A DNA stretch of 64,000 bases from the NCBI RefSeq assembly GCF_013185185.1, contig NZ_JAAZWE010000003.1:682001-746000 (forward strand), given 5' to 3'. The stretch's first letter is position 1. Each line of letters begins with the position of its first letter. Below, one piece after another: positions 1 to 64,000 of this stretch. The translations under genes and the position numbers were made by a program. Source of the stretch: Saccharibacillus endophyticus. GTDB lineage: Bacteria; Bacillota; Bacilli; Paenibacillales; Paenibacillaceae. The notes below the pieces were generated by a model. That model was not told the DNA's origin, ran no database searches, and worked only from the letters and a program-made list of their open reading frames with translations.

Positions 1-193
1 TGGCCACGCCTTGAACCTCTTCGATATTGGACAGGCCCAGTTTGGCCATGTTCGGCATGTTCAGGCCGCCCATTTCGCGGGCGATATGGCCGAAGGTGTC
101 GACTCCGAAATCATCGAACTCCGCGGCATCCGGCGCTTCGCCGATTCCGACCGAGTCCATCACGATCAAGTGGATACGTTTGAATGTAGACAT
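1..193 (-). CDS. deoB: Phosphopentomutase, N-terminal part (runs off window)
   Basis: Only the first 64 codons lie in the window. The translation begins [20 protein letters not shown], the metal-binding N-terminus (D-S-V-G-x-G-E) of the alkaline-phosphatase-like phosphopentomutases, followed by a stretch with DTFGHIA that is also typical. The enzyme interconverts (deoxy)ribose 1-phosphate and 5-phosphate, feeding DeoC. The start is fixed by a strong GAAAGGAG site just upstream (about 203-211). It is the last visible gene of the minus-strand deo cluster, 62 bases after nupC, so probably co-transcribed with it. Confidence 0.93.
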
Positions 194-255
194 GGTTCAT
201 GCTCCTTTCAGATCAGAAAATCCTATTCTACACCTTTTTTCTGGCTTTTTCACGA

Positions 256-1446
256 TTAAATGAACAGTCCGACGATGATGGCCGACAGCATGCTGACCAG
301 GGTCGCGCCGTACAGCAATTTCAGGCCGAAGCGGGCGACGACGTTGCCTTGCTTTTCGTTCAGGCCTTTCACCGCGCCGGCGATGATGCCGATCGAGGAG
401 AAGTTGGCGAACGAGACGAGGAAGACGGACACGATGCCGATTGTGCGGTCGCTAAGCGATCCTGCATCGATCAGCGTTTTCAAGTTAACCATTGCCGCAA
501 ATTCGTTCGTCATCAGCTTGGTTGCCATGATTCCGCCTGCCGCAACGGCTTCATTCCAAGGAATCCCCATAATGAAAGCGAACGGCGAGAAGACGTAACC
601 GAGCATTTCTTGGAAAGAGATGCCGAAGATCTCGGCGAAGATGCCGTTCAGCATGGCGATCAAGGCGACGAAACCGATCAACATGGCAGCGACGATGATC
701 GCGACTTTAAAGCCGTCCATGATGTATTCGCCGAGCATTTCGAAGAACGATTGTTTTTCTTCTTCTTGCACTTCCAGTATATCTTCTTCCGGCTCGACTT
801 TATAAGGATTGATAATGGAAGCGATAATGAATCCGCCGAACAGGTTGAGAACAAGCGCGGTAACGACGTACTGCGGCGGAATCAACTGCATGTAAGCGCC
901 GACGATCGACATCGATACCGTGGACATGGCGGATGCGCAAAGCGTGTACAGGCGATGCTTCGGAAGCAGGCCGATCTGTTTTTTTACGGAAATGAACACT
1001 TCGGATTGACCGAGAACGGCCGAAGCGACCGCATTGTAGGATTCCAATTTGCCCATTCCGTTGATCTTGCTCAGCACGAGTCCGATATAACGGATCACGA
1101 ACGGCAGGATGCGCGTGTATTGAAGGATACCGATCAACGCGGAGATGAACACGATCGGCATCAGCACGCCCAGGAAGAAGACGGATTGCCCTTCTACGAT
1201 CATGATGTTGCCGAAAACGAAATTAATTCCTTCCGCGGCGTAGCCGAGAAGGGTGTTGAACGTTTTGGAAAATCCGCCGATCAACGTCGTGCCGAGCACG
1301 GTATTAAGCAGCAAAAACGCCAGCAGCGCTTGAAGCACGACCATAATAATTAACGGACGGTAACGAATCTTTTTTCGACCGTTACTGGCAATAAAAGCAA
1401 GGCCGAACACGACGGCCAGTCCGAGCAAAGCAATCAAAATATTCAT
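256..1446 (-). CDS. nupC: Nucleoside transporter, CNT/NupC family
   Basis: The 396-residue product is an integral membrane protein with roughly ten hydrophobic segments, the length of Bacillus NupC. Family signatures are visible: GQSEVFI near residue 147, the [16 protein letters not shown] stretch near 175-185 and a long C-terminal membrane core with NEFAA. Members import nucleosides with H+ or Na+. The start has AGGAGAT nine bases upstream. It sits between cdd (279-base gap) and deoB (62-base gap), and its gap to cdd carries a candidate catabolite-repression site, so it may have its own promoter. A specific substrate cannot be read from sequence. Confidence 0.93.
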
Positions 1447-1610
1447 GGGCGAAAATCTCCTGGAAGGTATTTTTTGGGCTGTCCGGCAATGCCGGTTTGT
1501 TCAAAAGCTTACAAAATCCTGACATCGGGCATCGAGAAAGGGAGCGAAAGGCGCAATGCGACTCTATGCCTCTCTCCCTATTTTCAACGAATGCCTTGAT
1601 TTGAATCATG

Positions 1611-1624
1611 TTGAAGCGTTTACA
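1611..1624 (-). promoter_or_regulatory. Candidate cre (CcpA) site upstream of nupC
   Basis: On the minus strand TGTAAACGCTTCAA matches the catabolite-responsive consensus TGWAANCGNTNWCA at 12 of 14 positions, with the central CG and the left arm intact. It lies about 165 bases upstream of the nupC start. CcpA control of deoxynucleoside uptake is known from Bacillus subtilis; here it is inferred. Confidence 0.4.
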
Positions 1625-1725
1625 AAAATAGACCGTTAAGATATCGGTTTTCACGATTGCGCCGGACAGGTCTGTTTCGGCATCGCTGCCGTCGACAGAC
1701 GCATCCGTGCATCCGTAAATCCGAT

Positions 1726-2136
1726 TTACTTCGACTTATCCATGTCTTTCGCCTGAAAGTAACCGGGAAGCAGCGTAGCCATCGTCCATTCCTCGGTGTT
1801 GCCGTGAAGGTTGGTCAGATAGATGCGCGTGTTCTCGTCGGCAAACTCGGCAATGACCTGGCGGCAGGCACCGCACGGAGATACCGGGCCTTCCGTGTCG
1901 GCGACGACCGCGATCGCTTCGATCCGGCGCACGCCTTCGGAAGCGGCCTTGAAGATCGCGGTGCGTTCCGCGCAGTTGGTTAAGCCGAACGAAGCATTTT
2001 CGATATTGCAGCCGGAATAGATCTTGCCGTCGGCAAGCAGCGCGGCTCCGACTTCGAAATGCGAATACGGAACGTAAGCGGAACCGCGGGCTTCGATCGC
2101 GGCTGCGATCAATTGCTCTTGCATAGGGTGACTCAT
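1726..2136 (-). CDS. cdd: Cytidine deaminase
   Basis: This 136-residue protein deaminates cytidine and deoxycytidine to the uridine forms. The zinc site and catalytic glutamate are visible: CAERTAIFKA (C and the proton-shuttling E, about residues 56-65) and PCGACRQ (about 92-98) supplying the other two zinc cysteines. Length equals that of homotetrameric Bacillus Cdd. AGGAGG precedes the start by about eight bases. It follows deoC by 61 bases, so the two are very likely one transcript: deamination and then cleavage of salvaged deoxynucleosides. Confidence 0.97.
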   Translation of the reverse strand: MSHPMQEQLIAAAIEARGSAYVPYSHFEVGAALLADGKIYSGCNIENASFGLTNCAERTAIFKAASEGVRRIEAIAVVADTEGPVSPCGACRQVIAEFADENTRIYLTNLHGNTEEWTMATLLPGYFQAKDMDKSK

Positions 2137-2197
2137 GGGAAGGCCTCCTGGAATCCGGAATGGGTTAGTATCTTGTCAAGGCTAAAGGCATCAGTGA

Positions 2198-2863
2198 TCA
2201 GTACGAAGAGTCGGATTTTTCGCCTTGCATGATCTTCACGCCGGAGCTTGCGCCGATGCGCGTCGCGCCGGCTTCGATCATTTTTTCCATGTCTTCGCGG
2301 CTGCGTACGCCGCCGGAAGCTTTGACGCCGATATCCGGGCCGACCGTTTTGCGCATGAGCGCTACGTCTTCGGCTGTCGCGCCGCCCGTGGAGAAGCCGG
2401 TAGACGTTTTCACGAAATCGGCGCCCGCGCGAACGGAAATTTCGGAAGCCAGCACTTTCTCGTCGTCGGTCAGCAGGCAAGTTTCGATAATGACTTTGAC
2501 CAGCGCTTTGCCTGCGGCTGCTTCGACAACAGCGCGAACGTCGCGTTCGACAAGCTCGACATTGCCGCTTTTCAGCGCGCCGATGTTCAGCACCATGTCG
2601 ATCTCTTGAGCGCCTTTTTCGATAGCGTCGACAGTTTCGAAAGCTTTGGTTTCCGGCGTGGATGCCCCCAGCGGGAAGCCGATTACGGTGCAGACTTTCA
2701 CTTCGGTGCCCGCCAGGCGTTCAGCCGCAAAAGCAACCCAGGTCGGATTGACGCAGACGGAAGCAAATACGTAGGTTTTTGCTTCTTCGATCAGCTTGGC
2801 GACCTCGGCTTCCGTCGCGTCGGCACGCAGCAGGGTATGGTCGATCATGGATGCAAGATTCAT
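2198..2863 (-). CDS. deoC: Deoxyribose-phosphate aldolase
   Basis: The 221-residue product is a class I aldolase that splits 2-deoxyribose 5-phosphate into acetaldehyde and glyceraldehyde 3-phosphate. It begins [12 protein letters not shown]; the Schiff-base lysine lies in [10 protein letters not shown] (about residues 150-160) and a second lysine region is [12 protein letters not shown]. The open frame extends upstream, but this start has GAAGGAGAG eight to ten bases before it and gives the normal family length. It heads the deoC-cdd part of the cluster and is preceded by a promoter with long inverted repeats. Confidence 0.97.
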
Positions 2864-2897
2864 CTTGGATCTCTCCTTCGAGTGTGGAATTACCCCT

Positions 2898-2950
2898 ATC
2901 ATAACATTAACGTGAACAAATGCAAAATGCTTATTGAAAATTTGTTCACG
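2898..2950 (-). promoter_or_regulatory. deoC promoter with DeoR-like operator repeats
   Basis: On the minus strand a -35-like TTTGCA (2921-2926) is followed 17 bases later by TATGAT (2898-2903), 35 bases upstream of the deoC start. An 11-base inverted repeat, CGTGAACAAAT at 2911-2921 and ATTTGTTCACG at 2940-2950, overlaps the spacer and the upstream flank. Bacillus DeoR binds a palindrome of the ATTGAACAAAATTT type in the same place, and a deoR gene lies nearby, so this is a good operator candidate. Confidence 0.65.
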
Positions 2951-3012
2951 CTTATTGAACGCATGCTGCTCCTCCGGCGGCTTGCCGATAGGTCTCCGAT
3001 AATCAACAGCGC

Positions 3013-3076
3013 AAAAAGCCCGCTTTCGGCCGGTTCTCCTAAAAGGACGAACAGTGAAAACGGGCGAAAGCGGGCT
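3013..3076 (-). terminator. Terminator-like hairpin after the TIM-barrel gene
   Basis: On the minus strand AGCCCGCTTTCG and CGAAAGCGGGCT form a perfect 12-pair stem closing a 36-base loop, followed by TTTTTG. It lies 95 bases after the stop of the gene at 3170-4168 and just before the deoC promoter, separating the two units. The loop is long for a canonical terminator. Confidence 0.6.
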
Positions 3077-3169
3077 GAATCCTGACCGCTCCGGTCGGCA
3101 CAGAGACCCGCATAGATCTTCGGTTCGGCTGCGTTCGAAGTTCGACAATATGTCCCGACGCGGCTTTTT

Positions 3170-4168
3170 CTATTTTTTGCGTCCTGCGTTTTTTTGCGCG
3201 GCTGCCGGGTCCGTTTTAACCGACTTGACGGCCGCGCCGGTTTTCGAAGACGAAGAAGCGCGGGAGGGCTTTCCGTTCGTCGCCGTGCTTTTTTCCTGCA
3301 TCTTTTTCCATCCCGCATAATCATGTACGGCAAATCCCGCGAAAGCAGGGCTGCTGCCGACTTTTTGACGAACGGCTTCAAGCTGGCTGTTTAAAAATTC
3401 GGCTCCTTCTTCATAGAAAGTAACCTGGGGCGTTTCGGCCGAAGGGTTCGTTTCCACGGCGATCCGCAGCGGTTTGCCCAGCTTTTCCGCTTCGGCAAGC
3501 TCGTTTTTCGCGACTTCGGCGATCTGTTCCGCGGAATCGCGGTACGCCATGATCGTTACGCCGTCGAAGCGGTCGATCATCCAGGCGCTGAGCATCCCTT
3601 TTTCGCCGGGCATCCGATGTTCGTCGAACCAGAAGGGCATATCGGCCTCCGCTCGCAGTCCCAACCGCTTCGCGCCTTCGAGCAGCGTATCGGTCGATGT
3701 TTTCCACGTTGTCAGCAAAGCATTCCGGCCGGTTTCCCATTCGGGAAGCAGATAAGGTTCGACATCGACATGAATGCCGGAAAACTTTTCGTCGGTACCG
3801 GCCGAAGACTGATAGGCGGTCAACCAGCTCAGGAAAGCTTGCGGCAAACCGCGGTCCGTCGCCCAGCGCGGAGCGCCGTCCAGAGCGTAAATCCGAATGT
3901 TTTGCGCAGACGCTCGGCGGATGAACGCGGCGTAATCCGCTTTGTCCATTTCGGCGTCGATCTGTACATAGAGCGTCGAAACGTCGTTCGAAGCCGCGAA
4001 TTGCAGCAGATCGTCGGATGAAGTCCGCAGCAGCCAAGGGTTCCAGACCCAGGTCGAGAAGCCGTCCTGCTCGCGGGCCTCGGCAGTCGACGTTCCGAAG
4101 GAGCCGGCAGTCCAGGCAACCAACAGGCATAAAACAAGGCAGCGGGAAAACGTGGAGCGTGTATTCAT
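3170..4168 (-). CDS. Exported TIM-barrel protein, glycosidase-like, unknown substrate
   Basis: The 332-residue product has a signal peptide (CLVLCLLVAWTAGSFG, cleavage after about residue 30) and a globular region that reads as a TIM barrel: WVWNPW near 40, LYVQIDAEM near 66, IHVDVEPYLLPEW near 132-145, ITIMAYRD near 205 and VAVETN-like strands near 240. The acidic residues in HVDVEP and the MAYRD strand are placed as in glycoside-hydrolase-type barrels. The last 45 residues are Ser/Thr/Lys-rich and probably disordered. AAAGGTGA lies nine bases before the start. It stands between deoR and deoC, with its own terminator; a link to nucleoside use is not evident. Confidence 0.6.
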   Translation of the reverse strand: MNTRSTFSRCLVLCLLVAWTAGSFGTSTAEAREQDGFSTWVWNPWLLRTSSDDLLQFAASNDVSTLYVQIDAEMDKADYAAFIRRASAQNIRIYALDGAPRWATDRGLPQAFLSWLTAYQSSAGTDEKFSGIHVDVEPYLLPEWETGRNALLTTWKTSTDTLLEGAKRLGLRAEADMPFWFDEHRMPGEKGMLSAWMIDRFDGVTIMAYRDSAEQIAEVAKNELAEAEKLGKPLRIAVETNPSAETPQVTFYEEGAEFLNSQLEAVRQKVGSSPAFAGFAVHDYAGWKKMQEKSTATNGKPSRASSSSKTGAAVKSVKTDPAAAQKNAGRKK

Positions 4169-4412
4169 GATGTTTCTTCACCTTTCGATTCATCCGCAAA
4201 TCAGGTCCGGAATCGGCAACCCGGCTGCCATGACCGCCCGGAGAACGGTTTTAGGCCCGCGGCTTTGCGTCTCTCGCCTTTCGACGGATTTGCCCTGCGC
4301 AGGATAAGAAATAATGAACGAGTGCCTTTAACGTACAGGCATTCGTTCAAGGGGTGCGGATTTTGTCGCTTTTCACCGCACATCTTTTGTATCGGCGGGC
4401 GGGCAGGCAAAC

Positions 4413-5363
4413 TTAATCCGCAAGCAGGGCAAGCGCCGTAAACTGGTCCGTCACCAAAGTATTGGCATAACGTCCGGCCAGCGCCGCGCGAATCGAACGA
4501 ATTTTGCGCGGCCCCCCCGCTACGAGGATCGAACGCTCCTTGCGGCGCAGCTCGGACAGATCGATTCCGACCGTACGCGCATTGATCTCTTCGCTGCATA
4601 TGTTGCCGTTGTCGTCGAAGAAGCGGGAACAGATATCGCCTGCGCCGGCCTTCTGGAGACTGTGCCGCTGCGGCTCATCAAAATAACCGAGCCGGAACAG
4701 CAGCGCGTCCTCCTCGACGGTGCCGACGGTGAAAACCGCGACGTTGGCCTGACGGCCCAGTTCGATGATGCGCTGAATATGACGATCTTCCTCGACCATC
4801 CTTTTCAACTCTACGCTATCGAAAATGACCGGAAGCGGAAGATAGCGCGCGACGGTACCGAAAGCTTCCGCAAACAAATTTGCCGTCTCGGCAGCGTAAG
4901 TAGGCACCTGCGAATGGCTGACTCCGCCTTTGAGCTGCACGATTTCGACGCCGCGTACCGGTTTGTGCCGCAGCCCGAGCGCAAGCGCATGCATCGTCGT
5001 TCCCCATGTAATGCCGATAATATCCCCGTCTTGAATCGTTTCGTCCAAATATTCGGCGGCCTCAGCGGCTACGCGCGATCGAATCTCCCGGTAGTCGTTC
5101 AAGGGAGAATAGCAGACGCGTGCCGTTTGCAGACCGAATTTGCGGGTCAGTTCCGTTGCGAGCGCGTCCAAATCTTCAAGCGGATCGGCAATGGTGATGC
5201 GGACGAATCCGTTCTCTTTGGCATGTTGAAGCAAACGCGAGACGGTCGGGCGCGAGACGCCGAGCCTGACCGCGATATCTTGTTGACTGTAGTCGGACAG
5301 ATAGTAAAGCCTTGCAGCTTCAATGCTGAGGCGCTGCCTGTCCAGGTCGATTTTATCCGTCAT
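4413..5363 (-). CDS. deoR: SorC/DeoR-family transcriptional regulator of the deo genes
   Basis: The 316-residue protein has an N-terminal helix-turn-helix (YSQQDIAVRLGVSRPTVSRL, about 22-42) and a SorC-type sugar-phosphate-binding domain (IGITWGTTM near 118, QLKGG near 140, GGPRKIRSIRAAL near 285). Size and architecture match Bacillus subtilis DeoR (313 residues), which responds to deoxyribose 5-phosphate. The longer open frame is rejected because ATG at 5363 fits the family N-terminus; its ribosome site is weak (GAGGGAACG). Identification as DeoR rests mainly on the deoC/cdd/nupC/deoB context. Confidence 0.85.
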   Translation of the reverse strand: MTDKIDLDRQRLSIEAARLYYLSDYSQQDIAVRLGVSRPTVSRLLQHAKENGFVRITIADPLEDLDALATELTRKFGLQTARVCYSPLNDYREIRSRVAAEAAEYLDETIQDGDIIGITWGTTMHALALGLRHKPVRGVEIVQLKGGVSHSQVPTYAAETANLFAEAFGTVARYLPLPVIFDSVELKRMVEEDRHIQRIIELGRQANVAVFTVGTVEEDALLFRLGYFDEPQRHSLQKAGAGDICSRFFDDNGNICSEEINARTVGIDLSELRRKERSILVAGGPRKIRSIRAALAGRYANTLVTDQFTALALLAD

Positions 5364-5433
5364 GATCGTTCCCTCGATTTTTTTAGGTTCATTATACGTG
5401 TCTGCCGCATGCTTTGCACGGAAGAAAGAAAGC

Positions 5434-5447
5434 CACACTAAAGTGTG
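5434..5447. promoter_or_regulatory. Small palindrome upstream of deoR
   Basis: CACACTAAAGTGTG is a near-perfect 14-base palindrome 71 bases upstream of the deoR start, in the divergent gap to the phosphopantetheinyl transferase gene. It could be an operator for either gene. No clear -35/-10 pair was assigned around it. Confidence 0.3.
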
Positions 5448-5630
5448 AATCAAAAAAATGGGACTTAAGGATGAAATGAGACTTTTTTCTTAAAAGTATT
5501 TCATTTTTCACCGAATGTTCCGATATTCTTTGTGTGAGTTTTTTTGGTATCATAGGGAGAAAGAACGAATTTAGCAGGTTTTTCATCATACTCTCGTCGC
5601 ATACTCAAATATTCGGAAGGAGCCTGGCCC

Positions 5631-6392
5631 ATCGACGTCTTTGCAGTTTTCCTTGATCCGTTTCCTAAGCAAAAGGATTGGTCCGGCCTGATTTCCGCCT
5701 TTCATCCTGCGGAGCAGGCGCGTATTTCGCGTTTTGCACGTGAAGAGGACCGATTGCGCAAGGCAGCTTCGCATATGCTGCTGGCGATCGCGCTTGGAGA
5801 AAAGTTGGGCGCGGGCTACCGCGAGTTGATTTTTCGGCGCGGAGATTACGGCAAGCCGTATCTCGAGCGCGATCAAGCACCTAGGTTCAACGTGTCAGCC
5901 TCAGGTGCTCTTGTCGTATGCGCAATTGCTCGGACCGAGATCGGAATCGACGTCGAGCGCGTTGCGCCTCTTGAAACGTCGGCGATGCGTTTGCTGCTTG
6001 GACATGCGGAGTCCGCAGGACAAGCCTATTCTTCCGAGGAAGAGGAGCTTGATGTTTTTTATGAGCGTTGGACGATGTTGGAGAGCTGGTTGAAAGCGGA
6101 GGGGACAGGCTTGCACGATGAGTATCCGCTTGCGGCATTTGCCCCGAAGTCTATCGCGCCTAAACGCTTTCGCACGGAGGCCCGGCAGCCGGGAATGATT
6201 CCTTGGATTCTGACGTCGTTGAACGTTGCACCATCCGTGCCCGAGCATTATGCGCTGGCCGTTTGTCGAAGACCGGAAGAAGATTGGGCGGAAGAAGTCT
6301 TGTTGCTTGACGGGATGGAGCTGGCAAAGCGATTTCGAAAGTTGTTATCACGAGATGCACGATACGCGGAAGGGGAAAATAATAAGCGATGA
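5631..6392 (+). CDS. 4'-phosphopantetheinyl transferase, Sfp type (apparent AUC start)
   Basis: The product (253 residues from 5631) would load the carrier domains of the adjacent peptide synthetase with the CoA-derived arm. Motifs: FNVSASG (86-92), GIDVE (105-109, magnesium ligands D107 and E109) and WTMLESWLK (147-155). Read from the AUC codon at 5631 these fall at exactly the residue numbers of Bacillus Sfp, and the codon sits nine bases after GGAAGGAG. No ATG, GTG or TTG exists in frame until TTG 5754, which would delete 41 residues of the N-lobe. Two normally conserved residues differ: H90 is Ala and K150 is Leu. About 30 residues longer than Sfp at the C-terminus. Stop overlaps the NRPS start (ATGA). 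Confidence 0.85.
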   Translation: MDVFAVFLDPFPKQKDWSGLISAFHPAEQARISRFAREEDRLRKAASHMLLAIALGEKLGAGYRELIFRRGDYGKPYLERDQAPRFNVSASGALVVCAIARTEIGIDVERVAPLETSAMRLLLGHAESAGQAYSSEEEELDVFYERWTMLESWLKAEGTGLHDEYPLAAFAPKSIAPKRFRTEARQPGMIPWILTSLNVAPSVPEHYALAVCRRPEEDWAEEVLLLDGMELAKRFRKLLSRDARYAEGENNKR

Positions 6393-9300
6393 ATGCCCAG
6401 TTGAAGAATCATTCAGAAACCCGATGGCTGGAGAGATTGCAGGCTGTAGAGGAGAAGACGTTTTTGTCGGGCGAGACCGAGCCTGCTTCGAGCGAAATCG
6501 GACAGGTTGAGCGCGAGCTGCTTGCGCTTGATCCGTTTCTTTTACGCGGCGGAACTGCCCATGCTGCATGGGCCATTTTGCTTCAACGTTATTTGCGGAG
6601 TGAGGAGCAGTCATTTGCCGTTTATTCGTCGGATACGGGCGAGATGTTCCCTTTGTTGGTAAAAGGAAGCCGGGAAGATACATTCCGTATGCGTCTGGAG
6701 GCTGCGGCAGAGCTTCTGGGATCGACGGATTTGACATTGAAGCCAGAATATTTTGCGGAATTGTATGCTTCGGGTGCTGTGGATCGGCCTTACAATACGG
6801 GGATCGGATTCGATCTTCGCATCGGTGCCGAGCAAGCATTGGAGTCTTCGGACTGCGATCTATTCATCGTATTTTCCGGAACCGATTCGATTCATGCCCG
6901 CGCGGCTTTCCGAAAATCCGTGTTCGGCGAAACATTCGTGGAGAACGTGCTGGCGCATCTGCACGGAATTCTGGTTCGGATGACGGCGGCGCCGGACTCG
7001 CGGATCGGGGAAGAGGACCTGCTTGGCGAGCAGGAGCGGGAAGCTCTGTTGAACCTATGGAGCGGGAAACAGCATTCAATTGCAGCCGGTCGGCCGATTC
7101 ACCGCATGATCAAGGAGCGTGCGGCACTTGTGCCGAACCTTGATGCGGTCGTTTACGAAGGCGGATCGCTGAGCTACGCGGAGTTGGATCAACGCTCGGA
7201 CGTACTGGCTGCCGAATTGCGTCAAGCGGGGCTTGGAGACGGACAGATTGCCGGAATCATGGCGCGTCCGTCGGCAGAGATGATCCTGTCTGTCCTGGCC
7301 GTACTGAAGACCGGCGCTGCATATCTGCCGATCGATCCGGAATATCCGCAAGAACGCGTACGCTTTATGCTGGAAGACAGCGGAGCGGGACTGCTGCTGC
7401 TTACGCCGGGGCTTGACGCGCCGGGAAGTTACGCAGGCACCGCTTGGCGTATCGATAACGATCGGGATTGGGCAGTTCAGGTCGAAGAAACAACGTTCGG
7501 CGCATCGGATTCCGCTGCTTATGTCATCTATACATCAGGTTCCACAGGCACGCCCAAAGGCGTCGTGATCGAACATCGGTCGCTGATTAATTTGGCGGAA
7601 TGGCATATCGAGCATTTTCGTATCGATTCCACAGACCGCACCGTCAAATATGCAGGCTTCGGGTTCGATGCTTCGGTCTGGGAGATTTTCCCTTACCTGC
7701 TGTCCGGCGCTTCTATTTATATGATTCCGGAAGACCTGCGCCTTGACCCGTCCGGCTTGAATCAGCATTTTAATGAAAAAGGAATCACGATCGCTTTTCT
7801 TCCGACGCAGCTTTGCGAACAATTCATGGAATACGACAACGAATCGCTCCGTGTTTTGCTGACGGGCGGAGACAAACTGAAAACCTTCCGTGCGCGTTCA
7901 TACGAACTGCACAACTGCTACGGCCCGACCGAGAATACGATTGTGACCAGCTCGCATCTCGTAACCGAGATGGAAGGCAATATTCCGATCGGCAAGCCGG
8001 TTCGGGGTTCGCAAATCATGATTTTGGATGCTTACGGGCACTTGCAGCCGGTTGGCGTGGCCGGCGAACTTTGCGTGGCCGGCGACGGATTGGCTCGCGG
8101 TTATCTGAATCGTCCCGAACTGACTGCGGAGAAGTTCGTCCCGCATCCGTACGCGCAAGGTGAGCGCATGTACCGCACAGGCGATCTGGCGCGTTGGAAG
8201 AGTGACGGCACGATCGAATTCCTCGGCCGATTGGATCATCAAGTGAAAATCCGCGGCTTCCGTATCGAGATCGGCGAGATCGAACAGAGGATTCTGGAAA
8301 GCGAAGGCGTGCGCGATTGCGTCGTCGTTGCGTTGAAAGACGCTTCGGGCGACGCGTATCTGTGCGCCTACGTCGAATCTGATTCGGAGCGAAGCCATGC
8401 CGAGTGGAGCGACGAACTTGCGCTTACGCTGCCCGATTATATGGTTCCGGCTCATTTTGTCGCGCTGGATAAACTACCGGTCAATGCCAACGGCAAAATT
8501 GATCGCCGCGCGCTGCCGGAACCTCAGGTTCGTGAAGGCGCGGCTTATGAATCGCCACTGGGCGAAACCGAAGAGCGATTGCACGCGTTATGGAGCGAGA
8601 TCCTCGGGCATGATCGTTTTGGCGTGCTGGATCGGTTCTTCGATATCGGGGGTCACTCTCTTCAGGCGGCGGTATTGCGTGCGCAGATCGAACGTCGTTT
8701 TGGAGCAAAGCTGTCGATCCGCGAACTGTTTGAATACACGACCGTTCGTACGCAAGCCGCGGAGATTGCGCAGCGTGCCGGCGAAGCAAGTCTATCGTCC
8801 ATGGAGCTTCCGTCGATTTCAGCCGCGCTGCCGGCCGAGCATTACCCGACTTATCCGGCTCAAGCGCGTCTGTTCCTGATCGAGCAGATGGAAGGATCGG
8901 ATACGGCCTATAATGCGCCTGTGCTGCTTCGCATCGAAGGTAAGCTGGATGTGCGGCGTCTTGAATACTCCCTGCAGGAACTCGTCCGTCGGCACGAAGC
9001 GCTGCGCACGACTTTCGAACTTCGCGGAGAGCGGATTGTCCAGCATGTCCACGCGCAGGCGGAGCTTCGTCTGGCCGTATCGCGCGCCGGGGAACAGAAT
9101 ATCCGCGCCATGATGGATGCGTTCGTGCGCCCGTTTGACCTGAGTCGCGCGCCGTTGATGAGAGCCGGCCTTGTATCTTGCGAAAACGACCTGCACTTCA
9201 TCATGCTCGACTTTCACCATATCGCGGTTGACGGCGTGTCGATGCATGTCTTTTTTGAAGAGTGGTCGATGCTGTATCGCGGCGAAACGCCGGAACTGCC

Positions 9301-12300
9301 GACGATTCAGTTCAAAGACTTCTCGGTCTGGTATGCGCAGGGTGCTGCGGCCAGTATTCGGGAATCGCAGTTAGGCTATTGGCGGGAGCGTCTCGCAGGC
9401 GAACTGCCGATGCTCCAGCTTCCGACCGACAAGCCTCGCCCGGACAAGCAAAGTTTCCGGGGAGCGACCCTGCACGGCGGAATCGATCCGGAATTGCAAG
9501 CGAAGTTGAAAAAGTTGGCGGATCGCACGGGTACGACGTTATTCATGGTCATGCTCGCCGCCTACGGTACGTTGTTGTCCCGTTATGCGGGACAAGAAGA
9601 CGTGATTGTCGGTGTTCCTGTAGCCAACCGTAACCGCGAAGAACTGCACGGCGTAATCGGAATGTTCGTCAATACGCTTCCGCTGCGCACCTACCCGGAT
9701 AAGAAACAAACATTCGCAGCCTACTTGGATCATGTGAAAACGGAACTGCTCGGCGCATTCGATCATCAGGAATACGAGCTCGGCGAGCTGGTCAACGAGT
9801 TGAACGTTCCCCGGATTGCCGGACGCAGCCCGTTGTTCGACACCATGTTTGTCATGCAGAATACCGGCAGCCTCGCACCGGAGCTTGCAGGAGCGAAAAC
9901 GACGCTGGAGCTGTATGCGCCGGCTATTTCCAAATACGATTTGATGGTCGATGTGACGGAACAGGAGGACGGTATTCGGATCGACTTCCAATACTGCAGC
10001 GACTTGTTCGAGGCCGCTACGATTCGCGGAATGGCCGATCATTATGTGCAACTGCTGCAGTCTGCCGTAGTCAACGAGCATCTTGATTTGCATGCTCTGC
10101 CGATGCTTCGAGAAGAAGAAAAGCACTCGCTTATTTTCGATCTGAATGATACCTCGTCGCTCTATGAGCGCCATTTAACCATTCAAGAAGCGTTCGAACG
10201 CCAAGCTGCGCAATCGCCCGATCATCCGGCGGTTACTTTCGAAGGCATATCGCTGACTTACGCGGAATTAAACGAACGGTCCAATCGTCTTGCGCATACG
10301 CTTATCGAAAAAGGCGTTGCGGCCGATAAATTGGTAGGCCTGATGTTGGATCGTTCGCCGGAAATGATTATCGGGCTGCTCGGCATTTTGAAAGCAGGCG
10401 GAGCTTATGTACCGATCGACCCGGAATATCCGGAAGACCGTATTCGGTACATGATGGAGAACAGCGGCTCGGATCTGCTCTTGACCCAACGCCACCTGGC
10501 AGGCAAGCTTGAATTTAACGGAACTTCTCTGTATTTGGATGAAGCGGACGCGTATTCGCCGCGCACGGATAATCCGAAAGACCGTTCGACGGGCAGCGAT
10601 TTGCTTTACGTGATCTATACGTCCGGCACGACCGGCCGTCCGAAAGGCGTGATGTTGGAGCATCGCAATATGATGAATCTGATGCATTACGAGTATACGC
10701 GGACGAATATCGATTATACGGCTAGAGTGCTGCAATTCACGACGCTCAGCTTCGACGTCTGTTCGCAGGAGATCTGGTCAACGCTGCTTGCCGGGGGCAC
10801 GCTGTGCATGATTCGCAGCGAAATGAGACGCGAAGTCGGCCGGCTGCTGGATCTGATCGAGCAGCAGCAGATCAGCGTATTGTTCATGCCCGTATCGTTC
10901 CTGAAATTTATTTTGAGCGAAAAAGAATACGAAGAGCGCTTCCCGACCTGCATTCGCCATATCGTAACGGCAGGCGAACAGTTGGTCGTGCCGGAAAAAT
11001 TTCAGGAGCATCTGCGCCGCAACGGCATTTTCCTGCATAATCACTACGGGCCTTCGGAAACGCATGTCGCGACCGCACATACCCTTGATCCTGCGGGCGC
11101 GATTCCCGAGCTGCCTCCGATCGGAAAGCCGATTACCAATACGCGCATTTACATCCTGAACGATGCGCTTCGTCTCCAGCCGAAAGGCACGGCGGGCGAG
11201 TTGTATATTGCGGGAGAATGCGTGGGTCGCGGCTATTATAATCAACCGGAGCTAACTGCCGAGCGTTACTTGAACGATCCGTTCGAAGCAGGCGGCCGCA
11301 TGTACAAAACAGGCGATCTGGCGCGTTGGAACGAAGGCGGTGAACTGGAATTCCTCGGTCGATTGGACCACCAGGTCAAGATTCGAGGATTCCGGATCGA
11401 GTTGGGCGAGATCGAGACGGCGTTGCTGGAGCATTTCTCGGTCAAAGAAACCATCGTGTTGGCTAAGGAAGATGCAGCGGGCGGCAAATATCTGTGCGCG
11501 TATATCGCTTCGACGGCTCATGCGAACCAGCGCGAGCTGCGAGAGCATCTGGCGAACCGGTTGCCCGATTATATGATTCCCTCTTACTTCGTGCAGCTGG
11601 ATGCGATGCCGTTGACCCCGAACGGGAAAATCGACCGTCGTGCGCTGCCTGAGCCGCAGCCGGGAGAAATGCCGGCAGGTGCGGAATATGCCGAGCCGCA
11701 AAACGAGACGGAGCAAAGTATTGCAACCGTTTGGCAGAGCGTGTTGAGTGTAGGTCGCGTTGGAAGAGATGATAATTTCTTCGAGTTGGGCGGTCATTCG
11801 TTGAAAGCCGCCGTCATGGTCGCTCGTTTGCAAGAACAGTTTGAACTTAGCATTAACGATGTATTCGAGCATCAGACTTTGGCGGAGCTGGCGGCAGTGG
11901 TCAAGCCCGCATCGAACCGCATGGCGGAAAAACTCGCCGAATTGAAGGAAGCTAGCCGCAAGCAGGGCGAGGATACCTTGGTAGAAGCTCGCGAAACGTA
12001 TCGACGCCAGGCTAATAAGGATGCGACGTCTGTCGATCTGGCCCAACGTCGCGGCTATGAGGGCATTCTGCTGACAGGGGCTACCGGCTATGTCGGGGTG
12101 CATGTTCTGCGCGATATGCTCATGCAAACGAATTGGCAGATCTACGCGATTGTGCGCGGGGACGATGATGCTCAAGCGTTCCGCCGGGTGCGGAGCAAGC
12201 TTGATTTCTACTTCGGTACAGGCTCGTTGGACAAGGAAATAGAGCGACTTCATATCTGGAGCGGGGATTTGTCCGAAGAAAACATGGGGCTGTCCGAAGC

Positions 12301-13165
12301 CGCCTACAGCCGATTGCAGCAGGAAACGGATGCGATTGTGCATGCTGCGGCAACGGTAAAGCATTACGGCAGTTATGAGGACTTTAAACGGCACAATGTC
12401 GAGGCTACGGAGCGCTTGCTGCAATTGGCCGAGTCGGATCGGAAAAAAGACTTCCACCATATTTCTACGCTGGGTGTAGCCACAGGGGTTATTCCCGGAC
12501 GGGAAGAAGCATTCTTCGGCGAATACGACCTTAATCTCGGACAAGAATACGAGAACTACTATGCGAAGACCAAGTTCGAAGCGGAGGAGCGAGTCGTTCA
12601 AGCGAGAGAGCGGGGTCTGCGAACCAGCATTTATCGCCTCGGCAATGTCGTATTCCATTCGGAGACTGGCCGATTCCAGGAGAATATCGGGGAAAATGCC
12701 TTCTATACGATGATGCAGTCGTTTATTAATCTGGGCATGGTGCCTGAGCTTGCGCCGGATACGGACTTCTCTTACGTGGACGGAATCAGCCAATCGATTG
12801 TGTTGTTGATGCAGCCGGAGAATCTCCGGAACGAGACGTTCCATTTGTTGAATCCGAACCTGGAAAGCATGCACCGAATTTTGACGGCCGAGCAGGTCGA
12901 GTATAAAGTCCGACCGTTAGAATTTGCAAAATTTGTCGACGAGCTCATCGAGAAATTCCAGTCCGGAGAGTCTCGTTCCGAGATCGACAAGATTATGCTG
13001 CACTATGGTTGGTTGGAAAGCACGCAAATTCAAACGCGATTCGAGATTGCTTCAGACCGCACGGTTGCTTATTTAGAGCGGCTTGGCTTCAAATGGAAAG
13101 CTATGGATGAGGCGCTCATTTCGAAGATGATCCGTTATGCAAAGGAAACGTCTTTCCTAAAGTGA
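6389..13165 (+). CDS. Two-module nonribosomal peptide synthetase with terminal reductase (A-T-C-A-T-R)
   Basis: This 2258-residue enzyme should join two amino acids and release them reductively. Order: residues 1-225, C-terminal half of a condensation domain without HHxxxDG; A1 230-720 (YTSGSTGTPKG near 380); carrier 1 (GGHSL near 754); condensation domain (HHIAVDG near 942); A2 1265-1760 (YTSGTTGRPKG near 1410); carrier 2 (GGHSL near 1800); thioester reductase 1885-2258 with GATGYVG near 1896 and the YxxxK pair in YYAKTK near 2056. Specificity positions read by alignment to GrsA: A1 D-A-W-S-L-G-C-I-V (closest to Leu-type codes), A2 D-V-Q-A-V-A-H-V-A (closest to Pro-type codes); both tentative. 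The layout and coupled transferase match Staphylococcus AusA/AusB, which make pyrazinones. ATGA overlap with the upstream gene. Confidence 0.93.
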   Translation: MNAQLKNHSETRWLERLQAVEEKTFLSGETEPASSEIGQVERELLALDPFLLRGGTAHAAWAILLQRYLRSEEQSFAVYSSDTGEMFPLLVKGSREDTFRMRLEAAAELLGSTDLTLKPEYFAELYASGAVDRPYNTGIGFDLRIGAEQALESSDCDLFIVFSGTDSIHARAAFRKSVFGETFVENVLAHLHGILVRMTAAPDSRIGEEDLLGEQEREALLNLWSGKQHSIAAGRPIHRMIKERAALVPNLDAVVYEGGSLSYAELDQRSDVLAAELRQAGLGDGQIAGIMARPSAEMILSVLAVLKTGAAYLPIDPEYPQERVRFMLEDSGAGLLLLTPGLDAPGSYAGTAWRIDNDRDWAVQVEETTFGASDSAAYVIYTSGSTGTPKGVVIEHRSLINLAEWHIEHFRIDSTDRTVKYAGFGFDASVWEIFPYLLSGASIYMIPEDLRLDPSGLNQHFNEKGITIAFLPTQLCEQFMEYDNESLRVLLTGGDKLKTFRARSYELHNCYGPTENTIVTSSHLVTEMEGNIPIGKPVRGSQIMILDAYGHLQPVGVAGELCVAGDGLARGYLNRPELTAEKFVPHPYAQGERMYRTGDLARWKSDGTIEFLGRLDHQVKIRGFRIEIGEIEQRILESEGVRDCVVVALKDASGDAYLCAYVESDSERSHAEWSDELALTLPDYMVPAHFVALDKLPVNANGKIDRRALPEPQVREGAAYESPLGETEERLHALWSEILGHDRFGVLDRFFDIGGHSLQAAVLRAQIERRFGAKLSIRELFEYTTVRTQAAEIAQRAGEASLSSMELPSISAALPAEHYPTYPAQARLFLIEQMEGSDTAYNAPVLLRIEGKLDVRRLEYSLQELVRRHEALRTTFELRGERIVQHVHAQAELRLAVSRAGEQNIRAMMDAFVRPFDLSRAPLMRAGLVSCENDLHFIMLDFHHIAVDGVSMHVFFEEWSMLYRGETPELPTIQFKDFSVWYAQGAAASIRESQLGYWRERLAGELPMLQLPTDKPRPDKQSFRGATLHGGIDPELQAKLKKLADRTGTTLFMVMLAAYGTLLSRYAGQEDVIVGVPVANRNREELHGVIGMFVNTLPLRTYPDKKQTFAAYLDHVKTELLGAFDHQEYELGELVNELNVPRIAGRSPLFDTMFVMQNTGSLAPELAGAKTTLELYAPAISKYDLMVDVTEQEDGIRIDFQYCSDLFEAATIRGMADHYVQLLQSAVVNEHLDLHALPMLREEEKHSLIFDLNDTSSLYERHLTIQEAFERQAAQSPDHPAVTFEGISLTYAELNERSNRLAHTLIEKGVAADKLVGLMLDRSPEMIIGLLGILKAGGAYVPIDPEYPEDRIRYMMENSGSDLLLTQRHLAGKLEFNGTSLYLDEADAYSPRTDNPKDRSTGSDLLYVIYTSGTTGRPKGVMLEHRNMMNLMHYEYTRTNIDYTARVLQFTTLSFDVCSQEIWSTLLAGGTLCMIRSEMRREVGRLLDLIEQQQISVLFMPVSFLKFILSEKEYEERFPTCIRHIVTAGEQLVVPEKFQEHLRRNGIFLHNHYGPSETHVATAHTLDPAGAIPELPPIGKPITNTRIYILNDALRLQPKGTAGELYIAGECVGRGYYNQPELTAERYLNDPFEAGGRMYKTGDLARWNEGGELEFLGRLDHQVKIRGFRIELGEIETALLEHFSVKETIVLAKEDAAGGKYLCAYIASTAHANQRELREHLANRLPDYMIPSYFVQLDAMPLTPNGKIDRRALPEPQPGEMPAGAEYAEPQNETEQSIATVWQSVLSVGRVGRDDNFFELGGHSLKAAVMVARLQEQFELSINDVFEHQTLAELAAVVKPASNRMAEKLAELKEASRKQGEDTLVEARETYRRQANKDATSVDLAQRRGYEGILLTGATGYVGVHVLRDMLMQTNWQIYAIVRGDDDAQAFRRVRSKLDFYFGTGSLDKEIERLHIWSGDLSEENMGLSEAAYSRLQQETDAIVHAAATVKHYGSYEDFKRHNVEATERLLQLAESDRKKDFHHISTLGVATGVIPGREEAFFGEYDLNLGQEYENYYAKTKFEAEERVVQARERGLRTSIYRLGNVVFHSETGRFQENIGENAFYTMMQSFINLGMVPELAPDTDFSYVDGISQSIVLLMQPENLRNETFHLLNPNLESMHRILTAEQVEYKVRPLEFAKFVDELIEKFQSGESRSEIDKIMLHYGWLESTQIQTRFEIASDRTVAYLERLGFKWKAMDEALISKMIRYAKETSFLK

Positions 13166-13209
13166 CATTTCAATGAAAAGAAAGAATTTAAATGAAAAAA
13201 TGCAATTTT

Positions 13210-13244
13210 TTGCTTTGAATTCGACATTTTTTTTAGTACACTAG
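13210..13244 (+). promoter_or_regulatory. Putative promoter of the small gene at 13283
   Basis: Downstream of the NRPS stop, a TTGAAT hexamer is followed 16 bases later by TACACT, then about 35 bases on by a GGGGGA ribosome site. This suggests the small gene is transcribed on its own and not only by read-through. No terminator was recognised between the NRPS stop and this point. Confidence 0.35.
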
Positions 13245-13282
13245 AACTTGAGGCCACATATCTGAATTTAGGGGGATTTTCC

Positions 13283-13627
13283 ATGTTTAAGATCGAATAT
13301 ATTCCAGCTAAAAATCGTCTTGTTTGCACCGTAGAAAGCATTACGATGGATGAAGTTGAAGCCTACAACACGCAGTACAAAGCCGAACTGGCAAAAGTAA
13401 AACCGGGCTTCACAGGCCTGACCGATCTGAGCAAAGGCAAATTGTTCACGCAAGAAGTCGCGGTAGCGCTGGCTCCGCTGGGCGAGTTGTCCGTGCAAAA
13501 AGGCTTGACGAAATGGGCTTACTACACAGGTTCCGCGGTATCGAAAATGCAAATGAAGCGCATGTTCGGCGACATCGTCGTATCGTTCGAAAAACTTGAT
13601 GAAGCGGAAGCTTACCTGAACAGCTAA
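13283..13627 (+). CDS. Small unknown protein, possibly SpoIIAA/STAS-like fold
   Basis: The 114-residue soluble protein has no signal peptide or membrane segment. Its pattern of an N-terminal strand pair (MFKIEYIPAKNRLVCTVES), a helix with EVEAYNTQYKAEL, then GFTGLTDLSKG and a C-terminal helix FEKLDEAEAYL resembles the small SpoIIAA-like proteins in which a conserved GF(T)xLxDLS follows the first helix. That is an impression, not a confirmed family. GGGGGA lies about seven bases before ATG. It follows the NRPS by 117 bases, with its own terminator, so a role in the NRPS pathway is only possible. Confidence 0.7.
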   Translation: MFKIEYIPAKNRLVCTVESITMDEVEAYNTQYKAELAKVKPGFTGLTDLSKGKLFTQEVAVALAPLGELSVQKGLTKWAYYTGSAVSKMQMKRMFGDIVVSFEKLDEAEAYLNS

Positions 13628-13726
13628 AAGATTGGCTGTTTCAGCTCTTCTGTTTGTCAAAGCAGCTTGAAGTTGTCGCTTGGAAAGAATCCGTTCAGTG
13701 GCTGCAACGGACTTTCTAACGTGCCT

Positions 13727-13753
13727 AAGCCCGGTATACCCGGGCTTTTTTTG
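13727..13753 (+). terminator. Rho-independent terminator after the small gene
   Basis: AGCCCGG (13728-13734) pairs with CCGGGCT (13740-13746) across a five-base loop and is followed by seven T residues. Confidence 0.85.
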
Positions 13754-13783
13754 TAGACGTTCTGAGGGGAATGGTGGGGGACA

Positions 13784-15031
13784 ATGAATACACAGGCGAA
13801 CAAACGTATGATTTTAACCGGTGCAGCAGCTGTTGCATTGTTGGAAGTCGCGATTGCCTTTCTGTTTATGATGCCGGGCCGAGGTTGGGGAAGCTTCGTG
13901 CCGGGAATCATTTTGGCTGCGGCCGTGGGCGGCGGAGCCTTCGTATCCGGAATCTGGCTGGTGCTGCGCGCGATGGATCGCAGAGCGGAAGAGATGAACC
14001 AACATTTTGCGGCGGTTGGAGCGACAGAGAGTGCCGTAGCGGCTTCGGCAGAAGCGGAAGTCGACGAACCGGGCCAGGCTTCGCAAAAAGCGATGGAACG
14101 GATGCAGGATTATTTGCTGGAGATCGATCAAAATGTCGAGCAAGTCAAAGCTAACGCGGATGTCGGCGTATTCGTATCGGATCTGATCACCGAATCGGCT
14201 CGCAGCGCGGCAGCGCGTTCCGATGAGCAAACGGCAAAAATGAAGGAGATCTCGCGTACGACAAACGAAATGTCGGCAGCCGTTCAGCAGGTAGCCGGAA
14301 GCGCGGATGAAGTCGCAAGCGCGACATTAATCACTTCCGAACAGGCTTCTTCCGGTTACCAGCAGTTGGTCAGCGCGATGAATCAAGTTCGGAAGACGGA
14401 CAGCAGCATTCAGACGCTGCTTGAGCAAGTCAACCGTCTCGACGAGAAGTCGGGAGAGATCGAATATTTCGTAAGCATCATTACCGAAATCGCTTCGCAA
14501 ACGCATTTGCTTGCCTTGAATGCGGCAATCGAAGCGGCACGCGCGGGCGAATACGGACAAGGCTTCTCCGTTATCGCTTCGGAAGTTCGCAAATTGGCGG
14601 AACAATCTTCGGAATCGGCGAAGCGAGTGTCCACGATCAATGCGAGCATTCAGAAAGATACGAACGAAGTTGTCGACACTTCGTCTCAAGTCGCCGGCGA
14701 TATGAAAGAAGGAATCGGCTCCTTGGAAGAAGTCGGACGTTCCTTCCAGTTCATTCAGGCGGCAGTCGACGAAGTCAACATGCAAATGCAGGATGTGTCG
14801 GCTGCCGTGGAGCAGATTTCCGCGCATACGGAGCAGGTGAGCGATACGATTACCCATGCGGAACAGATGGTCGCCAGCACTTCGGAAGAAGTGGCAACCG
14901 TATGCCAAGCTGCGGAAGAGCAGCTGGCGAGCATGCAGCAATTGTCCGAAACGGTGAGCGGATTGTCCGAATTGACGGGCGGCGTCAAGCAGGCCGTTGA
15001 GCACTTCCGGGAATTGCAACCCGCCAATTAA
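13784..15031 (+). CDS. Methyl-accepting chemotaxis protein without extracellular sensor domain
   Basis: The 415-residue protein has two membrane helices at about 10-30 and 37-61 joined by only a few residues, so nothing substantial is exposed outside the cell. The rest is cytoplasmic: a linker without an obvious HAMP domain, then a signalling coiled coil with the conserved hairpin tip ([20 protein letters not shown], about 245-265; [10 protein letters not shown] just after). It would couple to CheA/CheW through that tip. Input may come from the membrane, the linker or the cytoplasm. GGTGGGGGA precedes the start. No other chemotaxis genes are nearby. Confidence 0.9.
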
Positions 15032-15070
15032 TAGGTAAAGCAGTGATGGATCATGATTCATCGTACATGC

Positions 15071-15110
15071 AAAAAGAGCGCACTCCGTGGTTACGGGATG
15101 CGCTCTTTTT
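15071..15110. terminator. Bidirectional terminator after the chemoreceptor gene
   Basis: AAAAAGAGCGCA (15071-15082) and TGCGCTCTTTTT (15099-15110) form a 12-pair stem with A- and T-rich ends, so it can serve the chemoreceptor gene (plus) and the convergent membrane-protein gene at 15184-15444 (minus). Confidence 0.85.
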
Positions 15111-15183
15111 GTGCAGTACGCGGACGGTTTTCGATGAAAACCGTTCAGGCGTTCTGGCTGGTTTTTGTTAGGGAATGATTCGG

Positions 15184-15444
15184 TTAGGCTCTGTTTCTGC
15201 GGCCAACCGAACGCATGATCAGGCTCACAACCGCTACTAGAACGATCGCACCGATCAATGCCGGAATAATGTAGAATCCTCCGATTTCGGGACCCATTTC
15301 TCCAAGAATAACTCCGCCGAGCCAACCGCCGATGAATCCGGCGATAATATTCCCGATGATGCCGCCAGGAATATCTCTGCCCACGATGAGACCGGCCAAC
15401 CAACCGATAACCCCGCCGATAATTAACGACCAGATAATGCCCAT
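15184..15444 (-). CDS. GlsB/YeaQ/YmgE-family small membrane protein
   Basis: The 86-residue product is almost wholly hydrophobic, with three membrane helices and glycine-rich turns (GGVIGWLAGLIVG near 10-22, GGIIGNIIAGFIGGWLGG near 27-44) and a basic end RSVGRRNRA. This is the glycine-zipper pattern of the transglycosylase-associated/GlsB family, found widely as general-stress envelope proteins of unknown biochemical role. AAGCGGAGG lies about eight bases before ATG. It is monocistronic, converging on the chemoreceptor gene. Confidence 0.88.
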   Translation of the reverse strand: MGIIWSLIIGGVIGWLAGLIVGRDIPGGIIGNIIAGFIGGWLGGVILGEMGPEIGGFYIIPALIGAIVLVAVVSLIMRSVGRRNRA

Positions 15445-15570
15445 TTTGTATCGCCTCCGCTTGTGTTTTTGTTTGCTTCAAATACAACTTAACCTTCTAG
15501 CAAGCATTTGAATAATTTATTGAAAATTTAATTTTGAAACAGTTGAAAAGGTTACATTTTTGAAACGGGT

Positions 15571-15730
15571 GCGAGACGCTGCGGGAAAAATTCGCTCAAG
15601 ACGCTGTCTCACTCATAAAGCTTGCAGCTTTATGAGTTCAAAGGCGTCAACATTACGCTGGATGTTACCGCAGGTTTTCTTTGAAAACCTGTATTTCGCT
15701 GAATTTCTCCCTCCGCTGCTGCCGCGTTTC
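15571..15730 (+). repeat. Dispersed palindromic element, copy 1
   Basis: Nested inverted repeats fill most of the 431-base gap 15445-15875. Outer arms are about 15581-15593 and 15701-15716; the middle arms are GACGC (15600-15604) and GCGTC (15644-15648); the central stem is a perfect 11-pair hairpin, ACTCATAAAGC (15611-15621) with GCTTTATGAGT (15627-15637). A side hairpin CAGGTTTTC/GAAAACCTG lies at 15671-15691. Flanking sequence (AAGACGCTGTCTC and TTCAAAGGCGTC) is shared with copies 2-4, whereas the central stem sequence is not. Confidence 0.8.
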
Positions 15731-15777
15731 AAAGATGGGGAGGGGAGGAAGGGAAGGGATAAGGGCAAAGATAATAC

Positions 15778-15811
15778 CAAAAACAAGATCTTCGCTGGGT
15801 AGCGAAGATCT
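15778..15811 (-). terminator. Terminator of the beta-propeller gene
   Basis: On the minus strand AGATCTTCGCT and AGCGAAGATCT form an 11-pair stem with a four-base loop, followed by TTGTTTTTGG. It lies 65 bases after the stop of the gene at 15876-17105. Confidence 0.8.
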
Positions 15812-15875
15812 GGGGGTATGAATTGTATGGAGTTAAAGTTCTTCTATATACTCGGGGATCAGTTTAAAGCGTATA

Positions 15876-17105
15876 TCAATCCAAAGCGTATTTCACCAAA
15901 GAACCGGATTCCGCGGCGTAGAGTACGTTTCCGGCGTAGGCGAAAGCGTAGTCGGAACGTAACGGGAGGTTGGATACGGCACGGGTGATGTCTAGAGTGT
16001 CGGGATCAAGGATGTAGAGCGTTTCAGCCATGTCTACCTGCAACTCGCCGTCGTCGGAGCGTTCGAGTACGACGATCTGGCCGGGTTTGTCGGTCAGGGT
16101 GCGTTCCGCTTTTTTTCCGTCCAGTTCAAAAGAAGTGAGTTTGCGGTTGGAATAGGTGACGTATCCGCTGCCGGTCGACAAGATGACGGAATCGGCGGGG
16201 ATGACGCGGCCCCACAGCAAACGGCCTTCGGGCGAGAAAGCGAATAGTTTGTTGACGGTCCCCGCGATCGAGCCTCGGAAAATAACGGTGCCGTCGTCTT
16301 GAACCAAGATCGGTTGGCCGCCGCCGTCGCCGAGCAAATTCACGCTTGCCGGGAATTTGTACGTATAGATGCGCTTCAGGTCAGGAGCGTAGACTTCGAT
16401 AGAAGGGCTTGGCGAACGGTCCCAGTCCTTGTTGCTCATTTTGACCAGACGGCTCGTATCGACGACAATGCGCCCTCCTTCTGCCGTCAAAACGCTTCCT
16501 GTCAGAGTTTTGGATGCCAATGTCTGGCCTGTCGCATCGCAATGTACGGCTGTCGTTTTGACGATTCCGCGCTTATCCGGTCCTTGGGACGATGCAATGA
16601 ATAAGCTTTCGTCGCCTAGCATATAGACCTGGCTTCCGAACGGAATAGAGCGATTCCACGCTTCTTTGCCGTCGGCTCGAATCGCGTAAATTTTTTGGGT
16701 CTTGTCCGAAAAGGTTCCCGTGAAATAAACCGTGCCGTTCTCCGCATAAAGAAGGGAGCTGGCAATCGTGTACGGGCCGCTTTTCTCATGGAAGGTCCGG
16801 GACCACTTTTTGGCTCCGGTAGCGGCATCAAAAGCCGTAACACTTTCCAAATACCAGTCGTACGACGTTTTGGAGCTGTTTTTTTTGATGCTTTGCACGG
16901 TGTGGGCGTAGACGAGACTGCGGGATTTGATGAAGCGGATATCGTGAGCTGAGGCAGACGATGTATCGTATACAGCTGCCGAGGTCCAGGAAGGCTGAGG
17001 GAGTTCGCTACCCGTCAGAGTGCCTGCAGCATTTGCATAGCCGGGAGCGCTTAGCAGCACGGCTGCGCTAAGGACGAATGCTCCCCATTTTTCTGTCGAT
17101 TTCAT
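15876..17105 (-). CDS. Exported beta-propeller protein (PQQ-like repeats)
   Basis: The 409-residue product has a signal peptide (WGAFVLSAAVLLSAPGYANA, ending near residue 26). The mature part consists of repeated blades with the PQQ/WD-like signature AFDAATGAKKW near 85, YAIRADGKEAWNRS near 145, AFSPEGRLLWG near 300 and YILDPDTLDITR near 375, which is how outer-surface eight-bladed propellers look. No catalytic site can be assigned. The upstream in-frame ATG at 17183 is rejected since only the later start gives a proper signal peptide; its ribosome site (AGAGG, 15 bases away) is poor. It is monocistronic. Confidence 0.8.
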   Translation of the reverse strand: MKSTEKWGAFVLSAAVLLSAPGYANAAGTLTGSELPQPSWTSAAVYDTSSASAHDIRFIKSRSLVYAHTVQSIKKNSSKTSYDWYLESVTAFDAATGAKKWSRTFHEKSGPYTIASSLLYAENGTVYFTGTFSDKTQKIYAIRADGKEAWNRSIPFGSQVYMLGDESLFIASSQGPDKRGIVKTTAVHCDATGQTLASKTLTGSVLTAEGGRIVVDTSRLVKMSNKDWDRSPSPSIEVYAPDLKRIYTYKFPASVNLLGDGGGQPILVQDDGTVIFRGSIAGTVNKLFAFSPEGRLLWGRVIPADSVILSTGSGYVTYSNRKLTSFELDGKKAERTLTDKPGQIVVLERSDDGELQVDMAETLYILDPDTLDITRAVSNLPLRSDYAFAYAGNVLYAAESGSLVKYALD

Positions 17106-17590
17106 GAACGATTTTCCATTCCTCTCTATAAACTTAACGTCCGGTGGAACTTGACTACGCTGATTATACACGTTGGATGCCATGTTTACCAGAAGTTTAC
17201 GCTTTGACCCGCATCATTTTACGTTCTGATTCGCTAGACCGGGCTTTTTCTGAATTTATCCCGCCATTAGGCTCGGAATCGACTTTTATTTAGATTGATT
17301 TCCAAAAAAAGATGTTTTTAATGCAACCTAGTCACACAGTCTTAGAAGCCATGGCTTCGGTCGGGATTTGCGTTTAAACGCTCCGCCTTTGTCCCTGATT
17401 CCCGTAAAATCAGTTTATTTTTAACGATCCCGGGTTATATAGTCGTACATAGAAGAGAGCGACCTAACGATGTGTCTTCACATTAGATTCGGCAGATTCG
17501 GCGAAACTTGAAGGCATGTCCTTAAAGCGCGAATGCAACAAAATTGATTTAACATTCGCGTCCTATATTCCTCGGGAGGGACATCTACTT
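17106..17590. other. 485-base gap with hairpins ahead of a small gene
   Basis: No gene is seen. It holds a 12-base palindrome GCGTTTAAACGC (17370-17381), a small hairpin CTGATT/AATCAG followed by TTTATTTTT (17395-17422, terminator-like on the plus strand), a direct repeat GATTCGGC/GATTCGGC near 17488-17505, and an inverted repeat CGCGAATG (17528-17535) with CATTCGCG (17553-17560) shortly before the GGGAGGG ribosome site of the small gene. The upstream part must also contain the promoter of the beta-propeller gene. It does not match any riboswitch consensus I could recall. Confidence 0.5.
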
Positions 17591-17755
17591 ATGAATATGA
17601 GCGTACATAACCTAATGGCTTTTCATTCGCAATACACCAGACCGCAACCGGCAGCCTCACCTCAAAAAAACACGAACAACGATCAGGAACGGACATTCCA
17701 CGAGATCCTGAAAGAAAAAATGGCTCGTTCCGCAATGAATATGAACTTCAAATAA
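17591..17755 (+). CDS. 54-residue unknown protein
   Basis: The product starts MNMSVHNLMAFHSQY and has a Pro/Gln/Asn-rich middle and a helical end with FHEILKEKMARS. It lacks a signal peptide, a membrane segment and cysteines. GGGAGGG (17575-17581) lies nine bases before ATG, which supports real translation and this start over the longer frame. The F-x-E-I-L-K-E-K-M segment recalls the N-terminus of small flagellar-operon proteins, but the rest is too short to claim this. Long structured leader and no partner genes. Confidence 0.55.
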   Translation: MNMSVHNLMAFHSQYTRPQPAASPQKNTNNDQERTFHEILKEKMARSAMNMNFK

Positions 17756-17944
17756 ATAGACTGATCTTTTGACCTGCTTTCCTTTTCAACTCTACATACC
17801 AACATAAAAACGGCTTTCCATGCCCATACGTGTATAATGAAAGCAGACAAACTGGAATTAACGGAAGTGAATCCAATTTAAAAAAAAGGAAAGCATACAA
17901 GCCCAAATGCCGAGGAGTTTTCTATTTTAAGTACAGAAGCTTAA

Positions 17945-18040
17945 AGCGAAGGGATAAATTCAGTGAAAGACGCCTTTGAGCTCGTTAGGCCGGAGGCTAA
18001 ATGTGCGAAACAGCGTCTTGAACGAATTTATCCCGTAGCG
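17945..18040 (-). repeat. Dispersed palindromic element, copy 4 (short form)
   Basis: In the 358-base gap 17756-18113, perfect 11-base outer arms GGGATAAATTC (17951-17961) and GAATTTATCCC (18024-18034) enclose GACGC (17969-17973) and GCGTC (18013-18017). The centre has a short stem TTAG/CTAA around GCCGGAGG. GACGCCTTTGAGCTCG and ACAGCGTCTT match copy 3 read in the same direction. The rest of the gap holds a TATAAT (17833-17838) without a convincing -35 box. Confidence 0.75.
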
Positions 18041-18113
18041 TACCAAGCTTCCCCTTCAAATAGAACTTCCTCGACATCTTCGGCGAGTATGGTTTCAAAG
18101 GAGGCATCCGTCC

Positions 18114-18428
18114 ATGGAATTCGATTTTACGACTATCGTTTTGGCGATTATTGTTTTTTCGCTGATGCTGATGGTTATTGGCCTGCGTTTTGAGGTGAGA
18201 AGTTTGCGTGAGGAGATTAATCGGCTCGCCGATTCGCCGCGCTTCCATCGCCCTTCGTCCATGATAGGATCAAGCGATGGCGAACAAGCACCGAGATCTT
18301 CCTCGGAAGGCGATGAGATACTGCGTTCGCTCGTAGCCAAAGGGCGTAAGATCGAAGCGATCAAAGAAGCAAGGGAAATGTACAACTTCTCGCTGAAAGA
18401 AGCTAAAAACTACGTAGAATCGCTCTAA
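18114..18428 (+). CDS. Membrane-anchored protein with L7/L12 C-terminal-like domain
   Basis: The 104-residue product has one N-terminal membrane helix (about 7-24, TIVLAIIVFSLMLMVIGL), a short coiled stretch (EVRSLREEINRLAD), a Ser-rich linker, and a C-terminal segment LVAKGRKIEAIKEAREM followed by SLKEAKNYVESL. That last part is the helix-turn-helix signature of the ribosomal L7/L12 C-terminal domain (GKKIEAIK..., LKEAKDYVE), which on the ribosome recruits translation factors. Why it is tethered to the membrane is unknown. AAAGGAGG lies eight bases before ATG. Confidence 0.8.
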   Translation: MEFDFTTIVLAIIVFSLMLMVIGLRFEVRSLREEINRLADSPRFHRPSSMIGSSDGEQAPRSSSEGDEILRSLVAKGRKIEAIKEAREMYNFSLKEAKNYVESL

Positions 18429-18455
18429 CAATCCAACAATGATAAGTCAGCTAGG

Positions 18456-18484
18456 AAGCCGCGGCATATGCCTGCGGCTTTTGC
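18456..18484 (+). terminator. Terminator after the L7/L12-like gene
   Basis: AAGCCGC-GGC pairs with GCC-T-GCGGCTT (one bulged T) over a four-base loop and is followed by TTTTGC; the T run is short. Confidence 0.55.
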
Positions 18485-18636
18485 TGCACCTTGATCAGTC
18501 GATCGGAGTCGCGTAGGACTCAAGAAGGAGATGAAGTTCAATCGCTCGGTGGAGCCGCTGGGGCGAGGTTGGCGTTACAATGAACGGGAAGACGGAAATC
18601 GGCTTTAGGCAATTAGAAAAGTCGGGAGGGAACCTT

Positions 18637-19353
18637 ATGTTCGATTCGACGCGGATTTCGGAATATACACAGCCGGAATCCTATCCGCTGCCGCGTACCG
18701 AGGACGGGTTTGTGCATGCCGTTCGGCCGCAGGGGATGGAACTGACCAACGCCAGGGCAATGGCTTTGGCCGATAAGCTGGCGCGCTTCCATGCGTTTGC
18801 TTATCGCTTGTATTTGAAGCTTCGTTTCGGAGGAGAGATTCATTATCGCTGGACCTTCCTGTCCGAACTGAACATTCGGCGCGGTGACCGCGTGTTGGAG
18901 ATTTCGGTCGGGACCGGGGCGAATTTGCCGATCCTGCCTGCGGGCACTCAGTTGTACGGTTTGGATTTGTCCCAAGCGATGCTGCGTCAAGCTGCCCGAC
19001 ATTTGAAGGAGTGGGGCATGGAGGCGGAGTTGATTCACGGCGAAGCGGAGCATCTGCCTTTTCGCAGCGAGTCGTTCGATTGCGTATATCATGTCGGCGG
19101 GCTGGCCGACTTCAGCGATCCCTCCAAAGCGCTGCGCGAAATGATTCGGGTCGCCAAAAGCGGGACCAAGCTGCTGATCGCAGACGAAACCGATCGTCAT
19201 AAGCGCGAGCGGAGGCCCCGAATTTCGCTGGCGAAAAAAACAGACCCCCAGCGCCCCTACATTTTGACGATGCTTCCTGCCGGAATGCTGGATGTTCAGT
19301 ACGAGGAAGTCTGCAAAGGAGCGATGTATCGATTAACGTTCCGCAAGCCTTGA
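18637..19353 (+). CDS. Class I SAM-dependent methyltransferase, UbiE-like
   Basis: The 238-residue product has the class I methyltransferase core: motif I VLEISVGTGANLPIL (about 84-98), the acidic end of strand 2 in LYGLDLSQAML (about 104-114), a region GEAEHLPFRSESFDCVYHVGGL (about 132-153) and the post-core strand. This arrangement and SFDCVYHVG are typical of UbiE/COQ5-like and related small-molecule methyltransferases. The substrate cannot be read. The ATG at 18637 is chosen over 18580 because GGGAGGG lies seven bases before it. It is monocistronic. Confidence 0.82.
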   Translation: MFDSTRISEYTQPESYPLPRTEDGFVHAVRPQGMELTNARAMALADKLARFHAFAYRLYLKLRFGGEIHYRWTFLSELNIRRGDRVLEISVGTGANLPILPAGTQLYGLDLSQAMLRQAARHLKEWGMEAELIHGEAEHLPFRSESFDCVYHVGGLADFSDPSKALREMIRVAKSGTKLLIADETDRHKRERRPRISLAKKTDPQRPYILTMLPAGMLDVQYEEVCKGAMYRLTFRKP

Positions 19354-19404
19354 CGCCTATACATACGACGGATAAGCCAGTGTCCTATACCTCAGTCCCG
19401 GTTG

Positions 19405-19476
19405 AAAAAAAGCGCTTTTCGGCGATGAACGATCCTTCCATAAGGAAGAGAGGTTCACGACGAAAAGCGCTTTTTT
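19405..19476. terminator. Bidirectional terminator between methyltransferase and mrp operon
   Basis: A perfect 16-pair stem (AAAAAAGCGCTTTTCG near 19406-19421 with CGAAAAGCGCTTTTTT at 19461-19476) encloses a second hairpin CTTCC/GGAAG. A and T runs on both ends let it stop the methyltransferase transcript and the mrp transcript. Confidence 0.88.
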
Positions 19477-19485
19477 AAGATCGAT

Positions 19486-19986
19486 TTACGTTTCTTTCGG
19501 TTCCGGGGGCTCTTGGCGTCCGCTTTGCTGCTCGGAAGGTTCCTTAAGCGTCGGCGGTTCTCCAGGCATGTCGTCGGGTTTTGCAGCGTCGGACATGGCG
19601 GCTCCGGACGTTCCGGCATCCGGTACGCCTGCCGCTTTGGCAGCGTCGGCGAGCTCGTCCTGAATGCTGCCCGTCCAAAGAGGAACGCCGCTTCGGTGGG
19701 CAGCCCGTCCGTTCAAATGCCCGGCAACCGGAGCCGTAATGAAAAAGAATACGATGCCGAGCAAGATGTTCATGCTGGCGGTCTGCATGCTGGACGCGAA
19801 ATACAGGAACACGCCCGTCAGCACGCACAGCACGCCGAGCGTCGCGCTTTTCGTGGCGGCATGCGATCGTAAATAGACATCGGGCAGCCGAATCAGGCCA
19901 AAGGCGCTGAATACGCTGAGCAGGGCGCCGAGCAGGATCAGCAGCACCGACAACCATTCAATCAGGAGTTGAATCGTCTGGAGCAT
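19486..19986 (-). CDS. mrpG: Na+/H+ antiporter subunit G
   Basis: The 166-residue MrpG/MnhG protein has three membrane helices (about 8-28, 42-62, 70-88) and the family segment FGLIRLPDVYLRSHAATKSATLG near 29-51. It is the smallest-function subunit of the heteromeric Mrp antiporter. Unusually, after residue 95 it carries a 70-residue hydrophilic tail rich in Ala, Pro, Asp and Glu, whereas typical MrpG proteins end near 110-125. It is the last gene of the operon and overlaps mrpF by 29 bases. Confidence 0.93.
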   Translation of the reverse strand: MLQTIQLLIEWLSVLLILLGALLSVFSAFGLIRLPDVYLRSHAATKSATLGVLCVLTGVFLYFASSMQTASMNILLGIVFFFITAPVAGHLNGRAAHRSGVPLWTGSIQDELADAAKAAGVPDAGTSGAAMSDAAKPDDMPGEPPTLKEPSEQQSGRQEPPEPKET

Positions 19987-20248
19987 CCAGCACCCGCCCC
20001 CTTTCCATGTAACGAGCCAAGGCCACGGTCCCGATAAAAGCCAGAATGCCCATCAGCAGCACCAACTCGAAGTAGGCCGTAGAGCGTGTGTAAGCGCCGG
20101 CAATGGCAACCTCGGCAGCCACATTGACTCCGATGGTGTCCAGCGCGGCGATTCGGTCGGCGATCGAAGGGCCTTTGAGTACCCGATAGAGGCATCCGCC
20201 GATCGCCAAGGCAAGCAGCATCATCGAAATGAGCAGTACGGTTTGCAT
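19958..20248 (-). CDS. mrpF: Na+/H+ antiporter subunit F
   Basis: The 96-residue MrpF/MnhF subunit has three membrane helices and the diagnostic YRVLKGPSIADRIAALDTIG (about 21-40). It starts one base inside the stop of mrpE and its last 29 bases overlap mrpG, indicating translational coupling. It contributes to the membrane domain of the Mrp complex. Confidence 0.94.
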   Translation of the reverse strand: MQTVLLISMMLLALAIGGCLYRVLKGPSIADRIAALDTIGVNVAAEVAIAGAYTRSTAYFELVLLMGILAFIGTVALARYMERGRVLDAPDDSTPD

Positions 20249-20733
20249 CAGCTTCGGGTCACCTCCATAATGGCTCTTTCGAACGTTTCGCGAATATGCT
20301 TTTCGACGCTGTGGGCTTCCTTCATATCCATGGCATGAATGTAAAGCGTCTTTTCGTCATGACTCACTTCCAGCAGCAGCGTGCCGGGAGTCAGGTTCAT
20401 CAATCCGCACAGCAGCGTCAGCTCCCAGCCGGGTTTCAAATCGGTTTCGTAAGCGAAAATTCCCGGCGACAGCGTCAATTTGGGCTTGATGATCTGGACA
20501 ATGACAGCGAATGAAGAAACAATCAATTCTTTCAGCAGCAGTCCGAGCAGTTTGACGCAAGCCCACACTTTTCGCGGATAAAAAGGTTGAGGGAAAAATC
20601 GTCGCATCAGCGTCATCAGCAGCAATCCGATCAATAACCCGACAAGGAAGCCGGATATCGTCATGTCGCGCATGAGCAGCATCCAGACGAAGGCAATGAC
20701 CAGATTGAGCAGCAGTTGAAAAGCCAAAGGCAT
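20248..20733 (-). CDS. mrpE: Na+/H+ antiporter subunit E
   Basis: The 161-residue MrpE/MnhE subunit has two N-terminal membrane helices (AFQLLLNLVIAFVWMLLM and ISGFLVGLLIGLLLMTLM), then VWACVKLLGLLLKELIVSSFAVI and the conserved LTLLCGLMNLTPGTLLLEV (about 107-125) before a cytoplasmic domain. It directly abuts the mrpD stop (20734). Confidence 0.94.
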   Translation of the reverse strand: MPLAFQLLLNLVIAFVWMLLMRDMTISGFLVGLLIGLLLMTLMRRFFPQPFYPRKVWACVKLLGLLLKELIVSSFAVIVQIIKPKLTLSPGIFAYETDLKPGWELTLLCGLMNLTPGTLLLEVSHDEKTLYIHAMDMKEAHSVEKHIRETFERAIMEVTRS

Positions 20734-22212
20734 CTACTCCTTAAATACGGCTTGAATATAGATCGACGGGTCGGTTAAAATGTCCGCCGCACGTTGCATA
20801 TACGGCATGACCGGTTCGGCAAAAACGCCAAGAAGAATAATCAACATCATCAGCGGCGCCGACGCAAGCAGCAGCTTCCGGGATTGTTTCCAGTGCGCTT
20901 CGCGCGGCCGTCGTGCTTTGCCCCAAAATCCGAGGATGAAAATCTTGATCAGCGAGTACAGCAGCATCAAGGTCAACAACACGCCTGCTGCCGCCACGAT
21001 ATACTGCCCGTTTTCCAGACTTCCCTGAATGATCAATAATTTGCCCGGGAACCCGCTGAGCGGCGGAATGCCGACGACCGCAAGCGAGGCGATCAGGAAC
21101 ATCCATCCGAGCAAAGGGGAATGGCTCAGCACGCCGCCCATACGGTTGATACGTTCCGTCCCCGTTTCCGCTACCAATATCCCGGCTAACAGGAACAGCA
21201 GTGCTTTAACGATCATATCGTGTACCAGGTAGAAGACGGCTCCTTTGAGCGCATCTTCGTTGGATACGGCAAGCGCCAGCGAGATGAATCCGATACTGGC
21301 GATTACATTGTAGCCGAGAATCCGGTTGACGTTGGTCTGTGATACCGCGCCGAAGCCTCCAAGTATGATCGTGGCGACGGCCATGGTCCCGATCAGCATA
21401 TGGGTGACCTGGACTTCATGATAGAAGATCAGGGTAAACGTCCGAATCAGCGCATACATCCCGACTTTGGTGAGCAGAGCACCGAATAAGGCGGAGATGG
21501 CAGCAGGCGGAGCACCGTAGGAGCCGGGCAGCCAGAAGAACAAGAACAGCCCGGCTTTGACGCTGAATACGACAAGCAGCAGCGCGGAGACGACCGTGAT
21601 CGGTCCGGTCTGTCCGCTTTCTGCGATCCGCATCGATAGATGCGCCAGATTCAGCGTCCCCGTTGCTCCGTACAAATAAGCGACGGAAGCGACGAACAGT
21701 GTCGAAGACAATACGTTAATTAAAATGTAATGCAGCGTTTCCCGGAATTGACGTTTGGTTCCGCCCAGCACGATCAATGCGTACGAAGACATCAACATCA
21801 ACTCGAAGCAGACGAACAGGTTGAACAGGTCGCCGGTCAGGAACGAACCGTTGACCCCGGCAATCATGAAGTGAACAAGCGAATAAAAATAATGTCGTTC
21901 CCGTTCTTCGTCGATGCCGCGGAACGAGTACCATAGGCAGCATGCGGTCACGATCGAAGCGGCCAACACCAGCAGTACGGCGAACATGTCCGCAACCAAC
22001 ACGATCCCGTAAGGAGGCGCCCAACCGCTCATATTGAGCGTCTGAATACCGGTTGTACGCACCTGAACCATCAGGAAGATCGCAACGGCAACGTTCAGCA
22101 GGGAGCTGAGAAGACTGATCCAGCGTTGCAGTTTGAGTTTATTATGCAGAAAAATGAGCAAAACGGCTGTAAACAACGGAATCAAGAGTGGAGCGACTAC
22201 CCAGTTGTTCAT
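20734..22212 (-). CDS. mrpD: Na+/H+ antiporter subunit D
   Basis: The 492-residue MrpD subunit is a 14-helix relative of the proton-pumping subunits of complex I (NuoM/NuoN type). The core contains the conserved glutamate in CFELMLMSSYAL (about 133-144), lysine in VKAGLFLFFWLPGSYGAPP (about 220-238) and VHDMIVKALLFLLAG (about 325-340). With MrpA it forms the ion-translocating part. Its start overlaps the mrpC end by four bases. Confidence 0.96.
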   Translation of the reverse strand: MNNWVVAPLLIPLFTAVLLIFLHNKLKLQRWISLLSSLLNVAVAIFLMVQVRTTGIQTLNMSGWAPPYGIVLVADMFAVLLVLAASIVTACCLWYSFRGIDEERERHYFYSLVHFMIAGVNGSFLTGDLFNLFVCFELMLMSSYALIVLGGTKRQFRETLHYILINVLSSTLFVASVAYLYGATGTLNLAHLSMRIAESGQTGPITVVSALLLVVFSVKAGLFLFFWLPGSYGAPPAAISALFGALLTKVGMYALIRTFTLIFYHEVQVTHMLIGTMAVATIILGGFGAVSQTNVNRILGYNVIASIGFISLALAVSNEDALKGAVFYLVHDMIVKALLFLLAGILVAETGTERINRMGGVLSHSPLLGWMFLIASLAVVGIPPLSGFPGKLLIIQGSLENGQYIVAAAGVLLTLMLLYSLIKIFILGFWGKARRPREAHWKQSRKLLLASAPLMMLIILLGVFAEPVMPYMQRAADILTDPSIYIQAVFKE

Positions 22213-22565
22213 CGGCGACGCCCCCTATGTTTGGAAGATTCGCTGCGCATCCGATCCATGTCGGTCGTATCCAGTTTCTGATAAGCCCGATAAGACAAAA
22301 CAAGGAAAAAGGCGGTGATTCCGAAGTTGATGACGATCGAAGTCAGAATCAAAGCTTGCGGCAGCGGGTCGACAAATTCTTCTTTGCCTCGACCGAGCAG
22401 CGGCGCCGCACCGGTCTTAAGCATGGACATGGCCATCAAAAGCAAATGCACGGCATGCGTCAGCAGCGAGGTGCCGAGCACGATCCGCAATAAGTCCTGA
22501 GTCAAAATCAGATAGATTCCGACGGCGAATAACACGCCGACGATCACGGCTACGACGACTTCCAT
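22209..22565 (-). CDS. mrpC: Na+/H+ antiporter subunit C
   Basis: The 118-residue subunit is a three-helix NuoK-like protein: GVLFAVGIYLILTQDLLRIVLG near 10-31 and DPLPQALILTSIVINFGITAF near 66-86, which is the family hallmark. It shares one base with mrpB and four with mrpD. The C-terminus is basic (KHRGRRR). Confidence 0.95.
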   Translation of the reverse strand: MEVVVAVIVGVLFAVGIYLILTQDLLRIVLGTSLLTHAVHLLLMAMSMLKTGAAPLLGRGKEEFVDPLPQALILTSIVINFGITAFFLVLSYRAYQKLDTTDMDRMRSESSKHRGRRR

Positions 22566-22990
22566 CAGTTATCCTCTCCGATCGTGAGCAGAATCGTCAT
22601 GGTCACGCCCACGACTGCCAGATAAACGCCCAGATCGAAAATCAAGGCCGTATGGAGCTCGGTTTCGCCGAGCAGAGGAAGCTGAAAATAGCCGAAAGCA
22701 TGCTTCAGGAACGGTTCGCCGAACAGCAGGGAGCCGGTTCCGCCGCAAAGGGCAATCAGCAAGCCGACCGCCGTAACGATTTTGAAGTCGATCGGGATAA
22801 CCTTGCGCACCGTCTCGATATCGTAAGCGAGCGCGAGCAGCAGCAGGGCACCGGCGCTCATCAGTCCGGCGATAAAACCGCCGCCGGGACTGCCGTGGCC
22901 GGTGAAAAACAAATACAAAGCGAACGCCAAAATAATAAAGACGACGATCTTGGAGATGTTTTGCAGAAAAACGTCGCTGCCTCTAGGCAT
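22565..22990 (-). CDS. mrpB: Na+/H+ antiporter subunit B
   Basis: The 141-residue subunit has four membrane helices and the family pattern FFTGHGSPGGGFIAGL (about 28-43) and DLGVYLAVVGV (about 118-128). It overlaps the 3' end of mrpA by eight bases. MrpB-type domains also occur at the C-terminus of MrpA and interact with it in the complex. Confidence 0.95.
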   Translation of the reverse strand: MPRGSDVFLQNISKIVVFIILAFALYLFFTGHGSPGGGFIAGLMSAGALLLLALAYDIETVRKVIPIDFKIVTAVGLLIALCGGTGSLLFGEPFLKHAFGYFQLPLLGETELHTALIFDLGVYLAVVGVTMTILLTIGEDN

Positions 22991-25661
22991 CCAGATCTCC
23001 TCCTTTCTTGCGGCTTTCGTCAGTTTCGGAATCCGGGTCCGACAAATCCGGATCGGAATCAGGCTCGAGTTCAGTTTCGAAATCGGAATCCGCGTTCTTT
23101 TCCTTGTCTGGAGCTTTGTCGTTCAGATCGCTCACGCAGTTGATCCAAGGTTCTTTTTTGCGCGAGACTTCAATCGGGCCGTCGTGTCCGTATTGATTTT
23201 TGCGGAAACGATCGGCCACGTCATCGGACTCGTCATCTTCGTGAGAAACATGGCGCGATCCTACGTCCGTTGCTTTGCGCCGCAGCTTGATCATGTTGTA
23301 AATACCGAGCGCTGCAACGCCGAGTACCATGATTTCGAGCATCGTATCGAATCCGCGGAAATCGACCAAGATGACGTTTACGATATTTTTTCCGCCGGCC
23401 GATTCATAACTTTCCCGAACATAATAGTCGGATACGGGATCGAACGGATTCGTACCCAGCACGGCAAGCGCAACAAGTGTCATCAACACGCCGACCGCAA
23501 TCGCCACCAGGAAATTCGGCAGGCGGAAACGTACGGCCCGTCTTTCCGTGCGCAGTTTAGGCAGATGATAGAAACAGAGCAGGTACAACGTTACCGAGAT
23601 GGATTCAACGACCATTTGCGTCAGTGCCAGATCGGGCGCGCGCAGGAATACGAACATCAACGTCATCAGATATCCGACCGACCCGGTCAAAATGATGGCG
23701 ACAGGACGGGACTTGGCGAACGGAACCGCAATAGCGGCCGCAGCCAATCCCAGCAGGATCACCCACTCGTAAGGCGCGATCTGCGCATAAGCGCCGACCC
23801 GGTAGCTGATATCGGTCGAACTGTACAGGATAAAGCCGAGAACAAGCATCATGAATCCGAGAATATACTTGACGTAGCTGCGCGACGAACCGTTCATGTA
23901 GAGCGAAGTTACCCGTACCGTAATGTGTTCGAAGAAGCGCAGACTGATATCGTAAAACCGATTGATCGATACCCGGCGCGGAATAAAAGCATACAGCTTC
24001 ATCCAGCGTCGTACGGTCAGAGCGAGAAGGATTCCGACTGCGACTACGGCGATGGTCATCCATAACGCAGGCGTGAAGCCGTGCCAAAGCTTGATGTCCA
24101 TCGGAAGGCGTTCGCCCGAAGCCGTGACGATCGGCATCATGGCTTCGGCAGCAGGGCGGATCAGCGAATAAGCGACCGTACCCGGGAAAAGACCGAGAAC
24201 AAGAGCCGACAAAGCCAATAATGCGGGAGGAAGCACCATAAGAAACGGAGCTTCGTGAATCTTTTTGTTCATCAATGGTTTTTTGCGCGGTCCCAAGAAG
24301 GTTCGGAACACGAACAGAACCGAGTACACGAACGTGAATACACTGGCGATCCAGGCTACGATAGGGAATAAGGCTGCCCATGTCGAAAGTCCGAATACTC
24401 CGGCGTGCAAAGGTTCGATTACGGAATCCAGAAACATTTCTTTACTGATGAATCCGCCGAAAGGAGGAATGCCCGCCATGGAGAACGCACCGAACAACGA
24501 GATGGTAAAGGTAACGGGCATGACTTGGGCGAGTCCGCCCAGCTTGCGAATGTCCCGCGTGCCGGTTTCGTGATCGATGATGCCGGCAGCCATGAATAAC
24601 GCGCCTTTGAACACGGCATGATTCAGCAGATGGAACATGGCGGCAGTTCCGGCGGCGGCGTACAGCAATTGCTCTTCCCCGTCGAAAATGCCCGCTAACG
24701 AGGAGAGGCCGAGCAAGGACATGATCAAACCCAACTGGCTGATCGTCGAATAGGCGAGAATGCCTTTGAGATCGGTTTGTTTGAGCGAAGCCACCGAGCC
24801 ATACAGCAAAGTAATCAATCCGCCGAGCGAGACGATCCAGAACCATTCCGCCGTTCCGGCGAAAATCGGGCTCATCCGCGCAACCAGGTACAGACCTGCT
24901 TTGACCATCGTCGCGGAATGCAGGTAAGCGCTGACCGGAGTCGGAGCTTCCATGGCGTCAGGCAGCCAGATGTGGAACGGATATTGAGCCGACTTGGTGA
25001 ACGCGCCGAGCAGAATCAAGACCATGGCCGGCAAAAATAAAGGGTGGGACATTAAGGGTGCCCCGGCTTCGAATAGTTCTCGAATCCGGTATGTTCCGCT
25101 CATCACATACAGCAGGATAAAACCGCTAAGCAGACCGAGGCCGCCCGCCATCGTAATCAGCAGGGACTTAAGCGCGCCGTAACGCGACCTGTGCTTTTCG
25201 TTTTTATAGCCGATCAGCAAGAATGAGGTGATACTGGTGAGTTCCCAGAATCCGTACAGCGTCAGCAGGTTGTCCGAGAGGACAAGCCCGAGCATGGCGC
25301 CCATGAAGACCAAGAGAAAAACATAAAACCGCGTTAACGATTCCTTGGCAGCATTCATATAGGCGATCGAATAAAGGGCAACGAGAACCCCCATTCCGGT
25401 AATCATCAGGGCGAACAACAGAGACAATCCATCGAGATAGACAGTGAACGAGATTCCGAGTGAAGGAATCCAATCGAACGATTCGACAATCGGGGAGCCG
25501 TCGCCGACATCGGCCAAGTAGCCGAGCAGCATTGCGAAGACGAAAGCCGACAATGCGGCTGCGAACCATCCTTTGTGCAAACGGGGAACCGCCTTTCCCA
25601 AAAAAGGGAGTAAAACGGCAAGCAAGAACGGCGACAGCGTCAAGAGATGGAGTAGGGACAA
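22983..25661 (-). CDS. mrpA: Na+/H+ antiporter subunit A (TTG start)
   Basis: The 892-residue subunit is the largest one: an NuoL-like part (residues 1 to about 600, with GFWELTSITSFLLIGY near 115 and YLHSATMVKAGLYL near 228) followed by an MrpB-like membrane part (to about 800). The last 85 residues form a hydrophilic, very acidic tail (repeated D/E/S/P), longer than usual. The start is TTG at 25661, placed six bases after AAAGGAG; upstream in-frame codons lack a ribosome site. It heads the seven-gene mrp operon, which exports Na+ for H+ and supports alkali and salt tolerance. Confidence 0.94.
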   Translation of the reverse strand: MSLLHLLTLSPFLLAVLLPFLGKAVPRLHKGWFAAALSAFVFAMLLGYLADVGDGSPIVESFDWIPSLGISFTVYLDGLSLLFALMITGMGVLVALYSIAYMNAAKESLTRFYVFLLVFMGAMLGLVLSDNLLTLYGFWELTSITSFLLIGYKNEKHRSRYGALKSLLITMAGGLGLLSGFILLYVMSGTYRIRELFEAGAPLMSHPLFLPAMVLILLGAFTKSAQYPFHIWLPDAMEAPTPVSAYLHSATMVKAGLYLVARMSPIFAGTAEWFWIVSLGGLITLLYGSVASLKQTDLKGILAYSTISQLGLIMSLLGLSSLAGIFDGEEQLLYAAAGTAAMFHLLNHAVFKGALFMAAGIIDHETGTRDIRKLGGLAQVMPVTFTISLFGAFSMAGIPPFGGFISKEMFLDSVIEPLHAGVFGLSTWAALFPIVAWIASVFTFVYSVLFVFRTFLGPRKKPLMNKKIHEAPFLMVLPPALLALSALVLGLFPGTVAYSLIRPAAEAMMPIVTASGERLPMDIKLWHGFTPALWMTIAVVAVGILLALTVRRWMKLYAFIPRRVSINRFYDISLRFFEHITVRVTSLYMNGSSRSYVKYILGFMMLVLGFILYSSTDISYRVGAYAQIAPYEWVILLGLAAAAIAVPFAKSRPVAIILTGSVGYLMTLMFVFLRAPDLALTQMVVESISVTLYLLCFYHLPKLRTERRAVRFRLPNFLVAIAVGVLMTLVALAVLGTNPFDPVSDYYVRESYESAGGKNIVNVILVDFRGFDTMLEIMVLGVAALGIYNMIKLRRKATDVGSRHVSHEDDESDDVADRFRKNQYGHDGPIEVSRKKEPWINCVSDLNDKAPDKEKNADSDFETELEPDSDPDLSDPDSETDESRKKGGDLDA

Positions 25662-25742
25662 ACGGCTTCTCCTTTCCGCTTCATATATTTCGGCTTGATC
25701 GCTTTTAACCAAGCTCAGACTGTTTTCGAAAGTTACTTTGGC

Positions 25743-25947
25743 GCGGGAGGCGAGAAGGCTCCGAGAGAATTTGCCAGCATAGGCTTCCGAAGTGCATTTC
25801 TTCGAAATGCTTTACAAGGCGCTGTCTCGCTTGGAAAACTTGATTGAAATTCAAGTGGAAGTTTTCCAAGTTCAAAGGCGTCTTGACCTGAATTTCTCTC
25901 TCCGCCTTCTCGCTTCTAGCTACGTTAGACTTTCTCGACACGTTGAA
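25743..25947 (+). repeat. Dispersed palindromic element, copy 2
   Basis: It lies in the 477-base gap between divergent mrpA and the GNAT gene. Outer arms are about GCGAGAAGG (25750-25758) with CCGCCTTCTCGC (25901-25912); the central stem TTGGAAAACTT (25831-25841) with AAGTTTTCCAA (25859-25869) is perfect but unrelated in sequence to copy 1. Side hairpin GCATTTC/GAAATGC lies near 25794-25809. Its 3' end TACGTTAGACTTTCTCGACA is repeated inverted at the start of copy 3. It lacks the second side hairpin seen in copies 1 and 3. Confidence 0.8.
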
Positions 25948-26138
25948 CTTGGTAGCTTTCAACCAAGCTTTACTTTTTAATATTACCCGAATTAAGGTAA
26001 CCAAAGCTAGTAAATTGGATTTTTATACGAAAAAGATCCCTGTTCGTCCATTTTCAGATGCTATGATGCGGACAGAAAAAAGTCATATCGCTGTTATCTA
26101 TTCTTACGGGTTGCCCAGTGACGCAAGGAGTGAGGAAG

Positions 26139-26570
26139 ATGAGCCAAAATCCGGACGCATGGAAGGACGCGAAACTTCGCTGGACATGGGAAATTCCATC
26201 AGCATTCGATTTGCATGAGCTTTACGAAGTATTGGAATGGAATGACTTTTTGCGCTTGGAACCGGAGAAACTTCGTCTGGCGATGGAGGGAAGCTGGAAA
26301 GTAATCAGCGTATATGCCGATGAACGCCTGATCGCAACCGGAAGACTGGTATCGGACGGCGTGATCAATGCTTATTTATGCGGCGTAGGCGTTCGTTCGG
26401 AACTGCGCGGACAGGGGATCGGAAAAGAGATCATGCATCGTCTAACCGAGGAAGCGCGCAAACAAGGGCTCCATATCCAGCTTTTTTGTTCCGAAGAACA
26501 TCGGGCTTACTACGGGGGACTTGGTTTTGAAGAATTTGCCTTTGGATTTAAAAAGGATGGACGGTTTTAA
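26139..26570 (+). CDS. GNAT-family N-acetyltransferase
   Basis: The 143-residue single-domain acetyltransferase shows motif A, CGVGVRSELRGQGIGKEIM (about 84-102), with the acetyl-CoA-binding R/Q-x-x-G-x-G loop, and a C-terminal YYGGLGFEEF motif B. Such proteins transfer an acetyl group from acetyl-CoA to amines or other acceptors; the substrate is unknown. The ATG at 26139 has AAGGAG nine bases upstream and is preferred to GTG 26118. The gene stands alone between two inverted copies of a long repeat. Confidence 0.9.
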   Translation: MSQNPDAWKDAKLRWTWEIPSAFDLHELYEVLEWNDFLRLEPEKLRLAMEGSWKVISVYADERLIATGRLVSDGVINAYLCGVGVRSELRGQGIGKEIMHRLTEEARKQGLHIQLFCSEEHRAYYGGLGFEEFAFGFKKDGRF

Positions 26571-26602
26571 GTGTTGGAGCACTACTTTTTAAGCAAGAAG
26601 AA

Positions 26603-26848
26603 TTCAACGTGTCGAGAAAGTCTAACGTAACTGGAAGCCAGAGAGCGGAGAAAGAAATTCAGTGAAATACAGGATTTCGAAGAAAACCTGCGGTAACATT
26701 CAGCATCATGTTGACGCCTTTGAACTCGGAAAATTCCTTTATTCAAATCCGATTCAAATTTCCGAGTGAGACAGCGTCTTGTGCAGCATTTCGAAGAAAT
26801 GCACTTCGGAAGCCTATGCTGGCAATTTCTCTCGCAGTCTTCCCGCTT
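26603..26848 (-). repeat. Dispersed palindromic element, copy 3 (inverted relative to copy 2)
   Basis: It fills most of the 372-base gap between the convergent GNAT and asparaginase genes. It begins with the inverse of the last 27 bases of copy 2. The central stem ACTCGGAAAATT (26724-26735) with AAATTTCCGAGT (26756-26767) again differs in sequence while pairing is kept. Middle arms GACGCC (26713-26718) and GCGTC; side hairpins match copy 1 (GGTTTTC type) and copy 2 (GCATTTC type), so it is the most complete copy. Confidence 0.8.
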
Positions 26849-26871
26849 ACACCTGACCTTATCGACTCGTC

Positions 26872-26921
26872 AAAAAGAGCCGCTCTCAAGCCGGATATGG
26901 CGTTAAGGCAGCTCTTTTTTT
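26872..26921 (-). terminator. Terminator of the asparaginase gene
   Basis: AAAAAGAGC (26872-26880) pairs with GCTCTTTTT (26911-26919) and the stem continues GC/GC inside one mismatch; T runs on both strands. It lies 21 bases after the asparaginase stop and may also catch GNAT read-through. Confidence 0.7.
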
Positions 26922-26942
26922 GAAATTTGGATCGTTTTACGC

Positions 26943-28127
26943 TTACTTCTCCGGAACGCTGACCTGAGCGGCGCCGTAAGTCTCGAACCATCCTTTGACC
27001 GTATCGAAGTCATTCGAGAAGGACAGCGACAGCAGCAGCATAAGGCGGGCATGCACCGCGTTCAAGTTATCTCCGGCAATGATATTGTCGCCGCTCGAAT
27101 AGTTGCTGCCCGAGCCGGTGCGCGTTGTCGTGACGAAGATCGTATCATGATCGGCGATTGCGGCTGTACGTTCCGCGCTCATTGCGCGCGAGATACCGCC
27201 GGCTCCGGTCCCTGCCGTGACAATGCCGTCCGCGCCGTTTGCGACAAAGGACGAAATGGCTCCGGCTCCCGCATCTTGGTAGGAGTAGGCGATTTCAACC
27301 TTGGCCAAGTTGGATTTGTTCAGCTTCGAGAGATCGAAAGGCGTGTTCCAATCGGCAGTGCTCAATAAAGCACGTGCAGGCGCCCGATAAATGCGAACTC
27401 CGGCTTCATCGATGTAACCGAGTGCGCCGAGTTCCGGAGTGATGAAGGTGTCCGTGCGGTAGGAGTTGGATTTCGTGACTTCTCGCGCAGCATGGAATTC
27501 GTCGTTAAGCATCAGCACGGTGCCGAAGTATTTCGTTTTGCCGCTTGCCGCCAATTTGATCGCGTTATACAGATTGGCTTGAGCGTCGCTGCCGATCACC
27601 GTCCAAGGACGCATCGAACCCGTAACGATGACCGGCTTCGAACTGCGCACCGTCAGATCGAGGAAGTAAGCGATCTCTTCCATCGTATCCGTTCCGCTGG
27701 TTACCACGACGGCATCCTGCGTTTTGAGAGCTTGGTCCACGCGAAGGGAGAGATCGTACAGGTCGGCGATGCTGTAGGCGCTGGAGCCTGAATTGCCGAA
27801 TTGGTATGTACTGACCTGTGCGATCTTGTCCTTGTCGGGAAGCTCTGCAACCATGTCGGCGATCAGCAAAGTGCCGGCGCGATAATTACCGAAGCTCGTT
27901 GCGTCAGCAGATTGACCTGCAATAGTGCCGCCCGTAGCAATAACTTCGACCTTAGGGAGTGCGCTTACGACTGTGCTTGTTCCTGCTGCGGCCGGTGTGC
28001 TGGCAACAACAGTTCCTGTAACTTCCGCTGCGTAAGCACCCGGAATCCGCACGACTGGAGCCGCCGCGGCAGCGGTAACGCCAAGGGCAAGCACGGTTTT
28101 CAGAACCTTCATAGACATCGTGGACAT
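26943..28127 (-). CDS. Type II (exported) L-asparaginase
   Basis: The 394-residue enzyme hydrolyses asparagine (often glutamine too) to aspartate and ammonia outside the membrane. A signal peptide (VLKTVLALGVTAAAAAPVV, about 8-27) precedes a Thr/Ala-rich spacer. Active-site motifs: ATGGTIAG (about 72-79, first catalytic Thr) and TSGTDTMEE (about 149-157, second Thr plus Asp), with a lysine in the AREVTKSNS segment. In the second motif Ser stands where many enzymes have His. The start has AAGGAGG. It is monocistronic with its own terminator and an AT-rich leader. Confidence 0.93.
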   Translation of the reverse strand: MSTMSMKVLKTVLALGVTAAAAAPVVRIPGAYAAEVTGTVVASTPAAAGTSTVVSALPKVEVIATGGTIAGQSADATSFGNYRAGTLLIADMVAELPDKDKIAQVSTYQFGNSGSSAYSIADLYDLSLRVDQALKTQDAVVVTSGTDTMEEIAYFLDLTVRSSKPVIVTGSMRPWTVIGSDAQANLYNAIKLAASGKTKYFGTVLMLNDEFHAAREVTKSNSYRTDTFITPELGALGYIDEAGVRIYRAPARALLSTADWNTPFDLSKLNKSNLAKVEIAYSYQDAGAGAISSFVANGADGIVTAGTGAGGISRAMSAERTAAIADHDTIFVTTTRTGSGSNYSSGDNIIAGDNLNAVHARLMLLLSLSFSNDFDTVKGWFETYGAAQVSVPEK

Positions 28128-28492
28128 AAAATTCCTCCTTAAAATGATTTGGGAAGGAACTTTAAATGACATAGCTTGCTTCCCGATGTCTATAAATATA
28201 AATTCATGTTAATAAAATTAACAAATATCATAAATGATCAATAAAGCGTTTTATTCGATATTATAATACGTATTTCGCCTTTTTTCTTCATTTAATGAAT
28301 ATATTTAATCAATATTTTAAACATGTAAAAAAGCTCAAGAAGCTTTTTATGTGAATAAATATTACTTGATAAAAAACCAAGCCGCAATGATTCCTCCGGC
28401 ATTTCTACAGAAAAGAATCATAAAATAAAGACTAAGAATAAATATTTAAAAATTAGAATAAATATTCACAGGAAACCTAATCAAGCACGCTT
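28128..28492. other. AT-rich gap upstream of the asparaginase gene
   Basis: The 365 bases are strikingly A+T-rich compared with the surroundings. They contain a perfect inverted repeat GTTAATAAAATTAAC (28208-28222) close to the asparaginase start, and a hairpin AAAAAGCT/AGCTTTTT with flanking ACAT/ATGT (28321-28352) that could terminate transcription in either direction. The asparaginase promoter must lie here, but several TATAAT-like hexamers compete. No open frame is convincing. Confidence 0.5.
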
Positions 28493-29434
28493 TTAGGAAA
28501 AAGGCATTTCCCAGCATTCTACGTCAAACTTCATTCCATAATACGAAATGCTCGGTCGGTCGCGCATACGGAAACCGTGACGGGTGAGCAGTCTTTGAAG
28601 CCGAACTTGATCTCTTACAGCCCAAAGGATCAATTTTTGGCAGCCGTTCTGCCGAGCGAATCGGATGGCTTCACCCAGAAGGCTTCCGCCGATCCCGAGC
28701 CCGCGGCGTTTGGATTCGACCATGAACAGCTTAATATGCATGCGCTTTTCGTCCAAAGGTTCGACGACGATCGATCCGGCGCTTTCGCCGTTCATCTCGG
28801 CAATCCAACAACGGGCTCTCGTCGTGCTTGCCGGATCGAAAAGCTTTTGGTTGGTATCGATTATCACTTCATGAAATTCGTCCGCATGCCCGAAAGTTTG
28901 CTCGAACAATGTTTCGTAGGTCTTTGTTAACCGCTCGGCATCAGAAGGTTCGGCTTCGCGCAGAAAATAGCGGCTGTCCGGAACATAGGCCGCGCGGGAA
29001 TCATTGATTTCTTCAATCGTGCGTATGGCTTCCATCAGACGTGCCTGATCGGATTCGGACAAGCCAGCGAGATACTCGGCAACGTCATCGTCTACTCTGC
29101 GATTGAGCAGCTGGGCAATTCGTTTTCCGTCTTCGGTAAGTTTCAGGAACCGTCGTCTGCCGTCGCGTTCGCTGCGAGGGCGTTCGATCACGTTTCCGGA
29201 TTCCAGCCTGCCCAGCAATCGACTCAGGTATCCCGGATCAAGTCCCAAATTCCGGCTTAAATCAGTAGCGGTCAATCTGGGTTGACGAGAAATTTCAAGA
29301 ATGACTCTTGATTCAGTCAATGAGTATGAACTATGCAAAAGGCGCTCGCGCAGTACGCCGGCCTGCATGGTGTCGCTGTAATTGAAGGCGCGAAGGGTTC
29401 TGATTCTCTGTTTCCAGAGCAAGGGATCAGGCAT
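28493..29434 (-). CDS. MarR-type regulator fused to a GNAT acetyltransferase
   Basis: The 313-residue protein combines a winged-helix MarR domain (residues 25-140: SLTESRVILEISRQPRLTATDLSRNL and a GYLSRLLGRLESGNVIERPRSERDGRR wing) with a GNAT domain (about 155-305) showing VESKRRGLGIGGSLLGEAI and a C-terminal RHGFRMRDRP segment. Such fusions are known across bacteria; their acetyl acceptor is generally unknown. AAGGAAGT lies before the ATG at 29434, preferred to 29458. It could sense a small molecule through the acetyltransferase part; that is inference. It is transcribed towards the asparaginase gene. Confidence 0.9.
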   Translation of the reverse strand: MPDPLLWKQRIRTLRAFNYSDTMQAGVLRERLLHSSYSLTESRVILEISRQPRLTATDLSRNLGLDPGYLSRLLGRLESGNVIERPRSERDGRRRFLKLTEDGKRIAQLLNRRVDDDVAEYLAGLSESDQARLMEAIRTIEEINDSRAAYVPDSRYFLREAEPSDAERLTKTYETLFEQTFGHADEFHEVIIDTNQKLFDPASTTRARCWIAEMNGESAGSIVVEPLDEKRMHIKLFMVESKRRGLGIGGSLLGEAIRFARQNGCQKLILWAVRDQVRLQRLLTRHGFRMRDRPSISYYGMKFDVECWEMPFS

Positions 29435-29575
29435 GTATTCACTTCCTTTCCCGGCCATACAAGCAGGCAGCCGTCTATTGAAGTCGGATAAGTTAAACGG
29501 CTTCTTCCGAATTATAACAAGAAAGAGAGCTAGGAATGAACTTTTAGGAAGATCTTGCCTGAAATTTTGCTCCCT

Positions 29576-29613
29576 GTATCAAAGTTTCGGGCAAGCCCGA
29601 CCTGAAATTTTGA
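29576..29613. repeat. Long imperfect hairpin upstream of the sugar transporter
   Basis: GTATCAAAGTTTCGGGC pairs with GCCCGACCTGAAATTTTGATAC (13 of the outer pairs plus GGGC/GCCC, with a small bulge). CCTGAAATTTTG also occurs twice as a direct repeat (near 29557 and 29600). It has no T run, lies in the 294-base gap between the divergent MarR-GNAT and transporter genes, and may be a regulatory or transcript-end structure. Confidence 0.45.
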
Positions 29614-29678
29614 TACCTGACCCCGAAATTTGAAGCCTTACTTCGGTTGTTTTCACAGGCTAAAATAAAATCATGAAA

Positions 29679-29692
29679 TGTAAGCACTTACA
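29679..29692 (+). promoter_or_regulatory. cre-like CcpA site in front of the sugar transporter
   Basis: TGTAAGCACTTACA matches the consensus TGWAANCGNTNWCA at 13 of 14 positions and is itself palindromic. It lies 37 bases before the first permease gene, downstream of an AT-rich TAAAAT hexamer at about 29661, where bound CcpA would block transcription. Carbon-catabolite control of a carbohydrate importer is expected. Confidence 0.6.
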
Positions 29693-29728
29693 AAAAAGGC
29701 CGGCTGCAGGGTCGGAGGGGGCTGGAAG

Positions 29729-30694
29729 ATGGAGAGGAAAATAGAGACAAGCGTCTCGGATTTGCCATCAGAGCGGGACGGTAAAGCACGCAAGTGGTGG
29801 AAAAAGCTGCTCGGACAGCGGCATTTGCAGACGATGGCGCTGCTCGGCGTAGCGTGGATGTTCATTTTCAACTACATCCCGATGTACGGAATTATTATTG
29901 CGTTCAAAGAATACAACATCGTCGACAGTATCGCCAACGCTCCGTGGGTGGGACTGGATCATTTCCGGGAATTTTTGCAAGACGATGAACTGGGCGGCGT
30001 AATCCGCAATACGCTCGGCATCAGTCTGATTAAGCTGGTGATCGGTTTTCCGCTGCCGATTATCTTCGCCTTGTTCCTGAACGAGCTGCGTTCGGTCAGG
30101 TTCAAAAAAACCGTTCAAACTATTTCTTATCTGCCCCACTTCCTGTCATGGGTCATTCTCGGCGGAATTCTGGCAACCTGGCTCGCCGACGTGGGGATTA
30201 TCAATAACATCCTGATGGGGCTGGGGTTAATCACCGAACCGATCTCCTATTTGGCGGAACCGAAATACTTTTGGGGCATCGTGATCACTTCGGATATTTG
30301 GAAAGAGCTTGGCTGGTCGGCGATTATCTATCTGGCCGCCATGGCGAGCGTTTCGCCTGAACAGTACGAAGCCGCGACGATGGACGGAGCCGGACGTTTT
30401 CAAAAAATGTTCTACGTCACGCTCCCGAATATTCGCCCGACGATCGCGATCTTGTTCATTCTTGCGGTCAGCGGCGTGCTAAACTCCAACTTCGATCAGA
30501 TTCTCGTACTGCGCAATTCGCTGAACGAGAGCGCGAGCAACGTGATCGATATTTACGTCTATCAAACCGGGATTCAGCAGGGCCGCTTCTCCTATTCGAC
30601 CGCGGTCGGTTTGCTCAAATCGGTGATTGCCCTGATTCTGCTGCTGATTGCCAACGGCGTTACCAAAAAATTGAACAACACCTCGCTTTTCTAG
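29729..30694 (+). CDS. Carbohydrate ABC transporter permease, LplB type
   Basis: The 321-residue inner-membrane permease has six helices; the first starts at about 37 (ALLGVAWMFIFNYIPMYGIIIAF). The EAA loop that contacts the ATPase reads EQYEAATMDGAGRFQKMFYVTLPNI (about 210-234, family E-A-A-x-x-D-G-A). Members of this CUT1 subgroup import oligosaccharides. GGAGGGGG precedes ATG. The second permease follows after 27 bases. No ATPase gene is present, as is usual where a shared MsmX-like ATPase serves several systems. Confidence 0.93.
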   Translation: MERKIETSVSDLPSERDGKARKWWKKLLGQRHLQTMALLGVAWMFIFNYIPMYGIIIAFKEYNIVDSIANAPWVGLDHFREFLQDDELGGVIRNTLGISLIKLVIGFPLPIIFALFLNELRSVRFKKTVQTISYLPHFLSWVILGGILATWLADVGIINNILMGLGLITEPISYLAEPKYFWGIVITSDIWKELGWSAIIYLAAMASVSPEQYEAATMDGAGRFQKMFYVTLPNIRPTIAILFILAVSGVLNSNFDQILVLRNSLNESASNVIDIYVYQTGIQQGRFSYSTAVGLLKSVIALILLLIANGVTKKLNNTSLF

Positions 30695-30721
30695 GGCGGC
30701 GGAAGGAAGGAGGAACCTGCA

Positions 30722-31609
30722 ATGTGGACATTAAAACGCAAAACGAGAGGCGAGGCGCTGTTCGATTTTCTCAATACGTTCGGGATGGTATTAATCTGTT
30801 TCGTGACGATCTACCCGATCTGGTACGTGTTGGTCAATTCGTTCAACGACGGAACGGACGCCATGAGCGGAGGCATCTACTGGTGGCCGAGGCAGTTCAG
30901 TCTGGACAATTTCGGAGCGGTATTCCGCAGCGAAGGGATCATGATCGCGATGGGCATTACCGTTGCCAAAACGCTCGTCGGTACGGTCGCCCACGTCTTT
31001 TTCACCGCGATGGTCGCGTATGCCTTCTCGCGCAAAGGATTGATCGGCGGCAAGTTTTACATTCTGATGGGCACGGTGACGCTGTTCTTCGGGGGCGGAC
31101 TGATTCCGACGTACCTGCTGATCCGGGATTTGCATCTGCTGGACAATTTCCTGGTGTATATCATCCCCGTGCTGTTCAGTTTTTTCGATCTTATTATCTT
31201 CATGACCTTTTTCCGCGAAATCCCTGAAGGGCTGGAAGAAGCGGCACGGATCGACGGAGCGAACGACTGGTCGATCTTCCTGCGCATCGTGCTTCCCGTT
31301 TCCATGCCCGTACTTGCGACGATTGCTTTGTTTCACGGCGTGTATCAATGGAACGACTACTTTACCGGCATGATCTATATCAACAATACCGATTTGCAGC
31401 CGATTCAGACCTATCTGTACCGCGTCGTGGCGGAGTCGAGTTCGAATCAGATGATGGCGGCCGTTCCGGGAGGCGTTACGCGCTCCGTGACCTCGCAGTC
31501 GATCAAGCTGGCTACGATGGTCGTGACGACGGCGCCGATCGTGTTCGCTTACCCGTTCCTGCAAAAGTATTTCGTCAAAGGCATGATGATCGGCTCGATC
31601 AAAGGCTGA
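30722..31609 (+). CDS. Carbohydrate ABC transporter permease, LplC/YtcP type
   Basis: The 295-residue partner permease has six membrane helices, the EAA loop EGLEEAARIDGANDWSIFLRIVLPV (about 165-189) and the C-terminal PFLQKYFVKGMMIGSIKG typical of this subfamily (ending KG). AAGGAGGAACCTGCA lies before ATG. With the preceding gene it forms the membrane channel. Confidence 0.94.
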   Translation: MWTLKRKTRGEALFDFLNTFGMVLICFVTIYPIWYVLVNSFNDGTDAMSGGIYWWPRQFSLDNFGAVFRSEGIMIAMGITVAKTLVGTVAHVFFTAMVAYAFSRKGLIGGKFYILMGTVTLFFGGGLIPTYLLIRDLHLLDNFLVYIIPVLFSFFDLIIFMTFFREIPEGLEEAARIDGANDWSIFLRIVLPVSMPVLATIALFHGVYQWNDYFTGMIYINNTDLQPIQTYLYRVVAESSSNQMMAAVPGGVTRSVTSQSIKLATMVVTTAPIVFAYPFLQKYFVKGMMIGSIKG

Positions 31610-31696
31610 TTCCTCGAACGGTTTTACGCTTCATGTTTTCATATAAGCAATAGTGAGCGACATCGTACATCCATTACACGGAAAAGGGGTACCCAC

Positions 31697-33355
31697 ATGA
31701 GAAAAAGAGGGAAAAAATTCTCCGTCCTCCTGGCCGCGATGCTGATGGTTTTCAGCACGGCGTGTTCGTCAGGCGGACAAAGCAAAGAAGCGGCAACGGA
31801 AAAAGAACAAGCGGCGCAGGCGGCGGTCGATCCGAGCAAGCCTTCCTGGCAAAACGACACGTCGCCGATCACGTTCGATTGGTACATCAACTTCGCTTGG
31901 TATACCGGCACGGATTGGGGCAAAGATCTGACCAGCCAATACGTGACCAAAAAGACCGGCGTCGATCTCAATTTTATCGTCCCGGCAGGCAACGAAGCGG
32001 AAAAAATGAACACCATGATCGCCTCCGGCAAACTGCCCGACTTCGTGACGATCGCTTGGAGCGACGACGCGGTAAAAAAAATGATCGAAGGCAAATTGGT
32101 GCTGTCGCTCAACGAGTTGGCCGAACAGTACGATCCGTACTTCATCTCCAACGTCGCCGATCCGGCCAAGTTGTCGTGGTACACGCAGGAAGACGGCAAC
32201 GTATACGGATATCCGAACGCGTCCTCTTCTCCGGCAGATTTTGAAAAATACGGCAAAGAGTATGTCTCGAACCAAGTGTTCGTCGTTCGCAAAGACATGT
32301 ACGAAGCACTCGGTTCGCCCGACATGAGCACGCCGGAAGGATTCCTGGCGGCGCTGCAAGCGGCCAAAGAAAAGTATCCCGACGTGAACGGACAGCCGCT
32401 GATTCCGATCGGTCTGCACGAATTCACCGACAACGGCAACTATTCGCTGGAAGGCTATCTGCAAAATTTCCTGGCGATTCCGCAGGAAAAAGACGGCAAA
32501 CTGTACGACCGCCCGACCGATCCGGAATATATCAAATGGCTGAAAACGTTCCGTCAAGCCAATGAAAACGGTCTGCTGGCCAAAGACATCTTTATCGACA
32601 AACGCGCGCAAATGGAAGAAAAGATCGCCCAAGGCCGTTATTTCGCCATGATGTATCAACGCAGCGACTTCAGCAGCCAGCAAAACGCTCTGTTCGCCAA
32701 CGATCCGAACTCCGTCTATATCGCGGTGGACGGTCCCGCGAACGCGGCGAAAGACCAACCGAACCTGTCCGGACCGGGCATCTCGGGTTGGACGCTGACG
32801 CTCATTTCCAAAGACGTCAAAGACAAGGCGCGCGCGATCGGCTTCCTCGAATATCTGACGAGCGAAGAAGGCCAGCGCGATCTGTATATGGGCGAAGAAG
32901 GGGTGACCTACGACATGGAAGGCGACAAGCCCGTCTTCAAGCCTGAAGTGCTGGACATGCTCAACACCGACCGTGCGGCGTTCGATACGAAGTACGGCGC
33001 TTCCCACAAATATTGGATGATGATGGATACGAACATTACCGATCAATGGGCGCCTGCCCCGGTCGATCCGTTCAAGCAAATGATGGACTGGACGCGCGGC
33101 AAAACGGTCAGCGCTTCCGAGTTCGATCAGATCAACCCGACCGGCAACTCGAAGGAAGGCATCGCGAATACGAAGCTCGGACAGCTATGGGGCAAAACGC
33201 TTCCGAAGCTGCTGCTGGCCTCCACGGAAGCCGAGTTCGACCAGATCTGGAACGATTACCAACAAAAACGCGAATCGACGGGTCTGGCCGAAGTACAAGC
33301 GTATCAACAAACGGAATACGAGAAAAACCTGGAGAAGTTGGGCGGAGCGAAATAA
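31697..33355 (+). CDS. Extracellular sugar-binding lipoprotein, LplA type
   Basis: The 552-residue product begins with a lipoprotein signal (basic start, hydrophobic core LAAMLMVFS, lipobox STAC with the lipidated Cys at about residue 23) followed by a Ser/Gly/Glu linker. The mature domain is a long CUT1-type solute-binding protein with WYINFAWYTGTDWG near 58 and conserved aromatic residues, and ends KNLEKLGGAK. It captures the oligosaccharide for the two permeases upstream. AAAAGGGG precedes ATG. The substrate is not identifiable because no glycosidase gene follows. Confidence 0.93.
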   Translation: MRKRGKKFSVLLAAMLMVFSTACSSGGQSKEAATEKEQAAQAAVDPSKPSWQNDTSPITFDWYINFAWYTGTDWGKDLTSQYVTKKTGVDLNFIVPAGNEAEKMNTMIASGKLPDFVTIAWSDDAVKKMIEGKLVLSLNELAEQYDPYFISNVADPAKLSWYTQEDGNVYGYPNASSSPADFEKYGKEYVSNQVFVVRKDMYEALGSPDMSTPEGFLAALQAAKEKYPDVNGQPLIPIGLHEFTDNGNYSLEGYLQNFLAIPQEKDGKLYDRPTDPEYIKWLKTFRQANENGLLAKDIFIDKRAQMEEKIAQGRYFAMMYQRSDFSSQQNALFANDPNSVYIAVDGPANAAKDQPNLSGPGISGWTLTLISKDVKDKARAIGFLEYLTSEEGQRDLYMGEEGVTYDMEGDKPVFKPEVLDMLNTDRAAFDTKYGASHKYWMMMDTNITDQWAPAPVDPFKQMMDWTRGKTVSASEFDQINPTGNSKEGIANTKLGQLWGKTLPKLLLASTEAEFDQIWNDYQQKRESTGLAEVQAYQQTEYEKNLEKLGGAK

Positions 33356-33411
33356 AGCCGACTTCACGGTTACGCATTCCGCTCAACGCGTGCAAATCCT
33401 TATGATCGTCA

Positions 33412-33457
33412 ACAAGTCCCGAGCCCCGGAGCAACCTGCCGGGGCTTGCGGACTTGT
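33412..33457 (+). terminator. Hairpin after the binding-protein gene
   Basis: ACAAGTCC...GCCCCGG pairs with CCGGGGC...GGACTTGT in two stacked stems (7 and 8 pairs with small internal loops). It is followed only by TTGG, so it may act as a 3' stabiliser or a weak terminator before the yesM homologue. Confidence 0.5.
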
Positions 33458-33543
33458 TTGGCGATTTTGGGTCTTGTCATCACGGGGAAGGGCTTTGTAT
33501 GATAGGGAAGCTTCTTTCATGAAAACGGATACAGGGGGAGCCG

Positions 33544-35439
33544 ATGAAGACAAAATGGAGGGATGCGGCTTATGCGGTACGCCGCTGGCTTCAGACCCGC
33601 TCGCTGCAAAGCCGATTGGTGGCGGCTTATGCCTTTTTGATTTTGATACCCAGTACGTTGATCTCCGCCTATTTATATAATGATATCCGGGATAGTTACA
33701 TTGAAGACGCGCAGGTAAAAAGCTCTTATCTGGTTCAGAGCGAGAAGCAGGTCATCGCGAATCAGATCGAGACGATGGAGCGTTCCGCCCAACTGCCGCT
33801 GTCCGACCAAAACGTGCGCCGCTATCTGACCGAACGGACGGACCCGACGGCGGCGGAGTTGGTCGATTTCAATAATACGGCTTATGCCAATCTGGCCCGC
33901 ATCCAAATCAGCAATCCGGCTATTCTGCATTTGCGTCTGTATACGGCAAACGAACGCAACTACGAAATTTGGCCGATCATTTTCCGCGAAAGCCGCGTAC
34001 GCGACAAGCCGTGGTTTGCGTTGACGAAAGGATTGGGCGAACGTCAGGCTTGGTATTTTCAACCGGAATCGGCTGTTCAGGACGTCGGGGGGACCGAAGA
34101 AGATCCGCCTAAAGTATCGCTGCTGCGCGAAATCAATTTACCGAAAGACGAACATATCGGCGTGGTTCAGGTCGATATGCGTCTGGATCAGTTTTCGCCG
34201 CGAACATTCGGAGAGCTTCAGGAAGAAGGCTCGCAGATGCTGTTGGTTACGCCCGATGAAGTCTATGCGCGCGCAGGAGATTCCGAACTTTCGACGGATT
34301 CGCCCGCGGTTCAATATGCGGTAGCGCAGCTGAGGAATTTGGGCGATCCGGGTCAAGTGCCCAATATCTCGGACGGTTTTTTTCGTTACGAAGAAGGCGG
34401 CGAAGCTTACATGATGCTGTACACGCCCGTCGAACGAATGGATGCCTACCTGCTCAATGCCGTCTCTTTGGAAAAAGTGCTCAAAGATCTGAATCGAACG
34501 CGCAGTATGCTTATTTATGCGAATATCGGATTCATTTTGATTCTCGCGCTGCTCACCTATATCATGAATTCGTTTATTTTAAAAAACCTCAAGCAGTTGG
34601 CAGACGCGATGAAGCGGGTGCGCAAAGGCGAACTTCAACCTGCGCTCAGTATCAGCGGCGGAGGCGAAATCGGCGACTTGGCGCATCATTTCAACAAAAT
34701 GACCCAGACGATCAACGAGTTGATTGCCGAAGCCGTTCGCAAGCAGGCGCTGATGAAGGAAGCCGAACTGCGAACGCTGTACAATCAGATCGACTCGCAT
34801 TTTCTCTATAACACGCTGGAAAATATCAAAATGCTGGCCGAGATCGAAGATCAACGCAAAATATCGGATTCATTAACCTCGCTCGGAGGCATGATGCGTT
34901 ACAACTTCAAATGGACCGGCGAATACGTCAAGCTCAAAGACGAAATCCGGCATATCGAAAACTACGTCGAAGTCATGAACATCCGATTCGACGAACCGAT
35001 TACGTTAATTTGCGAAATTCCGAAGCTTTTTACGGAACTGGAAATTTTGAAAATGTCCCTCCAACCGATCGTCGAGAATTCGGTCAAGCATGCTTGGCAG
35101 ACGCTGGGCGACGGAGGGCGGCGAGAGTTCAGGATCGCAGTACGCGAAGTGGATACGTCGAAAATCCAGATTGTGATGACCGATAATGGAGCGGGGATGG
35201 ATGCCGGACGCTTGGCAGAGTTGAATGCCGAAATTCAGGGTGCCGGAGAAGAAGGAACAAGTTCCGCCTATACGGGAGTCAAACTCGGAGGGATCGGCCT
35301 GCGCAACGTGCATCAGCGGATTCGACTTTTTTACGGCAATGAATACGGGCTGTTTCTGGAGAGCGAAGAGGGGGCCTACACGCGCATTGTACTGACGATC
35401 CCCAAAGTACTGCTTACCGGAGGAGGATGGGAAGAATGA
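33544..35439 (+). CDS. Sensor histidine kinase, YesM type
   Basis: The 631-residue membrane kinase has helices at about 21-40 and 318-338 enclosing a 275-residue extracellular sensor, a HAMP linker (LKQLADAMKRVRKGEL near 348), then the HisKA_7TM-like phospho-acceptor helix with SHFLYNTLENIKML (His near 420) and an ATPase domain (QPIVENSVKHAW near 515, DNGAGMD near 550, GGIGLRNVHQRI near 583). The acceptor motif reads DSHFLYN instead of the usual NPHFLYN. It would phosphorylate the response regulator encoded next, with which its stop overlaps (ATGA). GGGGGAG precedes ATG. Confidence 0.95.
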   Translation: MKTKWRDAAYAVRRWLQTRSLQSRLVAAYAFLILIPSTLISAYLYNDIRDSYIEDAQVKSSYLVQSEKQVIANQIETMERSAQLPLSDQNVRRYLTERTDPTAAELVDFNNTAYANLARIQISNPAILHLRLYTANERNYEIWPIIFRESRVRDKPWFALTKGLGERQAWYFQPESAVQDVGGTEEDPPKVSLLREINLPKDEHIGVVQVDMRLDQFSPRTFGELQEEGSQMLLVTPDEVYARAGDSELSTDSPAVQYAVAQLRNLGDPGQVPNISDGFFRYEEGGEAYMMLYTPVERMDAYLLNAVSLEKVLKDLNRTRSMLIYANIGFILILALLTYIMNSFILKNLKQLADAMKRVRKGELQPALSISGGGEIGDLAHHFNKMTQTINELIAEAVRKQALMKEAELRTLYNQIDSHFLYNTLENIKMLAEIEDQRKISDSLTSLGGMMRYNFKWTGEYVKLKDEIRHIENYVEVMNIRFDEPITLICEIPKLFTELEILKMSLQPIVENSVKHAWQTLGDGGRREFRIAVREVDTSKIQIVMTDNGAGMDAGRLAELNAEIQGAGEEGTSSAYTGVKLGGIGLRNVHQRIRLFYGNEYGLFLESEEGAYTRIVLTIPKVLLTGGGWEE

Positions 35440-37004
35440 TCGATCTGTTGATTGTGGATGATGAAAAAAATATACGCCAGGGCCTCAAAGTGATGATCGA
35501 GCGGGAATTCGGCGATGCCTGTCGGATTCGGCTCGCGGCCCATGGACAAGAAGCGCTGGAACTGCATGCGCAGCAGCCGGCTAACGTGGTCATCACGGAT
35601 ATTCGAATGCCCGTTATGGACGGGATGGAATTGTTGGAGCGGCTAAGGCGGCAGCGCCGCGCGGCGGAAGGTCCGATCGTATTGGTGCTCAGCGGCTATG
35701 ACGAATTTGAATATGCCAAGACGGCGATACGGTTTCAGGTGCGGGACTATCTGCTCAAGCCGATTCGGCGCGAGGATCTGTTCGAAGCGCTGGAGCGTGC
35801 TTCGGAAGAATTGGAGCAGCGGAAGAACGAGTCGGAGCGAATCGATCTGGCCCAGGATTACAAAAAACGTCTGCGTTTGGCCCGGCTTACCCAATTGCTT
35901 GAAGCGGACGGAACGGAATTTAAAGCGGTATTGGATGATCTATCCTCCGGCGAAGCGGGCTTGACTCTTCCATTTTCCCTGGCGGTGGTTGCTTATCGCT
36001 ATGAACAGGGCGGAAGCATGAGCCGTGAGGAGCTGGCATCTGTCGTGGAACGTCTGGACGGTCCGCTGGATCGGGGGTATGAAGCGGCATTATGGGATCG
36101 GGAAGGCCGTCTCGTACTGCTCGATCCTTCGCCCGAACGCTTTGCGCGTCTGGCTGAACTGGCGGAGAAGCGGGAATTGGGCGGATTGCTCGTCGGTCTC
36201 GGGTTGCCGGGAAGCCGGTTGGAAGATCTGCCGGAGAGCTATCGGGAAGCGTGCCTGGCATTGAAGTATACCTTTTTGCATCCGGGAATTCATTTGGTGG
36301 ACGCCCGCGCAATCAAGGAAGGGCGACAGCTTTTTCCTCCTCCGGAAGAAGAAATTCGGCTGCTCGGCAATCTGCTCGGGACCGACCGCACGTGTGAGAT
36401 GAATGAACTTCTGTATCGTATTTTTCATATTGACCAGCTTGCCCGAATACACATTTCCTATATCGAACATACGGCGCGACTGATTAACGAACAGGTGCTG
36501 GACGAAGTGTTCCGCCGTTACGGCGAAGCTTCGATGGAGGTGCTCAAACTATACCGCAAGGTAGGCGATTGGAACAGTTTTCGTTATTTTCACGATTATT
36601 TCCGGGCACTGGAGAATTTGCTTGTGAGCGTGAACGATTACATCAAGCAAGTTCGGCTGGCGTATACGGAAAACGAAAATCTGAAAGAAGCAGTCGCGTT
36701 CATCGAACAAAATTACGCCAGACCGCTCAATATGGCAAGCGTCAGCAACCATGTCTCCCTGAACTATTCCTATTTTAGCGAGGCGTTCAAAGCGTATACG
36801 GGAGAGAGCTTTGTCGTGTATTTGAAAAAAGTGCGGATCGAAAAAGCGAAAGAATTGTTGGCGGAACGGGAGCTGAAAATGGTTGGCGTCGGCGAAGCCG
36901 TAGGTTTTGAGAACGTCAAACAGTTTGCCCGTGTCTTCAAAGAGTTGGAAGGCATATCTCCGCATGAATACCGTAGTAAGGCGCATGCTTCCGAATCGGA
37001 ATGA
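35436..37004 (+). CDS. Response regulator with AraC-type DNA-binding domain, YesN type
   Basis: The 522-residue regulator has an N-terminal receiver (LIVDDEKN; phosphorylated Asp in VVITDIRMP, about residue 55; KPIRR Lys near 105), a long middle domain and a C-terminal double helix-turn-helix of the AraC family (LNMASVSNHVSLNYSYFSEAF, about 432-452; ...VGFENVKQFARVFKELEGISPHEYR at the end). GGAGG lies ten bases before ATG 35436, chosen over 35427. Pairs with the kinase upstream; by analogy it would activate the neighbouring sugar importer. Confidence 0.95.
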   Translation: MIDLLIVDDEKNIRQGLKVMIEREFGDACRIRLAAHGQEALELHAQQPANVVITDIRMPVMDGMELLERLRRQRRAAEGPIVLVLSGYDEFEYAKTAIRFQVRDYLLKPIRREDLFEALERASEELEQRKNESERIDLAQDYKKRLRLARLTQLLEADGTEFKAVLDDLSSGEAGLTLPFSLAVVAYRYEQGGSMSREELASVVERLDGPLDRGYEAALWDREGRLVLLDPSPERFARLAELAEKRELGGLLVGLGLPGSRLEDLPESYREACLALKYTFLHPGIHLVDARAIKEGRQLFPPPEEEIRLLGNLLGTDRTCEMNELLYRIFHIDQLARIHISYIEHTARLINEQVLDEVFRRYGEASMEVLKLYRKVGDWNSFRYFHDYFRALENLLVSVNDYIKQVRLAYTENENLKEAVAFIEQNYARPLNMASVSNHVSLNYSYFSEAFKAYTGESFVVYLKKVRIEKAKELLAERELKMVGVGEAVGFENVKQFARVFKELEGISPHEYRSKAHASESE

Positions 37005-37131
37005 AGTCGTGACCCTAATTGACGATTAAAGGGTAGAGACGACGGTTAAAAAACGGTATACAAGTACCTTGACCAAGTTGAGCGCAAACCTCGGATTAAG
37101 GTGGATCAAGCTACAAGGGGGATTTTATAAG

Positions 37132-37713
37132 ATGAGAATACGTTCGGGCAATAATGCGGGAAAAGTAAAGAAGATGCTGTTGGCAGCGACGGCAGCTCTG
37201 CTAATCGCGCCGCTGGCGCCTTCGATCGGCGAAAAAATCGCGCTGGCCGCTGCGACGACGGTGTACATAAACGGAAGAGTCGCGCAGGGCGAAGTGCTGG
37301 TTCGGAATGGGTTGACCTATTTGACGCTGACTGATTTGAAATCATTCGGCGACTACAGTTTCCGGTATAACAAAACGTGGCGTACCATTACGATCACGGG
37401 CGGTGATAGCGGGGAACGCTTCGTGTTGACACTCGGAAGCCGCGAAGCGAAACGTAATGGGCAGAATATCACGCTGGAAGCCGCGCCGTTATCTTATGAG
37501 AATAAAACGATGGTTCCGGTACGGGTCGCGGCCGATCTGTTCGGTGCCGAACTGCAATGGGATCAAAACGGCAGCCGGGTCTTGTTGACGAAGGAAGCGG
37601 AGTCGAACGGCAATTCGACCGCGCCGTCCAGACCTTCGCGTCCGCCTGTATCGCCACCGGGGCCGTCGGGACCGAGCGTCCCTAAACCTCCTTCAGCGCC
37701 TTCGATCTCATGA
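37132..37713 (+). CDS. Exported protein with copper-amine-oxidase-N-like domain
   Basis: The 193-residue product has a signal peptide (basic start, MLLAATAALLIAPLAP, cleavage near residue 42) and one copper-amine-oxidase N-terminal-like domain: TTVYINGRVAQGEVLVRNGLTYLTLTDL and MVPVRVAADLFGAELQWDQNGSRVLLT (about 125-155). This stalk domain is abundant in Paenibacillus surface proteins and is not an oxidase by itself. The last 30 residues are Ser/Pro-rich and probably wall-spanning. AAGGGGGA lies nine bases before the ATG. It follows yesN by 127 bases. Confidence 0.82.
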   Translation: MRIRSGNNAGKVKKMLLAATAALLIAPLAPSIGEKIALAAATTVYINGRVAQGEVLVRNGLTYLTLTDLKSFGDYSFRYNKTWRTITITGGDSGERFVLTLGSREAKRNGQNITLEAAPLSYENKTMVPVRVAADLFGAELQWDQNGSRVLLTKEAESNGNSTAPSRPSRPPVSPPGPSGPSVPKPPSAPSIS

Positions 37714-37743
37714 GGGTTGACTAGGCAGAGACCAGGTGAAACG

Positions 37744-37775
37744 AAAGACCTTCTGATCTGTCGGAAGGTCTTTTT
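37744..37775 (+). terminator. Terminator after the exported-domain gene
   Basis: AAAGACCTTC (37744-37753) pairs with GAAGGTCTTT (37764-37773) across a ten-base loop, followed by TTTTT. Confidence 0.88.
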
Positions 37776-37842
37776 GCATCAAAAGAAAAAAGCCGGCTCC
37801 GATGTCGGAGACCGCTTGTGAATGCAGGTTTATTTAGAAAAT

Positions 37843-37870
37843 AAAAAAAGGCTCCCGCGCGGGGAACCTT
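37843..37870 (-). terminator. Terminator downstream of tRNA-Arg
   Basis: On the minus strand GGTTCCC and GGGAGCC form a stem around CGCGC-type loop bases and are followed by seven T residues, ten bases after the tRNA 3' end. Confidence 0.8.
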
Positions 37871-37880
37871 CTACTCAAAC

Positions 37881-37953
37881 GTCCCAGGAGGGATTCGAAC
37901 CCCCGACCGTGCGCTTAGAAGGCGCATGCTCTATCCAACTGAGCTACTGGGAC
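37881..37953 (-). tRNA. tRNA-Arg (anticodon UCU)
   Basis: The 73-base minus-strand sequence folds as a cloverleaf: acceptor GTCCCAG/CTGGGAC, D arm GCTC/GAGC, anticodon arm TGCGC-CTTCTAA-GCGCA with anticodon TCT, T arm GGGGG-TTCGAAT-CCCTC (one G-T pair). It reads AGA/AGG codons. The terminal CCA is not encoded. It is transcribed alone with its own terminator. Confidence 0.97.
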
Positions 37954-38204
37954 AAAAGTGAAAAACAGAACAGAAATTAATATACCATGTAGTTAGCATT
38001 TAGGCAAGAGAAATCTTAAAAAACTTGTCTTGCGGTAAAGAGCGAATCTTTTCATTCGATTGTTCTTACATCTAATAGAAGGATATCCCGCCCGAAAATA
38101 CGCTGCAGGAAGCAATCGCGATTCGCTTATGCTATAATTGACGCTCATCCTTCATTGTGAGAATTACGAACGGAAGTTGGCCTGCGAGAAAGGGGGAATG
38201 ACTT

Positions 38205-39122
38205 ATCGACCAGACGCGAAAGGCAGGCGTTGTCCTGCTTCCGAATACGCTTGATCATTATCAGGAGCAGATTACCCGGATGCTTGAGAGCGAACGTTAC
38301 GGAGAAGCGATGGAGACATTGGATTTTCTGATGGGCTGCGAAGGGCAAGACGAGCAGCGGCGGCAGGAATGGAGCACTCTGCTTGAATGGCTGCGCGTGG
38401 CTTTTCCCGGAGGCGCTCAAGATGCCTATGGCAATGAAGCGGCATTGGCCGGGGAAGAACCGGAGAGCGAGGCGCAGGTTCTAAAGCGTCGAACGCTTGA
38501 GAAGCAGCGGGAAAATGCGGGGTATACATTTGAGCTGGTTCGCAGAGTGACCGAAGAACCGCTTACGGAACGCGGACAAATTGCTCTGGAGCAATTGGCT
38601 TATCTGGAAGGCGCCGAGAGTGACCGGCTGTTGATCGAATGGTTGCAGGCGGGTGAACTGCATCCTTTGCTGCAATTCCGCGGCCTTCAGACGCTTAAGC
38701 GCCGCGGAGCATCCGGTACGGTCCGTCTTCCGCGCGAGGGGATTGCGCTGGAACTGGAAATCGAACGGACGCCGTTGTCCCCGGGAGATTTTCCTTCCGC
38801 GGTTGATGAAGTGTTGGAGCGCGTATCGGATCAGACGGATAACGAGTCGCCTTCCATGTTCTACTTTGCGCGTGAACTATGGATGCAATTTATGATGGCG
38901 ACCTACGGAACCAATGATTACGTCGTGTTGATCCGCGGGGAAGAGGGAGAGTTGGATGCTTGGGCCGCAGCGCTCCATGCACAAGCATCGGAGGCATTGG
39001 GAAGCGACGGAAACGCGGAGCGAATCCGCGATGCCTACGGCATTACGGGAGAACTGCGTTTCCGCTGCGAGCGTGCCGAACGGGCGCTTCGCGCATTTAC
39101 GCAAGGCTCTTTGATTCGATAA
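38205..39122 (+). CDS. Conserved protein upstream of tig, TPR-like N-terminus (apparent AUC start)
   Basis: Read from an AUC codon at 38205 the product is 305 residues; from the first ATG (38280) it is 280. GAAAGGGGGA ends about seven bases before AUC, whereas ATG 38280 has only a distant GGAG, and the added residues (LLPNTLDHYQEQ...) continue the helical TPR-like pattern (ITRMLESERYGEAMETLDFLM). An in-frame TGA at 38199 excludes anything further upstream. The position directly before tig is that of ysoA in Bacillus subtilis, a TPR protein of unknown role, so this may be its counterpart. No catalytic motif seen. Confidence 0.75.
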   Translation: MDQTRKAGVVLLPNTLDHYQEQITRMLESERYGEAMETLDFLMGCEGQDEQRRQEWSTLLEWLRVAFPGGAQDAYGNEAALAGEEPESEAQVLKRRTLEKQRENAGYTFELVRRVTEEPLTERGQIALEQLAYLEGAESDRLLIEWLQAGELHPLLQFRGLQTLKRRGASGTVRLPREGIALELEIERTPLSPGDFPSAVDEVLERVSDQTDNESPSMFYFARELWMQFMMATYGTNDYVVLIRGEEGELDAWAAALHAQASEALGSDGNAERIRDAYGITGELRFRCERAERALRAFTQGSLIR

Positions 39123-39297
39123 TCCATGGGGAAACGGTTACTTTTTTGACGTTAAGCCTGTGGATTTGGCAGCGGAGTGGCGTTGACGCTTGAAATCCGC
39201 CGGGAATTTGGTTATGATGGTATGGTTGTTGCGAGCGTGAAAGCATTATGTTAAATGAACTTAATTGATAGCTAATTGTTGGAGGGGAATACTCAAT

Positions 39298-40602
39298 ATG
39301 ACAGCAAGTTGGGAAAAAACGGAGAAAAACCTTGGCGTTCTCGAAGTCGAAGTATCGGCAGAACGCGTTGAAGCCGCACTTGATAAAGCATTCCAAAAAG
39401 TCGTAAAGAAAGCCAACGTTCCGGGCTTCCGCAAAGGTAAAGTGCCGCGGTCGATCTTCGAAGCGCGTTTTGGCGTGGAAAGCTTGTACAATGACGCGAT
39501 CGACATTCTGCTTCCGGAAGCTTACAGCGAAGCTGTAGAAGAAGCGGGAATCTTCCCTGTCGACCGTCCTGAAATCGACATCGATCAATTCGGCAAAGGC
39601 CAAACGATGAAATTCAAAGCGAAAGTTACCGTTAAACCGGAAGTTAAACTGGGCGAATACAAAGGTGCGGAAGTACCTGTATCCGAAGTTGACGTAACGG
39701 ACGCGGAAATCGCGGAAGAGCTTGAGCGTCTGCAAACTCGTCACGCCGAGCTGATCGTCGTTGACGAAGAAGCGGCAGCAAACGGCGATACGGTATCCAT
39801 CGACTTCGACGGATACGTAGGCGACGAAGCATTCGAAGGCGGCAAAGCCGAGAACTATGCGCTTGAACTTGGATCGGGTTCGTTCATCCCAGGTTTCGAA
39901 GAGCAAGTCGTAGGCATGTCGACCGGCGATTCGAAGGACGTTAACGTAACGTTCCCGGAAACTTACCATGCGGCTGAACTGGCCGGCAAAGAAGCGGTCT
40001 TCAAAGTTAAACTGCATGAAATCAAGCGCAAACAGCTTCCTGAGCTGGACGACGAATTCGCAAAAGACGTAAGTGAATTCGACACGCTGGACGAATACAA
40101 AGCGGATCTGAAGACTCAAATCGCAGATCGCAAAAAACGCGAAAACGACGCGGCTCGCGAAAACGCGGTTGTTGAAGCCGTAGCGGCAAAAGCGGAAGTT
40201 GAAATTCCGGAAGCCATGATCGAAGGCGAAGTCGAGAACATGATGCGCGACTTCGACAATCGTCTGCGCCAACAAGGCATGAACCTGGAAATGTACACAA
40301 GCTTCTCCGGTCAAACGGTTGAAGACCTGCGTGCGCAAATGAAGTCCGACGCCGAGAAGCGCGTACTGAACAACCTGGTTCTGGAAGCAATCGCAAAAGA
40401 AGAAAACATTTCGGCATCCGAAGAGGACATCGAAAAAGAACTTCAAACGATGGCTGACATGTACAAACGCAGCATTGACGAAATCCGCAGCATTCTGGGC
40501 GCGAACGGTTCGCTCTCCAGCCTGAACGATGAAATCACTCTGCGCAAAACAATCGAATTCCTGCTTGAAAACAGCAAGGAAGTCGCAGCATCCGCTGAGT
40601 AA
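39298..40602 (+). CDS. tig: Trigger factor
   Basis: The 434-residue ribosome-bound chaperone has the N-terminal ribosome-docking domain with the signature FRKGKVP (about 42-48), a prolyl-isomerase domain (residues 150-240, with GDTVSIDFDGYVGDEAFEGG near 162 and GSGSFIPGFEEQVVGM near 190) and a helical C-terminal domain. It receives nascent chains at the exit tunnel. The ATG is preceded by TTGGAGGGG. A hairpin element and a terminator follow it. Confidence 0.98.
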   Translation: MTASWEKTEKNLGVLEVEVSAERVEAALDKAFQKVVKKANVPGFRKGKVPRSIFEARFGVESLYNDAIDILLPEAYSEAVEEAGIFPVDRPEIDIDQFGKGQTMKFKAKVTVKPEVKLGEYKGAEVPVSEVDVTDAEIAEELERLQTRHAELIVVDEEAAANGDTVSIDFDGYVGDEAFEGGKAENYALELGSGSFIPGFEEQVVGMSTGDSKDVNVTFPETYHAAELAGKEAVFKVKLHEIKRKQLPELDDEFAKDVSEFDTLDEYKADLKTQIADRKKRENDAARENAVVEAVAAKAEVEIPEAMIEGEVENMMRDFDNRLRQQGMNLEMYTSFSGQTVEDLRAQMKSDAEKRVLNNLVLEAIAKEENISASEEDIEKELQTMADMYKRSIDEIRSILGANGSLSSLNDEITLRKTIEFLLENSKEVAASAE

Positions 40603-40620
40603 GCAATAGCTTGACTTGCG

Positions 40621-40716
40621 CCTTGTCAACTCTTGGTTAGAGGTTCGCCCGCTTGAAACGGGCACGCTTTAGGTGCGTTTCAAGCGGGCGTAACGTTACC
40701 TTTGATGTTGACAAGG
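40621..40716. repeat. Nested inverted repeat between tig and its terminator
   Basis: Outer arms CCTTGTCAAC (40621-40630) and GTTGACAAGG (40707-40716) and perfect 15-pair inner arms CGCCCGCTTGAAACG (40646-40660) and CGTTTCAAGCGGGCG (40676-40690) make a cruciform-like unit that a simple terminator does not need. It is part of the 322-base gap 40603-40924. A similar CCTTGTTAACTC occurs at about 40858. Confidence 0.65.
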
Positions 40717-40727
40717 AGCTGGCATAG

Positions 40728-40766
40728 GCAAGGCACGTATGATCTTATGCGTGCCTTGCTTTTTTA
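40728..40766 (+). terminator. Terminator of tig
   Basis: GCAAGGCACG (40728-40737) pairs with CGTGCCTTGC (40750-40759) across a 12-base loop, followed by six T residues. Confidence 0.9.
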
Positions 40767-40805
40767 TCTTTTTCGATTCGAGGATTCATATTCTTGCACC
40801 GAAAA

Positions 40806-40834
40806 ATGACATTGGCATTTGAAAATGGTAAACT
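40806..40834 (+). promoter_or_regulatory. Putative clpP promoter
   Basis: ATGACA (40806-40811), a 17-base spacer and TAAACT (40829-40834) lie about 90 bases before the clpP start. I found no convincing CtsR direct repeat overlapping it. Confidence 0.45.
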
Positions 40835-40924
40835 AGAGGCGTAGGATAGAAGCAAGTACCTTGTTAACTCTTGATAGCTTGCTTTACCTCCATACACTGT
40901 CCCGATGAAAGCGAGGTTGATCGC

Positions 40925-41515
40925 ATGAATTTAGTCCCTACAGTTGTTGAATCAACAAGCCGCGGCGAGCGCTCTTACGATATCTATTCGAGGCTCCTGA
41001 AGGATCGGATCATTCTGCTTGGCGATGCGATCGACGATCACGTAGCCAATCTGATCATTGCGCAATTGCTATTTTTGGCAGCGGAAGATCCAGAGAAAGA
41101 CATCTATTTGTACATTAATTCCCCCGGTGGTTCTGTGACTGCGGGCATGGGTATATATGATACAATGCAATACATTAAGCCGGATGTATCCACGATTTGC
41201 GTCGGTATGGCAGCGAGCATGGGATCCCTTCTGTTGACAGCCGGAGCGCCGGGCAAGCGTTTTGCGCTTCCGAACAGCGAGGTCATGATTCACCAGCCGC
41301 TCGGCGGTGTTAGCGGACAAGCTTCGGACATTTGGATCCATACGGATTGGATCATCAAGACGAAGCAGAAGCTCAACAAAATCTATGTGGATACGACAGG
41401 TCAGCCCCTTGAGAAAATCGAGCGGGACACGGACCGCGACTTCTTCATGAGCGCCGAAGAAGCGAAGTCTTACGGACTGATCGACAAAATTCTTGAGCGA
41501 CCGATTAATTCTTAA
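40925..41515 (+). CDS. clpP: ATP-dependent Clp protease proteolytic subunit
   Basis: The 196-residue serine protease forms the 14-subunit degradation chamber. Catalytic triad: Ser in [11 protein letters not shown] (about residue 98), His in MIHQPLGG (about 123) and Asp in the [10 protein letters not shown] segment (about 172). The conserved start [22 protein letters not shown] fits the ATG at 40925. clpX follows 19 bases after, so the two are co-transcribed, unlike in Bacillus subtilis where they are separate from each other. Confidence 0.98.
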
Positions 41516-41534
41516 TCCTCGAAGGGGTGGTTAG

Positions 41535-42791
41535 ATGTTTAAATTCAACGAAGAAAAGGGTCAGCTGAAGTGCTCCTTCTGCGGTAAGACGCAAGAACAA
41601 GTACGGAAGCTCGTTGCCGGACCCGGCGTATATATCTGCGACGAGTGCATCGAGTTGTGCACGGAGATCGTGGAGGAAGAACTGGGCCATGAAGAAGAAG
41701 TGGATCTGAAGGACATTCCGAAGCCGCAGGAAATCCGCGCGATCCTCGATCAATACGTAATCGGACAAGACCAAGCGAAAAAATCGCTGGCCGTCGCCGT
41801 TTATAACCACTACAAGCGCGTCAACGCGCAAAGCAAATCCGAAGACGTGGAATTGTCGAAAAGCAATATCATGCTGATCGGTCCTACCGGTTCGGGCAAA
41901 ACGCTGCTTGCGCAGACGATGGCTCGTATACTGAATGTACCGTTCGCGATTGCGGACGCGACATCCTTGACGGAAGCCGGCTATGTCGGTGAAGACGTCG
42001 AAAACATCCTGCTGAAGCTGATTCAAGCAGCCGATTACGATGTGGAGAAAGCCGAACGCGGCATTATCTATATCGACGAAATCGATAAAGTGGCCCGCAA
42101 ATCGGAGAACCCTTCGATTACCCGCGACGTATCGGGTGAAGGCGTGCAGCAAGCCTTGCTGAAAATTCTTGAAGGCACGGTAGCTTCGGTTCCTCCGCAA
42201 GGCGGACGCAAGCACCCGCATCAAGAATTCATCCAAATCGACACAACGAACATCCTGTTTATTTGCGGCGGTGCATTTGACGGCCTCGAACAGATGATCA
42301 AGCGTCGGATTGGCAAAAAAGTCATCGGCTTCAACGCGGAAGGCGAAGGCCAACGCGAATTGAAAGCTGGCGAATACTTGATGATGGCGCTGCCGGAAGA
42401 CTTGCTCAAATTCGGTCTGATTCCGGAATTCGTCGGTCGTCTGCCGGTGATCTCGACTCTGGCTCCGCTCGATGAAGAAACGCTGGTACGCATTCTTTCC
42501 GAACCGAAAAACGCTCTGACCAAGCAGTACAAAAAGCTGCTTGAAATGGATAACGTAAACTTGGTGTTCGAAGATGCGGCTCTGCTTGCCATCGCCGAAG
42601 AAGCGATCAAGCGTAAGACGGGTGCACGCGGTCTGAGAGCGATCATCGAAGGTTTGATGCTTGACGTCATGTACGAAGTGCCTTCGCGCGAAGACGTGAC
42701 CGAATGCGTCATTACCGAGAAAGTCGTCAAGGAGAAAGTTGTTCCCGAACTTGGCGAAGGTAAAAACAAAAAACGGGAAGAGAGCGCCTAA
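41535..42791 (+). CDS. clpX: Clp protease ATPase subunit ClpX
   Basis: The 418-residue AAA+ unfoldase has an N-terminal zinc domain (LKCSFCGK and [10 protein letters not shown], four Cys between 11 and 38), Walker A GPTGSGKT (about 116-123), Walker B IIYIDEID (about 177-184), the [22 protein letters not shown] segment and the IGF loop (KVIGFNAE near 265) that docks on ClpP. GAAGGGGTGG precedes ATG. Confidence 0.98.
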
Positions 42792-42825
42792 AGCGTCCTC
42801 TTTTATCGCATAGGCCTCATGCCGA

Positions 42826-42856
42826 GCCGGTCAACCCTACATGGTTTGGCCGGTTT
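42826..42856 (+). terminator. Weak terminator-like hairpin after clpX
   Basis: GCCGGTCAACC and GGTTTGGCCGG pair imperfectly over a six-base loop, but are followed only by TTTGC. It may end part of the clpPX transcript. Confidence 0.4.
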
Positions 42857-42951
42857 GCTATGAGTGTGTTAAACGAGTAAACGATCTAATGCCGCATCAA
42901 GCGTCCGCAATGGACGACATCTTGCTTTTTCCGATTTGGAGGTCGAATGAA

Positions 42952-44094
42952 ATGTATTTAAGACATCAGACACGGCCCGTAAAGGTGGGCAACCTGGTTA
43001 TCGGCGGCAGCGATGAAGTGATTATTCAAAGTATGTGTACAACCAAAACGGCCGATGTCGAAGCGACAGTAGCCGAAATTCTTCGTTTGGAAGAGGCGGG
43101 TTGTCAGGTTGTGCGGGTTACCGTCAATAATGATGAAGCGGCTGACGCCATAAAAGAAATCAAGAAACGGATCAATATTCCGTTGGTTGCCGATATTCAC
43201 TTCAATTATAAATTGGCGTTGAAAGCGATCGAGAACGGCATCGATAAAGTTCGCATCAACCCGGGTAACATCGGGAAGCGCGAAAAGGTCGAAGCTGTTG
43301 TCAAAGCCTGCAAAGAAAAAGGAATACCGATCCGCATCGGTGTCAATGCTGGCTCGCTGGAAAACCATTTGCTCGAGAAATACGGCTATCCGACTGCGGA
43401 TGCCATGGTGGAAAGCGCGCTGTTCCATATCGGCATTCTCGAAGAACTGGACTTCCATGATATCATCGTTTCGCTGAAAGCTTCCGACGTGCCGATGGCT
43501 ATCGAAGCTTACGGTAAGGCTGCGCAGGTGATTCCTTATCCGCTGCATCTGGGCATTACCGAAGCCGGTACGCTCAATGCCGGAACGATCAAAAGTTCTG
43601 CCGGGATCGGTGCGCTGCTTTCGATGGGAATCGGTTCGACCGTGCGGATCTCGCTCAGTGCCGACCCGGTAGAAGAAGTGAAGGTTGCTCGCGAACTGTT
43701 GAAAACATTCGGGCTGATCACGAATGCTGCAACGTTGGTTTCCTGCCCGACTTGCGGCCGACTCGATATCGATCTGTTCTCGATCGCGAACGAAGTCGAA
43801 GAGTATATCTCTCAGATCAAAGTTCCGATTAAAGTCTCGGTGCTAGGTTGCGCGGTTAACGGTCCTGGCGAGGCTCGCGAAGCGGATATCGGAATTGCAG
43901 GCGCTCGCGGCGAAGGATTGTTATTCCGCTACGGCAAGATGATTCGTAAAGTCCCGGAAGCCGACATGGTAGAGGAACTCAAGAAGGAAATCGACGCCAT
44001 TGTCGTAGCGTATGAAGCGACAGGCAGAATCCCTGGGCGCGAAGAACGACATCAACCGAAAGCCGCGCAGGTTAAAGCCGAAGCGGCACAGTAA
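42952..44094 (+). CDS. ispG: 4-hydroxy-3-methylbut-2-enyl diphosphate synthase
   Basis: The 380-residue enzyme catalyses the iron-sulphur-dependent penultimate step of the MEP isoprenoid pathway. N-terminal TIM barrel: [15 protein letters not shown] near 27, [14 protein letters not shown] near 79, VRINPGNIG near 102. The C-terminal cluster domain has VSCPTCGR (two Cys near 266-269) and [10 protein letters not shown] (Cys near 301). A long in-frame extension upstream is rejected; the chosen ATG has TTTGGAGG ahead of it and gives the family length. Confidence 0.97.
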
Positions 44095-44118
44095 GCACGC
44101 AATTGTGAACGAACGTAC

Positions 44119-44157
44119 AGGCGGCATACGGGGTAAGCCCGGCATGCCGCCTTTTTT
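44119..44157 (+). terminator. Terminator after ispG
   Basis: AGGCGGCAT (44119-44127) pairs with ATGCCGCCT (44144-44152), enclosing a smaller GGG/CCC pairing, followed by a T run. Confidence 0.88.
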
Positions 44158-44178
44158 CGCAATAAAAAGCTTGCGTTT

Positions 44179-44208
44179 TTGGTAGTAACCGTATCGATAT
44201 GCTACACT
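44179..44208 (+). promoter_or_regulatory. Putative lon promoter
   Basis: TTGGTA (44179-44184), an 18-base spacer and TACACT (44203-44208) stand about 65 bases before the lon start, immediately after the ispG terminator. Confidence 0.45.
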
Positions 44209-44271
44209 TAACACACGCATAAACATAGTATATTGCATATGCACGATAAGCCTTTTGGGGGTGTGAAAACG

Positions 44272-46650
44272 ATGGGATTGAGCAAACAGAAAAACCGCCG
44301 TTTTCCGTTGCTGCCTTTGCGGGGACTTCTCGTCTATCCGAGTATGGTGCTTCATTTGGATGTCGGACGGGAACGCTCGGTCAAGGCGCTGGAAAAGGCG
44401 ATGGTCGACGATCATTTGATTCTTCTCTGCTCGCAGTCCGAGGTGAATATCGAGGAACCGGCGCAGGATGACATATTCCGAATCGGAACGGTTGCCAAGG
44501 TGCGGCAAATGCTCAAACTGCCGAACGGCACGATTCGCGTTTTGGTTGAAGGATTAGAGCGTGCAGAAGTGTTGGAGTTCATTGAGGAAAACACGGAGTT
44601 CTATGAAGTGTATGCCCGTGAACTGGCTGAACCCACGACGGAAGATCCGGAAGTCGATGCGCTGATGCGCACGGTATTGACCCAATTCGAGCATTACATC
44701 AATCTGTCGAAAAAGGTAACGCCGGAGACGTTGGCTGCGGTATCCGATATTGACGAGCCTGGTCGGCTGGCCGATGTCATCACCAGTCATCTTCCGCTCA
44801 AGATTAAGGATAAGCAGGCGATTTTGGAAACCGTCGAATTCCGTTCGCGTCTGGAAAAGCTGCTTGATCTGCTCAATAACGAACGCGAAGTGCTGGAGTT
44901 GGAACGCAAAATCGGCCAGCGCGTGAAGAAGCAGATGGAGAAAACGCAGAAGGAATATTACCTGCGCGAACAAATGAAGGCGATTCAAAAAGAACTCGGC
45001 GAGAAAGACGGCCGTGCCGGAGAAGTCGAAGAACTGCGGGAGCAGCTTGAAAACGGCGAATTCCCCGAGAAAGTCCATGAACGAATCAAGAAAGAAATCG
45101 ATCGATTGGAACGCATGCCGACCAGCGCGGCCGAAGGCGGAATCATTCGAGGCTACGTCGACTGGCTGCTGGCGCTTCCTTGGAGCAAGGAGACCGAGGA
45201 TGTGTTGGATATCGTTCGGGCCGAAGACATTCTGAATGAAGATCATTACGGTCTGGAAAAACCGAAAGAGCGCGTATTGGAATATCTGGCCGTACAGCAG
45301 CTTGTCAAAAAGCTGAAAGGCCCGATTCTTTGCCTTGTCGGGCCTCCGGGCGTCGGTAAAACATCGCTGGCCCGCTCCATTGCCCGTTCTTTGGGACGGG
45401 ATTTCGTGCGCGTTTCGCTCGGCGGCGTGCGCGACGAAGCGGAAATCCGCGGTCATCGCCGTACCTATGTAGGCGCAATGCCGGGCCGCATTCTGCAAGG
45501 CATGCGTACGGCAGGCAGCTCCAATCCGGTGTTCCTGCTTGACGAGATTGACAAGATGGCTTCCGATTTCCGGGGCGATCCGTCTGCGGCATTGCTTGAG
45601 GTGCTTGATCCCGAGCAAAATAATACCTTCAGCGACCACTTCGTTGAAATTCCGTATGATCTGTCTAAAGTGATGTTCGTGACGACGGCGAATATGCTGC
45701 AGGGTATCCCTCGTCCGCTGTTGGACCGGATGGAGATTTTGAACATTCCGGGCTACACGGAGCTGGAAAAGTTGGAAATCGCGAACCGTTACCTGCTGCC
45801 GAAGCAGAAACGCGAGCATGGCTTGAATGAAGAACAGTTGGATTTGCCGCAGGAAGGTCTGCTGCAAATCATTCGAGAGTATACGCGCGAATCGGGTGTC
45901 CGGAATCTGGAACAACAGATTGCCGCGATTTGCCGTAAAGCAGCCAAATATCTGGTGTCCGGTAAAAGCGAGCGCATCGAAGTCACTAAAGATTCGCTCA
46001 AGGAATACTTGGGCAATCCAAGATTCCGTTATGGCTTGGCAGAGGCCGAAGATCAGGTCGGCAGCGCAACCGGTTTGGCCTGGACCGAAGTCGGCGGGGA
46101 AACGTTGACGATCGAAGTCAGTGTTCTGCCGGGCAGCGGAAAGCTTACGCTGACCGGTAAACTGGGCGACGTGATGAAGGAATCCGCGCAGGCAGCCTTT
46201 AGTTATACGCGTTCGCGTGCAGAGCAGCTTGGCATCGATGGCCAGTTCCACGAGAAGAACGATGTGCATATTCATATTCCGGAAGGCGCAGTACCGAAAG
46301 ACGGTCCGTCCGCCGGTATTACGTTAGCGACGGCACTGATTTCGGCGCTCACCGGCCGCGCGATATCGAAAGACATCGCCATGACGGGAGAAATCACGCT
46401 GCGCGGACGGGTACTGCCGATCGGAGGTCTCAAAGAAAAGTCGCTTGCGGCGCATCGTGCAGGATACAAAAAAGTGCTGCTGCCTGCGGATAACGAGCGA
46501 GATCTGCGTGATATTCCGGACAGCGTCAAAGAAGCCATACAGTTTGTGCCGGTATCGCATATGGATCAAGTGTTGGAACATGCGTTGCTGGACGAGGTCA
46601 TGCTGCCGCCCGCAGCGGAAGCATCCGAGATCCGAATCGAAACGCATTGA
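44272..46650 (+). CDS. lon: ATP-dependent protease Lon (LonA)
   Basis: The 792-residue protein contains the whole LonA architecture: N-terminal substrate-binding domain beginning [15 protein letters not shown], a long coiled region (residues 180-300), AAA+ module (GPPGVGKTS near 359, [10 protein letters not shown] near 421) and a C-terminal Ser-Lys protease ([10 protein letters not shown] with the nucleophile near 685; [10 protein letters not shown] with Lys near 726). It degrades misfolded and regulatory proteins. GGGGGT lies nine bases before the ATG at 44272. engB follows after 103 bases, as in Bacillus. Confidence 0.98.
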
Positions 46651-46753
46651 TACCAAGCTCCATGCAAAGCGAATCGAATATTGAAGTTGCGAGGACGGAA
46701 AAGCGATCGGTTTGCGAGTCGCTTTTCCATGTCCGAGAGAGGAATTTTCAAAC

Positions 46754-47437
46754 ATGAATGTAACAAGTTCCGAATTTAAGATCAGTGCCGTCGGGCCGGC
46801 GCAATATCCGGTGGACGGATTACAGGAAATCGCGTTGGCGGGACGTTCCAATGTCGGCAAATCTTCGCTGATCAACCGTCTTTTGCGTCGCAAGAACCTG
46901 GCTCGAACCAGCTCGGTTCCGGGCAAGACGCAGCATATGAACTACTACCTGATCAACCAATCGTTTTTCTTCGTCGATTTCCCGGGCTACGGCTTCGCCA
47001 AAGTGTCGAAGCAGCAGCGTGAAGTGTGGGGGCAGATGATCGAGCGCTATATGCTGGAGCGCGAGCCGTTAAAGCTTGTTCTGATGGTCGTTGATCTTCG
47101 GCATCCGCCGAGCAAAGACGATGTCATGATGTACGAGTGGCTGACCCATTACGATCGCCCGATCTGCGTGGTTACAACCAAAGCGGATAAAGTTCCCAAG
47201 ACCCGTTGGCAAAAGCACGCGAAAATCATCAAGCAGGACCTGGGCATGCGTCCGGGCGATCCCTTTGTCATGTTCTCGTCCGAAACGGATATGGGCAAGG
47301 AAGAGCTATGGAAGATCATCGAAGATCATCTGGGCGAGTTGAAGACGCTTGACCAGCGCGCAGCGGAAGCAGAAGCGGAGTTCGAAGCGAGCGGAAATGC
47401 CGAGGCTGGCGTAATCGAAGAAGAAACGGCAGAATAA
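46754..47437 (+). CDS. engB: Ribosome biogenesis GTP-binding protein EngB/YsxC
   Basis: The 227-residue GTPase assists assembly of the large ribosomal subunit. GTPase motifs: G1 GRSNVGKSS (about 30-38), G2/G3 switch SSVPGKTQ and DFPGYGFAK (about 77-85), G4 TTKADK (about 144-149), G5 FSSETD. It ends with about 30 acidic, Ala/Glu-rich residues beyond the usual ~195-residue length. Position after lon is conserved in Firmicutes. GAGAGGAA precedes the ATG; the longer frame from 46712 is not used. Confidence 0.97.
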
Positions 47438-47512
47438 AGAGCAATAAGAAGGATTGGTTTTGAAGCGTTTGCAAAATGGCTGCAAACAGCCTTTTACCCC
47501 TGGATTTAAGCG

Positions 47513-47542
47513 AAAGACGGCTCCGGCGACGGGGCCGTCTTT
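47513..47542 (+). terminator. Terminator after engB
   Basis: AAAGACGGC (47513-47521) pairs with GCCGTCTTT (47534-47542) over a 12-base GC-rich loop; the T run is short. Confidence 0.75.
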
Positions 47543-47615
47543 CTATGTAAAGCGGGTATAATAAAGGTAGACGTATCCATATCCATCCCATCCTTAGGAA
47601 TCGAGGAGATCCGCT

Positions 47616-48203
47616 ATGGCGCAGCGATTAGCTACGGAATTCGTAAAGGCCCGTTTACTGCTGCCGGAAAGCCAGATGTCGAGGTTCATGCAGCACATTC
47701 AAGATCCGCGGATTCATTATCGGGTGCGGGTGCTGGACGGCGGAAGCCGGGAGATCGTGCTTGAGGACGAAGACGGAGAGGAAGTCAGGCTTCCTTTTGA
47801 TCGCCGACGCAATCTGTTTGTGTGCGAATTGTCTTTTCGCCTTGTCAATCCGCGCCTCACGCATCTCATTCGCCAACTGTTTGTCGCGTTTAAAGGGGAC
47901 GGGATGGTGCGAAGAATTTATCCGGGATTTGTGATGCTTGACTTTTACGCGGAAGGCTCTGTGCGCCGGATTATCGAACTTACGCCGGGTGCGAGCCGCC
48001 TTGTGTTCGAGCATCGCGATCAAATTCCGGAGCTTGAATATCGATTCGCTTCGACCGATATTGAATATGAGATTGCCTGTATCCGTATGCAGGTGGACCG
48101 GTTGTTGGATCGGCGTCTTGCCGCCCGGAATATCGAGGAAATCGAACAAATCGACGAACTACTGCGTAAAGAGGCTTTTCGTTTATTCAGGTTTGAAGCA
48201 TAG
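47616..48203 (+). CDS. Conserved protein of unknown function between engB and hemA
   Basis: I do not recognise a family. The 195-residue protein is soluble and strongly charged, with a beta-rich first half (YRVRVLDGGSREIVLEDEDGEEVRLPF, residues 34-60) and a helical second half ending ARNIEEIEQIDELLRKEAFRLFRFEA. No cysteines are arranged for metal binding and there is no signal peptide. GAGGAGATC precedes ATG by a few bases. It is flanked by its own upstream gap of 178 bases and lies 136 bases before hemA, so it may be a single-gene unit. Confidence 0.75.
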   Translation: MAQRLATEFVKARLLLPESQMSRFMQHIQDPRIHYRVRVLDGGSREIVLEDEDGEEVRLPFDRRRNLFVCELSFRLVNPRLTHLIRQLFVAFKGDGMVRRIYPGFVMLDFYAEGSVRRIIELTPGASRLVFEHRDQIPELEYRFASTDIEYEIACIRMQVDRLLDRRLAARNIEEIEQIDELLRKEAFRLFRFEA

Positions 48204-48339
48204 GATTGTTAACCGACATCGAATATTCATAAACATTTCATTTAATTTGTCAAAATGCAGGAAGACGTTGTGATATACTTTATATAGTTTGTAGGAATGT
48301 TTATTTGGCAGCAATCCCAGATCAGGCGGTGAAACAGTT

Positions 48340-49695
48340 ATGCACATCATGGTAGTCGGATTGAATTACCGAACGGCTCCAGTCGACATCAGAGAACGGT
48401 TTGCGATTGCGCAAGAGGACCTTTCGGAGGCGCTGTATCGGCTGAAAGAAACGAAAAGCGTCCTTGAAGGCGTAATCGTGGGCACCTGCAACCGGACCGA
48501 ATTGTACGTCGTAGTGGACCGGCTGCACATGTGCGCTTTTTATATTCGCAATTTCATGGAGCAATGGTTCGGTATTCCGAAAGCCGAATTTACGCAACAT
48601 CTTTATATGCACGAGGACGAGCGCGCGGTCGAGCATTTGATGAAAGTCGTTTGCGGACTGGATTCGATGGTTCTCGGCGAGACTCAGATTCTTGGCCAGG
48701 TGAAGCAATCCTTCCTTACCGCTCAGGCGGAGAAGGCGACCGGAACTTGGTTTAATATGTTATTCAAGCAAGCCGTAACGCTCGGTAAGCGGGCGCATTC
48801 GGAGACCTCGATCGGCGAGAATGCCGTTTCCGTAAGTTATGCGGCTATCGAATTGGGCAAGCGCATTTTCGGCATGTTTACCGACAAGAAGGTGCTGATT
48901 CTCGGCGCGGGCAAAATGAGCGAGCTGACCGTGAAGCATCTGTATGCCAGCGGAGCGGCGCAGGTCATCGTGGCGAACCGTACGGTAGAAAAAGCGCGCG
49001 AGTTGGCCGGCCGATTCAATGGCGTGCCTTGTACGCTGGAAGAAGGCGTGGCGATGCTCGGCGAAGTGGATATCGTGATCAGTTCGACCGGATCTTCCGA
49101 TTACGTGCTGACGCGCGAGCAGGTGAAGACTTTGGCTGCGGCGCGCCGTTCGCGTCCGCTGTTCATGATCGATATCGCCGTTCCGCGCAATATCGATCCG
49201 ACGATTGCCGAGCTTCCGGGCGTCTTTTTGTACGATATCGACGATCTTGAAGGCATCGTGGAGAGCAATATGGAACTCCGCCGCTCCGAAGCGATCAAGA
49301 TCGAGCGTATGATCGAGCAGGAATCCGATAACTTCTACGGCTGGCTCAAAACGCTGGGCGTTCGTCCGGTCATCCGCGCACTCCAGGAGAAGGCGACGGA
49401 CATTCATCAGGAAACGCTGGAAAGTTTGTTCAACAAGCTTCCGGAACTGGATGAGCGTCAACGCAAAGTCATTAGTCGCATGATGAAAAGCGTCGCCAAC
49501 CAGATGATGCACGATCCGATCAATCGGGTCAAAGAAATGGCAGCGGACAAAAACGGTGCCCAAGCCGTCGATATGTTCACCCAAATTTTTGCGTTGGAGT
49601 CCAGAATCGAGCAGGCGGAAGCAGCCGTAATCCGGGAGTCGGAAAAAAAGACGGTGGACACCCCGGCTTTTGCTTTGCGTCCGGCAGCCCTTTAG
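48340..49695 (+). CDS. hemA: Glutamyl-tRNA reductase
   Basis: The 451-residue enzyme makes glutamate 1-semialdehyde from Glu-tRNA, the entry of the C5 haem pathway. Signatures: GLNYRTAPVDIRERFA (about 5-21), the catalytic cysteine in GTCNRTELY (Cys near 50), SMVLGETQILGQVK (about 109-122), NADPH site LILGAGKMSEL (about 185-195), and a C-terminal dimerisation helix. It heads the tetrapyrrole operon: the next genes start 13, 7, 5 and 4 bases apart. The upstream 136 bases include TATACTTTATATAG, a likely -10 region, without a clear -35 box. Confidence 0.98.
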   Translation: MHIMVVGLNYRTAPVDIRERFAIAQEDLSEALYRLKETKSVLEGVIVGTCNRTELYVVVDRLHMCAFYIRNFMEQWFGIPKAEFTQHLYMHEDERAVEHLMKVVCGLDSMVLGETQILGQVKQSFLTAQAEKATGTWFNMLFKQAVTLGKRAHSETSIGENAVSVSYAAIELGKRIFGMFTDKKVLILGAGKMSELTVKHLYASGAAQVIVANRTVEKARELAGRFNGVPCTLEEGVAMLGEVDIVISSTGSSDYVLTREQVKTLAAARRSRPLFMIDIAVPRNIDPTIAELPGVFLYDIDDLEGIVESNMELRRSEAIKIERMIEQESDNFYGWLKTLGVRPVIRALQEKATDIHQETLESLFNKLPELDERQRKVISRMMKSVANQMMHDPINRVKEMAADKNGAQAVDMFTQIFALESRIEQAEAAVIRESEKKTVDTPAFALRPAAL

Positions 49696-49708
49696 GTAGG
49701 TGAACGGC

Positions 49709-50536
49709 ATGCTGCTGCTTGCGAGTTTGATCGAGTTGATGATTTACATTTATGCCCTGAGCCTTCTGTTCTATTTCTCCGATTGCGTGAGCCGCAGCGT
49801 GAGATCCCGGCGGATCGGTACGGGGCTTCTTGGCGTCACGGGATTATTGCAATTTTCAGTCATTGTCGTACGGATCGTGTTGGAAAATCGGGTTCCGATG
49901 TTTTCCATCTACGATTTTCTGTTTTTGTTTATCTTCGTACTCACGACAGCGGGTTTTGCTCTGGCCTTGACGCAAAAAGCCGAATTCGTCGTGCTGCTGC
50001 TTGGCATCGTCGGATTCACGGCCAGCGTGCTCAACGAATTTTGGTTTTCGGTCGGCGAACACGCGGAGCATATCGGGTATACCCAGCAGCTGCTGTTGAT
50101 CCTGCACGTCGCGCTGGCGAATTTGAGCCTGGTGGCATTGACGATCGCCGCCGTATTCGGCATCTTATATCTCTTTTTATATGCCATGTTGAAAAAAAAG
50201 AAATGGAACGATACGATTCGGCGCCTGCCGAGTCTGGAACAGACCGAACGCTGGGCGCATCTCGCCGTGCTGACGGGAACGCCGCTGCTCATCGTGTCGT
50301 TGTTGGTCGCTTTCATCATGATCGTGGCGCAAAAGCGGTGGGAGATGCTGTTCGATATCAAAGGCATTACGACGTTTGCGGCACTTGCCGTGTACGGACT
50401 GTATTTCGTGTTGAAACGCACGCGCAAATATTCCGGTTTTTCGATCGCCAAGTGGACGCTGGTCGGTTACGCGCTCGTGATCGTCAACCTGCTGAGCAAC
50501 GCGTTTTCCGAATATCACAAATGGAACGGAGGCTGA
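49709..50536 (+). CDS. hemX: HemX/CcsA-like membrane protein of the haem operon
   Basis: The 275-residue integral membrane protein has eight hydrophobic helices and the cytochrome-assembly-type pattern; in Bacillus, HemX stands at this place and lowers HemA levels. Charged loop KKKKWNDTIRRLPSLEQTERWAH near 170-190 is exposed. ATG 49709 has AGGTAGG ahead of it and lies 13 bases after hemA; the GTG at 49700 is possible. The exact role here is inferred from the neighbourhood. Confidence 0.85.
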   Translation: MLLLASLIELMIYIYALSLLFYFSDCVSRSVRSRRIGTGLLGVTGLLQFSVIVVRIVLENRVPMFSIYDFLFLFIFVLTTAGFALALTQKAEFVVLLLGIVGFTASVLNEFWFSVGEHAEHIGYTQQLLLILHVALANLSLVALTIAAVFGILYLFLYAMLKKKKWNDTIRRLPSLEQTERWAHLAVLTGTPLLIVSLLVAFIMIVAQKRWEMLFDIKGITTFAALAVYGLYFVLKRTRKYSGFSIAKWTLVGYALVIVNLLSNAFSEYHKWNGG

Positions 50537-50543
50537 GCGGGTA

Positions 50544-51191
50544 ATGACGGAGTATATGCCGATCATGATGGACCTGCGCGGCATGCGTGTTCTGCTTGTC
50601 GGCGGCGGGAAAATTGCGGGACGCAAAGCCAACCAGCTGCTTGCGGCAGGGGCTAAGCTGACGGTAATCAGTCCGGAGATCGGCGACGAGATCCGGACAT
50701 TGGAGCAATCCGGGCAGCTCGAGCGAATCGCGCGCGAAGCCCGGATGGAAGACGCCGAGAACTACAGGATCGTGTACGCGGCCAGCGGCGACGAGGCGTT
50801 GAACGAGCGGATCGCGGAAGCGGCACGCCGCAGCGGAGCGCTCGTCAACGTCGCGAGTCGCGCCCAGGCAGGCAATTTTATTCATCCGGCCGTATTGCGG
50901 CGCGGCAGGTTGGTCGTGACGGTTTCGACGTCGGGGGCCGGACCGTCCGCGGCGTCCGCCTTGATTCGGGAACTCGACGAACGTTTCGGCCGTGAATACG
51001 AAACGTACGCCGAGTTTCTTTATGTCATGCGGCAGAAGATCAGAGATAGCGTAAGCGAGCCGGAGGTTCGGCATCGTCTAATGCGAAAGTTAACGGAAAC
51101 GGATATACTGGACCATATCAGACAAGAAACATTCGTACCGTGGAGCGAGCGCCGAATGGTCGAATGGATCGAGACAGAGCGGGAGGAATAA
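50544..51191 (+). CDS. Precorrin-2 dehydrogenase / sirohydrochlorin ferrochelatase-like (CysG N-terminal type)
   Basis: The 215-residue protein has an NAD-binding Rossmann start [22 protein letters not shown] (about 16-37), [21 protein letters not shown] (about 105-125) and [17 protein letters not shown] (about 131-147), the pattern of SirC/Met8p-type enzymes that oxidise precorrin-2 to sirohydrochlorin. It lacks the methyltransferase part of full CysG, which here is encoded by the cobA half of the gene two further on. It begins seven bases after hemX. Confidence 0.93.
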
Positions 51192-51196
51192 CGGGA

Positions 51197-52129
51197 ATGC
51201 GTACAATTGTAGTTGGATCAAGACAAAGCGCACTGGCTTTGACGCAGACGAACCAGGTGATCGACGCGCTGGAAAAGCTGGCGGCTGAACTGCGCCTCGA
51301 GGTTTGTTTCGAAGTGAAGAAAATCGTGACCAAAGGGGATCAGATTCTGGACGTTACCCTTTCGAAAGTCGGCGGAAAAGGGTTGTTCGTTAAGGAAATC
51401 GAGCAAGCGCTGCTGCACGGCGAGATCGATATGGCGGTACACAGCATGAAGGACATGCCTGCGCTGCTGCCTGAAGGACTGGTCAACGGGGCCGTGCCGC
51501 TGCGTCAGGACCCCCGCGATTGCCTGATCTCCCGGGAGGGCGTCGATCTGGACGGTCTGCCGCACGGAGCGAAGGTCGGAACCAGCAGCCTGCGCCGCTC
51601 CAGTCAATTGCTGGCCTATCGGCCTGACCTGAAGCTGGAGTGGATTCGGGGAAATATCGATTCGCGTCTGCGCAAGCTGGAAACGGAAGGGTTCGACGCG
51701 ATTCTGCTGGCGGCTGCGGGGCTTAAGCGCATGGGGTGGGAAGATCGGATTACCTCATACCTGCCCGTAGAGATTTGTTTGCCTGCGGTCGGACAAGGGG
51801 CGTTAGGCATCCAATGCCGCGAAGACGACGCCGAGCTGCTGGAGCTGCTGGGTCGTTATCAGGACGGCGACACCGCGCGTACGGTGGCGGCGGAACGCTC
51901 GCTGCTTGCTTCGCTCAACGGCGGCTGCCAAGTGCCGATCGGCGCTTATGCGGTACTTGGCGAAGACGGAAAAACCGTGCATTTGACAGGAATGGTGGGT
52001 AAGCCGGACGGAAGCCTGCTGCTCAAAGAATCCGCGACCGGAACGGATCCGGAAGCATTGGGAAGCGAAGTTGCCCGCCTGCTGGCAGACAAAGGCGCGG
52101 ACGAGATTCTCGAACAGGCAAGGGGCTGA
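51197..52129 (+). CDS. hemC: Porphobilinogen deaminase (hydroxymethylbilane synthase)
   Basis: The 310-residue enzyme joins four porphobilinogens into hydroxymethylbilane. It begins [23 protein letters not shown] near 47, VHSMKDMP near 80-87, GTSSLRR near 127 and the dipyrromethane-binding Cys in [11 protein letters not shown] (about 239-249). GGGAGGAA precedes the ATG; the longer frame from 51140 overlaps the previous gene and is rejected. cobA-hemD starts four bases after its stop. Confidence 0.98.
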
Positions 52130-52133
52130 ACGC

Positions 52134-53726
52134 ATGGGAGCAGAATCGATGGGAAACGAACCTAAACGCGTTGGGAAAGTCTATCTGGTCGGAGCGGGTC
52201 CGGGCGATGCCAAGTTGATTACGATAAAAGGGCTGGAGTGCATCAAAAAAGCCGATGTAGTCGTATACGACCGCTTGGCGAGTCCGAGACTGCTGCGTCA
52301 AATGAAGCCGGGCGCGCGTAAAATTTACGTAGGCAAACGCACGGAACGTCATACGATGAAGCAGGAAGATATCAATAAATTACTGGTCGAATTGGCGCTG
52401 GAAGGACATGTGGTCGTGCGTCTCAAAGGCGGCGACCCGACGGTCTTCGGCCGCGTGGGCGAAGAAGCGGAAGAACTGCGGCAGCACGGCATCGGCTACG
52501 AGATCGTACCGGGGATTACCTCTTCCATCGCCGTTCCGGCGTATGCGGGCATTCCGGTCACGCATCGTAATTTGGCTTCGTCTTTTTCCGTCGTAACCGG
52601 ACACGAAAATCCGGAAAAGTTGGACAAAATGATCAAATGGGACAAAGTGACGAACGCGACAGGCACGCTCGTATTCATGATGGGCGTTGCGCAGATCGGG
52701 CATATTACCGCGCAGCTGCTGAAGCACGGCCGGCCGGCGTCGACGCCTGTGGCTTTGGTCCGTTGGGGGACGCGCGCGGAGCAGGAGACGCTGATCGGCA
52801 CGTTGGAGGATATCGCGGAGAAGGTCGCGGCGCGCGACTTCAAGCCGCCGGCCGTTATTGTGGTAGGCGATGTGGTCAGCCAGCGCGAACGATTGCATTG
52901 GGCGGAGCAGATGCCCTTGTTCGGACGCCGCATACTCGTGACGCGTTCGCGCAGCCAGGCAAGCGAGTTGGTGGATCGAATCGAGGAGCTTGGCGGCGAG
53001 CCGTACGAATTCCCCGTGATCGAGACGATCATGCCGGAAGGCGAAGAGAGGCTTTTGCCGATTCGAAAAGCTTTTGCGGAAATCGGGCAGTACGACTGGG
53101 TATTTTTCACCAGCGTCAACGGCGTCGAATACTTCTTCCGTCATCTGGACGAGCAGGGGCTCGATATTCGTGCTTTGTACCGCGCGCGCATCGCAGCCGT
53201 AGGTCCGGCGACGATCGAAGCGCTGCGCGTACGAGGTATTCGCAGCGAAGCGCCGCCGGAAACTTTCGATGCCGAGGGCATGATCGAAGCCTATGGCGAT
53301 AAGCTTATTTCGGGTCAACGAGTACTGCTGCCTCGCGGCGACCTGGCGCGTTCCTGGTTGCCGCAGGCACTAAGCGAACGCGGCCTTGAAGTGACGGAGC
53401 TCGATACGTACGAGACGGTGTTGACCGGCGAAGACGACGAGGAGCTGCTGGACCTGCTGCAAGACGGAAAAGTGCATGCGATTACGTTTACCAGCTCGTC
53501 GACCGTTCGCAATTTGGTGGCCGTGTTGAAACGCATGGGACAAGAAAACGCGGTAGAGCTGCTGAACGCGTCGACACTGGCCTGCATCGGTCCGCAAACG
53601 GCCAAAACGGCCGAAGAACTGGGTCTGCGTGTGGATTTGTTGGCAAAAGAAGCGACGATTGAGGGTCTGTTGGAGGCGCTTTGCGCGTGGAAAGCCTCGG
53701 CAGACGGGGAAGAAACGGGTATGTAA
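52134..53726 (+). CDS. Fusion: uroporphyrinogen-III C-methyltransferase (CobA) + uroporphyrinogen-III synthase (HemD)
   Basis: The 530-residue protein joins two enzymes. Residues 12-255 are a SUMT methyltransferase: GKVYLVGAGPGDAKLIT (about 13-30), VVRLKGGDPTVFGR (about 91-104), YAGIPVTHR. Residues 263-520 are HemD: LFGRRILVTRSRSQASELVDR, FTSVNGVEYFF near 325, FTSSSTVRNL near 448. It makes uroporphyrinogen III and also diverts it to precorrin-2, so one polypeptide holds the branch point between haem and sirohaem. AAGGGG lies before the start at 52134; the in-frame ATG at 52149 is an alternative. Confidence 0.95.
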   Translation: MGAESMGNEPKRVGKVYLVGAGPGDAKLITIKGLECIKKADVVVYDRLASPRLLRQMKPGARKIYVGKRTERHTMKQEDINKLLVELALEGHVVVRLKGGDPTVFGRVGEEAEELRQHGIGYEIVPGITSSIAVPAYAGIPVTHRNLASSFSVVTGHENPEKLDKMIKWDKVTNATGTLVFMMGVAQIGHITAQLLKHGRPASTPVALVRWGTRAEQETLIGTLEDIAEKVAARDFKPPAVIVVGDVVSQRERLHWAEQMPLFGRRILVTRSRSQASELVDRIEELGGEPYEFPVIETIMPEGEERLLPIRKAFAEIGQYDWVFFTSVNGVEYFFRHLDEQGLDIRALYRARIAAVGPATIEALRVRGIRSEAPPETFDAEGMIEAYGDKLISGQRVLLPRGDLARSWLPQALSERGLEVTELDTYETVLTGEDDEELLDLLQDGKVHAITFTSSSTVRNLVAVLKRMGQENAVELLNASTLACIGPQTAKTAEELGLRVDLLAKEATIEGLLEALCAWKASADGEETGM

Positions 53727-53829
53727 TTTGAAGAGCGGCTTTGTGCACGCGGCGAGTCCCTTATTAACGCTAAAAGTAAGGTTATGCTCGTTTGAAATCC
53801 GCCTAAACATCGACCTTGAATGCACGAAA

Positions 53830-53876
53830 CGGCCGGAACCCTTCGCCTGAAACCCGAAGGACCCGGCCGGATTTCT
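53830..53876 (+). terminator. Two-part hairpin between cobA-hemD and hemB
   Basis: CGGCCGG (53830-53836) with CCGGCCG (53863-53869) and, inside, CCTTCG (53840-53845) with CGAAGG (53855-53860) make a stable hairpin followed by GATTTCTG. The T run is imperfect, so partial termination or mRNA processing inside the hem operon is more likely than full termination. It lies in a 200-base gap with no gene. Confidence 0.5.
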
Positions 53877-53926
53877 GTTCGGGCGAACATTTACATTCAT
53901 TTTTTTAAAAAAGGAGTCCTGTTATT

Positions 53927-54934
53927 ATGGCATTTCCAACTGTTAGACACCGTCGTTTGCGTCGCAGCGCGGCACTTCGCAGCATGGTACGCGAGACCGC
54001 GATCAGCGCGGACGACTTTATCATGCCGATCTTCGTTACGTACGGCGAAGGCGTGAAGACCGAAATCAGCTCGATGCCGGGCGTTTACAATTTCTCTCTC
54101 GACACGATGAAAGCCGAAGTGGACGAAATCGTCGATTTGGGGATCAAAGCCGTCATCTTGTTCGGTATCCCCGAAACCAAAGACAGTGTCGGTACCGGAG
54201 CTTATGCACAAGACGGAATCGTGCAGCAGGCGACGCGTCAAATCAAAGCTTGGTATCCGGATCTGCTCGTTGTCGCGGATACTTGCCTGTGCGAGTTCAC
54301 CGACCACGGCCACTGCGGCATGGTGCATACCTTCGAACGCGACGGCCATATCCACGGCGACGTGTTGAACGACGAATCGCTGGGATTGCTTGTACGGACC
54401 GCCGTATCGCAAGCCGAAGCGGGAGCCGATATCATCGCGCCTTCGAACATGATGGACGGCTACGTGCAAGCGATCCGCGAAGGGCTGGACGCTGCGGGTT
54501 ACGACCAAATTCCGATCATGGCGTATTCCGTGAAGTACGCGTCGGCTTTCTACGGACCGTTCCGCGAAGCCGCCGACTCGGCGCCGCAATTCGGCGACCG
54601 CAAAACGTACCAGATGGACCCGGCCAACGCGCTGGAAGCGATCCGCGAAGCGGAAAGCGACGTGCTGGAAGGCGCAGACATGTTGATGGTCAAACCGGCC
54701 ATGGCTTACATGGATATCATTCGCACGATCAAAAACGAATTCGACCTTCCGCTCGTGGCCTACAATGTCAGCGGCGAGTACGCGATGGTCAAAGCGGCGG
54801 CAGGCAACGGCTGGATCAACGAAAAAGGAATCGTGATGGAACTGTTGACCGGTTTGAAGCGCGCAGGAGCCGATATCATCATCACCTACCACTCCAAAGA
54901 CGCGGCCCGTTGGATCCGCGAAGACCGCAACTAA
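53927..54934 (+). CDS. hemB: Porphobilinogen synthase (delta-aminolevulinate dehydratase)
   Basis: The 335-residue enzyme condenses two 5-aminolevulinate molecules. Zinc-type active site: [16 protein letters not shown] (three Cys, about 119-134); Schiff-base lysines in [16 protein letters not shown] (about 200-215) and [10 protein letters not shown] (about 254-263). AAAAGGAG lies before ATG. It follows a 200-base gap with a hairpin, then is followed by a 285-base gap before hemL. Confidence 0.98.
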
Positions 54935-54978
54935 GCTGCGAAGCCGCCTGATAAGCAAAATCGCAATCTGCTAGTACC

Positions 54979-55071
54979 TTGACCGCGTGCGATAGCGGGC
55001 TTGCGTGCGAATCGAATCCTTCACGCTTCAAGAAGGATTCGCCGCCTCAAACCACAAGTTCAGTACGGTCA
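54979..55071 (+). repeat. Tandem palindromic element in the hem operon, unit A
   Basis: Unit A begins TTGACCGCGTGCGATAGCGG and ends near CGGTCA, so TGACCG/CGGTCA can close the unit. Its apical hairpin is GAATCCTTC (55014-55022) with GAAGGATTC (55032-55040), nine pairs. Together with unit B it occupies most of the 285 bases between hemB and hemL. Confidence 0.7.
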
Positions 55072-55084
55072 TGGTACGGGGATC

Positions 55085-55163
55085 TTGACCGCGTGCAATA
55101 GCGGGCTTGCGTGCGAACCGAATTGAAATTCCGCCGCTTCCAACTACAAATTCACCACGGTCG
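55085..55163 (+). repeat. Tandem palindromic element in the hem operon, unit B
   Basis: Unit B starts 106 bases after unit A and repeats its first 30 bases nearly exactly (TTGACCGCGTGCAATAGCGG...). At the place of the apical hairpin it has a different and shorter one, GAATT/AATTC (55120-55131). The ends TTGACCG and CGGTCG can again close the unit. It ends 57 bases before hemL. Confidence 0.7.
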
Positions 55164-55219
55164 TTATGCCGATTTCAGATTCTTGACCTTTTGTACACAT
55201 TTTTCGAAGGAGTGATCCT

Positions 55220-56521
55220 ATGAGCGAATCCGTATCCAAACGCATCGATACGAAATCGAGCGCGGCTTTCGAAGAAGCCAAACAGTATATCCCCGGCGGC
55301 GTGAATAGCCCGGTTCGGGCGTTTAAGTCGGTTGGTTTGACGCCGGTTTATATCGAACGCGGTGAAGGCTCCCGCGTGTACGATATCGATGGTAATGTCT
55401 TTATCGACTATGTCGGATCTTGGGGGCCGCTGATTATGGGCCATGCCCATCCCGAAGTCGTCCGTGTTCTGCAAGAGACGGCGGCAAAAGGGACAAGCTT
55501 CGGCGCGCCTACGCTGTTGGAAACCGAGATGGCGAAATTGGTCGTGGAGCGCGTGCCTTCGATTGAGATTGTCCGTATGGTCAATTCGGGTACAGAAGCA
55601 ACGCTTAGCGCGATCCGATTGGCACGCGGCGTGACCAAGCGCGATAAAATTTTGAAATTCGAAGGTTCTTATCACGGACACAGCGACAGCCTGCTCATCA
55701 AAGCGGGGTCGGGCGTAGCAACATTAGGTCTGCCGGATAGCCCGGGCGTACCGGAATCGGTAGCCTCCAACACGATTACGGTACCTTACAACGATCTGGA
55801 TTCGGTTAAACTTGCTTTTGAAAAATTCGGCGAGCAGATCGCTTGCATTATCGTTGAACCGATCGCAGGCAATATGGGCGTTGTGCCTCCGAAAGCCGGA
55901 TTCCTTGAAGGACTGCGCGAAGTGACGGAACGTCACGGAAGTATTCTGATCTTCGACGAAGTGATGACAGGATTCCGCGTACACATGGGCTCTGCGCAAA
56001 GCCGTTTCGGCGTGAAGCCGGATCTGACCTGCTTCGGCAAAGTCATCGGCGGCGGTCTGCCTGTCGGCGCTTACGGCGGCAAACGCGAGATCATGGAGCA
56101 GATCGCGCCGAGCGGGCCGATTTATCAGGCAGGCACGCTGAGCGGTAATCCGTTAGCCATGGCTGCGGGGTATACGACTTTGAAACTGTTGACTCCGGCG
56201 GTCTATGACCGTTTGGAAGAAGCGGGGGCAAGACTACAAGCCGGATTCGAAAAGAACGCGAAGGAAGCCGGTATTCCGGTTACGATCAACCGGGTCGGTT
56301 CGATGGTCTGCCCGTTCTTCACGGAAGGCCCGGTCGTGGACTACGATACCGCAAAAGCCAGCGATCTGAATTTGTTCCGCCGTTACTTCGCGGCGATGAT
56401 CGATCGCGGCGTCAGCGTCGCGCCGTCGCAATTCGAAGGCATGTTCGTATCCGGCGTGCACAGCGACGCGGATATCGACGCTACGATCGACGCGCACCGC
56501 AGCGCGCTGCTGTCGCTCTGA
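55220..56521 (+). CDS. hemL: Glutamate-1-semialdehyde 2,1-aminomutase
   Basis: The 433-residue PLP enzyme makes 5-aminolevulinate from the HemA product. Signatures: [17 protein letters not shown] (about 22-38), the PLP-lysine segment [17 protein letters not shown] (Lys near 272) and [12 protein letters not shown] (about 304-315). Length matches the family. Strong GAAGGAG before ATG. Its stop shares one base with the pseudouridine synthase start. Confidence 0.98.
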
Positions 56522-57582
56522 TGGCGCGTTCTTGGACGCGTCGCGGCGAATGGATCGAGACGGCGCTGCCTGCGGCAAAGATCGAAAAAGAGACAGCTTC
56601 AAACCCGAGCACGGTCGAGCCTGCCGAAGCCCAAGCACACGAATATGCGGTTCGCGGCGAAGCGGCGAATCCTGAACTTGCATCTGCGCGCGAAGCTTCG
56701 ATAGCTTCCGCAAAACCTTTGCCAACGCCTCAAGCGCCGGCGGTTTCCGCGAAGGCTGCGCCGACACCCGAAGCGCTGGCCGCCGCTGCGCTCGGCGTGC
56801 CGGACAAGCTGGCCCGTCGCCTGCTGCATGCGGGCGAAGTGCAGGTCCGGGGCGGCCGCGCGCGGCTGCGGCTTCGTCCGGACGAAGCCCTGGGCTTCGA
56901 GCCCGTCTGGACGGAAGACGGACTCGAAGCGCTGTACGAAGACGACTTCTGCCTAGTCGTCCATAAGCCTGCCGGGATGCCCGTTCATCCCGACGGGGGC
57001 GCGAAGCGCCTGACGCTGGCGAACGTCGTCGCCGCGCATTACACGCTGAACGGCGAAGCCTGCGCCGTTCACCATGTGCACCGCCTGGACGAATACACGT
57101 CCGGTCCCGTGCTTTACGCCAAGGGCGAGTTCGCCCGGCTGGCGCTGGACGCGCAGATGCGCGACAAAGCGATCGGCCGCGTCTATCTCGCGCTGGCCGA
57201 AGGCAAAGTCCCTCGCGACCTGCGCGTCGTCGACGCGCCGATCGGTCGGGACCGCCACCACAACAGCCGCCGCCGGGTGTCCCCCGGCGGCCAGGAGGCG
57301 CTCACGCGGGTGGAGCTTGTGCAGAAGCTCCGCAGCGGTCAGGCAAGCCTCGTTCGCCTGACGCTCGAGACGGGCCGGACGCATCAGATCCGCGTGCATA
57401 TGGCGCATGCCGGATATCCGCTGATCGGCGATACGCTCTACGGCGGTTCCGATAGCCTGCTGCAACGTCAAGCTTTACATGGCGAGAGCCTTAGATTCGA
57501 ACATCCTTTTACGGGAGAAAAGATCGAGGTTGCCGACCCGCTTCCGACAGACCTGCAATCGCTGCTGGATCGCCTGACATAA
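56521..57582 (+). CDS. RluA-family pseudouridine synthase with low-complexity N-terminus
   Basis: The 353-residue protein has an extended Ala/Pro/Glu-rich N-terminal region (residues 12-90), an S4-like piece (ARRLLHAGEVQVRGGRARL near 99-117) and a catalytic domain with HKPAGMPVHPD (about 146-156), HRLDEYTSGPVLYAK (about 187-201, catalytic Asp), VDAPIGRDRHHNSRR and TGRTHQIRVHMAHAGYPLIGD (about 285-305). It isomerises uridine in rRNA or tRNA; target unknown. The start overlaps the hemL stop (TGATG) without a separate ribosome site. This gene is locally the most GC-rich of the window, with many CGC/GCG codons. Confidence 0.9.
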   Translation: MARSWTRRGEWIETALPAAKIEKETASNPSTVEPAEAQAHEYAVRGEAANPELASAREASIASAKPLPTPQAPAVSAKAAPTPEALAAAALGVPDKLARRLLHAGEVQVRGGRARLRLRPDEALGFEPVWTEDGLEALYEDDFCLVVHKPAGMPVHPDGGAKRLTLANVVAAHYTLNGEACAVHHVHRLDEYTSGPVLYAKGEFARLALDAQMRDKAIGRVYLALAEGKVPRDLRVVDAPIGRDRHHNSRRRVSPGGQEALTRVELVQKLRSGQASLVRLTLETGRTHQIRVHMAHAGYPLIGDTLYGGSDSLLQRQALHGESLRFEHPFTGEKIEVADPLPTDLQSLLDRLT

Positions 57583-57649
57583 CGGGGGAACTCTCGCACG
57601 GAATCATTGACGCGCGCGGCTATGCAAGGTATGATAAAGGATATTCATG

Positions 57650-57972
57650 AAACTTTTCAAAATCAAAGACAGTGAGCGGGAAGAGTAGGCAGCAGCCCCT
57701 TCAGAGAGCGGAATCCATAGGCTGGAAGATTCCGTAGGACGGATGTTGATCGAAGTCGCCCGGGAGTCGTTTTCCTGAACGTCAAGCTAGGGAAAGCCGG
57801 TTTACGGCCGTTATTCGTACGAGTGCCGCAGTTCAAGATGCCGATTTTCCTTGAGAAAACGAATCGGCTCTGAGAGGATAGCGATTTTTCTACGGAAAAC
57901 GCTTAGCTGCGGAACAAAGGTGGTACCGCGAAAGCAAGTCCTTTCGTCCTTTGCGACGAAGGGCTTTTTTTA
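57650..57972 (+). promoter_or_regulatory. T-box leader of valS with terminator
   Basis: The leader begins with a stem I motif (AGTGAGCGGGAAGAGTAGGC near 57671-57690), contains GAAGTC near 57753-57757 with a GUC valine triplet as candidate specifier, and carries the T-box AAAGGTGGTACCGCG (57916-57930). AGTCCTTTCGTC (57937-57948) with GACGAAGGGCTT (57955-57966) plus T run is the competing terminator. Uncharged tRNA-Val would favour read-through. It fills the 446-base gap 57583-58028. Confidence 0.93.
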
Positions 57973-58028
57973 TTGCCTTTTTTCACCAACCACGCGAATG
58001 TAAACCCAAATAACGGGAGGGCTGTCCG

Positions 58029-60701
<2,673 letters not shown>

Positions 60702-60713
60702 GGGGAGTCAGCG

Positions 60714-62087
60714 ATGGACAACAATGATCGGGGCGCTTCGGCGCCCCTGACTTCTTATGCGGAAGCGGTGGAATGGATTAACGGACTGATCCCTTTCGGC
60801 ATCCGTCCGGGGTTGGAACGAATAGAGGCGTTGATGGACCGCTTCGGCCACCCGCATCGTCGTCTCAAGTTTGTTCATGTCGCGGGGACGAACGGCAAAG
60901 GCTCGACTTGTGCTTTTCTGACCAGCGCACTGGTTCATAACGGCTATGACGTAGGGACGTTTACCTCTCCTTACATCACGAAGTTTACGAATCGGTTTCA
61001 GTACAACGGGCGGGATATTCCGGACGAGACGCTGCTGGCGCTTTCGAACCGGCTGCATCCTGTCGTGGAAGAGCTTGCGGAGACGGAACTCGGATCGCCG
61101 ACGATGTTCGAGGTGTCTACGGCGCTGGCGATTTTGTATTATGCCGACGTTTGTTTCCCGGATGTCGTCATTTGGGAAACAGGGCTCGGCGGGCGCATGG
61201 ACGTAACCAATATCGTCAATCCCGTATTGTCGATCATCACGAACGTGGGACACGACCATATGGATATATTGGGCGATACGTTGGAGAAAATCGCGGCCGA
61301 GAAAGCGGGAATCATCAAGCCTGGCGTTCCGGTCGTGACCAGCGTGAGTCAACCGGAAGCGCTGCAGGTGATCAAAGAGACGGCCAAGCTTCGCAGCAGC
61401 ACTTGCTATACGGCAGGCGAGCAGTTCTTTTATGAAAAAACCGCGGTCGGCGAAGACGGCCAAAGCCTGCATTTCAAAGGACCGTTCCGGGAATTCGATC
61501 TGTCTCTCTCGCTGCGCGGGGAATACCAATTGGAGAATGCGGCTGGGGCTTTCATGGCGCTTGAGGTGCTTCGTCAGTATATGGCTTTCCAGTTGGAGGA
61601 CGAGAAGACGGCAGCCGCGTTCGAAGAAGCTTTTTGGGCGGGACGCATGGAGCTTGTGCAAAAAAATCCGCGTATTCTGATGGACGGCGCGCATAATCCC
61701 GAAGGAGCTGCGGCGCTGGCGCAAAGCCTGCAAAACGGCTGGACGTACAACAAACTCGTATTGATGATGGGCATGTTGTCCACCAAAAGTCACGAAGACT
61801 ATTTCAAATCCATTCTGCCTTTGGTCGACGAATTGATCTTGACAGAACCGGATTTCCGTAAAAAAATGGACGCTTCGGCGCTGGCTGATATTGCGGAGGG
61901 ACTGCGGGCGGAATATGCCAAGCCGAACCTTCGCGTCGTCGTGCAGCCCGATTGGAAAACGGCACTGGCCGAGTTCAAAGCTTCGATCGGACCGGAAGAC
62001 CTCGGGGTCGTTTCCGGTACGCTGTATTTAATTTCCGACGTGCGTGCGCATTTGCTGCACCAGGCCGATTCTGAGAAAGGTTGGTGA
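60714..62087 (+). CDS. folC: Folylpolyglutamate / dihydrofolate synthase
   Basis: The 457-residue ligase adds glutamate to folates. Signatures: VAGTNGKGSTCAFL P-loop (about 51-64), TSPYITKFTNRF (about 82-93), ETGLGGRMDVTNIV (about 155-168), and a C-terminal domain with LMDGAHNPEGAAAL (about 321-334). AAGGGGAG lies before ATG and the gene follows valS by 13 bases, the conserved valS-folC pair of Bacilli. The tail reads over the region of the murC start. Confidence 0.97.
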   Translation: MDNNDRGASAPLTSYAEAVEWINGLIPFGIRPGLERIEALMDRFGHPHRRLKFVHVAGTNGKGSTCAFLTSALVHNGYDVGTFTSPYITKFTNRFQYNGRDIPDETLLALSNRLHPVVEELAETELGSPTMFEVSTALAILYYADVCFPDVVIWETGLGGRMDVTNIVNPVLSIITNVGHDHMDILGDTLEKIAAEKAGIIKPGVPVVTSVSQPEALQVIKETAKLRSSTCYTAGEQFFYEKTAVGEDGQSLHFKGPFREFDLSLSLRGEYQLENAAGAFMALEVLRQYMAFQLEDEKTAAAFEEAFWAGRMELVQKNPRILMDGAHNPEGAAALAQSLQNGWTYNKLVLMMGMLSTKSHEDYFKSILPLVDELILTEPDFRKKMDASALADIAEGLRAEYAKPNLRVVVQPDWKTALAEFKASIGPEDLGVVSGTLYLISDVRAHLLHQADSEKGW

Positions 62088-62095
62088 AACGTATT

Positions 62096-63475
62096 ATGAA
62101 AACAACAGAACACATCCATTTCATCGGCATCGGCGGTTACGGCATGAGCGCAATCGCCCGGGTACTGCTGGAAATGGGTTACAAAATTACGGGTTCCGAC
62201 GTGGCTGAACAAAGCCTCACCAAAAGATTGGTTGAAGGAGGCGCAGTGATCCACTATGGTCACAAAGCCGAATACGTGGAAGGGGCCGATACGGTCGTAT
62301 ATTCGACAGCGCTGCCTGAAGATAACGTGGAGCGCGTCGAGGCACTGCGATTGGGCATTCCGACGATTCACCGTTCGCAAATGCTGGCGCGCCTGCTCAA
62401 CGAGCGTCAAGGCATCGCCGTAGCGGGAGCGCACGGCAAGACGACGACCTCGTCCATGACAGCACTTGCCATGGAAGAATGCGGAACCGACCCGACTTAC
62501 ATCATCGGCGGCGAAATCGTCGGCTTCGGCACTAACGCCAAAGCGGGCAAAAGCGATTTTGTCGTGGCGGAAGCCGATGAGAGCGATGGTACATTCTTGC
62601 AATACTACCCGTACATCAGCATCGTCACCAATATCGAAGCCGACCATTTGGAAAACTACGAAGGCAGCTTTGAAAAGATCAAAGAAGCGTATGTACAGTT
62701 CTTGAATCAGACACGCGAGGACGGTCTGGCGATCGTATGCGCCGACGACGAGAATTTGCGCGAATTGAAGCCGAAGCTTACTTGCAAACTCGTGACTTAC
62801 GGCATGGGCGAAGACGCGGATTACCGCATTTCGGACATCGATTTGGGCGACCGTCGCGCTTCGTTTACGGTAAGCACGGAAGGGGAAGAATTGGGACGCG
62901 TAAATCTGTTTGTGCCGGGCAAATATAACGTCTATAATGCAACGGCTGCACTGATTGCCTGCCTGAAGAGCGGCATTCCGTTCGAAGAAGCGGCTGTCGG
63001 GTTGTCGAAGTTCCATGGCGCGAAGCGTCGCTTCCAAGTGTTGGCCGATGCGGCGGGCGTACTGGTCGTCGATGATTACGCGCATCATCCGACCGAGATC
63101 GAAGCCACGCTGCGTGCAGCGAAATCAACGGGTAAACGCATTGTTGCCGTATTCCAGCCGCAGCGCTACACGCGGACTTTCTTCCTGCTTGATGCGTTCA
63201 GCCGGGCGTTCTCGGACGCCGACGAGGCGATCATCGTCGATATCTATTCGCCTGCCGGCGAGGAACCGATCGAAGGCGTTCATTCCTCGTCGCTGACGGA
63301 ATTGATCAAGCAGAACAGCAATCCGAATTCGCAATATCTGGCGACCAAGGAAGAAGTGCTGGAGAATCTGTCCGGACGCATTCAAGACGGCGATCTGGTC
63401 ATTACGATGGGCGCGGGCGATATCTGGAAAGTGTCGCATAAGCTCGCGGAAGACTGGAAGAATCGAAATCTGTAA
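62096..63475 (+). CDS. murC: UDP-N-acetylmuramate--L-alanine ligase
   Basis: The 459-residue enzyme adds L-alanine to UDP-MurNAc in peptidoglycan synthesis. Signatures: HFIGIGGYGMSAIARVL (about 7-23), the ATP-binding GAHGKTTTSSM (about 111-121), VVAEADESDGTFL (about 163-175), NIEADHLENY and DDYAHHPTEIEATL (about 328-341). Start ATG 62096 has GGTGA eight bases ahead; GTG 62084, overlapping the folC stop, is an alternative. In the same operon as folC. Confidence 0.97.
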   Translation: MKTTEHIHFIGIGGYGMSAIARVLLEMGYKITGSDVAEQSLTKRLVEGGAVIHYGHKAEYVEGADTVVYSTALPEDNVERVEALRLGIPTIHRSQMLARLLNERQGIAVAGAHGKTTTSSMTALAMEECGTDPTYIIGGEIVGFGTNAKAGKSDFVVAEADESDGTFLQYYPYISIVTNIEADHLENYEGSFEKIKEAYVQFLNQTREDGLAIVCADDENLRELKPKLTCKLVTYGMGEDADYRISDIDLGDRRASFTVSTEGEELGRVNLFVPGKYNVYNATAALIACLKSGIPFEEAAVGLSKFHGAKRRFQVLADAAGVLVVDDYAHHPTEIEATLRAAKSTGKRIVAVFQPQRYTRTFFLLDAFSRAFSDADEAIIVDIYSPAGEEPIEGVHSSSLTELIKQNSNPNSQYLATKEEVLENLSGRIQDGDLVITMGAGDIWKVSHKLAEDWKNRNL

Positions 63476-63513
63476 TACGTAAAGATCAAACATCCAATCG
63501 CAAAGGCTGCTCG

Positions 63514-63554
63514 AAAGCCGTTCCCCGCCGCATCGCGAGGGAACGGCTTTTTTT
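63514..63554 (+). terminator. Terminator after murC
   Basis: AAAGCCGTTCCC (63514-63525) pairs with GGGAACGGCTTT (63539-63550) over a 13-base loop and is followed by T residues. Confidence 0.93.
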
Positions 63555-63633
63555 CTTACAGCGGAGCAAGCTTGAGACGGCAGAATTGTTCCCTTATAAT
63601 GATGAAGGGCTATTTTGAAGGAGGAACAATAGG

Positions 63634-64000
63634 ATGACTCAACAAGACAAGCCGCTGATCCTCGCTTCGGGCTCTCCGAGAAGACGGGAACTGCTGTCGC
63701 TTTTGAATTTGCCTTTTGAAGTGAAAGTTAGTGATGCGGACGAAAGCGTACCGGACGATTGGTCGCCGGAGCGCATCGTGCAGGAACTGGCGTTGCGCAA
63801 GGCTCAGGCCGTCATTGCCGAAGGTGTTCCTCGGGATGCTATTGTCATCGGCAGCGATACGATCGTGGTATTGGATGGTGTCGTGTTGGGGAAACCGACA
63901 GATGAGGCAGACGCCAAGCGAATGCTGAAAGCTTTATCCGGACATACGCATCAGGTCTATACGGGGTTAGCTTGTATTCAAGGGTCCGGCGAACGTGAAT
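63634..64000 (+). CDS. maf: Maf-like nucleoside triphosphate pyrophosphatase, N-terminal part (runs off window)
   Basis: The first 122 codons are present. The translation has the nucleotide-binding start LILASGSPRRRELLSLL (about 8-24), the acidic VIGSDTIVVLDGVVLGKP (about 71-88; Asp near 75) and ALSGHTHQVYTG. Members hydrolyse non-canonical dTTP/UTP or pseudo-UTP and were named for septum inhibition. GGAGGAACAATAGG precedes the ATG at 63634. It begins a new transcript after the murC terminator. Confidence 0.95.
   Translation, partial: MTQQDKPLILASGSPRRRELLSLLNLPFEVKVSDADESVPDDWSPERIVQELALRKAQAVIAEGVPRDAIVIGSDTIVVLDGVVLGKPTDEADAKRMLKALSGHTHQVYTGLACIQGSGERE

Follow-up and report, generated by a model that had tools for sequence, protein, structure and literature searches.

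A reductase-ending dimodular synthetase of Saccharibacillus endophyticus predicted to form a leucyl-prolinal imine, with conserved STAS-fold and methyl-accepting partners

Introduction

In Saccharibacillus endophyticus, a bacterium associated with soil and plants, a phosphopantetheinyl transferase (PPTase) gene adjoins that of a dimodular, reductase-ending non-ribosomal peptide synthetase (NRPS), and we asked what such a locus makes and which genes belong to it. Staphylococcal AusA/AusB have the same layout; there a dipeptide aldehyde is released and cyclises to a pyrazinone. We analysed a window of 64,000 nucleotides, in which all coordinates below are given, together with related loci from a survey of 394 genomes of the family, where R-domain matches at E ≤ 1e-85 occurred in 58 genomes and STAS matches at 1e-5 in 87. 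At least 24 loci were of the type described here (Leu-Pro type), a count that leaves out 1546-aa, 2974-aa and similar R-matching frames and four genomes of genus g10. The reading that we favour, with a probability of roughly 0.6, is a Leu-Pro aldehyde pathway with ring closure that has STAS-fold and methyl-accepting proteins as functional partners.

Results and discussion

Synthetase domains and substrate pockets

A preliminary description of the locus had reported a PPTase and a reductase-ending two-module synthetase of 2258 residues, and both are real as judged by open reading frames, Pfam content and motif positions. The NRPS frame spans 6389–13165 on the forward strand (2258 aa) and contains two AMP-binding, one Condensation, two PP-binding and one NAD_binding_4 stretch, all above the cut-offs, with GGHSL at aa 754 and 1801, HHxxxDG at aa 943, GATGYVG from aa 1897 and the reductase YxxxK at Y2058/K2062. 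Upstream, a forward-strand frame with an apparent ATC start (5631–6392) encodes an Sfp/AusB-type 4'-phosphopantetheinyl transferase (PF22624, 3e-14; PF01648, 2.2e-10). Across the 5.94-Mb genome the NRPS is the sole Condensation match and the PPTase one of two PF01648 matches. The ATGA start/stop overlap by which the two genes had been said to be coupled is present (6389–6392, forward strand), but among the orthologues compared it is shared only with S. sacchari (L030), the seven others having spacers. A promoter scan found no promoter-like site in 5360–5660 or 13100–15250, and terminator-like sites downstream were not above chance (3, against 3.1 in shuffles).

The described A-T-C-A-T-R order was recovered as the core of the protein, preceded by a further domain that the description had lacked. 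Residues 1–225 (6389–7063, forward strand, as are all NRPS domains) make up a shortened condensation-like domain that lacks HHxxxDG: the AF2 model (mean pLDDT 82.3) has the SrfA-C condensation domain as its best Foldseek match (E 1.8e-11), and the equivalent segment of a relative (L115) aligns to positions 371–455 of the 456 in the Pfam Condensation model. The layout is therefore better written as partial C-A-T-C-A-T-R. The A1 domain (7070–8533; motif A10 lysine at aa 703) is followed by the T1 carrier (8573–8761; PF00550), a C domain with HHIAVDG (8837–10132; PF00668), A2 (10193–11629) and T2 (11696–11908, limits approximate; second PF00550 stretch).

The pocket of A2, DVQFVAHVA, is of the proline type, and proline adenylation is predicted. 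Among single-module PDB matches, the whole domain scored best with TycB (639 bits) and GrsB (502 bits), against 444 bits for TycA, and a 116-aa pocket segment matched only GrsB and TycB at E ≤ 1e-10; we take both of these matches to be proline-activating. A2 also carries the Val236 and Gln239 pair, which, according to PMC12283262, occurs in 59 of 71 proline A domains, and DVQ is present in all 23 readable A2 domains of Leu-Pro-type loci. The A1 pocket, DAWFLGCIV, appears Leu-like. It is identical at seven of nine residues to DAWFLGNVV, the first-listed of the Leu/Ile/Val codes in that paper, and at 1e-12 its only PDB match apart from LgrA constructs was McyB, in a structure titled as L-Leu-bound. 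Over the whole domain, however, the nearest relative of A1 was LgrA A1, presumably Val-specific, which speaks against leucine. Both pockets were uniform, with A1 reading DAWF[LV]GC[IV]V in 24 loci and A2 reading DVQF[VI]AHV[AV] in 23.

The R domain, a thioester reductase (12065–13159; PF07993), scored 226.5 bits with TIGR01746, over the cut-off of 213.35, and retains its Thr, Tyr and Lys, so that the intact reductase noted earlier at the NRPS end is upheld. Dieckmann-type, redox-inactive R* domains are marked by loss of the catalytic Tyr. Such a release domain, which the preliminary description had named as evidence against its own reading, is unlikely here because the catalytic Thr and YxxxK are kept in all 23 intact Leu-Pro-type synthetases aligned.

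Conserved STAS-fold and methyl-accepting partners

The preliminary description had seen the pair as free of flanking exporter, regulator or tailoring genes and as a self-contained system of two genes, a view that fails downstream. At 13283–13627 (forward strand) lies a gene for a 114-aa protein predicted to have a STAS fold (AF2 pLDDT 93.2), with RsbS (E 1.3e-4), SpoIIAA and relatives as top Foldseek matches and a structural alignment to 2q3l_B (VIA-align; Z 12.1, rmsd 2.6, 107 residues aligned). By sequence, the protein had no Pfam match, including to SpoIIAA-like PF11964 (matched by two of 33 aligned STAS members, best E 0.0012), and its PDB matches were weak and unrelated (best E 0.086). 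It thus resembles SpoIIAA-like STAS proteins (DUF3478, RsbS, SpoIIAA) in fold and differs from them in lacking a Pfam match and in its linkage to an NRPS. The next gene (13784–15031, forward strand) encodes a transmembrane, methyl-accepting transducer-like protein (MCP; PF00015, 8.1e-44) with two adjacent N-terminal hydrophobic segments (aa 8–36 and 37–65 by hydropathy), in which HAMP was not found.

These genes travel with the synthetase: the STAS gene stands 3' of the NRPS in 24 of 24 Leu-Pro-type loci in six genera of the family, and the MCP gene is present in 22 (missing from L031 and L035). In seven loci (L083–L085, L087, L090, L094 and L096) STAS and MCP are kept though other neighbours are unshared. 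Within Saccharibacillus, STAS occurs in exactly the 10 of 16 genomes that carry the NRPS; this pattern may reflect one event, because the six species without the NRPS form a distinct group (regulator identity of 71–73%, against 89–97% in the four orthologue loci compared). The cell may therefore sense or regulate the product through the genes that travel with it, judging from this distribution.

It is quite unlikely, in our view, that the STAS and MCP genes simply lie next to the synthetase and play no part in the pathway. In each of 16 further regions inspected, the STAS relative does lack both an R-ending NRPS and an MCP beside it (including G207, with a closely related STAS at 56%; in another, L115, STAS adjoins a shortened half-C-A protein), the MCP is missing twice, and separate transcription of STAS is possible because the gap after the NRPS is usually about 90–150 bp. 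Against this stand the conservation over six genera and a diverged STAS gene, found with an independent Leu-Pro profile, 110–431 bp 3' of 12 of 14 Ile/Val-type synthetases.

Predicted pathway and alternatives

From the domains, catalytic residues, pockets and conserved cassette read in the sequence, we infer a route in which the dedicated PPTase would charge the synthetase, A1 would load L-Leu and A2 L-Pro, and C would join both. A two-electron release, by one hydride transfer at R, would then yield L-leucyl-L-prolinal. Attack of its free amine on the aldehyde group would close a six-membered ring, forming the bicyclic imine 3-isobutyl-6,7,8,8a-tetrahydropyrrolo[1,2-a]pyrazin-4-one; oxidation of this imine to the fused pyrazinone may follow. 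The neighbouring STAS-fold protein and, where present, the methyl-accepting protein would be functional partners that most likely sense or regulate the product. The likely product is thus leucyl-prolinal, cyclised to an imine of the bicyclic pyrrolo[1,2-a]pyrazinone type, and the cyclic imine proposed earlier is reasonable as a predicted structure.

That the NRPS is instead a non-staphylococcal counterpart of AusA, making a Val-Phe/Tyr pyrazinone, is very improbable. The core domain string is identical, with a PPTase adjoining in both systems, and AusA and AusB are the best single NCBIfam models for the NRPS and the PPTase; the genome here also has a single NRPS, as PMC12153313 states for S. 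aureus. However, the NRPS scored 1388.8 bits with the AusA model NF047350 (cut-off 2500; AusA of L108 scored 3932) and the PPTase, as the fragment from 5754, 50.3 bits with the AusB model NF047349 (cut-off 225), and full-length identity to AusA is 29–31%. The pockets of AusA (L108; A1 DAFWLGGTF, A2 DAWSVGAVI), for Val and an aromatic residue, differ from the Leu-like and Pro-like pair here, and in the R-domain tree AusA lies on its own long branch outside the clade of the NRPS, with a warning from the tool about the length of the AusA branches. In L107 and L108 AusB follows AusA, whereas the PPTase is upstream here, and STAS and MCP were both missing within the flanks examined at two AusA loci. 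AusA orthology is ruled out by scores, pockets and R-domain tree; the kinship with AusA/AusB to which the preliminary description pointed is not supported, and neither is an AusA-like residue pair.

Two other fates of the thioester were weighed. A four-electron reductase was the other finding that the preliminary description had named as evidence against its reading. A four-electron release to the linear alcohol leucyl-prolinol has in its favour that MxaA is the best solved match of the R domain (126 bits, then AusA R with 106 bits) and that the MxcG model (157 bits) comes close behind that of AusA (165 bits), both MxaA and MxcG being, we assume, alcohol/amine-type releasers. These scores do not tell two- from four-electron classes. 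No further reductase was seen in the conserved unit, the layout is common to the sister Ile/Val-type synthetases, and we regard the alcohol as an unlikely product. Prolinals inhibit prolyl peptidases, and so the open aldehyde might be the active product, with cyclisation as a side reaction; peptide aldehydes often inhibit proteases, according to PMC7586950. We consider this improbable: ring closure between the aldehyde and the unblocked N-terminal amine is to be expected, and the NRPS starts with a merely truncated C-like domain in place of N-capping (AF2, Foldseek).

Relationship to other synthetases and possible signalling

In tilivalline/tomaymycin-type synthetases a proline module is followed by T-R, and the released acyl-prolinal closes to an imine, as is predicted here for the leucyl-prolinal. 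These pyrrolobenzodiazepine synthetases load anthranilate on the first module, whereas the first residue here is Leu-like, the synthetase is one protein, and a six- rather than seven-membered ring is expected. Release is likely closer to the tilivalline type than to that of phevalin, by analogy. In the tilivalline system, the substrate reduced by the R domain is a 3-hydroxyanthranilate-proline thioester, and transplanting this domain yields pyrazinones (PMC7586950).

The Ile/Val-type synthetases of genus g10 in the same family (L097–L102, L104, L105, L109 and L110) share the layout and the downstream STAS, form a sister R-domain group and have the PPTase directly upstream in five loci. They differ in A1 (DAFF[LF]GITF) and in A2 (DAFWLGGTF in eight of ten, DAFFFGITF in two). 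Where they have an MCP, it is a longer protein that includes HAMP and an extracytoplasmic portion. The Leu-Pro cassette is a variant within the known R-ending dimodular synthetases; if read correctly, it represents a proline-terminated branch with a simple predicted product.

Tentatively, the locus could be a signalling cassette in which the bicyclic Leu-Pro imine or pyrrolopyrazinone is an intracellular or membrane-permeant signal, STAS binds the signal or the synthetase, the loop-poor methyl-accepting protein feeds into the chemotaxis network and the AUC-started PPTase throttles synthesis, with proline and Ile/Val versions side by side in one family. Pyrazinones act as signals in Klebsiella oxytoca (PMC11480411), and PMC12153313 states the biological role of aureusimines to be unknown. 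STAS and MCP would then be genetically linked candidate partners for testing the role of the compound, such as aureusimine work has been without. Among the matches listed for the open-licence literature, in the text accessible, there was no report of the Leu-Pro product or of the STAS/MCP cassette.

Translation start of the transferase

A conserved AUC codon is the apparent start of PPTase translation. The frame opens with ATC at 5631, 8 nt 3' of a Shine-Dalgarno AAGGAG (5617–5622, forward strand), and the sole ATG, GTG or TTG within the first ~66 codons is a TTG at 5754, inside the domain. The start position reads ATC in eight of nine orthologues and ATA in one, and all nine sequences compared have a purine-rich, Shine-Dalgarno-like stretch in the corresponding position. 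If this start is right, the PPTase would join infC, ccpN and cvfC1 of S. aureus, for which PMC13009471 describes control by a weak start.

Gene pair and adenylation pockets

The window comes from contig C12 of a 5.94-Mb Saccharibacillus genome and carries, on the forward strand, a phosphopantetheinyl transferase (PPTase) frame (5631-6392) that overlaps the start of a 2,258-aa nonribosomal peptide synthetase (NRPS, 6389-13165) by ATGA, confirming the gene pair proposed in the preliminary description. The domain order proposed there, A-T-C-A-T-R (adenylation, carrier, condensation, thioester reductase), was recovered by Pfam and NCBIfam but is incomplete, as the N-terminal 225 residues, to which neither database assigned a domain, add a truncated condensation-like domain. 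This segment was predicted as such a fold by AF2 (mean pLDDT 82.3), and its top Foldseek match was the SrfA-C condensation domain (E = 1.8e-11). HHxxxDG is absent from it and occurs once in the protein, at residue 943. Across the whole genome, only this NRPS gave a Condensation match.

Nine pocket columns were taken from MAFFT alignments. All ten Saccharibacillus loci share the A1 pocket DAWFLGCIV, and all nine with an intact A2 share the A2 pocket DVQFVAHVA. Against the PDB, the A2 pocket segment matched GrsB (8p5o) and TycB (9bfd_B) alone at E ≤ 1e-10, proteins whose first modules we take to activate proline. The whole A2 domain scored 639 bits with TycB, 502 with GrsB and 444 with TycA; LgrA chains ranked higher only because two domains sum (414 and 385 bits individually). 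A1 matched McyB, and its nearest whole-domain relative was A1 of LgrA, presumably valine-specific. Val236/Gln239 occur in 59 of 71 proline domains (PMC12283262, section 11), and the A1 pocket shares seven of nine positions with DAWFLGNVV(K), which heads a list of Leu/Ile/Val codes (PMC12283262, section 9). The putative leucine specificity of A1 is thus less secure than the predicted proline specificity of A2.

Distribution and relation to AusA

R domains of at least 72% identity were found in 10 of 16 Saccharibacillus genomes, the copy in S. qingshengii (G010, locus L038) being partial. There, tblastn aligned NRPS residues 1-1183 and 2053-2257 with no close counterpart between, which, with no N in the stretch, points to internal deletion or assembly collapse; A2, T2 and the start of R are missing from this NRPS, and both downstream genes described below are kept. 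Family-wide, R-domain matches at E ≤ 1e-85 occurred in 58 of 394 genomes, and 22 of the additional loci with long frames were taken for comparison. Leu-Pro pockets (A1 DAWF[LV]GCVV, A2 DVQFIAHV[AV]) were present in fourteen loci from five other genera, at 50-56% full-length identity, while ten loci of another genus, g10, had pockets that we take to be Ile- or Val-like. Catalytic motifs of C, T, A and R were complete in all 23 intact Leu-Pro-type synthetases. Another R-ending dimodular NRPS, with pockets DAWFLGNVV and DGFLLGVV[CG], is encoded in three Saccharibacillus species that lack the Leu-Pro cassette (G002, G004 and G015; loci L039-L041).

Taken literally as kinship, the analogy first drawn with staphylococcal AusA was not borne out. 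The window NRPS scored 1389 bits on the AusA model (cut-off 2500), other scores being 1461 for L083 (Leu-Pro type), 1760 for L097 (Ile/Val type) and 1536 for L039; L108, a true AusA, scored 3932. Identity to the AusA loci L107 and L108 was 29% and 31%. A maximum-likelihood tree built from 46 R domains placed the 23 Leu-Pro-type rows in a single group (support 98/98) drawn beside the Ile/Val-type group (89/92), with AusA outside on long branches, a placement the tool flagged as unsure. On scores, pockets and tree, AusA orthology was rejected.

Two conserved partner genes

The pair had also been described as a self-contained two-gene system, yet two downstream genes recur across loci with otherwise differing neighbours. 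By tblastn, all 24 Leu-Pro-type loci encode a 114-aa STAS-fold protein (13283-13627 in the window; 56-99% identity) after the NRPS, and a methyl-accepting protein (MCP, 13784-15031) is present in 22, missing from L031 and L035. Median identities between the window and other genera were 64% (STAS), 67% (A2), 48% (R) and 37% (MCP). The STAS protein had no Pfam match; its AF2 model (pLDDT 93.2) was placed among STAS domains by Foldseek (RsbS, E = 1.3e-4, TM 0.70) and VIA-align (DUF3478 SpoIIAA-like 2q3l, Z 12.1). With a profile built from the STAS proteins of the 24 Leu-Pro loci, a STAS gene was detected 110-431 bp beyond the R domain in 12 of 14 g10 Ile/Val-type genomes; a second profile, which itself included eight of the ten g10 STAS proteins, matched in all ten g10 loci examined (broken in L101). 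In L090 (G281), three STAS copies lie in tandem after the synthetase (about 11089-11938). Neither gene was found in the stretches examined of L039-L041, or of L107 and L108, which reach only 2-3 kb beyond AusB.

In Saccharibacillus, the ten genomes that encode the NRPS, and no others of the 16, also have the STAS gene. The remaining six show a spacing of about 1.5 kb between the flanking regulator and the 86-aa gene, and their 7.1-kb stretches gave no match to PPTase, NRPS, STAS or MCP; these six look like one separate group, and the pattern may therefore reflect a single gain or loss. At the cassette site of species without it (L128, L130, L131, L132), the gap is filled by a gene of roughly 300 aa, assigned to Mn_catalase by Pfam in L128 and with similar starts in the other three. 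Beyond the synthetase loci, 16 of 16 further, lower-scoring STAS-relative regions had no R-type NRPS or MCP match. In L111 (G207), a close STAS (56% identity) adjoins an MFS exporter, and no NRPS is present; an exporter of this kind is also located upstream of the PPTase in six of nine loci of genus g9 (BLAST grouping, with a Pfam check of L089 and L111 only). In L115 (G081, 6472-8832), STAS lies beside a shortened protein of 652 aa, in which an AMP-binding domain is combined with the tail of a Condensation domain (a half-condensation), perhaps a decayed synthetase. The biosynthetic cassette is real and conserved, and its partner set is unexpected and testable.

Proposed product and function

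At the level of sequence, the domain motifs, pockets and conserved cassette are established. Leucine and then proline would be loaded, and two-electron reduction would release an aldehyde whose amine could close on prolinal to give a bicyclic imine, perhaps then oxidised. The tilivalline R domain is a precedent for acyl-prolinal release and, transplanted, gave pyrazinones (PMC7586950). Most speculative is a possible role for STAS and MCP in sensing the product or regulating it. Two hydrophobic segments lie side by side at the N terminus of the MCP, with little space for an extracytoplasmic sensor, which would suit a membrane or cytoplasmic signal. The literature searches turned up no account of the proline branch or of the STAS/MCP link. 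In Table 3 of PMC9867790, 'Region 4, NRPS' of S. brassicae ATSA2 has no similar known cluster listed; the R domain (1,045,136-1,046,260) of G003, probably this strain, falls within it, so the locus appears to be already antiSMASH-flagged in one species, without a product in that table.

PPTase placement and start codon

The PPTase accompanies the NRPS in nine of ten Saccharibacillus loci (exception L036) and in 8 of 14 other Leu-Pro-type stretches; it precedes the NRPS on its own strand in g9 and lies downstream on the opposite strand in L083 and L084. Its apparent start column in nine Saccharibacillus sequences (window 5617-5633; L030, from S. sacchari DSM 19268, to L035; L037; L038) reads ATC in eight and ATA in one, preceded in all nine by Shine-Dalgarno (SD)-like purines; seven more distant PPTases have ATG there. 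In the window, L034 and L037, no ATG, GTG or TTG occurs from the frame opening to codon +19 or later, while GTG at +2 is a possible alternative start in L032, L033 and L038. For S. aureus, conserved AUA/AUU start codons behind strong SDs are reported to yield roughly 10% of the expression obtained from AUG in poor medium (PMC13009471). The lysine of WxxKE (window 6068-6110) is replaced by Leu or Phe in all nine Saccharibacillus PPTases and present in 15 of 16 other rows, the remaining row, L101, being broken there.
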